From positions 1 to 64,000 of the forward strand of contig JAEUVF010000012.1 in NCBI GenBank assembly GCA_016787265.1: 64,000 nucleotides of DNA, in the 5' to 3' direction. Under the pieces are notes generated by a model, which worked only from the letters and a program-made list of their open reading frames with translations, ran no database searches and was not told the DNA's origin. The stretch is from Flavipsychrobacter sp. (lineage in GTDB: Bacteria > Bacteroidota > Bacteroidia > Chitinophagales > Chitinophagaceae). A program made the position numbers and the translations under genes. Positions 1 through 64,000 of this stretch are shown in pieces; the first letter of the stretch is position 1, and each line of letters starts with the position of its first letter.

Positions 1-78
1 AAAAAGAAAGACTGAAGAATAACTTTATTGAGCTATTTTTAGTTATCAAATCATGACGAATCTTAAGCCACATAACAG

Positions 79-139
79 AGTGAAAAATAGGGGGTCAGTT
101 TAGACTGAATAAAGGGGGTCACTTTGAGTGAATAATACA
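79..139. mobile_element. Probable terminal repeats of an IS21-type insertion sequence (end only)
   Basis: Two imperfect direct repeats of 24 bases lie back to back at 90-113 and 114-137. Both begin GGGGGTCA and end in a GAATAA-like segment, and a weaker third copy seems to end near 89 (GAGTGAAAAATA). Multiple short repeats beginning GGGGGTCA at an element end are typical of IS21-family elements in Bacteroidota, where the IstA transposase binds them. The sequence past 139 changes character and enters a coding remnant, so I place the element boundary near 137-139. No transposase is visible in the window; the body would lie to the left. The exact edge and the family are inferences. Confidence 0.5.
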
Positions 140-359
140 TTATGCCATCGCAATAGCCATTTTTTCATCCCTGCTGGTGGCCTTTGCGTATGACATAGAA
201 CAGGGCAGGCCCATTGACCTTTCCAGTACCCAGGCTGGACGGCAGGAAATACTGATATCCCTTGCACAGGCATTGGGATTTAAAGGCAGCATTGCAGTTG
301 CAGTGCTGGTGACATGTGGAAGCCTGTTTTACGCTATCCGGCAGCACCGCTCCACATGA
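132..359 (+). pseudogene. 3' remnant of a membrane-protein gene cut by the adjacent IS end
   Basis: An open frame runs from just after the repeats (the in-frame stop upstream is at 129-131) to a TGA at 357-359. The readable product is about 75 residues with two hydrophobic stretches: one at the very start, around residues 4-22, and one near the end (GSIAVAVLVTCGSLFYAIRQ). There is no ATG before the first hydrophobic stretch; the only start candidate is a GTG at 177 that would cut into it. This fits the C-terminal end of a polytopic membrane protein whose 5' part was removed by the insertion. I do not recognise the family. Confidence 0.4.
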
Positions 360-450
360 TTAGTGTGTCATTTATTTATATAACACTAAAAAATTGTTGA
401 AAAACAATAAATAGTGATTATTTTTATGCTGATTGTATAAACTGATCATC

Positions 451-1932
451 ATGAAAATTAATATTCTAACTCTCCTGATCGTACTCCTAAATAAGTGCGT
501 TTTCGCTCAACAGGCGGAGCCCATAATAATTGGGAAAAAAGAATCGATTTATTCCGCCAGTTTACAGGAAAACAGGAAGATTTGGGTGTATTCTCCGACC
601 AATACCTCTTCTCTTGAGCAACGAGGCAAGCGATATCCGGTTTTATATTTATTTGATGGGGAAGCTCATTTTTATTCCACGGTTGGGATTATTCAACAAT
701 TGAGTCAGGCCAATGGAAATGGAGTACTGCCGGAAATGATTGTGGTAGCCATTGAAAATACCAATCGATTCAGAGATTTAGTTCCTGCCTTTCCGGCAGC
801 CGAAAAAATAGAAAATGCAAGCCCCTTCGTGAAATTCCTGTCGACCGAATTGATGCCATACATTGAGGGACGGTATCCAGCTGCGCCCTATAAAGTAGTG
901 GTGGGGCATTCGTTAGGCGGACTAACCGCAATTGACCTGCTTACCAATTATCCAACACTTTTTAATGCCTGCATCGCCATTGATCCGAGTTTATGGTTTA
1001 ATAATGAAAAATACCTGAATCATTATCTGACTAAATTAAACAAACAGTCGCTGGAAAATATGAAACTATTCGTTGGTATCGCGAATCCAATGCCACCTGG
1101 AACTGCGCTGTCTGCTATTAAAAAAGATCAAACAAAAGAATCACAGCCCGTGCGTTCTATTTTGAAGTTTGATCAATTCCTGCAAACCCGTTCAACCACC
1201 TTGAAATATGCCCATAAGTTTTATACCCAGGACAGACATAATTCTGTACCACTGATAACTGAGTATGATGGATTGCGGTTTATTTTTGACTATTTCTTTT
1301 TTGACGCTACGGAGAAGGAATTTACAGATTCAACCACGCAAATAGTGACCCGACTTGAAAGGCATTATCGTAAGGTTTCATCGGAATTGGGGTATAAGGT
1401 TAGTCCACCGGAATCACTGATCAATTACCTGGGATACGATGCTTTGAGAAAGAAATATTTTGAAAAGGCTGCAGCTTTTTTTAAAATGAATGTCGAAAAC
1501 TATTCTGAAAGCAGTAATGTTTTTGATTCTTATGGAGATTTTTTCGCAGCAAGAAAGGATACCGGCAATGCCATAAGAAATTATGAAAAGGCGTTGACAA
1601 TTAACAGAAACGCCATCACACTGCAAAAATTGAATAAGCTCGCAAAACGGCAAGCGTATCAAATGTCGCTTTCTGACTTAAAAAACTATACCGGAGTTTA
1701 TGTGCTGGAAAATTTTAACCTACCTGTTGTGGTAGAGATACAGAATGAAAAATTAATAGCCAGGGTTACCGGTCAGGCTGATTCAGAACTTTTACCTATT
1801 GAAAAAGATGTATTTACCGTAAAAGGCAAACAGGGGTATAGTATCACTTTTAAGATGAATGGAAGCAAGCCGCTCGAGTTTACATCCATTCAGCCCAACG
1901 GAATATTCAGGGCTGTTTTTAAGAATGAGTAA
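451..1932 (+). CDS. Secreted alpha/beta-hydrolase of the esterase D/IroE type with C-terminal TPR-like region
   Basis: The product is 493 aa, starting at the ATG at 451; a TTG at 433 in the same frame would only add six residues before the signal peptide. Residues 1-20 form a signal peptide ending FAQ. An esterase D-like domain follows, with the nucleophile elbow GHSLGG (Ser144) and a likely catalytic His in DRHNS near residue 270. Residues about 330-400 look like a TPR-like helical region (YFEKAAAFFKMN, GNAIRNYEKAL), and the last 90 residues form a small beta domain. Known relatives hydrolyse siderophore esters or acyl/feruloyl esters on glycans. Given the glycan-degrading genes nearby, deacylation of a polysaccharide or oligosaccharide is a reasonable inference, but the substrate is not shown. 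Confidence 0.8.
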   Translation: MKINILTLLIVLLNKCVFAQQAEPIIIGKKESIYSASLQENRKIWVYSPTNTSSLEQRGKRYPVLYLFDGEAHFYSTVGIIQQLSQANGNGVLPEMIVVAIENTNRFRDLVPAFPAAEKIENASPFVKFLSTELMPYIEGRYPAAPYKVVVGHSLGGLTAIDLLTNYPTLFNACIAIDPSLWFNNEKYLNHYLTKLNKQSLENMKLFVGIANPMPPGTALSAIKKDQTKESQPVRSILKFDQFLQTRSTTLKYAHKFYTQDRHNSVPLITEYDGLRFIFDYFFFDATEKEFTDSTTQIVTRLERHYRKVSSELGYKVSPPESLINYLGYDALRKKYFEKAAAFFKMNVENYSESSNVFDSYGDFFAARKDTGNAIRNYEKALTINRNAITLQKLNKLAKRQAYQMSLSDLKNYTGVYVLENFNLPVVVEIQNEKLIARVTGQADSELLPIEKDVFTVKGKQGYSITFKMNGSKPLEFTSIQPNGIFRAVFKNE

Positions 1933-1970
1933 TCCGCAGTAGATAAATTATTTTAGTCGCTCTATCAGGG

Positions 1971-3252
1971 TTACAATTTTCTGAAAACTACCAGCGGACA
2001 AGCAACGGATGTCAAATAAACAGGATTCTGATTATATCCGGATGGATTGAAACACTCGTAGGGTGCTCCAAATGTTTCACCTTTTCTAAAATCATTTTCA
2101 GTTAACTCGTCAATATACTCACGGGCAAGTGCAGCTGCAGATCCAGGGTCTGAAAGTTTAATTGCATTTACTACCCATCCGGTTGGGGTACCCCAGTAAG
2201 CTCCGTTTTGATATAGGTTTTTAGGGGAAAGGGATATTTCCTTTATAACTTAAACTGCCAGCCTTATAGGCATGAGCAAAAAGCGTAGAAATTTGCATAG
2301 CGGCATCTCCTTCAAGTAGACCAAAATGAACAGCGAGGGCGGTAGCCCAAATATCCGGTTGCCCGCTTCTGCCTGTTGAAGCCATTAACATTCCTCTTTT
2401 ATCTGAAAATATTCCTGGTAGAAAACGTTTAATATCTTCAGCAATCTTTCGGTACTGTAATGCATCCTGAGGTTTAGCCAACTGCAGTAAATCTGCAAGT
2501 TCATTCGCTGCCCTGTACTTTAGAATTGATGCAAAACTCAAATCACCGGTTATTGTCTGTACATCTCTGAATCCAAAATCAACCCCTCTCAGTTTTTCTG
2601 TAGCATACACCATATGTGTTATACCATTGGAAGGTGGCATATGAAAGGCCGCTTTTAGCCGCTCTATCAACCTTGTGCCATTAATTTCTTTCTTGAGAAT
2701 TTTGCGATCACGGCTTTGCATTACGTAATAGTGAGCCATATGAATAAAAAAGAACTGATCACAAAAGGGGGGCAATGTCCCAAACTCCGGCGTTCCCTGG
2801 TTTTCAAAATCATACGTACCGGAAAAATAAATCGGCTTGCCATCATCAATCCTGATATGATCCGCAATCGAACCAGCGGGAACCAGGCTCCCTCCTTTGG
2901 TGATCCATGCCTGGTCACACTGTGTAGAAGCCGTTAATTCTAACATATGCTTTTGTTCCGCCACGGTAATAAAGCCTGTTTCCAATGACATTGCATAATC
3001 CCTTATCCAGAAGGAAGGATAGGCGTTTCTTCCACCGGGCCTGATTAGTATTCCACCGGTTTTATTGGCCCCAAATTCTTTTGAAATGAATTGCTCTGGA
3101 TAAATTCGGGATGCTTCAAGAACATCTCTGGTTAATTGTTCAAGGAACAAAAGCTGATCCTTTGTAAGAATTGATTCTTTTTGATTTGTTTGCGTTTTTC
3201 CGTTAACTGATATACACATATAAATAATCAGAAATAAAAGGGAAACCCGCAT
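1971..3252 (-). pseudogene. Six-hairpin (alpha/alpha-barrel) glycosidase-like gene, split by a 1-base frameshift
   Basis: From the ATG at 3252 the frame encodes a signal peptide and then an alpha-helical glycosidase-like protein with motifs such as SFWIRDYAMSLE and PDIWATALAVHFGLLEG. It hits TAA at 2221-2223 after GNIPFP. In the +1 frame the protein continues without a break (NLYQNGAYWGTPTGWVVNAI, then GAPYECFNPSGYNQNPVY) to a stop at 1971-1973. Removing one base from the C4 run (GGGG at 2224-2227 on the plus strand) restores GNIPFPKNLYQNGAYWG. The intact protein would be about 426 aa. WGTPTGW and ECFNP-like motifs near the C-terminus are typical of the (alpha/alpha)6 barrel and lie beyond the break, so the truncated form is probably inactive. 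Either a true mutation or a sequence error in the run. Confidence 0.7.
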
Positions 3253-3378
3253 AAAAGAAATTTAAAGTATATGTAATATAAAAAGTTAATTACATTTAGT
3301 TGCCGCCTATGTTTACTTCTATTGCTGACGGGTGATACTGTTCGGCTGTTGTCAATTCTGATGTATAACAAAACAAGT

Positions 3379-5091
3379 ATGGAGAAAACGCTCAGAAGCC
3401 AGCAATGGTTCGGGAAAAAAGGAAAGGACGGATTTATCTACAGAGCCTGGATGAAGAACCAGGGAATACCGGATTATGAACTTCAGGGTAAGCCGGTTAT
3501 CGGGATCTGTAATACCTGGTCTGAACTTACTCCCTGTAACGGACATTTTCGTGAACTGGCGGAGTCTGTAAAAAAAGGAATTATTGAGGCAGGCGGATTT
3601 CCGGTTGAATTTCCTGTTATGTCGCTGGGAGAAACGCTGATCAAACCAACAGCCATGCTTTACCGGAACCTGGTTAGTATGGATGTGGAGGAATCTATCC
3701 GTGCCAATCCGGTTGATGGGGTGGTGCTGCTCTGTGGTTGCGATAAAACTACACCAGCATTGGTAATGGGTGCCTGTAGTGTGGATCTGCCAACGATTGT
3801 TGTTTCCGGTGGACCTATGCTAACCGGAAAATTTAAAGGCCGGGATATTGGAACCAGCGATGTCTGGAGATTTTCCGAAGATGTCAGAACTGGTATCATG
3901 TCTGAGGAGGAACTGAATATGGCGGAAGCCGGCATGTGCCGCAGCAAAGGACATTGCGCCGTTATGGGTACAGCTTCTTCCATGGCCAGTATGGTAGAAG
4001 CGCTGGGATTATCATTGCCTGGAAATGCAGCTATTCCCGCCGTGGATGCTGCCAGAAAAGTATTGGCTCAACTTTCCGGAAAAAGAATCGTAGAGATGGT
4101 AAGAGAAGATCTTAAACCTTCGGTTATACTTACCCGTTCAGCTTTTGAAAACGCCATCAAAGTGAATGCAGCAATTGGTGGCTCTACTAATTTTGTTATT
4201 CACCTGCTTGCCATTGCCGGGCGTATTGAAGTGCCCCTGGCCATTGATGATTTTGATACGCTTTCTAAAAACATTCCGCTTATTGCCAATCTTCAACCTT
4301 CCGGAAACTATTTTATGGAAGATCTTTATTATGCTGGCGGTATTCCGGCTTTAATGAAAGAACTCCGGAATGAATTACATCTTGATTGCCTGACTGCGAA
4401 TGGTAAAACCGTTGGCCAGAACCTTGAAAAAGCAGCCGTCTACAACCGGGAAATCATCTCTACCACTCAGGAAGCATTTAATCCACAAGCTGGATTTATA
4501 GTACTGCATGGAAACCTCTGTGAAGGTGGTGGCGTTATGAAACCTTCCGCTGCGGATCCCAAACTGATGCAACATACTGGCAAAGCCGTTGTATTTGAAA
4601 ATATAGAAGATTATAAAGCGAGAATCGACGACCCGCAACTGGAGGTGGATGAAAATTCAGTTCTTGTTTTAAAGAATGTGGGTCCAAAGGGTTATCCTGG
4701 TATGCCCGAAGTTGGCAATATGGGACTTCCAAAAAAACTCCTTGAAAAAGGCGTCAAAGACATGGTCCGCATTTCAGATGGTCGTATGAGTGGAACCGGA
4801 TTTGGAACAGTGGTACTTCAAATTTCTCCCGAAGCAGCGGTTAATGGTAACCTGGCACTGGTGCAAAATGGCGACCTGATTGAGCTGGATGCAAAAGGAC
4901 GAAAATTAAATCTTCTGGTAGAAGCTGAAGAATTAAATAAACGCAGGGCAGTGCTGCCAGCTCCCGTTAATCCTTTTCATAGAGGTTATGCCAAACTATT
5001 TGTTTCGCATGTGGAACAGGCTCATCTTGGGGCGGATTTTGATTTCTTAAAAGGAAAATCCGGAAGTGAAGTGCTTCGTGATTCTCATTAA
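3379..5091 (+). CDS. IlvD/EDD-family sugar-acid dehydratase (arabonate/xylonate/fuconate type)
   Basis: The protein is 570 aa from the ATG at 3379; the start MEKTLRSQQWFGKKGKDGF matches the usual N-terminus of pentonate dehydratases. It resembles the L-arabinonate/D-xylonate branch of the IlvD/EDD family more than branched-chain IlvD. Likely [2Fe-2S] ligands are Cys53 (TPCN), Cys121 (GCDKTTPA) and Cys187 (GMCRSKGHC). AAIGGSTN and GRMSGTGFG are the family signatures in the C-terminal half. The reaction is dehydration of a sugar acid to a 2-keto-3-deoxy acid in the cytosol. The SDR gene starts 10 bases after the stop and a dead fucosidase follows, so an oxidative L-arabinose, D-xylose or L-fucose pathway is plausible; the exact acid cannot be told from sequence. 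Confidence 0.85.
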   Translation: MEKTLRSQQWFGKKGKDGFIYRAWMKNQGIPDYELQGKPVIGICNTWSELTPCNGHFRELAESVKKGIIEAGGFPVEFPVMSLGETLIKPTAMLYRNLVSMDVEESIRANPVDGVVLLCGCDKTTPALVMGACSVDLPTIVVSGGPMLTGKFKGRDIGTSDVWRFSEDVRTGIMSEEELNMAEAGMCRSKGHCAVMGTASSMASMVEALGLSLPGNAAIPAVDAARKVLAQLSGKRIVEMVREDLKPSVILTRSAFENAIKVNAAIGGSTNFVIHLLAIAGRIEVPLAIDDFDTLSKNIPLIANLQPSGNYFMEDLYYAGGIPALMKELRNELHLDCLTANGKTVGQNLEKAAVYNREIISTTQEAFNPQAGFIVLHGNLCEGGGVMKPSAADPKLMQHTGKAVVFENIEDYKARIDDPQLEVDENSVLVLKNVGPKGYPGMPEVGNMGLPKKLLEKGVKDMVRISDGRMSGTGFGTVVLQISPEAAVNGNLALVQNGDLIELDAKGRKLNLLVEAEELNKRRAVLPAPVNPFHRGYAKLFVSHVEQAHLGADFDFLKGKSGSEVLRDSH

Positions 5092-5101
5092 AAGAAAACC
5101 T

Positions 5102-5869
5102 ATGTCTACAGGAAATTTTCAGGATAAAACTGCTATAATAACCGGAGCTGCTATTGGCATCGGCTTTGAAATTGCCAGGCAGCTTGCTGCAGCTGGGGCG
5201 CAGGTGTTTTTAAATGATATCAACCCGGGTGCCGCTGCCCAGGCTGCTGAGCAAATACGTAAGGAATCTGGAAGATGTACTGCTGTGCCAGGTGATTCCA
5301 GTGATAGCCAGTTTATAAAAGCCATGGTAGCTGCTGCAGTATCACAAACAGGCCGGCTGGATATTGCTATCGCAAATGCCGGAATAACTTTATTTGGTGA
5401 TTTTCTTTCGTATCCGGAAGATTCCTTTAACCGGGTTCTGAAAGTGAATCTCAATGGAAGTTTTTTTCTTGCACAGGCTGCTGCCAATCAGATGAAGAAA
5501 CAGGCAACCGGAGGATCCATTCTGTTTATGTCATCGGTAACCGGCCACCAGGCACATAAAGACCTGGCTGCGTATGGTATGACCAAAGCAGCTCTTGAAA
5601 TGCTGGCAAAAAACCTGGTAATAGAGTTATCTCCCTATAAAATAAATGTTAATGCCATTGCTCCGGGTGCAACCTTAACCGAACGAACCCTGCATGATAA
5701 AAATTATGAAGCGGTATGGTCTCGTATTACACCCATGGGCAGACCTGCTACTACTTCCGATATTGCTGCTACTGCCCTCTTCCTGGTAGCTGATCAGGCA
5801 AGGCATATAACCGGACAAAGTCTGGTGATTGATGGTGGCTGGACATCTGTGAGTCCGTCTCCTTATTGA
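5102..5869 (+). CDS. SDR-family NAD(P)-dependent oxidoreductase, probable sugar or sugar-acid dehydrogenase
   Basis: This is a classical SDR of 255 aa from the ATG at 5102, 10 bases after the dehydratase stop, so the two are co-transcribed. It shows the Rossmann motif TGAAIGIG (residues 14-21), the NAG motif in ANAGITLFG, the catalytic Ser in SSVTG and the YxxxK pair in YGMTKAA. The C-terminal GQSLVIDGG is typical of the family. In oxidative pentose/fucose pathways an SDR oxidises either the free sugar or the 2-keto-3-deoxy acid made by the dehydratase; which step applies here is inference. Confidence 0.85.
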   Translation: MSTGNFQDKTAIITGAAIGIGFEIARQLAAAGAQVFLNDINPGAAAQAAEQIRKESGRCTAVPGDSSDSQFIKAMVAAAVSQTGRLDIAIANAGITLFGDFLSYPEDSFNRVLKVNLNGSFFLAQAAANQMKKQATGGSILFMSSVTGHQAHKDLAAYGMTKAALEMLAKNLVIELSPYKINVNAIAPGATLTERTLHDKNYEAVWSRITPMGRPATTSDIAATALFLVADQARHITGQSLVIDGGWTSVSPSPY

Positions 5870-5965
5870 TTCCAGTAATTCAATATTCACTAAAACTTAC
5901 ACCATTCTGTCCTAATTGCATATTTATATGGATTTGCATCTTCTATTGGGTAAATTCAGGAGCAT

Positions 5966-7607
5966 ATGGTAAGAATACTAACAATTGGATTATTGGTCCT
6001 GGCTTCTTTTTCTTCTTTCTCCCAACAGACTGCCAGGGATACTATCGCCCTGGATAAAAAACATCCTTTAACCGATTGGTTTACCGAATCAAAATATGCG
6101 TTGTTCCTTCATTGGGGACTTTATTCCCAATATTCCAATCAATGGAAAGGCAAAACACTGTATGGAATAGGTGAATGGATTATGTACCTCGCGCAAGCAG
6201 ATATCAGGGAATATGAAGCCGCCGCGAAGCTTTTTTAACATCACCAGTGCTACTCCTTTCAAAAGAGACCCCCTGAAAGAGCTTGCCGCAGCCTGCGAGA
6301 AAGAAGGTATTGGATTGGGATTTTATTATTCTCAATTCCAGGACTGGCATGAAATCAATAACTGGAGTAAAGACCTCCCGAAACAATCTTTTGCAGCTTA
6401 TTTCAAGAATAAATGCATCCCACAGGTAAAAGAACTGCTAACGAATTATGGACCGATTTCATTGATCTGGTTTGATACACCGGGCGAAATGACAAAAGAG
6501 CAATCGCTCGAATTGGTAAAGCTGGTTAAACAATATCAACCCCGGGCTTTGATCAATAGCCGGATTGGAAATGGTGTAGGAGATTATGAAACTTATGGTG
6601 ATCATGAAATACCGGTGAAAAATGTTCAGGGCTTATGGGAAGCAATAAATACTTCCAACGATTCCTGGGGCTTTGCGTGGTATGATGAAAACTGGAAAAC
6701 CGCAGATGTAATGGCAAGAGACCTCGTTTCTGTAATTGCAAGAGGAGGTAACTATATGCTGAATATCGGGCCAAAAGCAGATGGCACCCTGCCTAAGTTT
6801 AATGTGGATCAAATCCTGACAGTAGGCAAGTGGATCAGACAATATCCAGATGCTATTTACGGTGCAAAAGCATCTCCCTGGCTGCAGGCATTTCCCTGGG
6901 GTGATGTTACCGTAACAAAAAATAACCTGAATCTATTTGTGTTCGACTGGAAGCCGGGTGCCAGTATTTATCTGACGGGAATCGGAAATAAAATCAAAAG
7001 CGTAGTAACAAAGGGTACCAATGAACAACTTAAATATTCTTTCAATAAGGGTGTTTTGAAAATTGAGCTGCCGGTAAGGACTTCCAAACAATTGCTGGAA
7101 TGTATTCGGGTAGAGTTGGATGGTGAGCCCAGGGTTCAAGCTTCTATGGCGATTGATCCAAACTATCCGACAACCTTATCAGCAGCATTTGCAACTCCCG
7201 AAGGAGCGGCTTTCAATAAACTAAGCTGGATGGAAAAATTTGGTGAATGGAAACATCGTACGGTCATCAATAAATGGAACCAGCAGGATGGGGCTGCCAG
7301 TTGGGAGGTAAACTTCCTGGAGCCTGGGTATTACCAGGTTGAAGTAGATTATCATGCCTGCAAAGACAGCGATGGAACAGAGTTTGATTTGTTTAATAAT
7401 GCCAGTGATACTTTACGTTTATATTTAACAGCAACAACAGGTGCAAAAGAAGCGGATGGTGACCGGCCGAGATTCAGGCGAACAAAAGTTGGCATCATCA
7501 AAGTGGCTGCACCCGGATTGACAAAAATTTCATTGATACGTCGGAATGCCGCTCAAAAAGGAGATATTCATATAACTTCTATTCAATTAAATAAGACTAA
7601 TTATTGA
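5966..7607 (+). pseudogene. GH29 alpha-L-fucosidase gene with internal deletion and frameshift
   Basis: The first frame (from the ATG at 5966) encodes a signal peptide ending SFSQQ and the GH29 start (LFLHWGLYSQYSNQWKGK, GIGEWIMYLAQADI, YEAAAKLF), then stops at 6236-6238. The next frame resumes at FNITSATPFKRDPLKELAAA and continues to 7607 through YYSQFQDWHE, LIWFDTPGEMT (nucleophile Asp) and GGNYMLNIGPKADG. Intact GH29 enzymes have about 40 more residues between the KLFNP and the DATPFKRD-type motifs, including the HHDGF active-site segment. That block is missing and the join at about 6231-6237 is out of frame. This is a deletion of roughly 120 bases, not a single indel, so the gene is almost certainly dead. 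The C-terminal 150 residues are a beta domain of the type often attached to these fucosidases. Confidence 0.85.
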
Positions 7608-7719
7608 TACATAGAAATTACCATTGGGTAATTTTTTATCAATTTCTGCTATCTATTTTCGAACTGCGCTACATACTAAAAATAGTTAGATCGTACAGTT
7701 TGAAAATTAAACCTTGAGT

Positions 7720-8130
7720 ATGAAATTGATCTTTTCCTTTAAGACCATCCTGATTGGATTCTTGTGTGTTGTTCTATTTACCGGTTGTGACAAAGAAGAT
7801 GATTCCGGTTATCCTAGAAGGGTTTCCATTGAGTACAAAATAACCGGACTTTCCGGCGTGAATGGCACCTTGTCTTCAATAACTTTCACCAACGAAACAG
7901 GTGGTAACAATGATTTGGTTAATCAGGCGCTGCCTTTTAGCAGTAAACTAACCCGCACGCTGAATTCAGGAGACAATGCAGTCCTGTCCATTCGGTATAA
8001 TAATGGTTCTGGAGGGACGAATGTTTCCATCAAATTGGAAATAATTGTTGACGGTAAAGTGATAAAAACGGAAACCGTTAATAGCAGTACAGCTGTTGTA
8101 ATAGCAGCAATTGCTCATGTTTTCATTTAA
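7720..8130 (+). CDS. Small lipoprotein, MmpS-like beta domain
   Basis: The protein is 136 aa from the ATG at 7720. A lipoprotein signal ends in the lipobox LFTGC (Cys at about residue 23), followed by acidic KEDD. The remainder is Ser/Thr/Gly/Asn-rich beta sequence (VSIEYKITGLSGVNGT, SIRYNNGSGG, VDGKVIKTETV). The pattern resembles MmpS/DUF-type beta-sandwich lipoproteins of Bacteroidota, but that is a loose resemblance. The next lipoprotein gene starts 9 bases after its stop, so both are probably one transcript. Function unknown. Confidence 0.65.
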   Translation: MKLIFSFKTILIGFLCVVLFTGCDKEDDSGYPRRVSIEYKITGLSGVNGTLSSITFTNETGGNNDLVNQALPFSSKLTRTLNSGDNAVLSIRYNNGSGGTNVSIKLEIIVDGKVIKTETVNSSTAVVIAAIAHVFI

Positions 8131-8139
8131 TAATCCACT

Positions 8140-8634
8140 ATGATAAACCTATCTAATCTCCAGCGTATAATTTTAGGAATGCTGGCAGTTTTACTATTTT
8201 CCTGCAGTAAATCTGATGACAACAATAATGACGGAAACTATTTTATCCGGGCAAAGGTAAATGGCGAACTGGTTGAATTTAAACAAACAGCCATCGCAAA
8301 TAAAACCACAAAAACTATTACTGGAACAGCCTTCCGTAATATGCAAAATAATTTCCCTTTTTTTAGTTTTGATATAGAATCAGATAATGCAATTACTGCT
8401 GGAACATTCAGGGAGAATAATTATTCATTTATCATGATTTTTCGGTATGGATTAGGAGTTGATGAACTTTTTCATTCCCAAATGGGTGAAGAGGAGGATT
8501 TTCTGTTTGTAGTGGATCGAATTACTAATGAGGTGGTTGAGGGTAGTTTTCAGGGAACTATCCGAAATGCGTACAATTCCAGCCAGTCAATCTCTATAAC
8601 GGAGGGGCGTTTTCTTTTGAATGTGGTGCCTTGA
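8140..8634 (+). CDS. Hypothetical lipoprotein (DUF6252-like pattern)
   Basis: This lipoprotein is 164 aa, with a signal peptide ending LLFSC (Cys about residue 22) and a SKSDDNNND spacer. The mature part begins YFIRAKVNGELVEFKQ and goes on with FRNMQNNFPFFSFDIESDN and EGSFQGTIRNA. Small Bacteroidota lipoproteins with an F-x-A-K-V-N/D-G opening and an F-x-G-T-x ending are common and uncharacterised. It sits 9 bases downstream of the preceding lipoprotein and likely shares its mRNA. Function unknown. Confidence 0.7.
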   Translation: MINLSNLQRIILGMLAVLLFSCSKSDDNNNDGNYFIRAKVNGELVEFKQTAIANKTTKTITGTAFRNMQNNFPFFSFDIESDNAITAGTFRENNYSFIMIFRYGLGVDELFHSQMGEEEDFLFVVDRITNEVVEGSFQGTIRNAYNSSQSISITEGRFLLNVVP

Positions 8635-8748
8635 CCAGTTCGGATACTGAGTTCCGGGTTGTGGTAAAATTTATGCTTATAATGATAGAATAGAATATCC
8701 GTATTGCAGGGGCAAAGGTTAGTTTTGGCGTATAATAAATACTGCCAA

Positions 8749-11094
8749 ATGATCCGGATAGTAGTGTACACGGCTGTTTTTCTACTGACTTTACAATGCA
8801 AACAGCTGAACGCCCAGGCTGTTCCAGTCTATAAAAATCCCAGACTTCCCATCCCACAACGCACCGCTGATCTGCTTAAGCGCATGACAGTGGAAGAGAA
8901 AATCGGACAACTCCTTTGTCCCATGGGTTGGGAAATGTGGGAGAAAAAGGGCAACGAGGTTACCTATTCACCCAAATTCAAACAACTTATTGATTCTTCC
9001 TTTGTAGGAGCCTTCTGGGGAGTATACCGTGCGGATCCCTGGACTAAAAAAACACTGGAGACAGGACTCAATCCGGAACTGGCTGCGAAGGCTGGTAATG
9101 CCCTTCAAAAGTATGTGATGGAACATTCCCGGCTGGGCATTCCCATCTTCCTGGCGGAAGAATCACCACACGGACATATGGCCATTGGAACCACCGTATT
9201 TCCAACCGGAATCGGTTTGGCATCCACCTGGAATCCTGAGTTGGTAGAAAGCGCTTCTAGAGTAATGGCACGCGAAATTCGTCTGCAGGGTGGGCATATC
9301 AGCTATGGTCCGGTGATGGATCTCTCACGTGATCCGCGATGGTCGAGAGTGGAAGAAAGCTTTGGAGAAGATCCTGTATTAACTGCCGCTATTGGTGTAG
9401 CAGCAGTGAAAGGAGGAGGGGGTGGTGATCTTTCCAAACCCTCCAGTGTGCTCTCCACACTTAAACATTTTATCGCCTACGGTATACCGGAGGGCGGGCA
9501 CAATGGAAATACGACGATACTTGGTCAACGGGAACTCCATGAAAACTTTCTGCCACCCTTCCAGAAAACAGTTAAAGCGGGAGCACTTTCCATTATGACT
9601 GCTTATAATTCAATTGATGGTATGCCCAACACGAGCAATGAATACCTGTACCGCGACTTATTAAAATCGCAATGGGGCTTCCGTGGTTTTGTTGTGTCGG
9701 ATTTGTTCAGCATAGACGGACTGGCAGGTAGTCATCGCGTTGCAAAAGATATCAGGGAAGCTGGTGAGCTGGCACTCAAAGCCGGTGTAGACATGGATTT
9801 GGGCGCGAATGCATTCGCTAAGATGAAACAATCTGTTGCGGAAGGCAAGGTTTCGATAAAGCAACTAGACGAAGCCGTTAGTCGGATTTTAAAACTGAAG
9901 TTTGAAATGGGATTATTTGAAAATCCCTATGTCGATCCACAACTGGCAAAAGCCCAGGTTAGAACCAATGAATCTATGGCCATTGCAAGAGAAACTGCCC
10001 GTCAATCCATCATCCTGCTCGAGAATAAAAATAATATACTGCCGTTGAAAAAGACAATTTCGCGCATTGCAGTTATTGGTCCCAATGCCGACAATCAATA
10101 CAACCAATTAGGTGATTACACGGCGCCGCAGGACCCTGAAAATATTGTCACGGTGTATGAGGGTATAAAAGCAAGCTTTCCGGCTGCAACCGTAAATTAT
10201 GTAAAAGGAGTTGCCATTCGGGATACCCTCAATACTGATATTCCTGCTGCTGTGCAGGCTGCGCAACATGCGGAAGTTGCTATAGTAGTAGTTGGAGGTT
10301 CCAGTGCAAGAGATTTTCAAACCAACTACCAGGAAACCGGTGCTGCCATTGCGGATACGAAGTCAGTGCAGGATATTGAAAGTGGAGAGGGTTTCGATAG
10401 AGCCACATTAAACCTGCTGGGGAAGCAACAGGAATTGCTCGAAGCCATAAAGGCAACCGGTACACCCGTTATTGTGGTGTACATCCAGGGGCGTCCACTG
10501 GAAATGAACTGGGCAGCAGCCCATGCGGATGCCTTATTATGTGCCTGGTATCCCGGGCAGGAGGGAGGTACAGCCATCGCGGAAATTATTAAGGGGGAAG
10601 TCAATCCTTCCGGCAAATTGCCAATATCGGTTCCAAAATCAGTGGGTCAATTACCTGTTTATTATAATAAGAAAAATCCACGGGGACATGATTATGTAGA
10701 GATGAGTGCAGCGCCTTTATATCCTTTCGGTTATGGAAAGAGTTTTAGCAATTTTGAATACAATAAACTTCAGGTTCAAACAAAAAGCGCTAACCGGTTT
10801 GAAGTCATCTTTCTGTTGAAAAATGCAGGAATTGTTGATGGAACCGAAGTTGTGCAGTTATACCTGCGGGATGAACTGGCTTCTGTAGTACAACCCAACA
10901 AACAACTGAAACAGTTTCAAAAGATAACACTTAAAGCCGGCGAACAAAAAGAGATTCGTTTTATCATAGGTGAAGAAGACCTTAGCATAATTGATCAAAA
11001 TATGAAACCGAAAGTTGAGGCTGGAGTGTTTACTGTGATGATTGGCGGATCCTCTTCCGATCTTCCATTGAAAGCAACCATCAGAGTACAATGA
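8749..11094 (+). CDS. GH3 beta-glucosidase/beta-xylosidase, exported
   Basis: The protein is 781 aa from the ATG at 8749 (MIRIVVYTAVFLL); an upstream TTG start would only extend the N-terminus ahead of the signal peptide. The order is signal peptide to about residue 24, GH3 N-terminal TIM-barrel, GH3 C-terminal alpha/beta domain and a C-terminal fibronectin III-like domain. The barrel carries the nucleophile Asp318 in GFVVSDLFSIDGL, plus GPVMDLSRDPRWSR and KHFIAYG. Enzymes of this kind remove terminal beta-glucose or beta-xylose from oligosaccharides in the periplasm. The nearby GH10 xylanase makes xylo-oligosaccharides a plausible substrate. Its stop is 3 bases from that of the convergent lipoprotein gene. 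Confidence 0.9.
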   Translation: MIRIVVYTAVFLLTLQCKQLNAQAVPVYKNPRLPIPQRTADLLKRMTVEEKIGQLLCPMGWEMWEKKGNEVTYSPKFKQLIDSSFVGAFWGVYRADPWTKKTLETGLNPELAAKAGNALQKYVMEHSRLGIPIFLAEESPHGHMAIGTTVFPTGIGLASTWNPELVESASRVMAREIRLQGGHISYGPVMDLSRDPRWSRVEESFGEDPVLTAAIGVAAVKGGGGGDLSKPSSVLSTLKHFIAYGIPEGGHNGNTTILGQRELHENFLPPFQKTVKAGALSIMTAYNSIDGMPNTSNEYLYRDLLKSQWGFRGFVVSDLFSIDGLAGSHRVAKDIREAGELALKAGVDMDLGANAFAKMKQSVAEGKVSIKQLDEAVSRILKLKFEMGLFENPYVDPQLAKAQVRTNESMAIARETARQSIILLENKNNILPLKKTISRIAVIGPNADNQYNQLGDYTAPQDPENIVTVYEGIKASFPAATVNYVKGVAIRDTLNTDIPAAVQAAQHAEVAIVVVGGSSARDFQTNYQETGAAIADTKSVQDIESGEGFDRATLNLLGKQQELLEAIKATGTPVIVVYIQGRPLEMNWAAAHADALLCAWYPGQEGGTAIAEIIKGEVNPSGKLPISVPKSVGQLPVYYNKKNPRGHDYVEMSAAPLYPFGYGKSFSNFEYNKLQVQTKSANRFEVIFLLKNAGIVDGTEVVQLYLRDELASVVQPNKQLKQFQKITLKAGEQKEIRFIIGEEDLSIIDQNMKPKVEAGVFTVMIGGSSSDLPLKATIRVQ

Positions 11095-11097
11095 AAG

Positions 11098-12378
11098 TTA
11101 ATAATCACGCATCAGGTTAAAGGTGCCCACCAGTTTGCTTGATCCCAGGTATTCTCCATTGCCACTTTCGGTATTGGTTCTGCCTGCTTCCTGAATAAGC
11201 AGGGTACCGCTTATTTTCTGACCAACTGATCCGGCTTTCGTAATGATGATGTCTCCCGAACTTACCGTGCGACCGTCATTATAGAAACTCTGAAAAGCCT
11301 GTTGAGGTGAAATCCCGGTTGGTTCAAAAAGGAATATTGTATTATTTTCATTCCAGGAGTAGGTGCCGGTTGCATTTTGTTTCCAGGTCATACTTCCCAT
11401 GCCATCCGGTCCTTCCCAGGACATGCCCATACTGCCATCACTGTCAATTCCCAAATCAACCATCTCATCATTGAAGAGATATTGTTTATCACCAATCCAG
11501 ATGCTTAAACCGGTAACATCTGGCTGAACGAATACTTGTGCGCTAAGCGGTTTTTTTGAGGTCGTCATAAATAGCAGAATTGTAACCGGATTAATTTCCG
11601 GTAATTCATAATCAGCCGTTTTATATACTGCCGCACCTCCCTCCGGATGCAGGGTTCCGGTTCCTGGACCTCTGGACAAAACCTCCCATTTTTCAACCAG
11701 TCCGGGATCCAGCAAATATTCTTCTGTCATGGCCATTGAGCTTGCACCATTACGGAATAAATTACAAAGATCAGTTTGCGGAACCACGTGAATCGTTCCA
11801 ATTGCAGCAAGCTCAACTGAAGTGTTGGGTCTGACAATACTGTAAACTGGTGTTAGTTTTACCGGTGTCGCCAATGCGCAATCTCCTCCCCTGATAGATA
11901 TTGAAACATACTTTTGTGCGATGTTGATACTTCTGCCAGCCTGTAACCACCAAACGCCAGAAGAATCCTGTAAAGACATACCCAATGTGCATTCGGGGTT
12001 CAGGCTAAGCGAATCGGCCAGATCCCGATAAGAATAATTCACAGATACAGGTGCATTTAATTCTTTATTGGTTGAAATCCGGAATGCAGGACCAATCGAC
12101 CCCGGACTGGTATTGGAAATTTCCTGAACGGTCAGTTGCGTGCCAGTTTCAGCAGCACCTACGGGTACTTCAATTTTAACAAGACCGTTATTTACTACAT
12201 AATTACCACCGTTTGGGCTAATTGTAAAAGTGCTTGGACTACCAATTGCTTCCCCTCTGTTCCGAATGGCTGTAACAGGTAGATCTTTTTCCATATTTTC
12301 TGATTTGGAGCAACTTGTAATAATTACTACACTTATGGATAGAAGCAGCAATAAAAGGAAAGGATGTTTGATATGCAT
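11098..12378 (-). CDS. Lipoprotein with ZU5-like N-terminal domain, function unknown
   Basis: The protein is 426 aa from the ATG at 12378 (MHIKHPFLL). A longer frame back to 12483 has no signal peptide at its start and overlaps the regulator gene, so the inner ATG is preferred. The lipobox is VVIITSC. Residues about 45-110 (FTISPNGGNYVVNNGLVKIEVPVGA, AETGTQLTVQEIS) resemble the ZU5-type beta domain found in many Bacteroidota surface lipoproteins. The rest is beta-rich with a repeated Trp/Gly-rich part (SWEGPDGMGSMTWKQNATGTYSWNE broken over residues 330-355). No catalytic motif seen. It lies between glycan-degrading genes but no role can be assigned. Confidence 0.7.
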   Translation of the reverse strand: MHIKHPFLLLLLLSISVVIITSCSKSENMEKDLPVTAIRNRGEAIGSPSTFTISPNGGNYVVNNGLVKIEVPVGAAETGTQLTVQEISNTSPGSIGPAFRISTNKELNAPVSVNYSYRDLADSLSLNPECTLGMSLQDSSGVWWLQAGRSINIAQKYVSISIRGGDCALATPVKLTPVYSIVRPNTSVELAAIGTIHVVPQTDLCNLFRNGASSMAMTEEYLLDPGLVEKWEVLSRGPGTGTLHPEGGAAVYKTADYELPEINPVTILLFMTTSKKPLSAQVFVQPDVTGLSIWIGDKQYLFNDEMVDLGIDSDGSMGMSWEGPDGMGSMTWKQNATGTYSWNENNTIFLFEPTGISPQQAFQSFYNDGRTVSSGDIIITKAGSVGQKISGTLLIQEAGRTNTESGNGEYLGSSKLVGTFNLMRDY

Positions 12379-12469
12379 GTCAGAATGGATAAAAGGTTTA
12401 ACAGAGGCAAATCTAATTACAACCCATTCTGGCAGCCAATACCTAGTGCTAGGTATTTTTACAAATGAG

Positions 12470-13231
12470 CTAAAGCCAACCATTTTTAATAGTGAGACTC
12501 ATTAATTCAATTACACTTGACGCACCGGATTTCGAAAGAATGTTTTTTCTATGTGTATTAACGGTATGCAAACTGATGAATAAATTGTGAGCGATCTCCT
12601 CACTTTTTTGCCCTGCAACAATTAATCGCAATATTTCTTTCTCCCGTTTTGTAAAAGGGTTGTCAGCGAACTTGAAAACTTCCGGAGCCTGGACATCTAT
12701 AAAGGAAGGTTCACCTTGCAGCCCGATAAAGGAAAGCCGGGGTTTCCCATTTTCTTTTATATGATCTATATTGGTGTGAACAGCCAGTGTACGAATAAAA
12801 TTATTTTGGTCATCAAAATCAATAAGTATTGCCTGGTGTAGCAGTCGGATATAATCTCCCCTTATGTTTTTTACTCTGAAATCGTATTGAATTTTATAGT
12901 TTCCCAGCTTATGTACAGGCAGATTTTTCAGAAACTGTATGGCTGCATGTTCAAAGTTTAAATAATAGGGTTGATCGTCTGGATGGATGCTGGTCATAAA
13001 TTCCTGCATGTCAAAAGATGAAGGATAACCAAGCACCTGTTCAATAGAAGGACTTTTGTATTCAAGTTTCATCGTGGTAAAATTGAATACATAATAATAG
13101 AAATCACCTATCTGCAGGAAATTAAAAAACTTCATGAATTGTTCGGAACTAAGGTTATTGTCCAGCCTGGCATCAGGTGCTACAATTCCTTTCCATAACG
13201 AAACAGCATTATTCAGGAAGGTTTTGCTCAT
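12470..13231 (-). CDS. PAS-domain LuxR-family transcriptional regulator
   Basis: The protein is 253 aa. Residues about 40-160 form a PAS-like sensor with the PAC-type pattern (YKSPSIEQVLGYP, SIHPDDQPYYLNFE, FRVKNIRGDYIRLLHQ). The last 65 residues are a LuxR/GerE helix-turn-helix (FTKREKEILRLIVAGQKSEEIA, then SLHTVNTHRKNILSKSGA). There is no signal peptide or membrane segment, so it is cytosolic. It is divergent from the GH2 gene with 141 bases between the start codons, and may control that gene or the lipoprotein behind it. Bacteroidota have many PAS-LuxR proteins of this design with unknown ligands. Confidence 0.85.
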   Translation of the reverse strand: MSKTFLNNAVSLWKGIVAPDARLDNNLSSEQFMKFFNFLQIGDFYYYVFNFTTMKLEYKSPSIEQVLGYPSSFDMQEFMTSIHPDDQPYYLNFEHAAIQFLKNLPVHKLGNYKIQYDFRVKNIRGDYIRLLHQAILIDFDDQNNFIRTLAVHTNIDHIKENGKPRLSFIGLQGEPSFIDVQAPEVFKFADNPFTKREKEILRLIVAGQKSEEIAHNLFISLHTVNTHRKNILSKSGASSVIELMSLTIKNGWL

Positions 13232-13372
13232 TTTTTACTGCAAATACGGGTTTGATTTTCTGATTTTTTTCTATTCTATACGAATTCACTAATCTTCCTT
13301 ATTAACGGTCAAATATGCGTATATATGAACAGTTCTTGTCAGGTTGAACAAGCCTGGGTATCTTTAGTCAAC

Positions 13373-16006
13373 ATGAAAAAATTAGTATCCATTCTTTTCT
13401 TAGTGGCTTTTTTCAACAGTTCACTCACCGCTCAAAAACAATATGAATTAACCGGTGAATGGAAAACGGCCTCCCTTTCCCAGGTAAATGAAAACGGGGA
13501 GCGCATTTCTGCTCCGGGATTTGAACTATCCAACTGGCAGTCCGCCATTGTTCCGGGTACCGTATTAACTACCCAATTGGCGAATGGAAAAATACCGGAT
13601 CCTTTTTTTGGGATGAATAATAAACAGATACCTGATATCTATGATACGGGTCGGGATTATTATACCTATTGGTTTGTAAATGAATTTTCAGAAACGGCAG
13701 CAGCAGGGGAGCAGGTATGGTTACACCTCCGAGGAGTTAACTATAGTTCTGATGTATATCTCAATGGCCATAAACTGAACAGGAAACTGCATAAAGGCAT
13801 GTTCCTGAGACAGCAGTACAATATCACGAAACTGCTTCGTAAGGACGGAAAAAATCGCCTGGCTGTAATTGTATATCCGCCAGACGAACCAGGCAATCCG
13901 AATGGAGGTCAGGGTGGAGATGGAACAATCGCCAAAAATGTGGGACATCAATATGTTGCCGGGTGGGACTGGATCCAGCCAATCCGCGACCGGAATACAG
14001 GTATCTGGGATAAGGTCTTTATTGAAAAGACCGGTTCGGTGAATTTGCAGAACCCGCATGTAGTAACGCTGGTACCGGGGAAAAGAAAACCATCTGGTGA
14101 ACAGCAACCGGCAATTTTGAAAGTATCAGCTGAATTGCAGAATACTAGTGTTGCGGCAGTTACCGGAACCCTTCGATATACAATAGAGGGTAAAACAATA
14201 ACAAGATCCGCGACCCTGAAACCGAACAGTATTGTAACAATTAAATTGCCGGATTATTCTCTGAAAAATCCCAAACTCTGGTGGCCTAACGGTTATGGAG
14301 AACCGTATTTGTATCCAGTGAAACTGGAATTTGTTACCGGAGGAAAAGTATCCGACAGGGAAGAAATAAAACTGGGTGTTCGGGAAATCACTGCCGACTG
14401 GAATACTACTACCAGGAGCAAACAGATTTTTGTAAATGGACAGCCGGTTTTCATCAAAGGTGGTAACTGGATTATTTCAGATGCCATGTTACGCTTCAAT
14501 GATGCACGTTATGATGCTGAGATCCGCTTTCACCGGGATATGAACCTGAACCTTATTCGAATCTGGGGTGGTGCCATTAGTGAACGTCCTGAGTTTTATG
14601 AGGCTTGTGACCAGTATGGGATGCTTGTGATGCAGGACTTTTGGGGTTCCGGAGATTGTAATGGCCGCTGGTTGGATCCCATGAAAAAAGATGATCAGTG
14701 GACCCGAAGAAACTATCCGGATGATCATACCCTGTTTTTGATTTCGGCTGCGGATCAGATTAAAATGATACGCAATCATGCTTCTCTGGCGATCTGGTGC
14801 GGTGGTAATGAGATCACGCTTCCTCAGGATATTCAAAATCCGCTCCGCGATTCTGTTCTGCCCAAACTGGATGGTACGCGCTGGTTCGTGGATTACAGCA
14901 ACTCCGATGATATGTCCTTTAATTTCCTGGGAGGGAATGGAGATGGCCCTTATGGGATCCAGGATATCAAAACTTTTTTCAATCACCGAACCTGGCCTTT
15001 TAATTCCGAGATCGGATCTGTGGGTGCAGGTGATATTGAATCACTGGAACGTTTTTTACCGGTACAAAATCTGGTGCCGCCGGTTTACAATTTGGACACC
15101 AGGAGAGAAACAGTGGATTCAGTTTGGGAATACCATAAATATATCGGGTATGGAAAATATATAGATGCCTATGGTAAGCCCTCCGATTTGAAAAATTGGG
15201 GACTGAAAGCACAGTTGGTGAATTATGATCAGTACCGGTCTTTGATGGAGGGATTCAGTTCACGCATGTGGGAATGGTATACTGGTGTGATCATCTGGAA
15301 GACGCAGAACCCCTGGACTGCCTTACGTGGTCAGATGTATGATTATTATCTTGACCCCAACGCCTGTTTGTATGGATTACGGCAGGGAGGTGCTCCGATT
15401 AATTTCTTTTATAATCATGCAGATACCAGTCTGCATTTGATCAATAACACATTTGTGCATCAATACGATTTGATGCTGGTGATGAGTCTCTTTGACAAAG
15501 ATGGAAAGGAGCGTAGCCTGGGACAGGTGTTTGCTGAAGTAGGTCCGGCTACTACCCGCAAAGTCATGGATATTAATAGGGCTATTCGCGAAGCCTCCAG
15601 GACAGAAGGAGTGTTTTTAAGCCTTAAAATTTTGAATCTGGACAAAAAAGTTGTATCCCGGAACCTGTACTGGCTGCCGGATTCAGCCGGACAGTACAGC
15701 GGGCTGGCCCGTATGAGCAATGTTCAGCCCCGTATCCTTGCAAAAGAAATTAAAAGGGGTAAAGTAGCAGTTACAATCAGTGCCCCGGCGGGTGGGCCCA
15801 TCTCCTTTTTCAACAGATTGGCATTGGTTGATCCTGCTACTAAAAAGCGGTTACTCCCGGTATTTTATGAGGATAATTATATTTCAGTGCTACCTGGGGA
15901 GTCCAGAACGGTGTTGCTGGACTATACCCCTACGAATGGGGTAAAACCGATGCTTGCCGTGAGTGGATGGAATTTGCCGGAATTGCTGCTTTCTGTGACT
16001 GATTAA
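13373..16006 (+). CDS. GH2 glycosidase, exo-beta-glucosaminidase/beta-mannosidase type
   Basis: The protein is 877 aa from the ATG at 13373 (MKKLVSILFLVAFF); the upstream in-frame TTG/ATG codons precede the signal peptide and are not needed. Signal peptide to about residue 20, GH2 sugar-binding domain (DYYTYWFVNEF), GH2 immunoglobulin-like domain, TIM barrel, then C-terminal beta domains. Predicted acid/base Glu480 (WCGGNEITL) and nucleophile Glu546 (PFNSEIGS) have the spacing and context of exo-beta-D-glucosaminidase and beta-mannosidase members. The IRIWGGAISERPEFYEACD stretch is typical. Exact specificity is not certain; plant cell-wall glycan side-chain removal would fit the context. Confidence 0.85.
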   Translation: MKKLVSILFLVAFFNSSLTAQKQYELTGEWKTASLSQVNENGERISAPGFELSNWQSAIVPGTVLTTQLANGKIPDPFFGMNNKQIPDIYDTGRDYYTYWFVNEFSETAAAGEQVWLHLRGVNYSSDVYLNGHKLNRKLHKGMFLRQQYNITKLLRKDGKNRLAVIVYPPDEPGNPNGGQGGDGTIAKNVGHQYVAGWDWIQPIRDRNTGIWDKVFIEKTGSVNLQNPHVVTLVPGKRKPSGEQQPAILKVSAELQNTSVAAVTGTLRYTIEGKTITRSATLKPNSIVTIKLPDYSLKNPKLWWPNGYGEPYLYPVKLEFVTGGKVSDREEIKLGVREITADWNTTTRSKQIFVNGQPVFIKGGNWIISDAMLRFNDARYDAEIRFHRDMNLNLIRIWGGAISERPEFYEACDQYGMLVMQDFWGSGDCNGRWLDPMKKDDQWTRRNYPDDHTLFLISAADQIKMIRNHASLAIWCGGNEITLPQDIQNPLRDSVLPKLDGTRWFVDYSNSDDMSFNFLGGNGDGPYGIQDIKTFFNHRTWPFNSEIGSVGAGDIESLERFLPVQNLVPPVYNLDTRRETVDSVWEYHKYIGYGKYIDAYGKPSDLKNWGLKAQLVNYDQYRSLMEGFSSRMWEWYTGVIIWKTQNPWTALRGQMYDYYLDPNACLYGLRQGGAPINFFYNHADTSLHLINNTFVHQYDLMLVMSLFDKDGKERSLGQVFAEVGPATTRKVMDINRAIREASRTEGVFLSLKILNLDKKVVSRNLYWLPDSAGQYSGLARMSNVQPRILAKEIKRGKVAVTISAPAGGPISFFNRLALVDPATKKRLLPVFYEDNYISVLPGESRTVLLDYTPTNGVKPMLAVSGWNLPELLLSVTD

Positions 16007-16018
16007 TAAATCAGTTTT

Positions 16019-16030
16019 GCAATCGGTTGA
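16019..16030. promoter_or_regulatory. LacI-family operator-like site 1 (partial match)
   Basis: GCAATCGGTTGA just after the GH2 stop codon matches 11 of 12 bases of sites 2 and 3. Alone it would be weak; it counts because of the two perfect copies downstream. Confidence 0.35.
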
Positions 16031-16218
16031 TCATTTTTATAACTGAGTCTTTCCTGTTCTCACAAACTGCGCAGAGGAGTTATTCATGTATAAATTACAC
16101 TAATTCTATTGGCTTTTGGCAAAAATACGGGGTTTGGGTAAATACGAAATATTGTCCCTTCCCTGTCATCCGGGCTATGTTATTTTTACCATAATTGAGC
16201 GATTTAGAAAAAATATTA

Positions 16219-16230
16219 GCAATCGGTTGC
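16219..16230. promoter_or_regulatory. LacI-family operator-like site 2
   Basis: GCAATCGGTTGC is a near-palindrome with a central CG, the usual form of LacI/GalR-family operators (GCAA half sites around a central CpG). It is an exact inverted copy of site 3, 176 bases away, upstream of susC. Confidence 0.6.
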
Positions 16231-16394
16231 AAATACAAATTATTTATTTATTTTAGTGCTGCATTATTTAGTACACACTCTCTGTTAGGACAAAGAGATG
16301 GATGCTGATCAGGAAAACCAGAGCTCAGGGAGACTGAATCCGGATAACACCATTGCTTGTCTAAAAACAAAAGTGTTTTTTTTGGACTTGTAAT

Positions 16395-16406
16395 GCAACC
16401 GATTGC
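16395..16406. promoter_or_regulatory. LacI-family operator-like site 3, overlapping the likely susC promoter
   Basis: GCAACCGATTGC is the exact reverse complement of site 2. It lies about 145 bases ahead of the susC start codon, between weak -33 and -7 boxes, a position suited to repression. The cognate regulator is not in this window. Confidence 0.6.
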
Positions 16407-16549
16407 AAAACTAAAATTGCTTGCTAGATGAGAGAACTTCTGTTTGCGGCAGCCTTCTGGCGATACCGGAGCAACCAATCTGCTAACCTACATCTGTATT
16501 CTGCAGATAGAATCACCGCCTCGTTTTACAACTTGCCAAATACATAATC

Positions 16550-19500
16550 ATGAAAGTGACGAATCTGTCAAACTACCAAAAACATGCTTTGTTTTTCAGC
16601 AGTCATCGGGTATTGATTACCTCGTTATGGCTGCTGTTTGCTGCCTTACTGGCGTTATTACCCGGTGATGGTTATGCGCAGCAACGTACCCTCACTGGTC
16701 GCATTACCAATGAACAGGGTGAACCGCTGGAAAGTGTTTCCGTAGTCATTAAAGGAACAACAAATGGAACAACCACTGATGCGCAGGGGCGCTTTTCACT
16801 GCAGTCAGATCCCGGTGATATCCTGGTCGTTTCTTTTGTAAACTATGTACCGCGTGAAATCAGGACCGGATCAGAAACTGATCTGGTAATTCAGTTACAG
16901 CGGACCGGTAAAGATCTGAGTGAAGTGATTGTTGTTGGTTATGGTACCCAACGCAAAAAAGATGTAACCGGAGCCGTGGTTTCAGTAAGTGAAAAAGAAC
17001 TGCGGGATGTTCCGGTGCCCAACCTTCAGCAGGCATTAATCGGTCGAGCTGCAGGTCTGGAAATCAACCAGGTTGGAAATCAGCCAGGTGCCGGTGCACA
17101 GATCCGGATTCGTGGTACCCGTTCCATCAGTGGTTCCAATGAACCTTTGTTTGTGGTGGATGGTATACCTTTTGAAGGAACGCTGAATGATATCAACCCG
17201 GATGAAATTGCCTCTGTTGATATTCTTAAAGACGCATCTGCTACTGCTATTTATGGATCACGTGGCGCGAATGGTGTGATTCTGGTATCTACTAAAAAAG
17301 GTCGCGGTGGTGAAACCAGGGTTTCCTATAACGGCTATCATGGAATTGGTACTCCCGCTTACAAATATCCGGTAATGAATGCTGATGAGTTTCGTGTGAT
17401 GCGTGATCTCTCTACCTGGACGGCTGGATATGGTCCGCGTGAGCTGGAAGGAATTGAAACCGGAAGAAATACCGACTGGCAGGACCTCATGTACCAGAAT
17501 GCGTTTCGTACCGATCACAATATCAATGTATCAGGTGGTTCAAATGGAAACACCTTCTCCCTGGGTGGTGGCTACTACAAGGAAAATACATTGATGCCTG
17601 GTGAAGATTTTACCCGTTATGCCTTAAGAGCAGCGATTGATACAAGAATTGGTAAAAGAATAAAAATCGGACTCAGTACTCAGAACTCTGTGAGTGTTGC
17701 CAATGGTTCACAGTTTGTGTCGGGAAGCGCCATCTATAATATGCTGGCATTGAATCCACTGCTTCCGGCCTATAATGAGGATGGCTCCATAAATGTTGTG
17801 CCCTGGGACAATACCCTGGATGGCGGTAATCCTCCACCCAGCGGTTACTCACCCTTATTACTGAAAAATGGTCCGAAAACCTGGGACGACCGGGTGCGTC
17901 GGCTGCGTACCTTCAATTCGCTGTATGGTGAATACAATATTGCAAAAGGACTTCGATACAGAATTAACCTCGGACTTAATTTCGCACAACAATTCGGTGG
18001 CCAGTTTCAACCTGCAGACAAGCCGGATGCCCCAAGTTATTTCCGGGTAGGTCAGGGTAATATCGCTCGTGTCAACAACGGAGAAACCTGGGGTTATACA
18101 GTGGAAAACCTCCTGTTCTACGACAAGACCATTAAAGAAGATCACAAATTCAACTTTACTGCACTCTATGGTATCCAGGAGAGTCAGTCGTTCGACAACT
18201 TTGTACAGAAACAGGGCATCACAGAAGATTTCGTAAGCTTCTATAACCTGGCTTTGTCCAGTCCGATTGATGCTGCCAATACCGGCCTCGGTGGTGGTGA
18301 AAGCAGGTGGGCACTGATCTCCTATATGGGAAGATTGAACTATGCATTCAAAGATCGTTACCTGCTAACAGTAACCTATAGACGAGATGGTTCCTCCAGG
18401 TTAGCTCCCGGTAACCAGTGGTTTGATTATCCGGCGGTATCTGCCGGCTGGGTAGTTTCTGATGAAAGCATCATGGCGAATTCCAAAAACATTAACTATC
18501 TGAAGCTTCGGGCTGGCTGGGGAAGAACTTCTAACCAGGCAATCAATCCTTATGCATCAAAAGGATTAGTGAACAATAACAATGGATTAAATCCCTCGGG
18601 TGATATTGGTGCAGCAGGAACAATCATCCGCTATAATTTCGGTCCAACTATTGTAACCGGTTATAATGTGGTTAGTCTTCCAAACCCGAACTTATCCTGG
18701 GAATTTACCAGTACTACCAATATTGGTTTGGATTTCGGGCTTTTCAACAATCGCTTAACAGGTACACTTGAATTGTATAATTCAAAAACTGACCGGATTC
18801 TTTATAACGTAAACCTTCCGGTAACATCCGGGATAGAAGGTGCATTTACCACCAATATTGGTGAAATGTCCAACAAGGGTTTTGAATTGAGTTTATCTTC
18901 TGTAAATGTGAAAGCTGCATCGGGATTTACCTGGAGCACCGACTTAAACCTCTTTACCAATAAAAACAGGTTGCTTAAACTCAGTAACCAGATTGATCGT
19001 GAAATCGGTAGTCAGTTGTTTGTTGGTCATTCGATGACTGCTATATATGACTATGATAAGCAGGGTATCTGGCAATTGAATGAAGCAGAAAAAGCAGCAG
19101 CACTTGGAGCTACTCCCGGTATGATTAAACTGGCTGACCTGAGTGGACCGAATGGTCGTCCTGATGGAAGAGTGGATGCCGATTATGATCGTAAAATCAT
19201 TGGCGATATGGATGCAAAATTGCAGGGGGGTATAACAAATCGTTTCTCCTATAAAGGATTTGACCTGGGTATCGTGATGCATGCCCGTTTTGGTGGATTG
19301 TTGTTAAGTCAGATTCATGGACCAGCGGCTTCGTATATCAGCCAGTTAAGCGGACGTCGAAATTCGATCAAAGTGGATTTCTGGACTCCCACCAATCCGA
19401 CCAACTGGTTTCCCATGCCGGCCGGTGAACATGCAACCTATTCAACACTTGCAGATGGATGGAGGACACTTGGTTATTACGATGCTAGTTTTATTCGGGT

Positions 19501-19783
19501 AAGAAGTATCAACCTGGGTTATGCCTTCCGAAATGCCGTACTGAAGAAAGTAGGTGCACAGAATGCGCGGGTTTATTTTACTGTTGATAATGTGGCCCTT
19601 TTATGGTCTCCTTTCTACAAACAAACAGGAATTGATCCACAGGCTACTGCAGCTGGTGAGCGTGGAGTTGGAGGTGCATATGGTAATATCCGGCAGAATG
19701 GTGCCGGCAATGGTGCACTGGTAGTATCACTCGGCACACCTCCCCGCAGAACCTATACACTGGGCTTAAATGTCACTTTCTAA
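16550..19783 (+). CDS. susC: SusC/RagA-type TonB-linked outer-membrane transporter
   Basis: The protein is 1077 aa from the ATG at 16550. An N-terminal signal region (about 20-44) ends YAQQ. A carboxypeptidase-D-like regulatory domain follows (residues about 46-125, GRITNEQGEPLESVSVVIKG), then the TonB-box region LSEVIVVGYGTQ, the plug (QIRIRGTRSISGSNEPLFVVDGIPF split by line, residues about 140-250) and a large outer-membrane barrel ending in YTLGLNVTF with terminal Phe. It imports oligosaccharides captured by the SusD lipoprotein, using TonB energy. susD starts 21 bases after its stop and the GH10 gene 21 bases after that, so the intake substrate is very probably xylo-oligosaccharides. Confidence 0.95.
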   Translation: MKVTNLSNYQKHALFFSSHRVLITSLWLLFAALLALLPGDGYAQQRTLTGRITNEQGEPLESVSVVIKGTTNGTTTDAQGRFSLQSDPGDILVVSFVNYVPREIRTGSETDLVIQLQRTGKDLSEVIVVGYGTQRKKDVTGAVVSVSEKELRDVPVPNLQQALIGRAAGLEINQVGNQPGAGAQIRIRGTRSISGSNEPLFVVDGIPFEGTLNDINPDEIASVDILKDASATAIYGSRGANGVILVSTKKGRGGETRVSYNGYHGIGTPAYKYPVMNADEFRVMRDLSTWTAGYGPRELEGIETGRNTDWQDLMYQNAFRTDHNINVSGGSNGNTFSLGGGYYKENTLMPGEDFTRYALRAAIDTRIGKRIKIGLSTQNSVSVANGSQFVSGSAIYNMLALNPLLPAYNEDGSINVVPWDNTLDGGNPPPSGYSPLLLKNGPKTWDDRVRRLRTFNSLYGEYNIAKGLRYRINLGLNFAQQFGGQFQPADKPDAPSYFRVGQGNIARVNNGETWGYTVENLLFYDKTIKEDHKFNFTALYGIQESQSFDNFVQKQGITEDFVSFYNLALSSPIDAANTGLGGGESRWALISYMGRLNYAFKDRYLLTVTYRRDGSSRLAPGNQWFDYPAVSAGWVVSDESIMANSKNINYLKLRAGWGRTSNQAINPYASKGLVNNNNGLNPSGDIGAAGTIIRYNFGPTIVTGYNVVSLPNPNLSWEFTSTTNIGLDFGLFNNRLTGTLELYNSKTDRILYNVNLPVTSGIEGAFTTNIGEMSNKGFELSLSSVNVKAASGFTWSTDLNLFTNKNRLLKLSNQIDREIGSQLFVGHSMTAIYDYDKQGIWQLNEAEKAAALGATPGMIKLADLSGPNGRPDGRVDADYDRKIIGDMDAKLQGGITNRFSYKGFDLGIVMHARFGGLLLSQIHGPAASYISQLSGRRNSIKVDFWTPTNPTNWFPMPAGEHATYSTLADGWRTLGYYDASFIRVRSINLGYAFRNAVLKKVGAQNARVYFTVDNVALLWSPFYKQTGIDPQATAAGERGVGGAYGNIRQNGAGNGALVVSLGTPPRRTYTLGLNVTF

Positions 19784-19804
19784 AAAGTATTTAAACAGTT
19801 AGAT

Positions 19805-21610
19805 ATGAAACGATCTGTCAATATTTTCTTACTCATCACAACTGGATTTTTTATTGTGATTTCGGGTTGTAGCAAAAAACTGGAAGAGCGTCCTTATACA
19901 GTATTCTCTACAGATTATTTCCGTACACCTGAAGGGTTACAGGCAGGCATTGCCTCTCTTTATTCTGGTATGCGTTATTTATTCGGACCAGAAGGTGCAG
20001 TAGGTATGGGCGTTGCAGGTACAGATGAATGGTCAATGGGCGATCAGGCTAGAGCGGGTGCTGCAGGTGATATGACCGCAATGTGTACTTACACCTTAGG
20101 CCCCACTACCGGAGCTCTGCTTACTCCCTGGAACAGAAGCTTTAGTAATATTAACCTCGCGAATGGATTGATTCAATTCTCACAGGAAGTGCCCATCAGT
20201 GAAGCAGAAAGAAATGTAGCTCAGGGTGAGATTCGTTTGCTGCGTGCACTTTACTATATGAACCTGGTGCAATATTTTGGTGCGGTACCGGTAGATCTTG
20301 GTGCGGGCGACCTGCAATTTAACCAGACACCTTTCCAGGGTTTCAACCGGCTGCCGATCGAACAGGTGTTTGCAAGAAACTATGAAGTGATCATTGAAGA
20401 CCTGATCTTTGCAACACAAAATCTTCCGACACGCCGCCCGGAGAATGCATTCCGGCTCTCAAAATCCGCCGCTTACCACCTGCTCTCAAAAGCGTATATT
20501 CATCGGGGTTATTCATCCGTAGCACAGCCTTCTGATTTTCAGAATGCATATGATGCAGCGATAGAAATCATCAATAATCAGGCAACCTATGGAGCCGCTT
20601 TACAGCCCTACTACGCAGATGTGCATGCAGTAGGAAATGATTATAACAGTGAGATCCTGTTTTCAATCGAACGTGTTCCCGGCAATTATGCTGCCAGTGA
20701 AGTTCCTAACCCGCAGGGAATCGGAGGTACCAAAGGAATGGATGCCAGTAATGATTTCTGCGGCGATTATACAGCTGTCCGTTCGCCATTAAAAACATCC
20801 GCTACCACACCTGTAGGTGACAGAACGGTACAGTATGGCCGTCCGATCCGTCGTTTTTGTCCTACTCCCTGGACCTACCATGTAGCATTTGCTGATAAGA
20901 AAAATGACAGCCGTTATGAAGGCACCTTCCGTACAGTATATATTGCTTCCCGTACCGTAGGTGATTTCAGGGCAGGGGTTGATACCGGTTTCGTGATGGC
21001 GCTTACCAATGAAATGGCTGATTCTATGAATGCCATTCCAAAGCCCTACCGGGTGATCGCTCCAAGAGAGTTTTACTTTATTGGTGGTTCTACTGCAGGT
21101 TCTGCAACCGAAGGAACTTCCAATATGTATCCTTCATTGAGCAAATATGAAGATCCTGCAAGAGGAGTTCCCAATTATCCGGGCGCACGTCCCTACCCGG
21201 TATGTAAACTTGGAGAAACCTACCTGATTGCAGCTGAAGCCGCTATGCAAACAGGAAGAGAAACGGAAGCAATGGATCTTATCAATGTCCTGAAGCTGAG
21301 AGCTGCCAACCGTCCGGGTTTAAGCGCTGCAGAAGTAAATCAACGTTACAATGTAATCCGGTTGACTTCTCCTTCGCAAGTTACACTTGATTTTATTCTG
21401 GATGAACGCACCCGTGAGCTTTGTGGTGAAAGCACCCGCTGGCCGGATCTGGCTGTTAGGGGAAAACTGGTGGAACGCGTGAAGTTATTCAATACGGATG
21501 CTGCTTCAGCTATTACAGAAGGTAAACACGAATTACGTCCCATCCCACAATCGCAACTCGACAGGGTTGTTGATGAAAATGCAGCCAGGTACCAGAATCC
21601 TGGTTATTAA
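19805..21610 (+). CDS. susD: SusD/RagB-type glycan-binding lipoprotein
   Basis: The protein is 601 aa with the lipobox ending VISGC (Cys about 22) followed by SKKLEERPYTVFSTDYF. The TPR-like helical core shows the usual SusD features: GEIRLLRALYYMNLVQYFGAVP in the N-terminal half, AYHLLSKAYIHRGY in the middle, and near the C-terminus ETYLIAAEAAMQTG and FILDERTRELCGE. It caps the SusC barrel at the cell surface and binds the glycan. Directly downstream of susC and upstream of xylanase, which fits a xylan uptake role. Confidence 0.95.
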   Translation: MKRSVNIFLLITTGFFIVISGCSKKLEERPYTVFSTDYFRTPEGLQAGIASLYSGMRYLFGPEGAVGMGVAGTDEWSMGDQARAGAAGDMTAMCTYTLGPTTGALLTPWNRSFSNINLANGLIQFSQEVPISEAERNVAQGEIRLLRALYYMNLVQYFGAVPVDLGAGDLQFNQTPFQGFNRLPIEQVFARNYEVIIEDLIFATQNLPTRRPENAFRLSKSAAYHLLSKAYIHRGYSSVAQPSDFQNAYDAAIEIINNQATYGAALQPYYADVHAVGNDYNSEILFSIERVPGNYAASEVPNPQGIGGTKGMDASNDFCGDYTAVRSPLKTSATTPVGDRTVQYGRPIRRFCPTPWTYHVAFADKKNDSRYEGTFRTVYIASRTVGDFRAGVDTGFVMALTNEMADSMNAIPKPYRVIAPREFYFIGGSTAGSATEGTSNMYPSLSKYEDPARGVPNYPGARPYPVCKLGETYLIAAEAAMQTGRETEAMDLINVLKLRAANRPGLSAAEVNQRYNVIRLTSPSQVTLDFILDERTRELCGESTRWPDLAVRGKLVERVKLFNTDAASAITEGKHELRPIPQSQLDRVVDENAARYQNPGY

Positions 21611-21631
21611 AAACTAGTAAAATGCTATTAT

Positions 21632-23755
21632 ATGCGTACATCGTATAGAATTCTAAGCCTGATCCTGCTGAGCTCGGTCTTGCTGTTTTCCTGTAAACGT
21701 GAGCTGGAGACAGGGATATTAAACAGGGGAAATTTTGATAACCGTCCTCCCGGACTTAAATCCGAATTTGATTTTCCAATCGGTACGGCTATTGGCTATA
21801 CTCCCTTTACTACCAGCAATGAGTATGCGAATATTGCCGCTTCAGATTTTGACCTGGTAACCTTTGAATACGAAATGAAACATGGAGCCATCGTTCGGAA
21901 CAATGGTAGTTTTGATTTCACAAGGGCTGATCAACTGGTCAACCTCGCACAGGCAGGTGGTTTAGGCATTTTCGGTCATACATTGGTGTGGCATCAGAAT
22001 CAGAATGCCGAATACCTGAATACGCTGACTGCCGGAGGCGGAGGCAGTAATATTGTTAACCTGATTGAAAATCCTGGTTTTGAAAATGGACTCACAGGCT
22101 GGTCAGTTGTAAACACTGGCAATCCCGCAGGCGCCTCCAAAATAGAACTGACTGCTACAGCCAGCCAGGTACGATCCGGTACTTCTGCACTCAGGGTGAT
22201 TACCGATCAGAATTATGGAACCAGTCAATGGAGAGTGCAGGCACATAGTCCGGCTTTTAATGCAAGTGCTGGTGTTACCTATACCATCTCTTTCTGGATC
22301 AAAGCGGCTACAGCTGGAGGATCTATCAGGTTATCCGCAAGTCCAACAGGAGCTGTAGCGAATGCTTACCAGGGTGATCAGGATAATATCGGAACTGACT
22401 GGACACAGGTTAGCTGGAACATCACCATGACATCCAATGAACCTAATCAGCGCATTTCCTTTGATATGGGAAAAGCAGCCAATACTTATTTCATTGATGA
22501 TGTATTGATCTTTGATCCCAATGCTCCACCACCGCCACCATTGCTGGCGAATGGCGGATTGGAAGGAGGGCTTACCGGATGGGCAGCCGTTAACACCGGT
22601 AACCCCGCAGGCTCTTCCAGCATTGCGCTGACAAATGCTCCCAACCAGGTGCGTTCCGGAACGAATGCATTGAGAATACTGGTAGATCAGAATTATGGAA
22701 CCAGTCAGTGGAGAGTGCAGGCACACACGCCCACTTTTGCAGCAGAGGCAGGAAAGACATACAATATTTCTTTCTGGATCAAAGCGGCCAATGCTGGAGG
22801 TTCCGTTCGTTTGTCAGCAGCCCCAACAGGAGCTGTAGTAAATGCATACCAGGGTGATCAGGATGGAATTGGAACTGACTGGACGCAAATCAACTGGACT
22901 TTTACCATGAATGCGAATGAACCTAACCAGCGCATTTCCTTTGATATTGGAAAAGTCGCGAACACCTATTTCATTGATGATGTCGTAATACAGGATGCGG
23001 CGGCAGCAGGTGGCGGTGGCGGCGGTAATGATGGGGTTGAACAAAAGGTAGAAGAAGCAATGAAGAACTTTATCACATCAATGATGACCCGCTATAAAGG
23101 AAAAGTGAATGCATGGGATGTGGTAAATGAACCCATGACGGAAGGAGGTGCATTACGTACAGATGCGAATACAACCGTGCCGCAGGGTGCTACAGATTTC
23201 TTTTTCTGGTCGCAGTACCTGGGTCGGGACTATGCATTTAAAGCATTTGAATATGCAAAAGAAGCTGATCCGGATGCCTTGCTCTTCATCAATGAATACA
23301 ACCTGGAAACAAGCCGGGCGAAACTGGATTCACTCATTGCCTTTGTAAAAGAGATGCGGGATCGTGGTGCTAAAATTGATGGAATTGGTACTCAAATGCA
23401 TATCTCCTGGAATACGACAAGGGCCGGAATTGATGAAGCTTTCCGCAAGCTGGCCGAAACCGGGTTGCTGGTTCGCATATCCGAACTGGATGTACGTGTG
23501 AACCCGGGTGCAAAACCAGATTTCGTTCTCACGCCACAATTTGAAGCATACCAGGCAACCATGTATGAATATGTGATTCAGTCCTATATCAAACATGTTC
23601 CGCCTGCACAAAGACATGGCATCACAATTTGGGGTATATCTGATAATCTCAGCTGGTTATTCAATGATGGAAGAGACTTCCCATTATTGTACAATGCGGA
23701 TTTTACCAGGAAAGCCGCTTACGGTGGTGTTCTTAATGGTGCCAGGCAGCAGTAG
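21632..23755 (+). CDS. GH10 endo-beta-1,4-xylanase lipoprotein with two CBMs nested in the catalytic domain
   Basis: The protein is 707 aa, with a lipobox LLFSC placing it on the outer membrane. The GH10 fold opens at residues about 45-130 (EYEMKHGAI, GHTLVWHQNQN). It is interrupted by two tandem CBM4/9-like jelly-roll modules (residues about 144-297 and 304-455) and resumes after a Gly-rich linker (about 456-465). The resumed part has the acid/base Glu500 in DVVNEP and the nucleophile Glu618 in ISELDV. An insertion of CBMs at this loop is known in Bacteroidetes GH10 enzymes of Prevotella and Bacteroides. Third gene of the susC-susD operon; it would cut xylan at the cell surface. A strong terminator follows the stop. 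Confidence 0.93.
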   Translation: MRTSYRILSLILLSSVLLFSCKRELETGILNRGNFDNRPPGLKSEFDFPIGTAIGYTPFTTSNEYANIAASDFDLVTFEYEMKHGAIVRNNGSFDFTRADQLVNLAQAGGLGIFGHTLVWHQNQNAEYLNTLTAGGGGSNIVNLIENPGFENGLTGWSVVNTGNPAGASKIELTATASQVRSGTSALRVITDQNYGTSQWRVQAHSPAFNASAGVTYTISFWIKAATAGGSIRLSASPTGAVANAYQGDQDNIGTDWTQVSWNITMTSNEPNQRISFDMGKAANTYFIDDVLIFDPNAPPPPPLLANGGLEGGLTGWAAVNTGNPAGSSSIALTNAPNQVRSGTNALRILVDQNYGTSQWRVQAHTPTFAAEAGKTYNISFWIKAANAGGSVRLSAAPTGAVVNAYQGDQDGIGTDWTQINWTFTMNANEPNQRISFDIGKVANTYFIDDVVIQDAAAAGGGGGGNDGVEQKVEEAMKNFITSMMTRYKGKVNAWDVVNEPMTEGGALRTDANTTVPQGATDFFFWSQYLGRDYAFKAFEYAKEADPDALLFINEYNLETSRAKLDSLIAFVKEMRDRGAKIDGIGTQMHISWNTTRAGIDEAFRKLAETGLLVRISELDVRVNPGAKPDFVLTPQFEAYQATMYEYVIQSYIKHVPPAQRHGITIWGISDNLSWLFNDGRDFPLLYNADFTRKAAYGGVLNGARQQ
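22061..22995 (+). repeat. Tandem duplication encoding two CBM modules
   Basis: Copy 1 is 22061-22522 and copy 2 is 22541-22995, separated by a short Pro-rich linker (NAPPPPP). Most residues match between copies, and parts match nearly base for base, for example around 22206-22245 and 22686-22725 (DQNYGTSQWRVQAH in both). The high DNA identity points to a recent duplication or to gene conversion. Confidence 0.9.
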
Positions 23756-23780
23756 ATTAAGGCACAGGTAGTGTTACTTG

Positions 23781-23814
23781 AAAGGCAGTTGCAGCAATGC
23801 AACTGCCTTTTTAT
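23781..23814 (+). terminator. Rho-independent terminator after the susC-susD-xyn10 operon
   Basis: A perfect 13-base stem, AAAGGCAGTTGCA at 23781-23793 with its complement at 23798-23810, encloses a GCAA tetraloop and is followed by a T run. It ends the operon and sits against the stop of the convergent MFS gene, so it may work for both directions, more weakly on the minus strand. Confidence 0.85.
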
Positions 23815-25031
23815 CCAATGGTCATACGAAAGCGTATGATCATGGCTGATAGAAAGGTGAGGAGCGCTACTGCATAAATAGCAATATCCAGATCAAAAAG
23901 ATCAGCAAGCAGTCCGGTTAGCAATGCGCCAATGGCATATCCCAGGTCGCGCCAGAGCCGGAAAATTCCAATGCTGGCAGCCCGGTCTTTGGGGTGTGTG
24001 CAATCGGCGATGGTAGCTAAAAAGGTTGGGTAAACCATCGCGGTACCTAATCCCAATAAAATTGATAAGGAAATATAATGCTGTAAGGTTGCTGCAACTG
24101 GAAAAAGAAGGAGTGCCAAGGCTTGCAATAACATGCCAATAAACAAGAGCTTTTTCTTGATGTACAGATCTGCCATATGACCTGTGAACAGTTGTGCAAT
24201 TCCCCATACCGCCGGATAGATGGCAGTAATGAGCCCGATTTGTCCGATGCTGAATCCTTTGGAAGCAAGCAGCAGGGGAAAGAGTCCCCATGCCATGCCA
24301 TCATTCAGGTTATTGATCAATCCGGCTTGTGTAACAGCGCCCAGGTTAGGATCAGCCCAGGTCGTTTCGCGGAAAAGCTTTTTTCTAAGGGGTATGTTGC
24401 TACCGGATGCTTCTATTGCCATGTGATGCACCGTGTCTTTAACCAGGAATATACTGGTCAGTAATCCAGCTACAGCTAATACAATACCGGTATAAAAGGG
24501 AACCGGACGGATACCATACCTGCCAGCCAGCCATCCGGTTAGCAAGGCTACGGCTGCCACAGCGAGATAACCTGCGAATTCATTAAGGCCCATCGCGAAG
24601 CCTCTTTTTTTCTCTCCAACGAGATCAATTTTCATTACCACTGTACTGCTCCAGGTAAGTCCCTGGTTGATACCGAGTAAAATGTTGGCGGCGATGATCC
24701 AGTTCCAGGAAGGTGCGTAGATCAGCAGGAAGGGAATCGGAAGACCAATGATCCAACCGGCAATGAGTAAGCGCTTTCTACCGAATTTATTTGCCAGTGA
24801 TCCGGTAAAATAGTTGGTTAGTGCTTTTACGACACCAAACACAATAATAAAAGAGAGGATGGCGGTCTTGGCAGCCATTTGAAAATCCTGCTCAGCCAGT
24901 AAGGGCAGGATGGAACGTTCGAGGCCCACCATCCCGCCAACAAAGGCATTCACGATAACCAGCAGGGTAAACTGTTTCCAGTTTTCTTTTAATCCGAGTT
25001 GAATGGTCTGCATTTGAAGGCAAAGTTCCAT
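23811..25031 (-). CDS. MFS transporter, 12 membrane segments
   Basis: The protein is 406 aa (an inner ATG at 25013 is an equally good start). It has 12 hydrophobic segments and the MFS loop 2-3 motif in the form GSLANKFGRKRLL (residues about 78-90); the matching loop in the second half is GHMADLYIKKKLL. It most resembles drug/metabolite-exporter or YfcJ-like sets rather than a known sugar symporter; the substrate cannot be told. It lies 37 bases downstream of the Crp-like regulator on the same strand and is likely controlled by it. Confidence 0.85.
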   Translation of the reverse strand: MELCLQMQTIQLGLKENWKQFTLLVIVNAFVGGMVGLERSILPLLAEQDFQMAAKTAILSFIIVFGVVKALTNYFTGSLANKFGRKRLLIAGWIIGLPIPFLLIYAPSWNWIIAANILLGINQGLTWSSTVVMKIDLVGEKKRGFAMGLNEFAGYLAVAAVALLTGWLAGRYGIRPVPFYTGIVLAVAGLLTSIFLVKDTVHHMAIEASGSNIPLRKKLFRETTWADPNLGAVTQAGLINNLNDGMAWGLFPLLLASKGFSIGQIGLITAIYPAVWGIAQLFTGHMADLYIKKKLLFIGMLLQALALLLFPVAATLQHYISLSILLGLGTAMVYPTFLATIADCTHPKDRAASIGIFRLWRDLGYAIGALLTGLLADLFDLDIAIYAVALLTFLSAMIIRFRMTIG

Positions 25032-25068
25032 TCGAATACTGCCGGCAGATTTATCAAATGATAAAAAA

Positions 25069-25635
25069 TCAGCGCGATCCCCGGATCCGGCTAAGGCTTA
25101 CCTGGGTAATGCCCAGGTAGGAGGCGATGTATTTAAGGGGTACCCGGTTGATTAAATCGGGACTGCTTTCCAGGAGGCTCTGGTAGCGCTCTTCTGCAGT
25201 GTTGAACTGGAGAGATTCGATGCGGTTGATCGTATCGATGTAAGCGGCTTCAATGATTTTTCGGAACAAGCGTTCTATTTCAGGATACGCATCAAAAAAT
25301 AGAAAGAATTTTTGAGAATCTATGGCGATCAGGTCTGCTGTTTCCAGTACCTGGATTCCTTTTCGGCTAGGCCTGCCTGTGAATAAACTTTCAGCCCGGG
25401 CGATGATGCTGTTCTCAAAATAAAAACCTTCTGTGATATCGATTTCGTCTTTCAGGTAATAAATGCGGGCGATCCCGTTTTCCAGAAAATAAATAGTCTG
25501 ACAGGTTTGACCGATATGCTGCAGGTCCCTGTTTTTCTGCAGGGTGATGGGTTTGCAGATGGCTGTAATTGCTTCCGCTGCGGGGGCTGAAAGAGGTTGA
25601 AACTGATTGAAGTATCGCTGAAGTGTTTGATACAT
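25069..25635 (-). CDS. Crp/Fnr-family transcriptional regulator
   Basis: The protein is 188 aa, with a cyclic-nucleotide-binding-like beta barrel in residues about 20-120 (LQHIGQTCQTIYFLENGIARIYYL broken across 38-62) and a short C-terminal helix-turn-helix (RVPLKYIASYLGITQVSLSRI). This compact type without a bound cNMP signature is widespread in Bacteroidota. It sits first in a two-gene unit with the MFS transporter and probably regulates it. The inducer is unknown. Confidence 0.85.
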   Translation of the reverse strand: MYQTLQRYFNQFQPLSAPAAEAITAICKPITLQKNRDLQHIGQTCQTIYFLENGIARIYYLKDEIDITEGFYFENSIIARAESLFTGRPSRKGIQVLETADLIAIDSQKFFLFFDAYPEIERLFRKIIEAAYIDTINRIESLQFNTAEERYQSLLESSPDLINRVPLKYIASYLGITQVSLSRIRGSR

Positions 25636-25664
25636 TTCAGTACAATATTAAAACAATAGAGCAA

Positions 25665-27140
25665 TCATTGAGTGTGGATTTGACCTGCAGGGCGAACTTC
25701 CGTTCCAATTGATTGTGTCAAACCATCACCCAGGGTCTTTCGGTAATGATCAGCTCTTTGATTTAATTCTTTAACCGCTTCCGGATAGAGTTGCTGTACA
25801 TCCCGGTCTTCTCCGGGGTCTGTCCACAGATCATATAGAGCGAGTTTAACTGTATCGGTGCCATACCTGCCGGGGAATCCGTGTAAACCAGGCAATGCGG
25901 GAGGACCATAGGTTTGAGAAGTTGCTGGGAAAACCAGCTTGAAGCGATGATTTCGGATGGCTTTGAGGTTGTTCTTGTCATAGTAGTATACAAACTCGGA
26001 TCTTCCCAATTCCGGGTTTTTCCCAACCAGATGCGCTGCAATATTGATCCCGTCAATTTTTTGCGAGGGGGATGGCGCTCCGCATAAACTGGCAATGGTT
26101 GGCAGGATTTCCATGGTAGTTGCCAATTGGTTGTTCACCACTCCGGACGGCAATACTCCTTTCCAACTCATTATGCAGGGAACTTTCACACCTCCGTCCC
26201 AGGCTGTGCCTTTTCCCTCCCTTAGCCCGGCAGTATTACCTGCATGGTTCCCAAAAGTCAGCCAGGGGCCATTGTCGCTGGTAAATATGACCAGTGTGTT
26301 TTCCAGCAGCTTGTTTTCCTCCAATGTTTGCAGGATGGAACCAACGGACCAGTCGACTTCTTCCATCACATCGCCAAATGCACCACCCTTGCTTTTACCT
26401 TTGAATTGTTCACTGGCTGCAATCGGAACATGCACCATCGGATGAGCGAGATACAGAAAAAATGGTGATTTTTTATTTGCTTTTATAAATTCATTTGCAC
26501 GCTCTGTAAACCTCCTGGTTAAGGTTGCCTGATCATTTAGTGTGCGAATGTATTCAATCGTTTTATTACCCTCTATGAGCGGAAGAATTGGATACGTAGA
26601 GCGGTAGCTGCTGGTGTCTGTCCAGGGTGTACCATCATAATATACCGGCCACATGTCATTGGAATAGGGAATACCCAGGTATTCATCAAAACCATGTTGT
26701 AATGGAAGGTAGGGCTGTTTGTGTCCAAGATGCCATTTGCCAACCATTCCTGTTTTGTATCCGGATTTTTTCAGCAACTCAGGAATAGTTTCTTCATTCA
26801 GATTTAGGCCGATTTTGGCGTTGTGGTCAATTGCACCGGATATACCAATGCGGGTGGGATAACAGCCTGTTAGCAATGCGCTCCTCGAAGCCGTGCAAAC
26901 TGCCTGTGCCGCATAAAAATTGGTGAATCGAATGCCCGAATAAGCGAGTTTATCGATATTAGGTGTCTGATAAGGACCGCCTCCATAACAAACAGGGTCG
27001 CCGTATCCCATGTCATCCATAAAAATCAGAATCACATTTGGTTTGGATTGGCGGGATGAAACTTCCGTTTGCTTTGGCAGGTTTTTGAAGGATGCCAGTA
27101 TACCAGAAACGATAAACAGCAACAAAATAAGTATTCGCAT
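25665..27140 (-). CDS. Sulfatase (arylsulfatase-type), exported
   Basis: The protein is 491 aa. Signal peptide at residues 1-17, then the sulfatase core: VILIFMDDMGYGD (metal-binding Asp pair), the formylglycine motif CTASRSALLTG with Cys82, GKWHLGH (active-site Lys and His), and VIFTSDNGPW (metal-binding Asp-Asn). The Cys must be oxidised to formylglycine by a maturase not seen here. It removes sulfate esters from a glycan in the periplasm. It is divergent from a second sulfatase, with 52 bases between the start codons. Confidence 0.9.
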   Translation of the reverse strand: MRILILLLFIVSGILASFKNLPKQTEVSSRQSKPNVILIFMDDMGYGDPVCYGGGPYQTPNIDKLAYSGIRFTNFYAAQAVCTASRSALLTGCYPTRIGISGAIDHNAKIGLNLNEETIPELLKKSGYKTGMVGKWHLGHKQPYLPLQHGFDEYLGIPYSNDMWPVYYDGTPWTDTSSYRSTYPILPLIEGNKTIEYIRTLNDQATLTRRFTERANEFIKANKKSPFFLYLAHPMVHVPIAASEQFKGKSKGGAFGDVMEEVDWSVGSILQTLEENKLLENTLVIFTSDNGPWLTFGNHAGNTAGLREGKGTAWDGGVKVPCIMSWKGVLPSGVVNNQLATTMEILPTIASLCGAPSPSQKIDGINIAAHLVGKNPELGRSEFVYYYDKNNLKAIRNHRFKLVFPATSQTYGPPALPGLHGFPGRYGTDTVKLALYDLWTDPGEDRDVQQLYPEAVKELNQRADHYRKTLGDGLTQSIGTEVRPAGQIHTQ

Positions 27141-27192
27141 ATTGTTCTGATTTTATGGAAGATAATAAATATTGATCAGTAAAATTACTAGT

Positions 27193-28617
27193 ATGATATC
27201 ACGTAGATGGTTAACCGAAGTATATTTTCTGGTAGCAATTCTGTGGATTTCTTCCCCTGCCTGGGCGCAGCATACAGATCGTTCTCCTAACATTATTTAC
27301 ATTCTGGCGGATGACCTGGGATATGGTGATCTGGGTTGCTACGGACAACAGCATATCAAAACGCCCAATATTGACCGGTTAGCGGCAGGAGGTAAAAAAT
27401 TCACCAGTTTTTATGCCGGCAGTACGGTTTGTGCGCCCTCCAGGGCAGCTCTTATGACAGGTTTGCATACCGGTCATGTTTCGGTTAGGGGTAATGGTGA
27501 GTTCCCTCTTCCAATGGAAGAAAAAATACTTCCGGAATATCTTAAACAGAATGGATACGTAAACGGAATGATGGGAAAATGGGGGCTGGGCTTGCCTTAC
27601 ACAACCGGATCGCCAGAAAAGCGTGGCTGGGATTATTTTTCCGGTCATGTACATCATGTGGAAGGACACTATCAGCATCCCGATTCAGCCTGGCAGATTC
27701 AGGGAAATCAATTGAATAAGATTCGTATTCCCGGTGGCCAGTATGCGAATGAATGGTTTACCAATGAGGCGTTGAACTTTATTCGCAAAGAGAAGGAGCA
27801 TCCCTTTTTTCTATATCTGTCGTTTACGCTTCCCCATGCAGAGCTGGTTGTGCCGGAGCAGTTTCTGCAACCTTATTTGAACTCAAACGGAGAGAGTGTT
27901 TTTGCGCCAGAGATCGCACATGCTCCCGGGCAACATTATGGTCCGCAACCTTTCCCGAAAGCAGCTTATGCGGCCATGGTTTCCCAGATGGATGAATATG
28001 TGGGAAGGGTAGTGGAGGAAATCGCAAATTTGAAGCTGGAGGGGAACACCATCATTATTTTTACCAGTGATAATGGTACCCACCAGGAAGGTGGCAGAAG
28101 CCGTACGGATGCGCTGGAGTTCTTCAGCAGCAGTGGACCGTTTAAAGGCATAAAGAGAGATTTGTATGAAGGTGGTATTCGGGTACCTTTTATCGTTCAA
28201 TGGCCTGGAGTAATTGAACCGGGTACCAGCACCGATTTGCCTGCCGCCAATTGGGATCTGCTCCATACGTTTACCAATCTTGCAGGAGTCCAGGTATCTG
28301 AAACAGATGGTTTCTCACTCGCTCCGGTTTGGTTCAATAAGAATAATAAAACCTCCCGGAAACAACTGCAGCAACGGGTTTTTTACTGGGAATTTTATGA
28401 GCAGGGATATAAGCAGGCTGTGCGCAAAGAGAAATGGAAAGCGATTCGGTATTACAAGGGATCTGACCCGGTGAGAACTGAATTGTATGATCTGGTAACC
28501 GATCGGGGTGAAAGCCGTGATTTGTCTGCAAAAGAACCGGCTATCGTGAAGCAATTAGAAAAAATAATGGACGACCAGAGAAGGCCGTCCACCAATGCTG
28601 CCTTTCAAATCAGGTAA
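27193..28617 (+). CDS. Sulfatase (arylsulfatase-type), exported
   Basis: The protein is 474 aa from the ATG at 27193 (MISRRWLTEVYFLV); an upstream TTG only extends ahead of the signal peptide. Signal peptide ends at PAWAQ. Core motifs: IIYILADDLGYGDLGCYG, formylglycine motif CAPSRAALMTG with Cys80, GKWGLG (where many relatives have GKWHLG, so the His is replaced by Gly), and IIFTSDNGTH. It is divergent from the other sulfatase and likely shares its regulation. The last 8 bases overlap the convergent antiporter gene. Substrate not known; sulfated polysaccharide is inferred. Confidence 0.9.
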   Translation: MISRRWLTEVYFLVAILWISSPAWAQHTDRSPNIIYILADDLGYGDLGCYGQQHIKTPNIDRLAAGGKKFTSFYAGSTVCAPSRAALMTGLHTGHVSVRGNGEFPLPMEEKILPEYLKQNGYVNGMMGKWGLGLPYTTGSPEKRGWDYFSGHVHHVEGHYQHPDSAWQIQGNQLNKIRIPGGQYANEWFTNEALNFIRKEKEHPFFLYLSFTLPHAELVVPEQFLQPYLNSNGESVFAPEIAHAPGQHYGPQPFPKAAYAAMVSQMDEYVGRVVEEIANLKLEGNTIIIFTSDNGTHQEGGRSRTDALEFFSSSGPFKGIKRDLYEGGIRVPFIVQWPGVIEPGTSTDLPAANWDLLHTFTNLAGVQVSETDGFSLAPVWFNKNNKTSRKQLQQRVFYWEFYEQGYKQAVRKEKWKAIRYYKGSDPVRTELYDLVTDRGESRDLSAKEPAIVKQLEKIMDDQRRPSTNAAFQIR

Positions 28618-29251
28618 GCTTTTTTGAATGTATATAGTTGTCTAATTTCTTTTTGTTGCCAACCAGCAGCAGGAGATCTTTTTCATGTAATTCAAAATCG
28701 GAGGAAGGATTTAAAATTCGCTCCTCCTCTCTTTCAATGCCAACTACCAGCATATCCGTTGCTTCCCGAATTCCGGTTTCACGTATGCTTTTACCCACGA
28801 AAACATGATTTGTGCCAAGTTGTAAGGAAAATGGTTCAACTTCTGCAGGTTCATCTGATGAAGGAAGTTCATTGTTTCTGAACAGTACTTTCAGTTTTTG
28901 AACCTGCAATTCGGTTCCGATGATGAAAATTTCATCGCCTGGAAAAATGCATTCATTTCTTTTTGGGTTAACAATGGTATGGGTTTCACGCTTGATCATA
29001 GCGATATTAATTCCGATTAATTCACGCCACCTGAGTTCCGCTAATGATTTCCCCAGGAAGCTATACTGTTTATCTATTTTAAGGGGATAGATGCGCGCAT
29101 TCCAGGGGGCCAGATGTTTGGAATGAGCAGCAACTTCGGTTTGGTCGCGCTGATTAAGATTGGTTAAAAATCTGAATTCGATTCGGTTATAAAGTGCCTG
29201 TATTTTCTTTGAAAAAAGCAATAATGAACCAAATCCCAAACAGATTACCAA
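28610..29251 (-). CDS. C-terminal part of a CPA2 antiporter (TrkA-C regulatory domains), out of frame with the transporter part
   Basis: The frame encodes 213 aa: a final membrane helix (VICLGFGSLLLF), then two TrkA-C (RCK-C) regulatory domains, one around residues 50-115 (FLGKSLAELRWRELIGINIAMI) and one around 135-210 (FVGKSIRETGIREATDMLVVGI). It overlaps the transporter frame by 7 bases. A stand-alone protein starting within a membrane helix is unlikely. Its frame extends upstream to join FTFF-Y-LVGGLLVICL if one T is added to the T7 run at 29269-29275 (minus strand). See the finding on the split gene. Confidence 0.75.
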   Translation of the reverse strand: MVICLGFGSLLLFSKKIQALYNRIEFRFLTNLNQRDQTEVAAHSKHLAPWNARIYPLKIDKQYSFLGKSLAELRWRELIGINIAMIKRETHTIVNPKRNECIFPGDEIFIIGTELQVQKLKVLFRNNELPSSDEPAEVEPFSLQLGTNHVFVGKSIRETGIREATDMLVVGIEREEERILNPSSDFELHEKDLLLLVGNKKKLDNYIHSKKLT

Positions 29252-30828
29252 TAATCCTCCAACCAGGTAAAAAAAGTAAATACAAGAAATCCTATCAGCA
29301 GGCAGGCAATACCAAGTTTGGTAAAATGAATCATGCGGATCAGGGCAGGATTTACCACCTCTTCATTGATCACTTTCCACCCCGGTACTTTAATAGCAAA
29401 TGCCCAGAGAAAAGGTGAAATGCTAAGAAAAGTAACGAGTGCCAATACATATTTCATCCAGGGTTGACTTGTTTCCTGCACAAGCGCAGGATAAATAAAC
29501 CGGGCACTAAGGAGAATGATACTGAACATTAAAACTACCTGCAACAAACCTTTCAGTAGTTGTTGTTTCAAAAATCTTTTCCATGCGCTCGAGGTTCTGG
29601 CTCTATTCACATTCTCGCTATATTTCCGGAGTTTTTCCTGCAGGCCAACAGGTAATTTGTGTTCCAGCATCCTGGCTACGGGTCCTGATAGTCTGATCAG
29701 GTAAGGAGTGGTCATGGTAGTTACAGCTGATATCGAAACAGCAATAGGATATAAAAATTCACTGGTAACGTTCAGTGTTGTTCCGAGCGTGGCAATAATA
29801 AAGGAGAATTCTCCAATCTGCGCCAGGCTGAATCCTGCTTGCAGGGAGGTTTGAAAACTTTGTCCGGATAGCAACGCTCCCAATCCGGAACTCAGAATCT
29901 TTCCTGCAATGGTAACAAGACATAGAATCAGAATGGGAACAGCGTATTCCAAGAGTATAGCCGGATTGATCAGCATACCAACTGATACAAAGAATATTGC
30001 ACCGAACAAATCCTTAAGTGGCATGATGAGGTGTTCAATGCGTTCTGCTTTGGTCGTTTCAGCAAGTATACTACCCATCACAAATGCACCCAGGGCAGGC
30101 GAAAATCCAACCTGGTTGGCTAATACAACCATGCCAAAACAAAGACTCACGGATGCGATCAGTAATAATTCATCTGTCAGGAATTTTTTTGCTTTGCGAA
30201 GCAGGCTGGGAATAAAAAAAATGCCCATTGCAAACCAGATGATCAGGAAGAAAACCAGCTTCATTATGGAGAAGATCATCTCTGAACCTGAGAACTGCTG
30301 ACTCACCGAAAGTGTTGCCAATAATACCATAAGTATGATCGCAACCAGGTCTTCCACAATCAAGACCCCAAAAACAAGTGAGGCAAATTGCCGGGTCTTG
30401 TATCCCAATTCATCAAATGCCCGGATGATGATGGTGGTGGAGGAAATGGATAAAATCCCTCCAAGGAACAGACTATCGATATGTGACCAGCTCATGGCGA
30501 TGCCTGTTCCGTATCCGATCAGGCTCATGGCGACAACCTCCACTACCGCAGTAATGGAGGCTGATCCGCCTACTTTTATGAGTTTTTTAAAACTGAATTC
30601 AAGACCAAGACTAAATAACAAAAAAAGCACTCCGATTTCAGCCCATACTTTGATGTTTTCTGCATCATATACAGTGGGAAACCACTTGAAATACGGACTT
30701 ACTACAAACCCTGCCAGTATATAACCTAAAACAAGAGGCTGTTTCAGCCATTTGAATAACAAGGTGGTTATGGCTGCTACGCCTAGTAAAAGTGAAAGAT
30801 CAATGATTAACTGGGGCAGGTGACTCAT
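29245..30828 (-). CDS. CPA2 (KefB-type) monovalent cation:proton antiporter, transporter part
   Basis: The frame encodes 527 aa of mostly hydrophobic sequence: a CPA2 exchanger domain of about 12-13 membrane helices (residues 1-390, with GYILAGFVVSPYFKWF, FSLGLEFSFKKL, SLFLGGILSISSTTIIIRAFDELG, SPALGAFVMGSILAET) followed by a further set of helices. It ends abruptly as FTFFTWLEDYW at 29245, in the middle of a helix pair. The matching TrkA-C part lies in the -1 frame directly downstream. The transporter would exchange K+ or Na+ for protons across the inner membrane. The 3' end of the small membrane protein gene upstream overlaps it by 29 bases. Confidence 0.85.
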   Translation of the reverse strand: MSHLPQLIIDLSLLLGVAAITTLLFKWLKQPLVLGYILAGFVVSPYFKWFPTVYDAENIKVWAEIGVLFLLFSLGLEFSFKKLIKVGGSASITAVVEVVAMSLIGYGTGIAMSWSHIDSLFLGGILSISSTTIIIRAFDELGYKTRQFASLVFGVLIVEDLVAIILMVLLATLSVSQQFSGSEMIFSIMKLVFFLIIWFAMGIFFIPSLLRKAKKFLTDELLLIASVSLCFGMVVLANQVGFSPALGAFVMGSILAETTKAERIEHLIMPLKDLFGAIFFVSVGMLINPAILLEYAVPILILCLVTIAGKILSSGLGALLSGQSFQTSLQAGFSLAQIGEFSFIIATLGTTLNVTSEFLYPIAVSISAVTTMTTPYLIRLSGPVARMLEHKLPVGLQEKLRKYSENVNRARTSSAWKRFLKQQLLKGLLQVVLMFSIILLSARFIYPALVQETSQPWMKYVLALVTFLSISPFLWAFAIKVPGWKVINEEVVNPALIRMIHFTKLGIACLLIGFLVFTFFTWLEDYW

Positions 30829-31336
30829 CCGCTTTTTTTTGATAGTTCTTTAATTCGAGAATTTCCTGTCTTATTTTTTTTGCCTGCTTTTCTTTCTCCG
30901 GTAACAGGCTGGTCTGGTCAGTTGTATAATTAAAAAATGCAAGCTGCTCAGAGCGGTTGTTGTAATGGAACACCAGTCCCATTCGCATAACTACCTGGTC
31001 TGCCTTGTCGGATTTCCCTTCTGCTTTTAAGGAGGCAGTTTCCGTGAAAAAGTTTATTTTTTCCAATAGTTGCAACGGAATGGTTGCTACATCGGCAAAG
31101 GGCCCTACGTGTTTAAGGAGCAACATGATTGCAGCATCCGGATAAAGGACCAGCAACTGATGATCGAGCCAGTATTGCCTGGATTCCTGATCGCGCAAGT
31201 AAGTGTAATTTTCTTTCAGATAGATTTGTAATAATTCCTGTTTCTTTCGATGTGCTTTCTTTTGTTTGTAAACTGCGAGGAATATAATTAACAAAACTGG
31301 CAGAAAAAGCACTGCCATTAGCATCAGTACATTCAT
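30800..31336 (-). CDS. Small membrane-anchored protein of unknown function
   Basis: The protein is 178 aa, with one N-terminal membrane segment (residues 3-24, VLMLMAVLFLPVLLIIFLAVYK) followed by a basic stretch and a charged cytosolic part that may be coiled. No family recognised. It overlaps the antiporter start by 29 bases on the same strand, so translation is probably coupled; a role with the antiporter is inferred from that alone. Confidence 0.7.
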   Translation of the reverse strand: MNVLMLMAVLFLPVLLIIFLAVYKQKKAHRKKQELLQIYLKENYTYLRDQESRQYWLDHQLLVLYPDAAIMLLLKHVGPFADVATIPLQLLEKINFFTETASLKAEGKSDKADQVVMRMGLVFHYNNRSEQLAFFNYTTDQTSLLPEKEKQAKKIRQEILELKNYQKKADESPAPVNH

Positions 31337-31387
31337 AATAAAAATTTGGTAAACAATCGTATTGCTATCGGGTGGATGGCAGGATGT

Positions 31388-31744
31388 TTACCAAAAATGA
31401 TGCTTGGGATACAAGAGTAATAAAATAAGCTGCCGCAATTGCCAGTCTGGTTTTTCCCACCAGTTGGTTAAGAAGTGAATTCCAATTGCAGATGGTTGGG
31501 TATGCGTAAGAGTAGGTATCCCGGATGAGAAAGTGAAATTTTTTTCCTCCGAACGGTTGGTGCGAAGTTTTGGCGGCGTGACTTTTGTGAATTGATCTTT
31601 GGATTCCCGGGATTGTTCTTCAATATCTTTTTTGAGTTCCTTATAGTAATGAATAACCAGTGTTTCCGGCTGTATTGCTGAAACTTCAGCCCTGGTTGGG
31701 TTTCCAAAGCCTAACAGAACCACTAAATAGATCAGAAAGCGCAC
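31388..31744 (-). CDS. Hypothetical small protein with signal peptide
   Basis: The frame encodes 118 aa with a cleavable-looking signal peptide (MRFLIYLVVLLGFGNPTRAEV). The mature part is rich in charged residues (KELKKDIEEQSRESK) and ends in a hydrophobic stretch. Nothing in it is recognised. It lies upstream of the membrane protein/antiporter pair on the same strand. Existence as a gene is likely but not certain. Confidence 0.45.
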   Translation of the reverse strand: MRFLIYLVVLLGFGNPTRAEVSAIQPETLVIHYYKELKKDIEEQSRESKDQFTKVTPPKLRTNRSEEKNFTFSSGIPTLTHTQPSAIGIHFLTNWWEKPDWQLRQLILLLLYPKHHFW

Positions 31745-31785
31745 GCGCGAAACTACTGAAGTTCAGGTAAACCTCAGGTTAATGA

Positions 31786-31825
31786 AATAAAAAAACCATA
31801 ACCGCTTTTTAGCTGGTTATGGTTT
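31786..31825 (-). terminator. Rho-independent terminator of the SWIB gene (minus strand)
   Basis: An 11-base perfect stem (AAACCATAACC at 31793-31803 with its complement at 31815-31825) has additional GCT/AGC pairs at its top and is followed on the minus strand by a T run. It lies about 20 bases beyond the SWIB stop. Confidence 0.8.
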
Positions 31826-31844
31826 AACAAGTGTTGGGTGAAAC

Positions 31845-32294
31845 TTATTTCACGTTCGCACTTACGATTTTTGCCAGATCAAACATGGAGATCTGATTTT
31901 TGCCGCCGAAGAGTGTTTTCAGTTTGGCATCCGCATTGATCATGCGTTTGTTGGTGCTGTCCTGAAGTTTGTTCTTCTTGATGTAATCCCAAATCTTCTT
32001 GGTGATATCCGGGCGTGAAGCAGGCTTGTTACCAATTACATCAGCCAGTGCTGCGCTTGGAGTTAAAGGTGCCATAAAGGCTGCATTGGGAGTACGCTTT
32101 TTAGCAGCTTTTTTGGGAGCAGCTTTTTTAGCGGCTTTTTTAGGAGCGGCTTTTTTTGCAGGAGCAGCTTTTTTAGCGGCTTTCTTAGCAGGAGCAGCTT
32201 TTTTTGCAGCAGCTTTTTTAGGAGCAGCTTTTTTAGCGGCAGCTTTCTTTGGTGCGGCCTTTTTTGCGGCGGCTTTTTTGGTTGCTTTGGCCAT
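31845..32294 (-). CDS. SWIB-domain protein with histone H1-like Lys/Ala-rich tail
   Basis: The protein is 149 aa. Residues 1-67 are a low-complexity tail of AAKKAAPKK-type repeats, as in histone H1 C-termini and in the bacterial AlgP/Hc1-like proteins. Residues about 72-149 are a SWIB/MDM2 domain (APLTPSAALADVIGN, RPDITKKIWDYIKKNKLQD, MINADAKLKTLFGGKNQISMFDLAKI). Such proteins occur in Chlamydiae and many Bacteroidota and are thought to bind or compact DNA. It is a single gene with its own terminator and a 460-base upstream region. The repeat tract makes the length prone to change between strains. Confidence 0.9.
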   Translation of the reverse strand: MAKATKKAAAKKAAPKKAAAKKAAPKKAAAKKAAPAKKAAKKAAPAKKAAPKKAAKKAAPKKAAKKRTPNAAFMAPLTPSAALADVIGNKPASRPDITKKIWDYIKKNKLQDSTNKRMINADAKLKTLFGGKNQISMFDLAKIVSANVK

Positions 32295-32757
32295 GACGGT
32301 CTATTTTATAAGATTTTTGTTTACCGGAACAATTTAGGCATTATAAGCAGATTGTTACCAGTTCTCCCTCGGGTGTTGATAAGTTACCCTCTATTTTGGG
32401 GAAAAAGCCCTTTTTTTTTGCTTTTTGCCCGGCAAAAACATCAAAAATGGTCCTTTCTCCTAGGGGAATTGACTTTTTTACTGCCATTTTTAGTTGGTAT
32501 CCCCTGCCTTCCTGGCGAGGATTTGGCTCCTGCTACCGGGTATCATACCCTCTGCAGCAGGATTTTCGGGCTTTTCCCAATGGCCCATATTTTCCCCTGG
32601 TACAAATTGAGTAAAACCTGTAAATCAACTATTAAGTAAACTTCTTTATTTCGTTTATACATAACCGTGATATACATACTGGCCGGTAGTTTTTGCCAGT
32701 TAAACATTACGCTGTTTATTTTTGTATTCTTGTATGTTGATAAATGCAAGTGATTTC
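32295..32757. other. 463-base intergenic region between SWIB gene and reductase gene
   Basis: This stretch separates divergent starts and must hold both promoters. A plus-strand frame of 95 codons at 32352-32639 has no coding character: no relative is recognised and it is rich in Phe/Pro/Leu with no start signal. I see no clear hairpin or operator. The TTTTTT and CTTTTTTTTTTGC-type homopyrimidine tracts around 32406-32425 may reflect a DNA-bending region. Confidence 0.35.
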
Positions 32758-33780
32758 ATGGAATTGATCGTAGAGCAAAGAACCCAGGAAACAAAGGAAG
32801 CGGTAAGCCTGTCAATTGCACGGGTGGATGGGTGTCCTGTGGTTTATGAACCCGGACAATTTATCACACTGGTTTTTCCCACTCCCTTTGGCGAAAAGCG
32901 GAGGAGTTATTCTTTCTCTTCTGCACCTGCTGCCGGTGATCCTCCAACTATCACCATTAAAAAAATCGAAAACGGAGAATTTTCCAGGAAACTGGTGGAT
33001 CAATCAAGGCCTGGTGATTATTTAGTAGCCAGTTCGGTTAGTGGGTTGTTTACACTTCCAAAACAACTAAAAACTGCCCAGCAATTTTTCTTCTTTGCTG
33101 CCGGTAGCGGGATTACCCCCTGTTATTCCCTTATTAAAACCCTGTTGTTTACTACGAGCTGCCGGGTAGTGCTGATTTATAGTAACCGCGATAAAGAATC
33201 AACTATTTTCTACCATGAACTTCTTGAGCTAAGAGAACGGTTTAACTTCCGGTTTGACATCCGGTTCCTGTTCAGTAACCTTTTTGATATTTACAACAGC
33301 CGCCTAGGTAAGTGGTTACTTCCTCAACTGCTCGAACAATACCGAAAAGCTGAAAAAGCATTGCTTCAATGTTATGTGTGCGGGCCATGGGATTATTTGC
33401 AAATGGTTCAACTCACGTTATTAAGCGAAGACATAGCTCTTCATCAGATTCATAAGGAACAATTTAGTACAGTTCCCCGGTTACAAAAGCCGGTACCACC
33501 AGACACTGATTTACATAAGGTGTTGGTAGACCACAGAGGGGGAAGAGTTGAATTAGAAGTTCAATATCCGAATACTATTCTGGCTGCAGCTAAAGCGGCG
33601 GGTATTGATATGCCGTACAGCTGCGAATCCGGACGTTGTGGTAGTTGTGTGGCTACCTGCACTCAGGGGAAGGTTTGGATGGCTTACAATGAAGTGCTGA
33701 TGGAGGAGGAAGTAACTGCAGGGCGATTCCTCTGCTGCCAGGCTTACCCCGTGGGCGGAGATATTGAGATATTGTTTTAA
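32758..33780 (+). CDS. FAD/NAD(P)-dependent oxidoreductase with C-terminal 2Fe-2S ferredoxin domain (PaaE/Hcr type)
   Basis: The protein is 340 aa from the ATG at 32758 (MELIVEQRTQ); an earlier ATG at 32734 adds 8 residues. Order: FAD-binding barrel (residues 1-100, RRSYSFSSAP binding motif), NAD(P)-binding lobe (about 105-235, FFAAGSGITP, CYVCGPWDYL), and plant-type ferredoxin domain (about 255-340) with the ligand set CESGRCGSC then FLCC. It passes electrons from NAD(P)H to an oxygenase or desaturase. No such partner is in the window. Its stop overlaps that of the convergent AraC gene by 4 bases. Confidence 0.9.
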   Translation: MELIVEQRTQETKEAVSLSIARVDGCPVVYEPGQFITLVFPTPFGEKRRSYSFSSAPAAGDPPTITIKKIENGEFSRKLVDQSRPGDYLVASSVSGLFTLPKQLKTAQQFFFFAAGSGITPCYSLIKTLLFTTSCRVVLIYSNRDKESTIFYHELLELRERFNFRFDIRFLFSNLFDIYNSRLGKWLLPQLLEQYRKAEKALLQCYVCGPWDYLQMVQLTLLSEDIALHQIHKEQFSTVPRLQKPVPPDTDLHKVLVDHRGGRVELEVQYPNTILAAAKAAGIDMPYSCESGRCGSCVATCTQGKVWMAYNEVLMEEEVTAGRFLCCQAYPVGGDIEILF

Positions 33781-34703
33781 TACAACTGCTCGAGTAAGGA
33801 ATTCTTCACCCGTATTGCTCCCGGTGATTCTCCAGTATATTTTTTGAAAACAGTACAGAAATACTGTGGCGAGGAGAAATTCAGTTCATAAGCCAGCTCG
33901 GTTATATTCAGTCCCGGATCTGCTGTTATTTTTCGCTGTGCCAGTTCGATCTTTTTTCGCTGGATATAATCAGCCGGAGTGAAACCGGTTAGCTCTTTAA
34001 ACAGATTTTTAAATCTTGACTCAGACAGATTTATTTCCCGGGCTAATTCTGAAACGGAAGGATTTTCGGTGAGTTTGGTATCAATAAACTGGAGTACTTT
34101 GTTCAATCGCTCATTTTCTGCTTCTTTTGCCTGGCAATCGATCCTGTCCAACAGGCAGAGCAGCAATTGCTGAATCTCCAGGTGTATCCGGATTCTCTTG
34201 ATGTCCTCATCTTCCGGATTGGCTGCAATGGTATAAATATCTTCCAGTACCCGTTTAATGTCTTTACTGCCCTTAAAATGCCTGCGTTTGCGATCCATGA
34301 TCAGGTTGCACAATTTCACCAGGTTGTTGGGAATCGATTTATCCAGTTTGATCAATATCCAGTACAAACATCCTTTTTCTTCGGGATGACCACCGGAACC
34401 ATGCACTTCTCCCGGGTAGTGGATAAATACATCCCCGCCTTTTACCAGGAACTGTTTACCGTTTACTTCAAAATACTGGCTGCCCTTGTCGTAATAACAA
34501 ATCTCAATCATGCCATTGTGTACATGATTGGGAAGCTTATCCTCCGCCTTGTTGTAATTGTATTTCCCAAGCAGTTGCAGATCTTCAAACCCCAATTGTT
34601 TAAAATTGAGGATTTTCTTACAGGATCCTGTTTCTCGATCGAATAACATGGCAAGCAGTTTTGGTTGGCAATCCGTTCTCTCAAGATAGGAAATACCAGC
34701 CAA
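33777..34703 (-). CDS. AraC-family transcriptional regulator
   Basis: The protein is 308 aa (start ATG at 34703; alternative at 34649). The N-terminal half is a cupin-like sensor (LPNHVHNGMIEICYYDKGSQYF, then VNGKQFLVKGGDVFIHYPGEVH). The C-terminal 100 residues form two AraC helix-turn-helix units (SVSELAREINLSESRFKNLF, NITELAYELNFSSPQYFCTVFKKYTG). It is adjacent to the LLM oxidoreductase on the same strand, with a 21-base gap, and convergent with the reductase. Sugars or aromatic ligands are typical inducers; not known here. Confidence 0.85.
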   Translation of the reverse strand: MAGISYLERTDCQPKLLAMLFDRETGSCKKILNFKQLGFEDLQLLGKYNYNKAEDKLPNHVHNGMIEICYYDKGSQYFEVNGKQFLVKGGDVFIHYPGEVHGSGGHPEEKGCLYWILIKLDKSIPNNLVKLCNLIMDRKRRHFKGSKDIKRVLEDIYTIAANPEDEDIKRIRIHLEIQQLLLCLLDRIDCQAKEAENERLNKVLQFIDTKLTENPSVSELAREINLSESRFKNLFKELTGFTPADYIQRKKIELAQRKITADPGLNITELAYELNFSSPQYFCTVFKKYTGESPGAIRVKNSLLEQLY

Positions 34704-34724
34704 TTACGCAAGTCGATGATTTTA

Positions 34725-35771
34725 TTACGGATTTGGGACCGATTGCAATGCTTTTTTAACTACTGGAGCCACTTTTGTGCCCAGCAGTTCAATGGATTTC
34801 ATGGCCAGCTTATGAGGGAGTGCTCCGATAGACATCTGCGCCAGGTACCGGGTATGCCCAAATAATTCGTGCTCATACAGTATCTTATCTATTACCTGCT
34901 GCGGGCTGCCTACCAATAAAGCTCCCTGTTTCCCGGTGGAGGCATCATATTGCGCTCTTGATAAGCCTGGCCAGCCCCTTTCCTTTCCAATACGTGTCAT
35001 CACATCTGCATAGGGTGGAAAGAACTCATCCATGGCCTGCTGGGAGTTTTCGGCTATATATGTATGTGAGTTGACTGCCAGCTGCATGGTTGCAGGGTCA
35101 TGGCCTGCCTGAAGATATCGGTCGCGGTACAATTGCGCATAGGGTTTGAACTGCGCAGGCTGTCCGCCAATTATGGCCAATGTCATTGGTAATCCGTATT
35201 CCGCTGCCCGAATCACCGATTCCGGTGTTCCGCCAACCGCTACCCATATAGGTAAACGCTCCTGTGCAGCTCTCGGGTATACACCCCTGTTAGGTATGGT
35301 CTGGGTTAGTTTCCCTTCCCACCGTATTTTTTCCTGTTCATTGATGCGCACCAGCATTTCCAGTTTCTCTGCATAAAGCGCATCGTAATCTTTCAGGTCA
35401 TATCCGAACAAGGGAAAAGATTCAATGAATGATCCTCTTCCTGCCAGTATTTCGGCACGTCCACCCGACAAGAGGTCTACAGTAGCAAACTGCTGATACA
35501 CCCGCACCGGATCTTCTGAACTTAATACCGTTACGCCCGACGATAATTTGATTTGCCGGGTCTTCACCGCTGCTGCAGCCAATACCGTAGTAGGAGAGGA
35601 GACTGCATAATCCGGGCGATGATGTTCTCCAACTGCAAATACATCCAGGCCCAATTGGTCGGCCAGTTCAATTTCTTCCAGCAAATTTCTGAGCCGCTGC
35701 TGCGCCGATATTGTTTCACCGGTTACCGGATGTGTTCCCAGGTCAGCAAATGAACAGATTCCTATTTCCAT
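34725..35771 (-). CDS. LLM-class flavin-dependent oxidoreductase (luciferase-like)
   Basis: The protein is 348 aa with the bacterial-luciferase TIM-barrel pattern: LADQLGLDVFAVGEHHRPDY near residues 37-56, SGVTVLSSEDPVRVYQQFATVDLLSGGR near 77-104, and PIWVAVGGTPESVIRAAEYGLPM near 174-196. It uses reduced FMN (or F420 in other clades) to oxidise an unknown organic substrate. It ends 4 bases from the HxlR gene start to its left on the transcript, so the two are co-transcribed. Confidence 0.85.
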   Translation of the reverse strand: MEIGICSFADLGTHPVTGETISAQQRLRNLLEEIELADQLGLDVFAVGEHHRPDYAVSSPTTVLAAAAVKTRQIKLSSGVTVLSSEDPVRVYQQFATVDLLSGGRAEILAGRGSFIESFPLFGYDLKDYDALYAEKLEMLVRINEQEKIRWEGKLTQTIPNRGVYPRAAQERLPIWVAVGGTPESVIRAAEYGLPMTLAIIGGQPAQFKPYAQLYRDRYLQAGHDPATMQLAVNSHTYIAENSQQAMDEFFPPYADVMTRIGKERGWPGLSRAQYDASTGKQGALLVGSPQQVIDKILYEHELFGHTRYLAQMSIGALPHKLAMKSIELLGTKVAPVVKKALQSVPNP

Positions 35772-35775
35772 ACGA

Positions 35776-36156
35776 TCATTTTTTTGTTTTTCTTTTTTCC
35801 ATCAGAGCAAACTGCTTTCGGGCTTTTTGTATCTCATCCTTATGCTTCAGTGCCCATTCCGATAAGTCAACCAATTGTTCCAGCAAACTTTCTCCCAGCG
35901 GCGTTAATGCGTATTCAACTCTTGGAGGCCGCTCCGCATACACCGTTCGTTCAATCAGGCCATCTTCCTGCAAGACCCTGAGGGTCACTGTTAGCATGCG
36001 CTGTGATATGCCATCAATGTAAGCTTTAAGTTCCGAGAAACGCATACTGTTCTGCCTGCCTAATAACAGAATGGTGTGCATGGACCATTTATCGCCATAC
36101 CGGGCCATGATGTCCTTAACCGGACAAATCGCTTCTATTTTTTTTCGATTTAACAA
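35776..36156 (-). CDS. HxlR-family winged-helix transcriptional regulator
   Basis: The protein is 126 aa with the HxlR signature (CPVKDIMARYGDKWSMHTILLL, then RFSELKAYIDGISQRMLTVTLRVLQEDGLIER). Cys11 lies at the position where YodB/HypR-type members carry the redox-sensing Cys. It is divergent from the SDR gene and cotranscribed with the LLM oxidoreductase. The inverted repeat at 36185-36199 between the start codons is the likely operator. Sensing of quinones, aldehydes or oxidants is inferred from the family. Confidence 0.85.
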   Translation of the reverse strand: MLNRKKIEAICPVKDIMARYGDKWSMHTILLLGRQNSMRFSELKAYIDGISQRMLTVTLRVLQEDGLIERTVYAERPPRVEYALTPLGESLLEQLVDLSEWALKHKDEIQKARKQFALMEKRKTKK

Positions 36157-36184
36157 TTGCTTGCTGCAAAGTTAAGTAGCTTTG

Positions 36185-36199
36185 GTTACTTAAAGTAAC
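36185..36199. promoter_or_regulatory. Inverted-repeat operator between the HxlR gene and the SDR gene
   Basis: GTTACTTAAAGTAAC is a perfect 7-1-7 inverted repeat, 5 bases upstream of the SDR start codon and 28 bases from the HxlR start codon. HxlR proteins bind such short palindromes as dimers; occupancy here would block the SDR's initiation region and probably the divergent promoter. Confidence 0.65.
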
Positions 36200-36203
36200 T
36201 ATT

Positions 36204-36923
36204 ATGCAGTCGTTAACAAACAAGACCGCCCTGGTAACAGGTGCTGGTAAAGGAATCGGGAAAGCTATCGCAATGGCGCTGGCAGCAGAAGGTGTACACC
36301 TGGGACTGCTGGCCAGAACAGAAAAAGATGTGAAGGAACTCGCAGCTGCTATTGAAGCCAATGGAGGAAAAGCAGCTTTCGCCACGGCAGATGTCAGCAA
36401 CCGGCAGGCGGTTGAAGAGGCAGTGGCCGATCTTAAAAGCAAATTGGGAAGTTTTGATATCCTTATCAACAATGCTGGTACCGGAACCTTTGGATCCTTT
36501 CTCGAACTGGATCCGGAGACCTGGGAACAACAGGTAAAAGTGAATCTCTTTGGTGTCTATTATGTAACACGCGCTGTACTCCCGGATATGATTGCCGCGA
36601 AGGCAGGTGATATTATCAATATCTCTTCCACCGCTGGTAAATCGGGCAGCGCGCTTACCAGCGCCTACAGTGCCTCTAAATTTGGTGTCTTTGGTCTTTC
36701 TGAAAGCCTGATGCAGGAAGTGCGTAAACTGAATATCCGTGTCACCGCACTTGCGCCCAGTACCATCGTTACCGACCTTGCACAAAGCGCCAATCTTATT
36801 AAAGGAGATCCGGAAAGAGTGATGCATCCGGAAGATATTGCAGAACTCGTGATTGCACAATTGAAATTACACCCACGCCTGCTGCTGAAAGAAGCCAGTA
36901 TTTTTTCAACAAACCCAGGATAA
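36204..36923 (+). CDS. SDR-family oxidoreductase (3-ketoacyl reductase-like)
   Basis: The protein is 239 aa. Classical SDR motifs: [10 protein letters not shown] (residues 11-20), NNAGTGTFG, the catalytic Ser in ISSTAGKSG and the YxxxK pair in YSASKFG. C-terminal region with [12 protein letters not shown] is typical of FabG-like reductases. It stands divergent from the HxlR gene and is likely its main target, so it probably reduces a reactive carbonyl. Function beyond the family is inferred. Confidence 0.85.
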
Positions 36924-36928
36924 AACAG

Positions 36929-36948
36929 GGGCGACTCACCAGTCGCCC
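36929..36948. terminator. Hairpin between convergent SDR and DUF983 genes (possible bidirectional terminator)
   Basis: An 8-base perfect stem, GGGCGACT with AGTCGCCC around a CACC loop, overlaps the DUF983 stop codon. No long T run follows on either strand, so terminator activity is uncertain. Confidence 0.35.
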
Positions 36949-37403
36949 ATATGTTCCGAAACTACTCTTTCCAGGGTAGTTTTATCAATCTCTTTTTCTC
37001 TCCAGTTCGGATCGTATTTCACAAACCAGCTCAGCCACATGGAGCGCGATAATCGCATGAACACCGGTTGCAAAGCAATTAATAACACAGCATTGGTAAT
37101 GCCCCAATACAATACTCTGTAGTCGCCGTCTTCCAGTGAAAACCCGATTATTACCCACCAAGCAATAAATGTTGCTACTGAAAACGCAACGGTGAGTGCA
37201 TAACTGACATAAGCTGTTCCATAATAAAATCCCACCTCAATTTCTGTGGGCTGCTTACATACCGGACACTTGTCATTCATCTTAAGAATCTTTCCAAACT
37301 CGTACGGGTTGGAGGATTCAAATATCTTTCCCTCCCTGCATCGGGGACAACGATTGGATAATACCGTTGACAAATAGCCAGGGTGATTTGATTCTTTCGC
37401 CAT
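36936..37403 (-). CDS. DUF983 family membrane protein
   Basis: The protein is 155 aa. An N-terminal zinc-ribbon-like half has CPRCREGKIF and CPVCKQP (two CxxC knuckles), followed by two membrane helices (YVSYALTVAFSVATFIAWWVI, VLYWGITNAVLLIALQPVFMRLS). DUF983 proteins are widespread in Bacteroidota and proteobacteria near cytochrome or murein genes; function is unknown. It lies downstream of murF with a terminator between them, so it is probably not in the same operon. Confidence 0.85.
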   Translation of the reverse strand: MAKESNHPGYLSTVLSNRCPRCREGKIFESSNPYEFGKILKMNDKCPVCKQPTEIEVGFYYGTAYVSYALTVAFSVATFIAWWVIIGFSLEDGDYRVLYWGITNAVLLIALQPVFMRLSRSMWLSWFVKYDPNWREKEIDKTTLERVVSEHMGDW

Positions 37404-37442
37404 TTCCTTCCTGTTTTTTGCAAAGGTACCGGATGTATCCTC

Positions 37443-37465
37443 AAAAAAAGGTGATTATTATCACC
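37443..37465 (-). terminator. Rho-independent terminator after murF (minus strand)
   Basis: A short stem (GGTGAT at 37450-37455 with ATCACC at 37460-37465) is followed on the minus strand by a run of seven T at 37443-37449, just beyond the murF stop. A weaker hairpin than others in the window but with a clean T run. Confidence 0.6.
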
Positions 37466-37472
37466 CCGGAGG

Positions 37473-38759
37473 CTACAACACCTTCTCCATTTGCATACTA
37501 CGGGATCCTTTGATCAACAGATATGCCTCTTTCAAACCCTGTTGATGCAACCATTGATGTGCCTCCAGGCTGTTCTTCAGTTGTATATAGGGATGAGCTA
37601 TCTTCCCAAAATCACCGCCTACCAGCACAACTGCTTTCCAGTTACCGGTGCCAATCAGATCAATAATTCCCTGGTGCTCGGCAATACTTTCTTCTCCTAA
37701 TTCCGCCATTGCACCAAGCAGTAAAAATTTATTGTCAACTTTTAATTGTCTGAAGTTTTCAATCGCGGCCCGCATACTGCTCGGATTGGCATTATAGGCA
37801 TCCAGGATAATATGCAATCCGTCGCGTTTGATCAGTTGACTGCGACTGTTCTCCGGTTGATAGGATTCGATTGCTTTTTTAATGGCCTCGTCTGCTACTC
37901 CGAAGCATTTTCCAACAGCTACTGCCGCCAATACGTTGGGGGTATTGTAATCACCTACCAACTGCGTTGATACGAGACCGATAGCTGCACCTTTGGTTAC
38001 CTGTACCTGCAAAAACTCGCGCTGGCCTTCCGGATCAGGTACTGCAGCGCCTACCAGATCTCCTTCTTTTGTACCATATCGGATAACTGTTTCTATGCCC
38101 TGCGACATACGACGCAGATGCTCATCATCCCACATCACAAAAGCGGTTGCTTCATGGGCACGCAGGTAATCAAACAGCTCTCCCTTTCCTTTACGCACGC
38201 CTTCCACACCTCCAAACCCTTCCAGGTGCGCTTTGCCCAGGTTGGTGATCAGTCCGTGCGTAGGCTCTGTATAGGTGCAATAGCCGGCGATTTCTTTCTG
38301 GTGATTGGCGCCCATTTCCACAACGGCCATCTGTGCATCCGGTTGAATGCGCAGCAATGTTAGCGGAATACCAATATGATTGTTCAAATTACCTGCAGTG
38401 GTATAAGTGCGGTAAGTGGTAGACAACACCTCATGGATTAATTCCTTAGTAGTTGTTTTGCCATTGCTGCCGGTGATTGCCAGTACGGGAATATTGAATT
38501 GGCGTCGGTGATGCAAAGCCAGTTGCTGCAGACAGGTCAGCACATCTGCCACCAGGATCATGCGATCATTTTCTTTGTATTCTGCTTCATCTATGATGGC
38601 ATAGGCTGCACCAGCTTCCAAAGCCTTTTTTGCAAAGGTATTGCCATTGAAATGCTCGCCTTTGAGAGCGAAGAACAGGTCTCCTTCCTTTAATTTCCGG
38701 GTATCGGTTTGCACGGAAGGATATTGTAAAAAGAGTTGATAGATTTCGGGAATGGTCAT
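37473..38759 (-). CDS. murF: MurF, UDP-MurNAc-tripeptide--D-Ala-D-Ala ligase
   Basis: The protein is 428 aa from the ATG at 38759 (MTIPEIYQLF); a longer frame upstream runs through the gldJ terminator and is not real. MurF adds the D-Ala-D-Ala dipeptide to the peptidoglycan precursor. Motifs: SVQTDTRKLKEGDLFFALKG (N-terminal UDP-binding domain), P-loop ITGSNGKTTTKE (residues about 106-117), NLNNHIGIPLTLLR and LDAYNANPSSM in the C-terminal ligase domain. It sits between the DUF983 gene and gldJ on the same strand. Confidence 0.93.
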   Translation of the reverse strand: MTIPEIYQLFLQYPSVQTDTRKLKEGDLFFALKGEHFNGNTFAKKALEAGAAYAIIDEAEYKENDRMILVADVLTCLQQLALHHRRQFNIPVLAITGSNGKTTTKELIHEVLSTTYRTYTTAGNLNNHIGIPLTLLRIQPDAQMAVVEMGANHQKEIAGYCTYTEPTHGLITNLGKAHLEGFGGVEGVRKGKGELFDYLRAHEATAFVMWDDEHLRRMSQGIETVIRYGTKEGDLVGAAVPDPEGQREFLQVQVTKGAAIGLVSTQLVGDYNTPNVLAAVAVGKCFGVADEAIKKAIESYQPENSRSQLIKRDGLHIILDAYNANPSSMRAAIENFRQLKVDNKFLLLGAMAELGEESIAEHQGIIDLIGTGNWKAVVLVGGDFGKIAHPYIQLKNSLEAHQWLHQQGLKEAYLLIKGSRSMQMEKVL

Positions 38760-38763
38760 ATAC

Positions 38764-38798
38764 GAAAATAAAAAAGAGCCGCCATACAGCGACTCTTT
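38764..38798 (-). terminator. Rho-independent terminator after gldJ (minus strand)
   Basis: A 10-base stem with one G-T pair (AAAGAGCCGC at 38773-38782 with GCGACTCTTT at 38789-38798) is followed on the minus strand by a T-rich run at 38764-38775. It lies between gldJ and murF, so murF probably has its own promoter or depends on read-through. Confidence 0.75.
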
Positions 38799-38817
38799 AT
38801 CAGTAAGGTTTGAGAAA

Positions 38818-40392
38818 TTATCTCTTACGTGAATTCTGTTTTCTGCTTTTGTAATTGATGCCGGTTTTGCGACCGTTACCTTCAGGGCTACCCACACGGT
38901 CCATTGCACAACGGAAACCAACAGTGGAACTTGCCTGATCTTCTTCCAGGAAGCGACGCGTACCAGGGCTCAGCCAGTAAGCGCGATCATTCCAGCTACC
39001 GCCTTTGATCACACGGCTCTTATCGCCAATCAGGGTAGTTATTCCATATCCATAGTTTACACCCTGAATCAGCGAATCACCATCCAGGTAGTTGATCACA
39101 TCCGCACGCTGGTAGTTGCGACGATCTTTGCTTTCATCATCGGTCATCATGCGATACTTAATACGACCCAGACTATCACGGGTTGGTTTGTTTTCACTTG
39201 CATCAATATCAACTGTAGAGAATTTGTTACCACGATAAGGAGCAACATCATCAAAGTCGGTCAGTGAAAGCGGACGATAAACATCACCTGTCCATTCGTT
39301 CACATTACCACTCATGTTGTAGATGCCGAATCCGTTGGGATAGAAAGATTCAACCGGAGCAGTGTACACGGCGCGGTCATTCAATCCACCTGCAACACCC
39401 ATGTTATCACCGGAACCACGCTTGAAGTTAGCCATGAAAGTGCCCTGCCAGCTTCCTTTGCGGGTATCACGCAAACCATTTACGTTGTTGTTCCATGAAT
39501 AAACCTGCTTGTTGGCAACCAGTTCCTCGCCACGTTTACCTTCTTTTTTAGAAGGCTGGGGATTCTGGTTAACATAACCCAGTGCTGCGTATTCCCACTC
39601 GGCTTCTGTTGGAAGGCGGTAACCTGGTAAAAGGATACCATCTTCAAAAGTAACCTGTGTACGGGGAGTACCATTCGGGTTTTTAAGTGTGTTCTTTTTG
39701 GATTTGGCAGCTTTACCAGGAGTGGCCTGGAATTCGCCCGCCAGATATGATTTGGTATTGAAGTTTTCTTCAGCAATACCGGAAATGTTCTTCAAAGATT
39801 TGTCGTTGATAAAACCTCTTTTAATCAACTCCAGCTCGTTTACGCGGTCAGTTCTCCAGAGACAGAAATCATTTGCCTGCTTCCAGGTAACACCCACAAC
39901 CGGATAATAGTTATAGGATGGATGGCGGAAATAATATTCTACCATTGGCTCATTATAGGCCAGCTCACTACGCCAAACCAGCGTATCAGGCAGTGCGCCA
40001 TTGCGGATCGGAGCATGCTCGTCTCCATCAAACACCGTATTAATCCAGTATAAGTATTCGCGATAATGAACGTTGGCAACCTCAGTGCGATCAATATAAA
40101 AGGAATTCACCGTAACACGGCGGGGGGCATTGTTCCAGTCACCCATTACATCCTCTTCAGTAGCACCCATGGTAAAGGTACCACCCTGAACGAAAACGAG
40201 ACCGGGACCAGTTCTCTGTTCTTTCTCTTTGGAGACCTGGTAGCCTCCCTGGTTTTTGTCATTATAATTCCAACCGGTTACGTCCGATTTTTCGGCTTTT
40301 TTGCCAAATAACTTCCCGTTTTTACAGGAAGCCACCATTGCGGCACAGGATACAAGGATTGTGAGGTTTTTCCAGTTCATATTGATAGCCAT
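38818..40392 (-). CDS. gldJ: GldJ, gliding motility and type IX secretion lipoprotein
   Basis: The protein is 524 aa (inner ATG at 40380 gives MNWKNLTILVSC). The lipobox is MVASC; then a formylglycine-generating-enzyme/SUMF1-like domain: VFVQGGTFTMGATEED, VTVNSFYIDRTEVANVHYREYL, VVGVTWKQANDFCLWR, YRLPTEAEWEYAALG, MSGNVNEWTGD and RVIKGGSWNDRAYWL. GldJ is a GldK-paralog lipoprotein essential for gliding and T9SS function in Flavobacterium johnsoniae. There it neighbours porU and porV, as here, where porU is divergent with 148 bases between start codons. The C-terminus is basic (NYKSRKQNSRKR). Confidence 0.92.
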   Translation of the reverse strand: MAINMNWKNLTILVSCAAMVASCKNGKLFGKKAEKSDVTGWNYNDKNQGGYQVSKEKEQRTGPGLVFVQGGTFTMGATEEDVMGDWNNAPRRVTVNSFYIDRTEVANVHYREYLYWINTVFDGDEHAPIRNGALPDTLVWRSELAYNEPMVEYYFRHPSYNYYPVVGVTWKQANDFCLWRTDRVNELELIKRGFINDKSLKNISGIAEENFNTKSYLAGEFQATPGKAAKSKKNTLKNPNGTPRTQVTFEDGILLPGYRLPTEAEWEYAALGYVNQNPQPSKKEGKRGEELVANKQVYSWNNNVNGLRDTRKGSWQGTFMANFKRGSGDNMGVAGGLNDRAVYTAPVESFYPNGFGIYNMSGNVNEWTGDVYRPLSLTDFDDVAPYRGNKFSTVDIDASENKPTRDSLGRIKYRMMTDDESKDRRNYQRADVINYLDGDSLIQGVNYGYGITTLIGDKSRVIKGGSWNDRAYWLSPGTRRFLEEDQASSTVGFRCAMDRVGSPEGNGRKTGINYKSRKQNSRKR

Positions 40393-40540
40393 TTAAGCTG
40401 GTTTTAGACAGTTATAACGGAACAGTTTATCTATTATTGTGTTATTTTCTTCGACCAATTGCGAATATAATCAGATAAAGCAATCAATACTCTTGCCAAA
40501 ATCTTAAATCCGCAAGGCTTTATATTATTTTTGATTAACC

Positions 40541-43500
40541 ATGCTGTCTTACCTCCGCGTGTTTATCCTGGTTCATCTGTTTTCCTGGCCTTTTTTGCTG
40601 AATGCCCAGCGAACCTATACGTCGCATTCGGTACTGGCAACCGGACAATGGTACCGGGTTGGCACCACAGCAGCTGGTATTTATAAAATCACCGGCACGG
40701 ACTTGCAGGCGATGGGCTTTTCTTTACCCTTGCCTTCCAGCCAGTTACAACTTTATGGGAGGCCATCCTTTCCACTTTCAGAAGCACCCGGCGGACCTTA
40801 TTCCGATGATCTTACTGAACTGGCCATCCAGGTCGAAGACGGAGGTGATGGACAGGTTCAATCAACTGATTACCTGCTTTTCTACAGTACCGGCCCACAT
40901 TATTGGTTAACAGATACCCTGCGTCAGGAGTTCAGTCATCTGCTGAATAGATATTCCGATACTGCCTATTATTACATCCGTAGCGGGGGTTCAGGGAAAA
41001 GAGTGGAACAGGATTCTATTGCGGTACCTCCAACACACATTGTAACAGGCTATCAATTTCGCTATTGGTATGAAAAAGACCTGTTCAATCTGCTTTCCAG
41101 CGGTCAGGAATGGTACGGAGAACGATTCCTGGCAGAATCTAACCAGCCGTTGCAATTGGCTGTTTCCCTGCCATTGCCTGTTGCTGGTAGCCCGGTAAAA
41201 TTTTCATCCACGGTAGCTGCCCGCTCCGTTGGGGCTGTAGTTGGATTTGAATGGTTAGCCAATGGCACGGTTTTCGGAACCCATACCATTGCCCCGGTGA
41301 GTGCTTCCAGTTTTGATCTGTTTGCGCGGGAAAGCATGCTGGATGCGGCATTCACACCTTCGGCAACTAATAACCTGACACTCCGGTTCACTTCCTCCAA
41401 TGCATCGGCGATCGGCTGGTTGAACCGGTTCCAATTGCTGGCTGATTGCGAACTCCACTGGACAGGTGTTCCACTTTCTTTCAGAACCTGGGAGGGTAGT
41501 GGATCCGGCAGTGTAGCCCGCTATGAAATAACCAATGCCAATGCAGGACTGATCATATGGAAACTTTCCAACAGTATGGAACCTGTGCAAATGAAGGCTC
41601 AACTTTCTGGCAACAGGCTGAGTTTTACCGACCTGCATGAATTCCCAGAAGAATATATGGTCTTCAATCCAACTGCGTCCCTTCCAGCTGTAATCCGGGT
41701 TGGACCTGTCCCCAACCAGGATCTGCATGGGGCCGGTACCGCTGATATGCTCCTTATTACAGCAAAAGGACTGGAACAACCGGCACAGCGACTGGCCGAC
41801 TGGCACCTCCAGCACGATGGACTGAATAGCCAGGTGGTACCGGTGGAATCCATCTATCATGAGTTTTCCGCAGGAGTACCGGATCCAACAGCCATCCGGG
41901 ATTTTGTAAAAATGCAGTATGATCGCGCAGGTGGTGGCACAGGAAACGGACCCAGGTTTCTACTGCTTTTCGGCGACGCTTCTTTTGACCCTAAAAACAG
42001 GCTGGTGCCTGGTTCTGGTGGCATTCCCTCCTTTCAGAGCAGTTTCTCGCTGGATCCTCTCAGTACCTATGTTTCAGATGATTATTTTGGATTTCTGGAT
42101 GATCATGAAAACATTAATGGCGGGCTGCAGACCAATCAGCTGGATATCGCTATTGGAAGAATTCCGGTTTCAACAGTATCGGTAGCCAATCAATATATTG
42201 ATAAAATAATTGCCTATCATGATCCCTCCGGCAGGGGTGCCTGGCGCAATGAACTGACTTTTATCGCCGATGATGAAGATGGTAACCTGCACCTCCAGGA
42301 TATGGAAACGATTACGCGTGCAGCAGCCGGTGTAAACGATCGGTTTCAGCAACAAAAAATCTACCTGGATGCTTTTCCCCAGGAGAGTGATGCGGCTGGA
42401 GGCCGCTACCCCCAGGTTAACCAGGCCATCAGCGATCAAATGCAAAAGGGAACCCTGATCTGGAATTATACCGGGCACGGTGGTTTTCGCCGGCTGGCAG
42501 ATGAAGTAATCCTGGAGCAACCCATCATTGACGGATGGCAGCAAAATGGGCGGCTGCCCCTGTTTGTGACAGCAACCTGTGATTTTGCGCCATTTGATAA
42601 TCCCACCATCACTTCTTTAGGGGACTATTTACTTACCAAACCCAATGCCGGTGCTATTGCCCTTATGACCACCACCCGCCTGGTGTTTGCCTACAGCAAC
42701 CGGATTCTCAATACCAATTATATGGAAACCGCCCTGGAACGATTGCCGGGGGGGAGATATCGTACCCTGGGTGAAGCCGCACGGGATGCCAAAAACAAAA
42801 CCTTTTTAAGTTCCGGAGATCTCTTCAATAATCTGAAGTTTACGCTGCTGGGTGATCCCGCACTGACCCTGGCTTTCCCGAGATACCAGGTGCTGACAAC
42901 ACACATAAACGGGCAGCCTGCCAACCAGGTGGCCGATACGGTAAAAGCACTGCAGGAAGTTCGGGTGAGCGGAATAATTGCTGATTCAACCGGTCAGCTC
43001 TTAAACGGATTTAATGGCTGGGTATTTCCGGTAGTATTGGACCAGCCATATGAAAAATCCACCCTGGGAAATGACCCCGGCAGTCAGCCTGCACGATTTT
43101 CAGTTCAGGACAGGGCGATTTACCGGGGCCAGGTCAGGGTTTCGGATGGCAGGTTTGATTTTGAATTGCTCATCCCACGTGATATTGATTACAGGGAAGG
43201 AAATATAAGGATCCTCTACTATGCTTCCGACAGCCTGACAGATGCACAGGGTGCTTACAATAAACTCGTGCTGGCGGGTTCTGATCCGGCTCCGGCCGAC
43301 AGGGAAGGTCCGGTTATGAAAGCCTATTTGAATGACAGCCTGTTTCGGTCCGGAGATCTCACCGGAGACCGACCTGTTCTGGTGTTGCGTTTATCCGATT
43401 CATCCGGGATAAATGTGCTGGGGCGGGGATTTGGACATGATATCAGTATGGTACTGGATGATGCTTTGGATCAGCCGTATAACCTGAATACTTTTTTTAA

Positions 43501-43954
43501 GGCTGATGCGGATACCTACCAGTCGGGCAGTCTTCGTTTTCAATTACCTGCGCTGGAAGATGGCTGGCATCATATCCGGATAAAGGCCTGGGACCTGCTT
43601 AACAATAGTTCCGAAACAACATTGCGATTTCGGGTAAGGGCAGCGGATGTATTGGAAGTGGAGGCCCTGGAAGCCTGGCCAAACCCATTTCGCAACCAGG
43701 TTCGGTTTGTATTTACACATAATCAGAATCAATTGCCAATACAGGCCCAGCTTGAGCTTTTTTCATTGCAGGGGCAACTGATCAAAATAATAAACGGTAC
43801 AATAATTGCCAGTGGAAACCGTTCCTACATGGACTGGGATGGCCGGAATCAGCAAGGGTTTCCGGTTCCTAGGGGGATCTATATATACAGACTGGTTTTA
43901 CGTTCAAATAATGGCCAGACTGCGGTACGGTCCCGGCAATTGATCAGATTTTAA
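40541..43954 (+). CDS. porU: PorU, type IX secretion C-terminal signal peptidase
   Basis: The protein is 1137 aa with a signal peptide to about residue 22. The central C25 (gingipain-like) peptidase domain has the catalytic dyad His646 (IWNYTGHGGF) and Cys680 (TATCDFAPFDNP). The C-terminal 90 residues (AWPNPFRNQVRFVF, then WDGRNQQGFPVPRGIYIYRL) are an FlgD-like/T9SS-sorting-type beta domain. PorU cleaves the C-terminal signal of T9SS cargo and attaches it to the surface lipopolysaccharide. porV follows and gldJ is divergent, the standard grouping in this phylum. Confidence 0.95.
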   Translation: MLSYLRVFILVHLFSWPFLLNAQRTYTSHSVLATGQWYRVGTTAAGIYKITGTDLQAMGFSLPLPSSQLQLYGRPSFPLSEAPGGPYSDDLTELAIQVEDGGDGQVQSTDYLLFYSTGPHYWLTDTLRQEFSHLLNRYSDTAYYYIRSGGSGKRVEQDSIAVPPTHIVTGYQFRYWYEKDLFNLLSSGQEWYGERFLAESNQPLQLAVSLPLPVAGSPVKFSSTVAARSVGAVVGFEWLANGTVFGTHTIAPVSASSFDLFARESMLDAAFTPSATNNLTLRFTSSNASAIGWLNRFQLLADCELHWTGVPLSFRTWEGSGSGSVARYEITNANAGLIIWKLSNSMEPVQMKAQLSGNRLSFTDLHEFPEEYMVFNPTASLPAVIRVGPVPNQDLHGAGTADMLLITAKGLEQPAQRLADWHLQHDGLNSQVVPVESIYHEFSAGVPDPTAIRDFVKMQYDRAGGGTGNGPRFLLLFGDASFDPKNRLVPGSGGIPSFQSSFSLDPLSTYVSDDYFGFLDDHENINGGLQTNQLDIAIGRIPVSTVSVANQYIDKIIAYHDPSGRGAWRNELTFIADDEDGNLHLQDMETITRAAAGVNDRFQQQKIYLDAFPQESDAAGGRYPQVNQAISDQMQKGTLIWNYTGHGGFRRLADEVILEQPIIDGWQQNGRLPLFVTATCDFAPFDNPTITSLGDYLLTKPNAGAIALMTTTRLVFAYSNRILNTNYMETALERLPGGRYRTLGEAARDAKNKTFLSSGDLFNNLKFTLLGDPALTLAFPRYQVLTTHINGQPANQVADTVKALQEVRVSGIIADSTGQLLNGFNGWVFPVVLDQPYEKSTLGNDPGSQPARFSVQDRAIYRGQVRVSDGRFDFELLIPRDIDYREGNIRILYYASDSLTDAQGAYNKLVLAGSDPAPADREGPVMKAYLNDSLFRSGDLTGDRPVLVLRLSDSSGINVLGRGFGHDISMVLDDALDQPYNLNTFFKADADTYQSGSLRFQLPALEDGWHHIRIKAWDLLNNSSETTLRFRVRAADVLEVEALEAWPNPFRNQVRFVFTHNQNQLPIQAQLELFSLQGQLIKIINGTIIASGNRSYMDWDGRNQQGFPVPRGIYIYRLVLRSNNGQTAVRSRQLIRF

Positions 43955-44115
43955 ACGAATTATTTATTAATCATTATTTTCGCCGCGTATAGAAAAAATT
44001 TACCCGAACTAATTATTGAAACGTCCAGGCTTTCTGTGCCTCCACAGGGTAAGTTTTTTATTCTATGGGCCCGTATCCGGCCGTTTCCCGAATTTAACTT
44101 GAAAGATTCAATACA

Positions 44116-45273
44116 ATGAAACAAAAGTCCCTAAAGCTGGCCTTATCATTTATGATTGGGTGTATGGTGGTGAGTGAAGTGAACGCACAGGATGTACAAC
44201 CTATCAACGTAGTAACAACTGCAGTTCCATTTTTAAGAATTTCTCCGGATGCGAGAGCAGGTGGTATGGGTGAAGTGGGTATTGCTACTTCGCCTGATGT
44301 CAATGCACCTTTCTGGAACCTGGCCAAGACGCCGTTTAATACCAGTAAGTTCCAGGTAGGCCTGACCTATACACCCTGGTTAAAACGCCTTGGTTTGAAC
44401 GATGTATTCCTGGGATCTATGAGTGGTTATTACAAACTGGATGACGACCAGGCATTGTCTGCCACCCTGCGTTATTTCAACCTGGGTAGCATTCAATTCA
44501 CCGATAACCTGGGTAATGTGTTCAGTGAAGGTCGTCCTAGGGAATGGGGTTTTGATGTAGGGTATTCCCGTAAACTGTCTGAAAAAGTAGGTCTGGGTAT
44601 CGCTTTGCGCTATATTCATTCCAACCTGGCAGCCGGACAAACCATTGATGGTAATACTTATAAAGCCGGTAGCGCGGTTGCTGGTGACCTGAGTTTCTAT
44701 TATAACGGGAAAAATGAAGCTGGTAATGGTTTCAGTGCAGGTGCTACCCTGACCAACCTGGGAAGTAAAATTGGCTATACTTCGGATGCAACACAAAAAG
44801 ACTTTATTCCTGCCAACCTCGGATTGGGTGTAGCTTATACCAAAGTATTTGATGAGGACAATAAGATCACAGTAGGAATGGATTTCAACAAACTCCTGGT
44901 TCCGACTCCACCGAATGTGGGTGATTCAGCCGGACTGGTTAACTACCGTAACAAATCAGTTGTTAGCAGCTGGTTCAGTTCCTTCGGTGATGCTCCAGGC
45001 GGATTTGGAGAAGAAATGCGTGAGTTCACTGTTTCCACTGGTGCTGAATACTGGTACCAGGATCAGTTTGCACTGAGAGCCGGATATTTCTATGAAGATA
45101 AAACCAAGGGTAACCGTAAATATTTCACATTGGGTGCTGGTATCCGGTACAATGTATTCGGACTTAACTTCAGTTATATCGTTCCTTCAGGATCCGGTGT
45201 AAACCAGAACCCGCTTTCCAATACCCTGCGCTTCAGCCTGGTATTTGACCTCGACCAGGTAAGCGGAGAGTAA
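44116..45273 (+). CDS. porV: PorV, type IX secretion outer-membrane shuttle protein
   Basis: The protein is 385 aa from the ATG at 44116. Signal peptide ends at VNAQ. The conserved opening FLRISPDARAGGMGEVGIATSPD is diagnostic for PorV/LptO. The rest is a FadL-like 14-strand barrel (GYSRKLSEKVGLGIALRYIHSN, YSYI, NTLRFSLVFDL). PorV brings T9SS cargo to PorU in the outer membrane. It lies 161 bases after porU and is followed by a terminator. Confidence 0.95.
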   Translation: MKQKSLKLALSFMIGCMVVSEVNAQDVQPINVVTTAVPFLRISPDARAGGMGEVGIATSPDVNAPFWNLAKTPFNTSKFQVGLTYTPWLKRLGLNDVFLGSMSGYYKLDDDQALSATLRYFNLGSIQFTDNLGNVFSEGRPREWGFDVGYSRKLSEKVGLGIALRYIHSNLAAGQTIDGNTYKAGSAVAGDLSFYYNGKNEAGNGFSAGATLTNLGSKIGYTSDATQKDFIPANLGLGVAYTKVFDEDNKITVGMDFNKLLVPTPPNVGDSAGLVNYRNKSVVSSWFSSFGDAPGGFGEEMREFTVSTGAEYWYQDQFALRAGYFYEDKTKGNRKYFTLGAGIRYNVFGLNFSYIVPSGSGVNQNPLSNTLRFSLVFDLDQVSGE

Positions 45274-45304
45274 TACGCTTTAAATTTTAAGTAAGATTAT
45301 AAGA

Positions 45305-45335
45305 AACGTCCTGCATCTTTGCGGGACGTTTTTGT
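45305..45335 (+). terminator. Rho-independent terminator after porV
   Basis: A 10-base stem with one wobble (AACGTCCTGC at 45305-45314, GCGGGACGTT at 45321-45330) and a TTTTT run end the porU-porV unit. Confidence 0.8.
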
Positions 45336-45386
45336 ATGGAAGATGGAGCAATGGAGCAATGGAGGATGGAAGAATGGAAGATGCCT
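45336..45386 (+). repeat. Short imperfect ATGGARGA/ATGGAGCA repeats
   Basis: About six copies of an 8-9 base purine-rich word beginning ATGGA follow the porV terminator and precede ispF-dut. No coding role is evident; it may be a simple-sequence tract that varies in length between strains. Confidence 0.5.
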
Positions 45387-45438
45387 TTTTCACCTTTCAC
45401 TTTCCTGGGTGCATAGAATAAACTGTAACAATTTTCAA

Positions 45439-46368
45439 ATGAGTAGTACTTATAAAATCGGTTTTGGCATTGATTTCCACCAACTGGTGGAAGGACGGGA
45501 GCTGGTAATCGGCGGGGTAACCATCCCCCATACGAAAGGAGCGCTTGGACATAGTGATGCGGATGTATTGCTTCATGCTATCTGTGATGGCATGTTGGGA
45601 GCCCTGGCACTCGGTGATATCGGGGTACATTTTCCCAATACCGATCCGGCATATAAAGACATCGACAGCAAGAAATTGCTGGCCCAATGCCAGGAGCTGA
45701 TCCGTTCAAAGGGATACCAGGTGATCAATGTGGATGCGGCCCTCACCCTTGAGAAACCAAAGATTAAGCCACATGTCAGCGCCATGCAGGAAACCATCGC
45801 GAAGATTCTGGGCATCTCTACAGAGAATGTTTCGATTAAAGCTACCACTACCGAAACCATGGGATTTGTGGGAAGGGAAGAAGGGCTGGTGGCTTACGCA
45901 TCCGTATTGCTGGAGGAAATCCTGCCAGCGAAACTTTCCGTTAAGATAAAAAACGAATCATCCTTTGAACTACCTGCCTATGCTACCAGCGGATCCGCTG
46001 GTATGGATATCCGGGCAAATATTTCAGCACCGCTGAGTCTGCAACCACTTGAGAGAACACTGGTTCCAACTGGCTTGTATATGGAATTGCCGGAAGGATA
46101 TGAAGCGCAGATCCGGCCTCGCAGCGGACTAGCTATCAAACAGGGCATCACCTGCCTCAATACACCAGGCACGATTGATGCAGATTACCGGGGAGAAATA
46201 AAAGTAATCCTGGTTAATCTTTCCAATGAAACGCAGGTCATAGCTCCCGGGGATCGTATCGCGCAAATGGTGGTACAGCAGGTTCAACAGGTGAACTGGG
46301 TTCCGGTAGAAACGTTAACTTCAACAGAACGGAATGCCGGTGGATTCGGGCATACCGGAAAAGCATAA
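45439..46368 (+). CDS. IspF-dUTPase fusion protein (MEcPP synthase plus dUTP diphosphatase)
   Basis: The protein is 309 aa from the ATG at 45439 ([10 protein letters not shown]). Residues 1-160 are IspF: metal ligands GIDFH and [23 protein letters not shown], and [12 protein letters not shown] with [12 protein letters not shown]. Residues about 166-309 are a dUTPase with motifs [37 protein letters not shown] and the C-terminal Gly-rich arm NAGGFGHTG. The join at [16 protein letters not shown] has no stop, frameshift or internal start. Separate genes are the rule for ispF and dut. DUF4292 gene starts 4 bases after the stop. One step belongs to isoprenoid synthesis, the other to nucleotide sanitation; both are trimeric enzymes, which would allow a common trimer. 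Confidence 0.93.
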
Positions 46369-46371
46369 CGA

Positions 46372-47190
46372 ATGAAGCAATTTGCATACCTGGCAATCAT
46401 CCTGGTAAGTATCGCATCCATCGGGTGCCGGGCTACCAAAAAGATCAACACGGTGATTGCCAAAAAAGATTCAGCAGTTACGACCATCATAGCAGATGCG
46501 CATGCAGATTCCCTTCGCTATATCCGGGAAGTATATGATAAACTGGCAGCTAATACCATCGACTACAAAACCTTTAGTGCCAAAATGAAAGTGGAGTACT
46601 GGGATAAAGATGGTAAAGGTCCCGACCTCACCGTATTTGTGCGCATGCAAAAGGACAGTGTCATCTGGTTATCGGTGAATGCAACTGTTTTCAGTTATGA
46701 AGCATTCCGGATTTTGATTACACCTGACAGTGTGAAGCTTTTAAATAAACAGGATAAAATCGTGCAGCTTCGTTCTGTTAAATACCTAGAAGAAGTGGCA
46801 CAGATCCCCTTTGATTTTAATACGGTGCAGGAACTCATTATTGGGAATCCACTCTTCCTGGATTCGAATATTGTTTCTTATCGCAAGGGTCCTGAAACCA
46901 TCAGTCTGCTCAGTATGGGCGAATTGTTCAAAAATCTGATCACCATTGGCGTTGAAAATTATTTACTCCAGCATATCAAACTGGATGATCAGAATGCCCG
47001 GCGCAATCGCACGGCAGACCTGAGTTTCAGTAATTATAATGGGCAGGGTGGTGTAGCTTTTTCAACGTATCGAAAGATGAGCTTCACCGAAAAATCCAAG
47101 ATTGATGTGCAGATGGAGTTCAAACAGTATGCCTTTAACGAAAGTTTAAGCTATCCTTTCAGTATTCCGAAAAATTATAGCGTTCAGTAA
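46372..47190 (+). CDS. DUF4292 lipoprotein (LolA/LolB-like fold)
   Basis: The protein is 272 aa with the lipobox ASIGC (Cys about residue 19), then RATKK. The mature protein has DUF4292 features (YKTFSAKMKVEYWDKDG, SVIWLSVNATVFSYEAFRILITPDSV, SFSNYNGQGGVAFSTYRKMSFT) and a fold like LolA/LolB lipoprotein carriers. It is linked to the ispF-dut fusion (4-base gap) and the EnvC-like gene (48-base gap), so all three are probably co-transcribed. A role in outer-membrane biogenesis is inferred. Confidence 0.85.
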   Translation: MKQFAYLAIILVSIASIGCRATKKINTVIAKKDSAVTTIIADAHADSLRYIREVYDKLAANTIDYKTFSAKMKVEYWDKDGKGPDLTVFVRMQKDSVIWLSVNATVFSYEAFRILITPDSVKLLNKQDKIVQLRSVKYLEEVAQIPFDFNTVQELIIGNPLFLDSNIVSYRKGPETISLLSMGELFKNLITIGVENYLLQHIKLDDQNARRNRTADLSFSNYNGQGGVAFSTYRKMSFTEKSKIDVQMEFKQYAFNESLSYPFSIPKNYSVQ

Positions 47191-47238
47191 ACGTTGTAGT
47201 TTTTATATTTGAAGCATTCCATCTTCCAATTGAACAGC

Positions 47239-48579
47239 ATGATAAAAAAAATCTGGATACTCCTGTTAATTGTGACCAGCAGTCTGGGCACATTTGCACA
47301 AAATGCCAGTAGCAGTGCGGATCTGAAAAAACAGCAGGCCGCCATTCAAAAGGAAATTGATGAGCTGAAACAACAGCTGGCTGAAACCAATAAATACAAG
47401 CGCAAAAGCCTGGCTGAACTCAACCTGGTGCAGAAAAAACTGCGCCTCCGGGAATCCCAAATCAAAGTAATCAATGATCAGATCAACCTGATTCAAAGCG
47501 ATATTAACCAAAGCTGGCGCGATATTGTGAAGCTGCGCGCGGAACTGGATACACTCAAGATCCAGTACCAGAAAAGTGTGGTATATGCGTATAAGAACAG
47601 GAGCAATTACGATTTCGTAAATTTTATCTTCAGTGCCGGCAGTTTCAATGATGCCTTAAAACGGATGGCTTATCTGAAATCGTATAGGGCCTACCGTGAG
47701 CAGCAGGCGATCAATATTGCGAATACTCAAACCCAACTCGAACAGAAAATCAACAACCTGAATCTGAGTAAGAAAGAAAAGAGTTCCGCCCTGGAAGAGC
47801 AGAACAAGCAGTTTAAGGTGTTGGCGGAAGAACGTGCCGAAAAAAATGCGGTGGTAAGCAAGATCAAGGGCCAGGAGCGCGAACTCACCAAAGAGATGAG
47901 TGACAAGCGCAAGCAGGATAATAAACTGAAAGCAGCAATCAGCGCAGCGATCAAAAGAGAAATTGATGCTGAGAAAAAACGTCTTGCTGCGATCGAAAAG
48001 GAAAGGAAGGAAAAAGAAGAAGCAGCCCGCAAAGCAGCAGCTGCCGCAGCGAAAAAAGAAGAAAGCAGTACAGCCGCTACCAAACCTGCAGCAAAACCGG
48101 TGGAAGAGAAACCCGCTGCACCTGCCAAACCCCTGGATGTATTTGATACCCGCGAGGAAGTGAAACTGGCTTCTGATAATTTCGAGAAGAACAAGGGTAG
48201 CCTTCCCTGGCCGGTAAATGCAGGCAGGGTTGCAATGAAGTTTGGCAGGAATCAATATGAAGGACTAAAGGTTGATTACGATAATGAAGGCATCACCATT
48301 GAGGCGGAGGCAAACAGTTCCATTAAAGCAGTATTTGATGGAGAGGTGTCAGCGATTTTCACCATCGGCTCTATTCAGGCAGTAATCATCAAACACGGAA
48401 AATACTTTACTACCTACAGTAATCTTTCCAAAGTAACTGTGAGCAAGGGAGAAAAAGTAAAAACCGGACAATTGATTGGACGACTGGAAGAAAAAGATGC
48501 CGGTCGCGGTGAACTAGAATTCCTGATCACCAACGACGATCGTATCAACCTGAACCCTGAACTCTGGCTCCGCAAATAA
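47239..48579 (+). CDS. EnvC-like murein hydrolase activator (coiled coil plus degenerate LytM domain)
   Basis: The protein is 446 aa from the ATG at 47239. Signal peptide to about residue 21, long coiled coil (about 24-250, IQKEIDELKQQLAETNKY and similar), an Ala/Lys/Glu-rich linker (about 255-305), and a C-terminal LytM/M23-like domain. In that domain the usual zinc ligands are absent: the Hx(n)D motif reads FGRNQYEGLKVDYDNE and the HxH motif reads GELEFLI. EnvC and NlpD have the same loss and activate amidases during cell division instead of cutting peptidoglycan. An active M23 enzyme is therefore unlikely. Confidence 0.88.
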   Translation: MIKKIWILLLIVTSSLGTFAQNASSSADLKKQQAAIQKEIDELKQQLAETNKYKRKSLAELNLVQKKLRLRESQIKVINDQINLIQSDINQSWRDIVKLRAELDTLKIQYQKSVVYAYKNRSNYDFVNFIFSAGSFNDALKRMAYLKSYRAYREQQAINIANTQTQLEQKINNLNLSKKEKSSALEEQNKQFKVLAEERAEKNAVVSKIKGQERELTKEMSDKRKQDNKLKAAISAAIKREIDAEKKRLAAIEKERKEKEEAARKAAAAAAKKEESSTAATKPAAKPVEEKPAAPAKPLDVFDTREEVKLASDNFEKNKGSLPWPVNAGRVAMKFGRNQYEGLKVDYDNEGITIEAEANSSIKAVFDGEVSAIFTIGSIQAVIIKHGKYFTTYSNLSKVTVSKGEKVKTGQLIGRLEEKDAGRGELEFLITNDDRINLNPELWLRK

Positions 48580-48581
48580 GT

Positions 48582-49724
48582 TTACCCCGCAGTCGCGGTG
48601 ATATGATCCAGGCATTTTTCATACAGTGCTTCGTATTGCGGCACGATGTAGTGAATATCAAACCGGTCACTCTGCGCTTTTGCATTCTCTTTGAACTGAT
48701 CCAACTGCGCCTGGTTGCTGAGTAAGTCTATTGCGTAGCGACTCATATTCTCCACATCTCCAATTCCACTCATGTAACCAGTCTCGCCATGAATATTAAT
48801 TTCAGGCAAACCTCCGGCATTGGTCGAAATCACCGGTACACCGGCTGCCATCGCCTCCAGCGCCACCAGTCCAAAACTTTCGTATTCAGATGTCAGTAAG
48901 AACAGATCTGCAATAGCCATGATCTCTTCCATCTGCTCCTGCTTTCCTACAAACCGGATATGATCACAGATGCCTAGTTCCCGCGCCAGGCTTTCAGCTG
49001 CCGGGCGCTCCGGACCATCACCCACAAACAATAATTTACTGGGCACTTTTTTCACTACATTGCCAAAGATCCGAACCACATCTTCAATGCGTTTGATCTT
49101 GCGGAAATTGGAAGCGTGCATCAGGATGCGTTCTCCCTGTGGTGCAATTACTCTGCGAAATGCGTCAATCCCCTTCCGGCGGAACCTGGCCACATCCACG
49201 AAGTTGTGGATCACTTCAATCTCTTTTTCAATCTTGAACCATTTATAGGTTTCTTCCCGAAGATTATCTGATACCGCGGTAATGGCATCACTTTCATTGA
49301 TTGAAAAAGTTACCACCGGCGCATAGGTTTTATCCCGGCCCACCAATGTGATATCCGTTCCATGAAGCGTTGTTACTACCGGAATAGAGATCCCCTGCTT
49401 CAATAAAATCTGTTTGGCCATATACGCAGCTGACGCGTGCGGGATGGCATAATGCACATGCAGCAAATCCAGCTTATTGTTGATGATGACATCCACCATG
49501 GTACTGGCCAGTGCCGTTTCATAGGGTGGATAATCAAAGAGAGGATAGGTTGGTACCCTCACTTCGTGATAAAATATGTTGGCGTTGAATTCATTCAGTC
49601 GAACAGGCTGCTGATAAGTGATGAAATGGACCTGGTGGCCTTTGTCTGCCAGCGCTTTTCCCAGTTCTGTCGCCAATACACCACTTCCGCCAAAGGTTGG
49701 GTAACATACGATTCCGATACGCAT
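48582..49724 (-). CDS. bshA: BshA, N-acetyl-alpha-D-glucosaminyl L-malate synthase
   Basis: The protein is 380 aa of the GT4 glycosyltransferase family; it joins GlcNAc from UDP-GlcNAc to L-malate, the first step of bacillithiol synthesis. Typical BshA features: IGIVCYPTFGGSGVLATELG at the N-terminus, LLHVHYAIPHASAAYMAK, HGTDITLVG and the nucleotide-binding TSEYESFGLVALEAMAAGVPVI. It is convergent with the EnvC-like gene, with a 2-base gap. bshB and bshC are not in the window. Confidence 0.93.
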   Translation of the reverse strand: MRIGIVCYPTFGGSGVLATELGKALADKGHQVHFITYQQPVRLNEFNANIFYHEVRVPTYPLFDYPPYETALASTMVDVIINNKLDLLHVHYAIPHASAAYMAKQILLKQGISIPVVTTLHGTDITLVGRDKTYAPVVTFSINESDAITAVSDNLREETYKWFKIEKEIEVIHNFVDVARFRRKGIDAFRRVIAPQGERILMHASNFRKIKRIEDVVRIFGNVVKKVPSKLLFVGDGPERPAAESLARELGICDHIRFVGKQEQMEEIMAIADLFLLTSEYESFGLVALEAMAAGVPVISTNAGGLPEINIHGETGYMSGIGDVENMSRYAIDLLSNQAQLDQFKENAKAQSDRFDIHYIVPQYEALYEKCLDHITATAG

Positions 49725-49791
49725 AAATTAAATTAGTTCCTTGTGAAGGTACTGGATTAAAATGTTTAGGTAATTTTAAAAAAACGTTTAC

Positions 49792-51198
49792 ATGATTCGA
49801 ATTGTTTGGTTAATCGCTCTGGTGGTACAGGTGCTGTGTATCACCCCTGTCTGTGCACAATCAGTTGAATTTCAAAAAGATTCTATTTTTTTCCGCAAGC
49901 TGGCAGATGATGTTCTGAGCTCTCCTGCAGCGTATGAAAGTCTCCGGGTGCTGTGTAAAACCGTTGGTCCGCGCCTCGCCGGTTCCCCCGGTATGTACAA
50001 GTCTGAAGCCTGGGCTGAAAAAGCACTTCAGGCTGCCGGCGCCGACAAAATCTGGAAACAGGCAGTACAGGTTCCTCACTGGGACCGGGGTGGTAAGGAT
50101 GAGGCTTGGTACCAGTACACTGATGCATCAGGAAAAAAGGTGAAAGTGGTTCTCGATGTGCTGGCCCTCGGAAACTCTTTGGGCACAGGCAAAAACGGTC
50201 TTCTGAGAAAAGCTGTGCTCATTCATAATTTTGAGGAACTCGAAAAGCGCAAGGATGAACTGAAGGATGCTATTGTCGTTTTTAATAATGTTTTCAATCC
50301 ACGGAATCTCTCAGTCGGACAATCCTATGGCGAATCCGGCGCCTATCGCAGATCAGGCCCCAGTCGTGCTGCCAAATATGGAGCTGCAGCTGTGCTGATC
50401 CGCTCGGTTACTGCCAGCGCAAATGATAACCATCCACATACAGGAACGCTTTCTTACGATTCCGCCTATCCGAAAATTCCGGCAGCGGCCATTGGACTTA
50501 AAGATGCAGATCAACTGATCGCGCAATTGAAAGCCGGCAACCCCGTGCAGGTTTATTACAAGAGCCTTGCGCATTTCAAGCCGGATGCAACCGGACATAA
50601 TATCATCGGAGAATTTACCGGTTCTGATTTCCCGGATAAGTTCATCACTGTGGGTGGACACCTCGATAGCTGGGATCCTGCCGAAGGTGCTCATGATGAT
50701 GGCACCGGTTGTGTGCAATCTATTGAAGTGATCCGCGCTTTTAAGGCCATGGGCCATAAACCCCGACATACGATCCGTGTGGTTTTATTCGCCAACGAGG
50801 AAAATGGTATGAGGGGTGGCAATCAATATGCAAAAGAGGCCAAAGCAAAAAATGAACAGCACCTTTTCGCCCTGGAAAGTGATGCGGGTGGATTTACACC
50901 CCGTAGTTTCGGCTTCACACTGGAGGCGGCTAAACTGGAACGGATCAGGCAATGGTTACCTCTTTTTGTACCCTATGGTGTTTACCAGTTTGCCAATGGA
51001 GGTGGTGGAGCAGATATTGGTCCGCTGAATCAAAGCCTTGGAACTCCGATAGCTGGATTAAACCCGGATGGCTCCCGTTACTTCGACTTACACCACGCCC
51101 GAAACGATGTTTTCGAAGCAGTTAATAAAAGAGAGATGGATCTTGGCGCCCTGAATATGGCTTTCCTGATTTATATGATCGACAAATATGGATTATGA
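49792..51198 (+). CDS. M28-family metallopeptidase (carboxypeptidase Q-like), exported
   Basis: The protein is 468 aa with a signal peptide ending VCAQ. A protease-associated domain sits around residues 115-250, followed by the M28 di-zinc catalytic domain: VGGHLDSWDPAEGAHDDGTG (His and Asp ligands), ANEENGMRGG (Glu base and ligand), ALESDAGG, and LHHARNDVFEA (His ligand). It probably removes amino acids from peptides in the periplasm. The next small gene starts 29 bases later. Confidence 0.9.
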   Translation: MIRIVWLIALVVQVLCITPVCAQSVEFQKDSIFFRKLADDVLSSPAAYESLRVLCKTVGPRLAGSPGMYKSEAWAEKALQAAGADKIWKQAVQVPHWDRGGKDEAWYQYTDASGKKVKVVLDVLALGNSLGTGKNGLLRKAVLIHNFEELEKRKDELKDAIVVFNNVFNPRNLSVGQSYGESGAYRRSGPSRAAKYGAAAVLIRSVTASANDNHPHTGTLSYDSAYPKIPAAAIGLKDADQLIAQLKAGNPVQVYYKSLAHFKPDATGHNIIGEFTGSDFPDKFITVGGHLDSWDPAEGAHDDGTGCVQSIEVIRAFKAMGHKPRHTIRVVLFANEENGMRGGNQYAKEAKAKNEQHLFALESDAGGFTPRSFGFTLEAAKLERIRQWLPLFVPYGVYQFANGGGGADIGPLNQSLGTPIAGLNPDGSRYFDLHHARNDVFEAVNKREMDLGALNMAFLIYMIDKYGL

Positions 51199-51227
51199 TT
51201 ATTTTCATATATAATTAAATCAACACT

Positions 51228-51641
51228 ATGGGAAGGTTTTTCACAATTGTTATCATTGCCCTGATTGCGATCGGCGCAGGATTGTTCTACTGGAGGTTCT
51301 ATTGGGTCTTCGGTGAAGGGGTGAAATCCGGGGAGCTGAACTTTGTGGTTAAAAAAGGATACATCTTTAAAACCTATGAAGGAAAGCTCATCCAGAGTGG
51401 ATTTCGTGGAGGCATAGCTGGTAGTATCCAGTCCTACGAGTTTGAATTTTCAGTGGAAAATGAGCAGATTGCCACCACGCTTATGGAAAACAGCGGCAAG
51501 CAATTTGATTTGCATTACAAAGAGTATTTAGGAGCCATTCCCTGGAGAGGAAATACCAAATACATTGTAGACAGTATTCTTTCCATGGGTGGACAGCCAT
51601 CGGAAAAAGTAATCAAACCGAAGGCACATACCACGGAATAA
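51228..51641 (+). CDS. Conserved small membrane-anchored protein
   Basis: The protein is 137 aa with one N-terminal membrane segment (IIALIAIGAGLFYWRFYW) and a compact extracytoplasmic domain (EGVKSGELNFVVKKGYIFKTYEGKL, GSIQSYEFEFSV, WRGNTKYIVDSI). Homologues of this form are common in Bacteroidota, often carrying a misleading annotation as 6-phosphogluconate dehydrogenase. No function is known. It follows the M28 peptidase by 29 bases. Confidence 0.75.
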   Translation: MGRFFTIVIIALIAIGAGLFYWRFYWVFGEGVKSGELNFVVKKGYIFKTYEGKLIQSGFRGGIAGSIQSYEFEFSVENEQIATTLMENSGKQFDLHYKEYLGAIPWRGNTKYIVDSILSMGGQPSEKVIKPKAHTTE

Positions 51642-51642
51642 A

Positions 51643-52353
51643 TCAGGAACCTATCAGAAATACAGCCGGACGCTTATGCAGCTCCGGCTTATTTTTTTGC
51701 CAGTCCCGGAGTGTGCGGGTCTGGATTACTTCATTTGTACCGGTTATATCCACCGCAACGCATAACCGTGAGTCGGGCCGGCAATGTTGCAGCATCGCAT
51801 CCAGCAGGGCATTGTTGCGATAAGGGGTTTCAATAAAAATCTGGGTACATCCGGTTCGGATGCTTTCCTGCTCCAGCTCTTTCAATAGTTTATTGCGAGC
51901 GCCTGCATCTATTGGAAGGTATCCATGAAAGTGAAAATTTTGTCCATTCAAACCACTTGCCATAAGGGCTAATAAAATGGAACTGGGCCCCACCAGTGGC
52001 TTCACTACTGCGCCCATTTGCTGTGCAACTGCTACCAGGATTTGTCCGGGATCCGCTACTCCCGGGCACCCGGCTTCGCTTATAATGCCGATGTTTTTTC
52101 CTCTTTGCAGCTGCTGACGAAACTGATCCTTCACCTCCATTTCAGCTTTGTGAATAACAAACCAGTCGTAATTGTCAATGACCATTTCCTTCCAGATGCG
52201 TTTCAGGAAACGCCTGGCAGTGCGTTCGTTCTCCACAAAAAATACCTGGCATTGCTGAACCGCTTCCAGTACATAAGGAGGAATCACTTCCAGGTGTTCC
52301 TCATCAAGGTAACAGGGAACCAGGTAAACAGAACCAAGTGCAGCACTGGCCAT
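51643..52353 (-). CDS. RsmI-like SAM-dependent methyltransferase (tetrapyrrole methylase fold)
   Basis: The protein is 236 aa with the tetrapyrrole-methylase fold seen in RsmI: EAGCPGVADPG (SAM-binding loop), VKPLVGPSSILLALMASG and the QIFIETPYRNN strand. RsmI proper 2'-O-methylates C1402 of 16S rRNA. This shorter Bacteroidota paralogue lacks the C-terminal extension and may have another target. It abuts the EI24/CysZ-like gene upstream (2-base gap) and is likely co-transcribed. Confidence 0.8.
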   Translation of the reverse strand: MASAALGSVYLVPCYLDEEHLEVIPPYVLEAVQQCQVFFVENERTARRFLKRIWKEMVIDNYDWFVIHKAEMEVKDQFRQQLQRGKNIGIISEAGCPGVADPGQILVAVAQQMGAVVKPLVGPSSILLALMASGLNGQNFHFHGYLPIDAGARNKLLKELEQESIRTGCTQIFIETPYRNNALLDAMLQHCRPDSRLCVAVDITGTNEVIQTRTLRDWQKNKPELHKRPAVFLIGS

Positions 52354-52355
52354 AA

Positions 52356-53114
52356 TTATTTCTTTTCCATTTCACGAAAACTCAGCGTAGCGGCGATTAC
52401 AGCATAAGAGGGAGCCAATACCCAACCCACAAAGGGGATGGCATGCATCAGATAAAACAGCAGTCCATTACCAATAGCCAGTCCCTTATGCTCACTGATA
52501 AAGCGGATGCTTTCGGCTGGCGATAGTTTTCTTCTTTCGCAACTGTAATCCACCATTGAAAAACCATAATAATAACATTCTATAAAAAGTGAGATCAGCG
52601 GACTGATCCAACCAACGATAGGAACAAATGAAAGCAGCAGAATGGAAACGGTATAAACCGTTTGCCATAAGAGATTCCGGAGTGCGAGTTTGATGCCCCG
52701 AATAATATCTTTCAGCAATTGTTTAAAACTGAAGGGGAAATCGCGGCCTTCAATAATAGATTCTGTTTTCTCACTCAGATAAGCAAATACCGGGGAGCCA
52801 ACTATCAGAAAGAAAAACTTGAAAAAGGAGAAATAGAAGAACACGAGCAGTACCTGCACCATGATGCCTCCCATCATAAAAAGGAAACTGAGAATCCCAC
52901 TTTTCTGCTCCTGCAGCCAGCGATCAATACCAATCAGGTTGGTCAGGTAATTCACGGCATCATTGGCAGAACTGATAAAAAAATACATGCCAGTCAGGAA
53001 AAGCAGCATATAAATAAAGCCAGGGATCAGAATCCATCTCCAGAGTTTATGATGCACAATAAAATGATGCGCCCGGTAGAAGGATTCAAATGCTATGATG
53101 AGTTCTTTCAGCAA
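52356..53114 (-). CDS. EI24/CysZ-family membrane protein
   Basis: The protein is 252 aa with four or more membrane helices (IPGFIYMLLFLTGMYFFIS, VQVLLVFFYFSFFKFFFLIVG, LSFVPIVGWISPLISLFIECYYYGFSM, NGLLFYLMHAIPFVGWVLAPS). The SPVFAYLSEKTE and ECYYYGFSMVDY segments match the EI24 domain. CysZ members transport sulfate in proteobacteria; here the function is unknown and the family name is used only for the fold. Confidence 0.75.
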   Translation of the reverse strand: MLKELIIAFESFYRAHHFIVHHKLWRWILIPGFIYMLLFLTGMYFFISSANDAVNYLTNLIGIDRWLQEQKSGILSFLFMMGGIMVQVLLVFFYFSFFKFFFLIVGSPVFAYLSEKTESIIEGRDFPFSFKQLLKDIIRGIKLALRNLLWQTVYTVSILLLSFVPIVGWISPLISLFIECYYYGFSMVDYSCERRKLSPAESIRFISEHKGLAIGNGLLFYLMHAIPFVGWVLAPSYAVIAATLSFREMEKK

Positions 53115-53172
53115 TAGTCGGTTGTTTAAGCGCCTAAATTTATTACTTTGAACCTAGACCATTCGCAAAAAG

Positions 53173-53751
53173 ATGACAAAACTCCCGCTTTCCTGGTTTG
53201 AAGGCACTGATGTAGTGCAAATGGCCCGTGCTTTATTGGGTAAAATCATCGTAACGGAATTTGATGGAATCCGCACCAGTGGCCGGATCAGCGAAACTGA
53301 AGCCTATGCAGGCGAGTCAGACCGGGCCTCCCATTGTTATGGTGGCAGGAGAACTGCAAGAACCGAGATCATGTATGGATCAGGTGGATTTGCGTATGTC
53401 TATCTTTGTTATGGCATCCATCATTTGTTTAATGTGGTTACCAATAAAGCGGAAATGCCACAAGTGGTGCTGATCCGGGCAATTGAACCGGTTGAAGGTA
53501 TAGCCGCCATTCGCGAGCGGCTTGGGAAAGCTGCTACTGTGCCGGTACATAAGCTGGCAGTCGGACCCGGACTTGTTACCAAAGCACTTGGAATCCGAAC
53601 TGCTCACACCGGTCTGCCATTAACTGAACATATCACTATTTGGGATGATGCGTATATACCGGGAGAAATTATAGTAGGGCCGCGTATCGGTATCGACTAT
53701 GCGAAGGAAGACAAGGACCTCCCTTACCGGTTTTTGTACAATATGAAATAG
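53173..53751 (+). CDS. DNA-3-methyladenine glycosylase (AAG/MPG family)
   Basis: The protein is 192 aa. Family features: VQMARALLGK, the active-site region GRISETEAYAGESDRASHCYGG (catalytic Glu in the ETEAY segment), RTEIMYGSGGFAYVYLCYGIHHLFNVV, and VGPGLVTKALGI. It removes 3-methyladenine and related alkylated bases and starts base-excision repair. Single gene, divergent from the EI24-like gene. Confidence 0.9.
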   Translation: MTKLPLSWFEGTDVVQMARALLGKIIVTEFDGIRTSGRISETEAYAGESDRASHCYGGRRTARTEIMYGSGGFAYVYLCYGIHHLFNVVTNKAEMPQVVLIRAIEPVEGIAAIRERLGKAATVPVHKLAVGPGLVTKALGIRTAHTGLPLTEHITIWDDAYIPGEIIVGPRIGIDYAKEDKDLPYRFLYNMK

Positions 53752-53755
53752 TAAA

Positions 53756-54766
53756 TCAGAACTTCGGACAGGGAATTTCCTTCTGACCCTCTGATGGTCG
53801 TTTGATATAGATCAGTGAGATCTCAATTCCACCCCGGCGCTGAGAAGCTGTTTTCAGGCTGGAGGTATTCACATCATAGGTCATGCCTAACCGAAAATCT
53901 GCCCATTCAAATCCCATATAGGGAATGAGTGCATCGCCAAAGCGATACCAGGAGCCGGCATAAAATGCTGTGGGTCGCTCAAAATCATCATTCAGATTAA
54001 AGGCAACCGCACCGCCAATCAGGGTTTCAAAAGCCCCTGCCTGCCTGCTGTGCAGAGCAGATAAATGCAGCGTACTGGTTTGTCCAACTGGCAGGTAACC
54101 ACCACCATGAATTGTTAATCGAGGCTGCAGGGTGTAAAAAACATTGGTGAAATTTTCCTGGGGCCGGTTGATATGATATACAGATGCACCGAAATAAAAA
54201 TTGTTATCACCGTTAGTAGAGCCACTGTATAACAAACCCGCATTTACGCCCACATAACTTACATTGATACGGGTGCCATCCACTGCTTCTCCACTTGGAT
54301 TGCTCCAGGTGCCATCCAGCGCGAGTTCGTTTTCAAAATTCAGTTGAGATCCATCCAGTCGTTTGTTACTGTAAACACCCTGAAAGCCTAATCCCAGTTG
54401 ATGGAATCCATCTTCATCGAGTGCTTTATGATAGGCTGTAGAAAATGCGATATAGTTGGCAGTCAGCACGCCGTTTGCAGTTCGGTCAGTCATCGCCATA
54501 CCTCCAATACCCCAGGTATCATTATTGAGCCGGCCCCTCATGATGGGTGCATCCAGGCTTAAAGTAGAGGTGACAAAGGCTTTACTAATAGCAGGCCATT
54601 GGTCGCGATAGTTACCCGCTGCTCTTACTACCCCATTGAATTTTCCCGTAAATGCAGGGTTAAGCGTCATAGGAGAAGCAAAAAACTGCGAAAAATGTGG
54701 ATCCTGGGCAAGCAAAGGCGAAGCAGAACATCCCAACAGCAGCAGTATTCCAACAAAAATTCTCAT
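53756..54766 (-). CDS. PorP/SprF-family type IX secretion membrane protein
   Basis: The protein is 336 aa from the inner ATG (MRIFVGILLLLGC); a TTG upstream would add a non-signal stretch. Signal peptide ends LLAQ. The opening DPHFSQFFASPMTLNPAFTG is diagnostic for PorP/SprF proteins, which are outer-membrane barrels that anchor T9SS components or gliding adhesins. Many Bacteroidota have several paralogues tied to a cargo with an adhesin; no such cargo lies next to it here. It is convergent with the glycosylase gene (4-base gap). Confidence 0.88.
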   Translation of the reverse strand: MRIFVGILLLLGCSASPLLAQDPHFSQFFASPMTLNPAFTGKFNGVVRAAGNYRDQWPAISKAFVTSTLSLDAPIMRGRLNNDTWGIGGMAMTDRTANGVLTANYIAFSTAYHKALDEDGFHQLGLGFQGVYSNKRLDGSQLNFENELALDGTWSNPSGEAVDGTRINVSYVGVNAGLLYSGSTNGDNNFYFGASVYHINRPQENFTNVFYTLQPRLTIHGGGYLPVGQTSTLHLSALHSRQAGAFETLIGGAVAFNLNDDFERPTAFYAGSWYRFGDALIPYMGFEWADFRLGMTYDVNTSSLKTASQRRGGIEISLIYIKRPSEGQKEIPCPKF

Positions 54767-54818
54767 AATAGGACAGGTAAAATACAAAAATTGCCCAATG
54801 CCGGTGAATAATTTTCAG

Positions 54819-55469
54819 TTATGCCTGCTGTTTGGTCCCATAGGCCAGATCACCTGCATCCCCGAGTCCCGGTACGATATAACTTTTGGCGGTCAGCTCC
54901 TCATCGATGGCACCACACCAGATTTTTACATTGGGTTCACTGCGGTGAACATACTCAATTCCTACCGTACATGCAATAGCGCAGACAACATGCACTTCTT
55001 TTGGTTTACCTTCTTCCCGCAAAAACTGGATGGTTTTAACCAGGGAAGCCCCCGTTGCCAGCATAGGGTCGGAAATGATCAGGATACGATCTTCCAAATC
55101 CGGACTTGATACATATTCCATGCTGATTTCAAAGCTGCCATCCGGATGATGTTTGCGATAGGCAGAAATAAAGGCATTATCGGCCCGGTCGAAATAATTC
55201 AATAATCCCTGGTGTAAGGGTAATCCTGCACGTAAAATAGTGGCCAGCACAGGTTGCTCTGCCAGGAGCTTGCATTGTGAAGTTCCAAGCGGAGTAGGGG
55301 TTTCTGCCTGTGTATGCGCCAGGTGTTTGCTGATCTCATAGGCGGCTACTTCCCCGATTCGCTCCAGGTTCCGGCGAAACCGCATCCTATCGTTCTGTAT
55401 TTCTACATTTCTGAGTTCGCTTACGAAATCACATAACAGGGAATAATGCTTGCTTAAATTAACCACCAT
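54819..55469 (-). CDS. upp: Upp, uracil phosphoribosyltransferase
   Basis: The protein is 216 aa. It converts uracil and PRPP to UMP. Motifs: TILRAGLPLHQGLLNYF, the PRPP loop ISDPMLATGASLVKTI and the uracil-binding end YIVPGLGDAGDLAYG. It lies upstream of the PorP gene on the same strand and is divergent from anmK. Confidence 0.92.
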   Translation of the reverse strand: MVVNLSKHYSLLCDFVSELRNVEIQNDRMRFRRNLERIGEVAAYEISKHLAHTQAETPTPLGTSQCKLLAEQPVLATILRAGLPLHQGLLNYFDRADNAFISAYRKHHPDGSFEISMEYVSSPDLEDRILIISDPMLATGASLVKTIQFLREEGKPKEVHVVCAIACTVGIEYVHRSEPNVKIWCGAIDEELTAKSYIVPGLGDAGDLAYGTKQQA

Positions 55470-55564
55470 GATTTTCCAATTTTTCTGCAGCTGCCAATCG
55501 TCGTAATTTGCACCCGCCCGACAAATCTAAAGGGCTGCCGGGTAAATCAAAAACTTTTTTGAGA

Positions 55565-56668
55565 ATGGTCTATAATGTAATCGGGTTGATGAGTGGGAGT
55601 TCGCTGGACGGACTGGATATTGTTTTTGTACAATTTCATGCCACCGGCGGGAACTGGTCGATGGAAGTTCAGCAGGCTCTTACCTATCCCTACCCGGCGG
55701 AATGGGAAGAAAAGCTCCGGAACTGTACCAGCTTATCCGCCCAGGATTACCTGCTGTTGCACAGCGAATACGGACATTATACCGGCCAGCTGGTGAATCG
55801 CTTTATTGAGGAATTCGGATTGGAGCATAAAGTGCATATGATCGCATCCCATGGGCATACCAGTTTTCATATGCCCTCAAAGGGGATGACTGCCCAACTG
55901 GGTGACGGTGCTGCCATTGCGGCGGAAACCCGACTGCCGGTGATTTCAGATCTGCGTGCGATGGATGTAGCAGCAGGCGGACAGGGAGCTCCGATTGTTC
56001 CAATAGGAGAAAAGTTGCTCTTTGGCGACTATGCATTTCTTCTGAATATTGGAGGCATAGCCAATCTTTCCATCAAAAAAGCGGATGGATACATTGCCTT
56101 TGATAGTTGTGCCGCCAACCGGGTGCTCAATATGCTGGCCCAGGATGCCGGAAAAGTCTATGATGAAAAGGGGGCACTCGCGGCAAGCGGATTGATTCAG
56201 GAAACATTGCTTTCCAGGTTAGCGGCGATGGATTTCTACACGCAGGAATACCCAAAATCACTCGCGAACAGTTTTGGAATTGAACAGGTTTATCCCCTGG
56301 TGAAAGCAGCCGGATTGTCGGATGCCGATGCCTTACATACCTATACCCGGCATATCGCCATTCAGATAGCAAAAGATCTGAAGCAGGCAGCAGCCAAAGA
56401 AGAGATTGCAACAGAGGGCCAGCAATTGCTGATCACAGGTGGTGGTGCATACAATAACTTCCTGGTGGAATGTCTGAAACAGCAATTGGAGCCACTGGGA
56501 ATTACAGTGCAGGTGCCCGATGCTACTCTGATAGAATTCAAGGAAGCGATTATCATGGCTTTGATCGGTGTATTGCGCTGGAGAGAAGAATACACGGTGC
56601 TTTCTTCTGTTACCGGTGCAGGTCGAAATACCATTGGAGGTGCGCTCTGGTTGGGTAATGATGCCTAG
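55565..56668 (+). CDS. anmK: AnmK, anhydro-N-acetylmuramic acid kinase
   Basis: The protein is 367 aa from the ATG at 55565 (MVYNVIGLMSGSSLDGLD). It phosphorylates and hydrolyses 1,6-anhydroMurNAc in peptidoglycan recycling. Actin-like ATPase motifs: GLMSGSSLDGLD, ASHGHTSFHMP, LNIGGIANLS and FDSCAANRVLN, ITGGGAYN. Its stop overlaps the convergent LytT gene by 4 bases. Confidence 0.92.
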   Translation: MVYNVIGLMSGSSLDGLDIVFVQFHATGGNWSMEVQQALTYPYPAEWEEKLRNCTSLSAQDYLLLHSEYGHYTGQLVNRFIEEFGLEHKVHMIASHGHTSFHMPSKGMTAQLGDGAAIAAETRLPVISDLRAMDVAAGGQGAPIVPIGEKLLFGDYAFLLNIGGIANLSIKKADGYIAFDSCAANRVLNMLAQDAGKVYDEKGALAASGLIQETLLSRLAAMDFYTQEYPKSLANSFGIEQVYPLVKAAGLSDADALHTYTRHIAIQIAKDLKQAAAKEEIATEGQQLLITGGGAYNNFLVECLKQQLEPLGITVQVPDATLIEFKEAIIMALIGVLRWREEYTVLSSVTGAGRNTIGGALWLGNDA

Positions 56669-57396
56669 ATGCCCAGTTTTTCCCTGAGTTTCTGGTAGCC
56701 GCTTTTACTAACCGGTAACTGTTTTCCATTTTTTAAAATGGCGGTATAACTGTCCTTTTCCATAGGGAAAAGTTTGCTGATCTCCTGCACATTCGCAAGA
56801 TAAGAACGATGAATGCGTACGAACTGATCCGCAGGTAATTGCAGCTCCATGGCAGCCATGGTTTTGTTTTTAAGCCAGTGCCCATCTGCCGTAACAATCT
56901 TTATATAATCATCTGCCGCTTCAATATAATGTACCTGAGCAACTGGAATAATACGGATGGTAGATTGATCCTTAATTACGATGCGGTCCTGTTGCTGGGG
57001 CGACTGACTGGCAGTGTTAAGGAGTTCCGAAGTATGGTTGCCGGGTTGTTGCTGAAGAAATTTCTGAACAGCTTTCTGAAATCTTTCTTTACTGTAAGGT
57101 TTGAGTAAATAATCCACCGCATGCTGGTCAAAAGCCTTCATAGCATACTCATCAAATGCTGTAGTGAAGATAACTGCGGGATGACTGTCCAGCAGTTCCA
57201 GCATTTCGAATCCATTGATCTTAGGCATCTGTACATCCAGAAAAATTAAATCAGGTTGAAGCTGCTGGATGGCTTTTAATCCGCTGAAGCCATCGTGGCA
57301 AACTCCGGTTACCTGAAATTGTGGAAACTCAGCCAGGTATTCCTGGACCAGGCTGCAGGCCAGTGGTTCGTCATCTATGATCAGTGCTTTCAACAT
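56665..57396 (-). CDS. LytTR-type response regulator
   Basis: The protein is 243 aa. Receiver domain: acidic pair Asp8/Asp9 and phospho-acceptor Asp54 (FLDVQMPKINGFE), followed by TTAFDEYAMKAFDQHAVDYLLKPYS. C-terminal LytTR DNA-binding domain at about 145-243 (IHYIEAADDYIKI, FVRIHRSYLANVQEISKLF). It overlaps the sensor kinase gene upstream by 26 bases and is transcribed after it. Partner of that kinase. Confidence 0.9.
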   Translation of the reverse strand: MLKALIIDDEPLACSLVQEYLAEFPQFQVTGVCHDGFSGLKAIQQLQPDLIFLDVQMPKINGFEMLELLDSHPAVIFTTAFDEYAMKAFDQHAVDYLLKPYSKERFQKAVQKFLQQQPGNHTSELLNTASQSPQQQDRIVIKDQSTIRIIPVAQVHYIEAADDYIKIVTADGHWLKNKTMAAMELQLPADQFVRIHRSYLANVQEISKLFPMEKDSYTAILKNGKQLPVSKSGYQKLREKLGI

Positions 57397-58432
57397 ATAA
57401 TTGCGGAATGATTACAGTGGTGATGAATTGTTGGTCTTCTTGTTTTACCTGAAGTAAATCAGATCTTCCGAAAAGCAGGTAGAGCCTGCGTTGTACGGAT
57501 TTCAATCCGAATCCGGTTCCGGTTTTACGCGTGGGTGTATCAGAGTCGTAAGGGTTACTAACGGTGATGGTTAATTGCTTATCTCTGAGTACTGTTTTTA
57601 CTTCGATGAATACTTCTCCGGTGGTTTCATACAAACCAAATTTAATGGCGTTTTCTACCAGGGGCTGCAGGAGGAGTGGGGGGATGCTGGCTTCTTGCAT
57701 TGTTTCATCCGAGTCTATCAGGACCTGCAAACGGTGACCAAATCGCATGCGTTCAATTTGCAGGTAGCGATTGATCTGATCCAGTTCTTCTTTCAATGCC
57801 ACCAGTTTATTTTCCTTTTGATGAATGGTTCCGCGTAAAAAGGAAGCCAGTTGTTCTGTCATGGTACGTGCTTCCTGGGGGCGGGTGCCAATCAATGCAT
57901 TGATAGAATTCAAACTGTTGAACAAAAAATGGGGCTGGAGTTGTTGCCGGAGTTTGAACAATTCCGCTTCCGTAGCCAGTTGCTGAATTTCCTGCCGGTG
58001 TTTTTTCTCCGCTTCTTCTCTTTGCAGCATATTAAAAAGTAAGATCAGTACGAGGATACTGGTTACGGTGAGCAGGGAAAATCCAACCCTGATTTGCATG
58101 GTAGCATTCAGCATGTCTACGTATGCCGGATTATCCGGAAGGATGGAGGTCAGCATCAGTTTGGCGGCAATCGGCAGCAGGGTAGAGAATCCGGCTGTGA
58201 GAATGATAGATGCCCAGAAACCTGTGGCATTCGGGGTATAATACCTGAAAATGCGTTTAAGGGTCACTGTTGCAAAAACCAACAGGAAGCTATTGGTCAG
58301 CGATTCCGTAATACTGACGGAAAAGGAATAGCCGTTGGTAAGCAGGGCAAAAAAATTGATCTGCCAGATCAGGTAAATAAAGATGCTACTTAGAAGCAAT
58401 AGCGATCTGTTATTAAATGGAATCGATGGCAT
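57371..58432 (-). CDS. LytS-type sensor histidine kinase
   Basis: The protein is 353 aa with four N-terminal membrane segments, a coiled coil, then the short His_kinase (LytS) domain with the phospho-acceptor region QLQPHFLFNSLNSINAL (the H in QPHFLFN). The HATPase has LLLQPLVENAIKFGL (N box) and GTGFGLKSVQRRL (G box). The gene overlaps the response regulator by 26 bases and the preceding DUF4288 gene by 20 bases, so translational coupling is likely. Signal unknown. Confidence 0.9.
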   Translation of the reverse strand: MPSIPFNNRSLLLLSSIFIYLIWQINFFALLTNGYSFSVSITESLTNSFLLVFATVTLKRIFRYYTPNATGFWASIILTAGFSTLLPIAAKLMLTSILPDNPAYVDMLNATMQIRVGFSLLTVTSILVLILLFNMLQREEAEKKHRQEIQQLATEAELFKLRQQLQPHFLFNSLNSINALIGTRPQEARTMTEQLASFLRGTIHQKENKLVALKEELDQINRYLQIERMRFGHRLQVLIDSDETMQEASIPPLLLQPLVENAIKFGLYETTGEVFIEVKTVLRDKQLTITVSNPYDSDTPTRKTGTGFGLKSVQRRLYLLFGRSDLLQVKQEDQQFITTVIIPQLYVESTDHR

Positions 58433-58769
58433 ATTCCTGTTGGTGTTGAAGTTGGATGGTCTTGTCTTTTACAAAATTGCGATAGCCTTCTGCATATTCA
58501 ATTTCCCTGTGTTGCTGGTAGAGTTCCGCTCCGTGGAAAAAGCCGGGAAGGTTGATCAGCTCCTTTATTCCAAGGAATTTCCATTCCACTTTGGCGCTAT
58601 TGTTGAATTGCCAGACCAGCAGCTCCTGCTGACCGATTTCATGCGCTGCCTGCAGGGCTTCGGTTCTACTACCGGTTTCGAGTAGTCGAACCTGTTCTTC
58701 AAACTGCGGTGTGTGCGAACCTTCACCGCAGATGATCTCATAGCAAAGTGTAGCCAGGTAATAAGACAT
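58413..58769 (-). CDS. DUF4288 family protein
   Basis: The protein is 118 aa with the DUF4288 pattern (YYLATLCYEIICGEG, FEEQVRLLETGSRTEALQAAHEIG, WKFLGIKELINL). It overlaps the sensor kinase start by 20 bases and follows the LiaF-like gene by 24 bases on the same strand. Function unknown; membership in the two-component operon suggests a linked role. Confidence 0.8.
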   Translation of the reverse strand: MSYYLATLCYEIICGEGSHTPQFEEQVRLLETGSRTEALQAAHEIGQQELLVWQFNNSAKVEWKFLGIKELINLPGFFHGAELYQQHREIEYAEGYRNFVKDKTIQLQHQQEYAIDSI

Positions 58770-58793
58770 AAGGATGGTTTAATGGTTAATGGC

Positions 58794-59576
58794 TTATACA
58801 GTCGTAATCTGTATTCCTCCAAATACGGCATTGGCCTCGAGGTACATGATCTTATCAGAATAGATGCTGTGTTGCGGACGTTTGTCTTCCACTCCACCCA
58901 ATACCGCATTGTTTTCCATTTTCAATTGCCAGTGTGAGGGAACAATCAGGCGGATACTTCCAAATACGGCGTTAATTTCCAGTTTGGGAGGGGTATCAAA
59001 ATCAGCTTGTAATAAATTGATTTCCGCACTTCCGAAAACCGTGGATACTTCTCCTCCGCGGAAATTCTTGGAGATCACAAATTTTCTTACGGTACCGAAT
59101 ACGGTGGATTCATCGAGTTTATCTGCACCTGATGTGTTGGCAGCAGTTTGTTCTTCTTCCGTGGGAGATGAATCACCCTCTAAAATGGCCGATGCTACGC
59201 GTGCGGATTTGTTAGTATTCCAACGTCTCGGCCCCAGTACTAAGATGAGTCCCGCTACTACCATAAATACCGGCCAGAAATATTCACGGGGAAAGAATTC
59301 GGGAAAGATATCATCCGCCAAAAAGAAGGCGCCAATTGCCATTGGCCAGATCCAGCCGGTTCCTTTAAACCGCTGGCTTACACCAATCGCAAATCCAACT
59401 GTGATCAGGATCATGGGCCAGGAAAAAATCCAGCGTGGTATAAAAAATCCAGCTTTACTGGCGAACAATAATCCGCCTACTATGATCAGCATGATTCCGA
59501 AAACATACCGACCGCTTTTGTCTCCCCGGCATGGACGATGTCTCCGGTATCTATTTTCCATATTCATGAGTTTCAA
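58794..59576 (-). CDS. LiaF-like membrane protein with repeated adhesin-like C-terminal domain
   Basis: The protein is 260 aa (an inner ATG at 59561 gives MENRYRRHRP). An N-terminal LiaF-transmembrane/DUF5668 part with four helices (about 25-125, FGIMLIIVGGLLFASKAGFF, FWPVFMVVAGLILVLG) is followed by a beta domain with a repeated N/STVFGS or NAVFGS/G motif (STVFGT, STVFGS, NAVFGS, NAVLGG, NAVFGG), typical of LiaF C-terminal (cell-wall-active antibiotics response) domains. In Firmicutes LiaF restrains a cell-envelope stress system; in this operon it may do likewise with the LytS/LytT pair. That role is inferred. Confidence 0.85.
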   Translation of the reverse strand: MKLMNMENRYRRHRPCRGDKSGRYVFGIMLIIVGGLLFASKAGFFIPRWIFSWPMILITVGFAIGVSQRFKGTGWIWPMAIGAFFLADDIFPEFFPREYFWPVFMVVAGLILVLGPRRWNTNKSARVASAILEGDSSPTEEEQTAANTSGADKLDESTVFGTVRKFVISKNFRGGEVSTVFGSAEINLLQADFDTPPKLEINAVFGSIRLIVPSHWQLKMENNAVLGGVEDKRPQHSIYSDKIMYLEANAVFGGIQITTV

Positions 59577-59674
59577 ATTTTAAGTAAAACTAAGGCAGGC
59601 CGATTCCCATGGCAAGGGCATTCCCGCCATTTCACCCCCTTTCTCGGTAAAGCCCGGCTTTTAGTCGGTCAATT

Positions 59675-59715
59675 CACCCGACCGGTGCCACCCGACCGGT
59701 GGCACCGGTCGGGTG
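59675..59715. repeat. 41-base GC-rich palindrome directly after adenine deaminase
   Basis: A perfect 17-base inverted repeat (59675-59691 with 59699-59715) encloses a 7-base loop CCGACCG. The arms contain overlapping direct repeats of CACCCGACCGGTG. It begins one base beyond the ade stop codon region and has no T run on the minus strand, so it is not an ordinary terminator. It may be a REP-like interspersed palindrome, or a structured mRNA end. Confidence 0.7.
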
Positions 59716-59716
59716 G

Positions 59717-61348
59717 TTAAAGGAAACGGAATTGCCGGCCATCGAAGAGGCCGCGGTCAGAGAGTTTGAGTTCAGGGATCACCAGCAGCGCCATAAAGGA
59801 AAGGGTCATAAATGGAGCAGACAAAGAACTGCCCAACCCCTTTGCCATGCTATCGATTTGTGTGTAAGCAGCAGCAACTTCCAACCCATCATCCGCGCTC
59901 ATGAGTCCGGCTACCGGCAAGGGCAAAACCGCCGACTCGGAAGCATTCACGCAACTGAGCCCACCCTGCTCCCGAATCACCAGGTTGATCGCTTCCACCA
60001 AGGAAACATCATCCGCACCTACGGCGATGATATTATGGGAATCGTGCGCCACCGATGAGGCAATCGCCCCCTGCTTCAAACCAAACCCATGTATAAATGC
60101 CTTGGCAACAGGAGCCGGCTGGTACCGGTTCACGACTACCAGTTTCAATATATCAGTAGCCGGATTGCTGCACCAGCCATCTTCCTGTACCAGCAAATCA
60201 GTTGCACCAATTTCCTTTGTCCCTGTTATCAATTGACCATCATAGGCCACAATCGCAGGTAGCGGTGTTCCAACTGCCGGCATAAAAACAGTGTGCTGTT
60301 CAATTGGTGAACAGTGAAATTGATTAATCGGTTCCACAGCAATCGCGGGGATCCTGCACTCCCCATTTTCATATACACATTCCCCATTGATCCAGGTGGA
60401 TTCCACTTCAAAATGTTCCAGGTCGCGCAGCAACACAAAATCCGCCCAATCACCTTCCTGCAACATTCCCACATCCATTTTATAATGCTCCACCGGGTTC
60501 ACACAGGCTGCTTTCAACACATCAAATAAATCCAGTTCATGCGTCAGTGCCCGGGCACAGAGCTGGTTGATATGTCCCAATAGCAAACTGTCCGGATGTT
60601 TATCATCACTGCAGAACATGATCTGATCCGGATGCGTCCGCAGCAACTCAATCAATGCTTCAAAATTTTTCGCAGCACTGCCTTCGCGGATCAGGATTTT
60701 CATCCCCTGCTGCGCTTTATCCAACCCCTCCTCATAAGTAAAACATTCGTGATCGGTACTCATGCCCGCCGCGATATAATGTGCCGCCTGCTCACCTCTC
60801 AATCCGGGTGCGTGCCCGTCGATCGGTTTGCCCAATTCCTGTGCAGCTACGATCTTGGCCATCACTTCCGGATCGCCATTGAGCACACCCGGAAAATTCA
60901 TCATCTCGCTGAGGTAATAAATATCATCACGTTCCAGCAATCGCTTTACTGCTGCCAGGTTCAGCACGGCCCCGGCGGTTTCAAACACCGTGGCAGGCAC
61001 ACAACTGGGTGCACCAAAATGAAATTTAAAAGGAACAGCTTTCCCATTTTCGATCATAAACTCCACCCCGGCTTCTCCGCATACATTGGCTATTTCATGC
61101 GGATCCGAAATCGTGGCAACGGTTCCATGTTTCACCGCCAATCGCGCAAAAGCAGAGGGCACCAATAACGAACTTTCAATGTGCACATGGGCATCTACAA
61201 AACCCGGGCAGATATAATGCGCCGAAGTATTCGGGTTCTCTGAGAGATGGCGGATCTCCCGGATCCGTTGACCTTCCAGGTGGATTTCGGCATAATATAT
61301 GTTTCTGTTTGGGATATCAACCAGGTTGCCCTGCAGGATTTTTTCCAT
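59717..61348 (-). CDS. ade: Ade, adenine deaminase (amidohydrolase family)
   Basis: The protein is 543 aa. It deaminates adenine to hypoxanthine. Amidohydrolase motifs: PGFVDAHVHIESSLLVPSAF (metal ligand His pair at about 54-56), DPHEIANVCG, GHAPGL, TDHECFTYEEG and SDDKHPDSLL. C-terminal adenine-deaminase domain with VAHDSHNIIAVG and GGLSCVNASE. It is a single gene, 125 bases from the start of the next gene on the opposite strand. Confidence 0.93.
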   Translation of the reverse strand: MEKILQGNLVDIPNRNIYYAEIHLEGQRIREIRHLSENPNTSAHYICPGFVDAHVHIESSLLVPSAFARLAVKHGTVATISDPHEIANVCGEAGVEFMIENGKAVPFKFHFGAPSCVPATVFETAGAVLNLAAVKRLLERDDIYYLSEMMNFPGVLNGDPEVMAKIVAAQELGKPIDGHAPGLRGEQAAHYIAAGMSTDHECFTYEEGLDKAQQGMKILIREGSAAKNFEALIELLRTHPDQIMFCSDDKHPDSLLLGHINQLCARALTHELDLFDVLKAACVNPVEHYKMDVGMLQEGDWADFVLLRDLEHFEVESTWINGECVYENGECRIPAIAVEPINQFHCSPIEQHTVFMPAVGTPLPAIVAYDGQLITGTKEIGATDLLVQEDGWCSNPATDILKLVVVNRYQPAPVAKAFIHGFGLKQGAIASSVAHDSHNIIAVGADDVSLVEAINLVIREQGGLSCVNASESAVLPLPVAGLMSADDGLEVAAAYTQIDSMAKGLGSSLSAPFMTLSFMALLVIPELKLSDRGLFDGRQFRFL

Positions 61349-61473
61349 GATGAAAGCTTGTTATTGCAATATACCCAACAACCACAGAAATGATAAAAAA
61401 CCGTGTATTCACTGTAATGATTTGGATGATCGGTCATCTAATAGAACACAGAACCTTCTAAATTTGATTCAAA

Positions 61474-62232
61474 ATGCGCACCATGACGAAAGGAACTGCT
61501 TTTACCTTACTGGCCTGCCTGGTCTTTGGCTTTTTTACCGTTCAGGCACAAACAGTGGATGAGGTACTGGCCGGATATGAAAAAGCATTGGGCGGGAAAG
61601 AAAAATTACAAACTCTGAAATCCGTTTATATGGAAGGGGTTTCCATCGCCGGTAATGGCAATGAGATCACTTCCAAAATGACCAAAGTGGATCAGCAACT
61701 GATGCGTTCTGAAATCAATTTTGGCATGGGCTCTTTTAATGTATTGCTTACTGATAAAGGCGGATGGGTTTCCAATCCGCGCAATGGCGGGAAGTTTGAA
61801 CCCATGCCGGAAGACCGGTACAAAGCAGCACTGGGTGAATTGGATCTGATCGGTCCCCTTTATAATTATGCGGCCAAAGGCCACAAAGCTCAACTGGAGG
61901 GAAAGGAATCCATCAATGGAAAAGACGCCTATAAAATTAAACTGACTCTCGCAAGCGGAAATGAGATAACCTATTTCATTGATGCCGCCAGTTACCTGCT
62001 GGTGCGTGAGATCCGTAAGGGTGGGGGCATGTTTGGAGGCGGACAAAGAAGAGGCGCCAATGCAGACCAGCAACCCCAGGAGGTAATCACCGATTTCAGC
62101 GATTACCAACCCACGCCGGAAGGATTTTTATTCCCTTTTTCGGTTAAACGCAACGGAATGGGGGGTGAAACCATCTATGAAAAGATCGAGGTGAACAAAC
62201 CGGTAGATCCAAAGTTATATAAAGCAGAATAA
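61474..62232 (+). CDS. Periplasmic LolA-like protein, first of a tandem pair
   Basis: The protein is 252 aa (start 61474, or 61483) with a signal peptide ending VQAQ. The mature part TVDEVLAGYEKALGGKEKLQTLKSV and the later LDLIGPLYNYAAKGHKAQLEGKE, YKIKLTLASGNEITYFID match the neighbouring gene. This family of secreted proteins is listed as outer-membrane lipoprotein-sorting-like. It contains an extra loop GGGMFGGGQRRG not in the second copy. Function unknown. The second copy follows 40 bases later. Confidence 0.8.
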   Translation: MRTMTKGTAFTLLACLVFGFFTVQAQTVDEVLAGYEKALGGKEKLQTLKSVYMEGVSIAGNGNEITSKMTKVDQQLMRSEINFGMGSFNVLLTDKGGWVSNPRNGGKFEPMPEDRYKAALGELDLIGPLYNYAAKGHKAQLEGKESINGKDAYKIKLTLASGNEITYFIDAASYLLVREIRKGGGMFGGGQRRGANADQQPQEVITDFSDYQPTPEGFLFPFSVKRNGMGGETIYEKIEVNKPVDPKLYKAE

Positions 62233-62272
62233 GGACACACTCAAATACCAACTATACATTAAACAGAAACAC

Positions 62273-62995
62273 ATGAAAGCATTGAAACTCGCATTTTTAG
62301 GAGCTGCTCTTTTGGGAAGCATGACTGGTTTTTCCCAAACGGCAGATGAGATCGCCAACAAGCACATTGATGCCATTGGCGGTAAGGATAACTGGAAAAA
62401 AGTAAAAACTGTTATCATGGACGGAACCATGAGTTTCCAGGGTATTGATATCGCAGTAACTACCACTTCTGTACACAATACCGGCAGCCGCCAGGATCTG
62501 AACATCATGGGACAGGCCAACTATATCATCATGACTCCCACTGCCGGATGGATGTATATGCCTGTACAGGGTCAAACCAACGTTGAGCCCATGACGGAAG
62601 AAATGGTGAAAAAAGGAGCTGACGAACTGGATACCCAGGGCGCCCTGGTTGACTACAAGGAAAAAGGTCATGCCCTGGAATACCTGGGTAAAGAAGATGT
62701 GGAAGGAACAGAATGTCATAAACTGAAACTGACCCTGAAAGGCGGAAAAGTAACTACTTACTTTATCGATCCCTCTTCTTTCCTGTTGCTTAAGTCAACT
62801 GCCAAGCAGGAAGTGAACGGACAGGAAATGGAAATGACAACCGGTTACAGCAACTACCAGAAATTACCGGAAGGTGTTTCTATGCCAATGACCATCAGTG
62901 TGCCACTCGGACCAGGCATGAATGCTGACATGGTAATCAGCAAAATTCAAATCAATAAGGAAGTTCCTGCAGCAACCTTCCAGCCTGCAAAATAA
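62273..62995 (+). CDS. Periplasmic LolA-like protein, second of a tandem pair
   Basis: The protein is 240 aa with a signal peptide ending GFSQ. Mature part begins TADEIANKHIDAIGGKDNWKKVKTV and shares with its upstream neighbour the pattern of a D-x-L-x-x-Y-x-x-K-G-H motif (VDYKEKGHALEYLGKE), KLKLTLKGGKVTTYFIDPSS, and a terminal NYQKLPEGVSMPMTI. Probably a tandem duplicate that has diverged. A terminator follows the stop. Confidence 0.8.
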   Translation: MKALKLAFLGAALLGSMTGFSQTADEIANKHIDAIGGKDNWKKVKTVIMDGTMSFQGIDIAVTTTSVHNTGSRQDLNIMGQANYIIMTPTAGWMYMPVQGQTNVEPMTEEMVKKGADELDTQGALVDYKEKGHALEYLGKEDVEGTECHKLKLTLKGGKVTTYFIDPSSFLLLKSTAKQEVNGQEMEMTTGYSNYQKLPEGVSMPMTISVPLGPGMNADMVISKIQINKEVPAATFQPAK

Positions 62996-63010
62996 TTGAC
63001 CGATTCCTGA

Positions 63011-63036
63011 AGCCCGGTTTATCCGGGCTTTTTTTT
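63011..63036 (+). terminator. Rho-independent terminator after the tandem LolA-like genes
   Basis: A perfect 7-base G/C-rich stem (AGCCCGG at 63011-63017 with CCGGGCT at 63023-63029) is followed by a T run. Confidence 0.85.
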
Positions 63037-63057
63037 CCCCTGACCAAAACACATCAC

Positions 63058-64000
63058 ATGAAACAACTGCTTCTTTCTATTTGCGTTTGTTCTATATCGT
63101 TAGTAACCTTCTCCCAATCCAATGTAAACTCTGCCACTTTCGGAATGCTGGAAGCGCGATGGCTTGGTCCCGGTACCATGAGTGGCCGCATTACTGCCAT
63201 CGAAGGCGTGAACAAGGATGGTAAAACGCTTTACATAGGAACTGCCGGTGGTGGCATTTGGAAATCCACCAATGCCGGCGCTTCTTTCAAACCTATTTTT
63301 GATCGCTATTGCCAGAGTATTGGTGCACTTGCTATTGATCAGGCAAAACCCACTGTTGTGTATGCAGGCACGGGAGAGAGCAATATGCGAAACTCCGTTT
63401 CGATCGGAAATGGTTTGTACAAATCAACCGATGGGGGCGATAACTGGACGAAGATCGGGCTGGATTCCACCGAGCATATTTCCAAAATCGTGATTGATCC
63501 CGCCAACTCAAACAATGTTTATGTAGCAGCACCTGGTCCGCTTTGGAGCGACAGCGAACACCGGGGTTTGTACAAATCAACAGACGGTGGCAAAACCTGG
63601 GTTAAATCACTCTACATTTCAGATAAGGCAGGTTGTGCCGATGTAAGCCTGGATCCCAATAACCCCAATATCGTATATGCAACTACCTGGGAATTCCGTC
63701 GCCTTCCCTACCTGTTCAATTCGGGAGGCAAGGGATCGGGAATTTTCAAATCGATGGATGGAGGTAAAACCTGGAAAGAACTGACCAATGGATTGCCAGC
63801 CAAACCTTTTGGCCGTACTGCATTGGCCCTGGCACCCAGCGCTCCTGAAAACCTGATTGCCATTGTTGAAGCAAAGGATACCAAAATGTATATCACGAAA
63901 GATGGTGGCGAAAGCTGGAAAGAACAGAGTGCCACCCTCAATGTGGTATCAAGACCTTTTTATTTCAGCACCCTGGTGATTGATCCCAAAGATCCCAAAC
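63058..64000 (+). CDS. Exported BNR/sortilin-like beta-propeller protein (partial, runs off the right edge)
   Basis: The frame starts at the ATG at 63058 (MKQLLLSICVCSISLVTFSQ, signal peptide) and is still open at the window end. The 314 visible residues repeat the BNR/VPS10 pattern: ARWLGPGTMSGRITAIEG, IWKSTNAGASFKPIFD, LYKSTDGGDNWTKIG, LYKSTDGGKTWVKSL, IFKSMDGGKTWKEL, MYITKDGGESWKE, each an S/T-x-D-x-G-x-x-W-type Asp box. Such proteins in Bacteroidota are about 900-1100 aa and often called glycosyl hydrolases on the basis of the repeats only. It begins about 30 bases after the terminator that ends the tandem pair. Confidence 0.85.
   Translation, partial: MKQLLLSICVCSISLVTFSQSNVNSATFGMLEARWLGPGTMSGRITAIEGVNKDGKTLYIGTAGGGIWKSTNAGASFKPIFDRYCQSIGALAIDQAKPTVVYAGTGESNMRNSVSIGNGLYKSTDGGDNWTKIGLDSTEHISKIVIDPANSNNVYVAAPGPLWSDSEHRGLYKSTDGGKTWVKSLYISDKAGCADVSLDPNNPNIVYATTWEFRRLPYLFNSGGKGSGIFKSMDGGKTWKELTNGLPAKPFGRTALALAPSAPENLIAIVEAKDTKMYITKDGGESWKEQSATLNVVSRPFYFSTLVIDPKDPK

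Follow-up and report, generated by a model that had tools for sequence, protein, structure and literature searches.

What controls the xylan SusCD operon in the 64,000-nucleotide stretch of Flavipsychrobacter DNA analysed here as a whole (the window)? Cell-surface oligosaccharide sensors are assumed to activate SusCD operons; neither an HTCS nor an ECF factor was found among the window open reading frames scanned against Pfam (19 + 3, including the flanking genes). An earlier note, made from the sequence alone, had pointed to three LacI-type operators in the susC leader (two exact copies of a 12-mer and one 11/12 match), and to a repressor gene lying outside the window. All three copies are indeed present, SusC, SusD and a GH10 protein with CBM4_9 domains are encoded downstream of them (Table 1), and the window contains no gene with a LacI domain. 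Divergent to the GH2-type gene that precedes the susC leader are genes (11098-13231) for a PAS/LuxR-type regulator and for a 461-aa protein that matched no Pfam family.

Table 1. Operator sites, predicted promoter elements and genes of the xylan SusCD locus (window positions)
Feature	Position	Strand	Remark
Site 1, GCAATCGGTTGA	16019..16030	+	11/12 match to the 12-mer
Site 2, GCAATCGGTTGC	16219..16230	+	exact copy; predicted main operator; 3' half overlaps the inferred -33 element
TTG within site 2, inferred -33 element	16227..16229	+	19 bp ahead of the -7 box; spacing fixed in relatives
TATTTTAG, inferred -7 box (TAnnTTNG)	16249..16256	+	
Site 3, GCAATCGGTTGC	16395..16406	-	exact reverse complement; predicted auxiliary operator in the transcribed leader
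susC, TonB-dependent receptor, 1077 aa	16550..19783	+	
susD	19805..21610	+	
GH10 xylanase-type gene with CBM4_9 domains	21632..23755	+	

Sites 2 and 3 both have the form GCAAYCGRTTGC, palindromic with a central CG, as LacI/GalR operators require. Site 3 lies 176 bp downstream of site 2 in the opposite orientation, and relatives show the same inverted layout. Site 1, which starts 13 bp past the stop codon of the upstream GH2-type gene, is predicted to be either a weaker auxiliary operator or a remnant. A search of the 4,547,851-base genome for the 12-mer GCAATCGGTTGC, as the same note had proposed, found it rare rather than scattered in genes (3 occurrences, 2 of them in the window; reversed control 0). 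The third copy (C6:294445) precedes another SusC gene, which does not belong to a xylan gene set. With at most one mismatch, the 16-bp palindrome TTGCAAYCGRTTGCAA matched only sites 2 and 3 in the whole genome; with at most two it matched 16 times (control 1), the majority of the weaker matches being inside genes. The random probability of at least two GCAAYCGRTTGC in a 543-bp leader is ∼8e-9, calculated for one leader, at equal base frequencies and uncorrected for the number of leaders.

The susC promoter is probably carried by site 2 and not by the last site, around which weak -33/-7 boxes had been suggested: TAnnTTNG follows neither site 1 nor site 3 on either strand. It does follow site 2 (TTG, 19 bp, TATTTTAG), as the sole such composite in the genome (16219-16256). 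Given the -12 to -5 position of the -7 box relative to the start, as described in a passage of PMC9723704, susC transcription would begin near 16261, and site 3 would fall ∼135 bp downstream of this predicted start, inside the transcript. Among 247 oriented flanks of sites, TAnnTTNG occurred at spacing 19 in 30, against ∼0.6 in shuffles; the same flanks had 8 boxes at spacing 20, 8 at 21 and more at 22 to 24 (shuffles ∼0.4 to 0.7 per position). The box followed the site in 34/40 SusC leaders with a site, mostly at spacing 19-21. In a hand tally of 25 leaders with two sites it came after the susC-near site in 11, after the far site in 9 and after neither in 5; the window leader is of the far-site kind, with the box at site 2 and the inverted site 3 downstream. 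The operator thus overlaps a predicted promoter at site 2 and in relatives, as expected of LacI/GalR operators. The palindrome is probably not an RNA hairpin, as its fixed link to the -7 box argues for a DNA element.

The genome encodes nine LacI proteins, all outside the window and two of them on its contig, which supports the expectation that the repressor is encoded elsewhere. The best candidate is a 344-aa protein (C2:127417-128448; PF00356 47.7 bits, PF13377 108.3 bits, both above cut-off), referred to below as XylR, or as XylR1 where its paralogue XylR2 is also meant. Its gene is divergent to a minus-strand set of xylB, xylA, uxuA and two transketolase halves, and is followed on the plus strand by GH67, SDR, GH10, GPH symporter, GH43 and SASA-type esterase genes. 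XylA scored 674 bits, over its cut-off, and XylB was the best match at 295.7 against an equivalog cut-off of 380.25; the regulator is linked to xylose isomerase and xylulokinase, as is characteristic of a XylR regulon. The search for the 12-mer near xylose genes and a lacI gene, also proposed earlier, led to the gap between xylB and this lacI, which holds two near-copies, TGCAACTGATTGCA and AGCAACAGATTGCA. The former has TTG-N19-TATTTTCG towards xylB, arranged as at window site 2, and TTG-N23-TATTTTTG towards lacI. It speaks against the model that the operators preceding xylR in the window genome show an altered centre, CT and CA versus CC (TG or AG versus CG). On another contig of the same genome (L075:6155-10432, C5) a second lacI is divergent to SusC, with other CG-centred palindrome-like letters of the AAACGTTT type seen by eye between them; the window locus may not be the only SusCD locus of its genome under LacI control.

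Orthologues of the C2 XylR are found at 98-99% in two congeners, 89% in a third and 57-74% in other genera, the nearest homologues being those of Flavihumibacter fluminis (99%) and F. cheonanensis (98%); by this measure the window very probably belongs to Flavihumibacter. Several orthologous lacI genes lie next to, and divergent from, the closest homologues of the window susC, separated from them by a site that is exact or has one mismatch. The occurrence in other genera of lacI directly beside xylan susC, separated by the same site, backs the LacI operator reading proposed in the earlier note. An alignment scan with XylR gave 79 loci, mostly of Chitinophagaceae (1,160,756 bases), in which the 14-bp site occurred 125 times with at most one mismatch and 59 times exactly (reversed controls 0 and 0); these loci were chosen for having XylR and are mutually related, so that counts from them are not independent events. 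At this threshold of one mismatch, a site lay within 450 bp upstream of 57/78 lacI genes and before the SusC start in 40/54 loci, and was missing from 21/78 and 14/54, respectively.

Across 39 genomes the exact 14-mer TGCAAYCGRTTGCA was found in 16 copies, spread over 13 of them (control 1). Six copies lie just before a XylR-type lacI (G009 twice, G016 twice, G018, G022), four at xylan-type susC (the window genome, G004, G005, G014), two (G021, G022) beside genes that by eye look like GH2 or SASA esterase and one in G008 at the XRE locus; three (G015, G025, G033) are without evident link. In G018, G017 and G022 the site separates lacI from an adjacent divergent gene, either susC or a GH3 gene that precedes susC (one mismatch in G017). 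Site and XylR co-occurred in 9/13 versus 13/39 genomes (P 0.0014, or 0.017 when restricted to the family). A scan of 195 family genomes for the composite GCAATCGGTTGC-N15..21-TAnnTTNG, regardless of their gene content, gave 37 matches in 36 genomes and 30/101 genera (control 1), with the window genome contributing its site 2 match alone. The 30 matches examined, including that of the window, lay before SusC (16), GH3 (4), XylB (2), XylA (1), GH43 (1) or none of these (6), and a XylR-type lacI was divergent upstream at 20 of them.

The site itself, its rarity, conservation and promoter position, and the adjacency of xylR argue for LacI operators. We consider it highly likely that the sites belong to a LacI-family xylose/xylan repressor, with the C2 protein as best candidate, and that this XylR would repress susC via site 2. 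What we infer from the sequence is that XylR binds the operators, that it represses rather than activates, which ligand it answers to, where transcription starts and what sites 1 and 3 do. In the absence of inducer, XylR on site 2 would mask the susC promoter at its TTG (-33), and housekeeping RNA polymerase would then be unable to bind there; exclusion of polymerase by the bound repressor is suggested because the operator covers this TTG, as judged from the layout and the LacI family. Site 3, and possibly site 1, would strengthen repression, either by blocking elongation or because bound dimers cooperate. XylR would come off the DNA in the presence of xylose, or of an intracellular sugar derived from xylan, upon which susC, susD and the GH10 gene would be transcribed together with xylBA. 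Because of the gene neighbours, xylose is probably the ligand that relieves repression. DNA looping is not supported, as the operators show 25 distinct spacings and no helical phasing (R 0.14 at 10.5 bp), although by hand count 20/34 pairs of operators are spaced 206 to 233 bp. The C2 protein, at 344 aa, is presumably too short for a LacI-type tetramer tail.

A different binder within the LacI family, the protein encoded at C13:229943 (XylR2), acting alone or with the C2 protein, is a rather unlikely though reasonable alternative. In a tree of 34 LacI proteins the C2 and C13 genes fall into sister groups of one well-supported 19-row clade, and their recognition helices are near-identical; in G016 an exact site precedes a XylR2-clade gene that lies beside xylB, and XylR2 and XylR1 occur in tandem in 19/75 loci. 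On the other hand, the neighbours of C13:229943 are not xylan or xylose genes (an aldehyde dehydrogenase lies upstream), and its promoter has only a two-mismatch site in the window genome and none in three congeneric orthologues. As a side observation, some of the loci L142-L201, as well as L127:12284-14458, carry XylR2 followed by XylR1 with an operator between. Activation of susC by XylR from these sites would accord with their variable positions, and some LacI-family proteins (CcpA) do activate at some promoters. We regard it as improbable, since the -33 TTG, at a fixed 19-21 bp from the -7 box, lies under the operator, so that a bound protein would block polymerase, and the same operator/promoter layout recurs at xylB and at lacI itself.

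Quite improbable, even compared with activation, is that the palindrome is the target of another regulator, such as the XRE-cupin protein or some global factor, and that its presence at xylan genes reflects shared use. This reading draws on the copy at C6:294445, which lies between an XRE-cupin regulator gene and a SusCD pair set among genes that do not look xylan-related (FAD oxidoreductase and others), and on two exact copies in G008, a genome without a XylR-clade LacI. Among congeners, however, this XRE locus keeps the site with one mismatch in G004 and G005 and lacks it in G014, G002 and G011, and 20/30 unselected composite sites have a XylR-type lacI beside them. The idea that the site marks xylan genes alone was likewise given up as not fully true, in view of the XRE-cupin locus. 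Since the 12-mer is found at an XRE-cupin SusCD and is doubled in the XylR-less G008, the site sequence may serve another protein as well. At L124:9909, too, an exact copy lies between an XRE-cupin regulator and SusCD. As for chance palindromes, GCAANCGNTTGC alone is just mildly over-represented (7 genome sites versus control 1), and yet conservation and the controls (genome, XylR loci, family scan and leader probability) refute such an origin almost completely. The C2 XylR is our preferred candidate for the repressor of susC.

LacI-type control may also be combined with that by HTCS. The site lies in the leader of the nearest xylan-type susC of G004, G005 and G014, and an HTCS gene lies beside this susC (by Pfam in G005, by eye in G004 and G014). 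In a Flavihumibacter relative (L062:14838-19410), the start of one susC has both an HTCS gene, with Reg_prop, HATPase, response regulator and HTH_18 domains, and a perfect palindrome of the LacI type. We tentatively extend the XylR model, with distinctly less confidence than for the window itself, to Chitinophagaceae at large: xylan SusCD would be run by a cytoplasmic xylose sensor pair (tandem XylR2-XylR1) and not by a periplasmic HTCS, the two proteins sharing one operator fused with the sigma-A -33 element. A cassette of ∼38 bp would have moved between susC, GH3, xylB, xylA and GH43, and some Flavihumibacter susC genes would be under double control by the added operator and an HTCS.

If the XylR model holds for the window operon, its uptake system would answer to a cytoplasmic sugar via a repressor and so be tied to metabolism, and first induction would have to come through leak or other transporters. 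Being short and defined, the predicted operator-promoter could serve as a xylose switch in Bacteroidota and would let the family-wide xylan regulon be read from sequence.

The predicted regulon is new and its kind already known; the initial reading was right in outline, and a candidate repressor is now named. XylR of Xanthomonas and Caulobacter are LacI-family repressors of xylose/xylan genes, including those of TonB-dependent receptors. At the level of the protein and its target genes they share with our system the LacI family, the xylan/xylose genes and an outer-membrane transporter in the regulon; they differ in being from Proteobacteria, with a TonB-dependent transporter without SusD. PMC12125979 mentions them in passing. 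SuxR of Xanthomonas campestris, described in a part of PMC1790865 with mutant and expression data as a LacI/GalR repressor of a TonB-dependent sucrose receptor, similarly pairs a LacI-family protein with a TonB-dependent carbohydrate receptor, but for sucrose, in Proteobacteria and with no SusD. The XylR of Bacteroides thetaiotaomicron (BT0791) has name, pathway and phylum in common with ours, and yet belongs to the NrtR and not the LacI family, according to passages of PMC3878776 and PMC4666351. UxuR, UxaR, KdgR and UxuR2, for which LacI regulons are predicted in Bacteroidota in sections of PMC3878776 and PMC5507952, are of the same phylum and regulator type but concern uronates. The main text of the LacI-regulon paper PMC4052901 mentions none of Bacteroidetes, XylR, SusC and xylan. 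In passages of openly licensed PubMed Central papers, nothing on LacI operators at xylan SusCD operons came up beyond a lacI drawn in PMC5306329. The figure legend concerned places it with xylA, xylB, susC and susD in the xylan PUL of Gramella flava, for which passages of that paper describe neither an operator nor any regulation; this PUL resembles the locus described here in gene content, by having a lacI within a xylan gene set.
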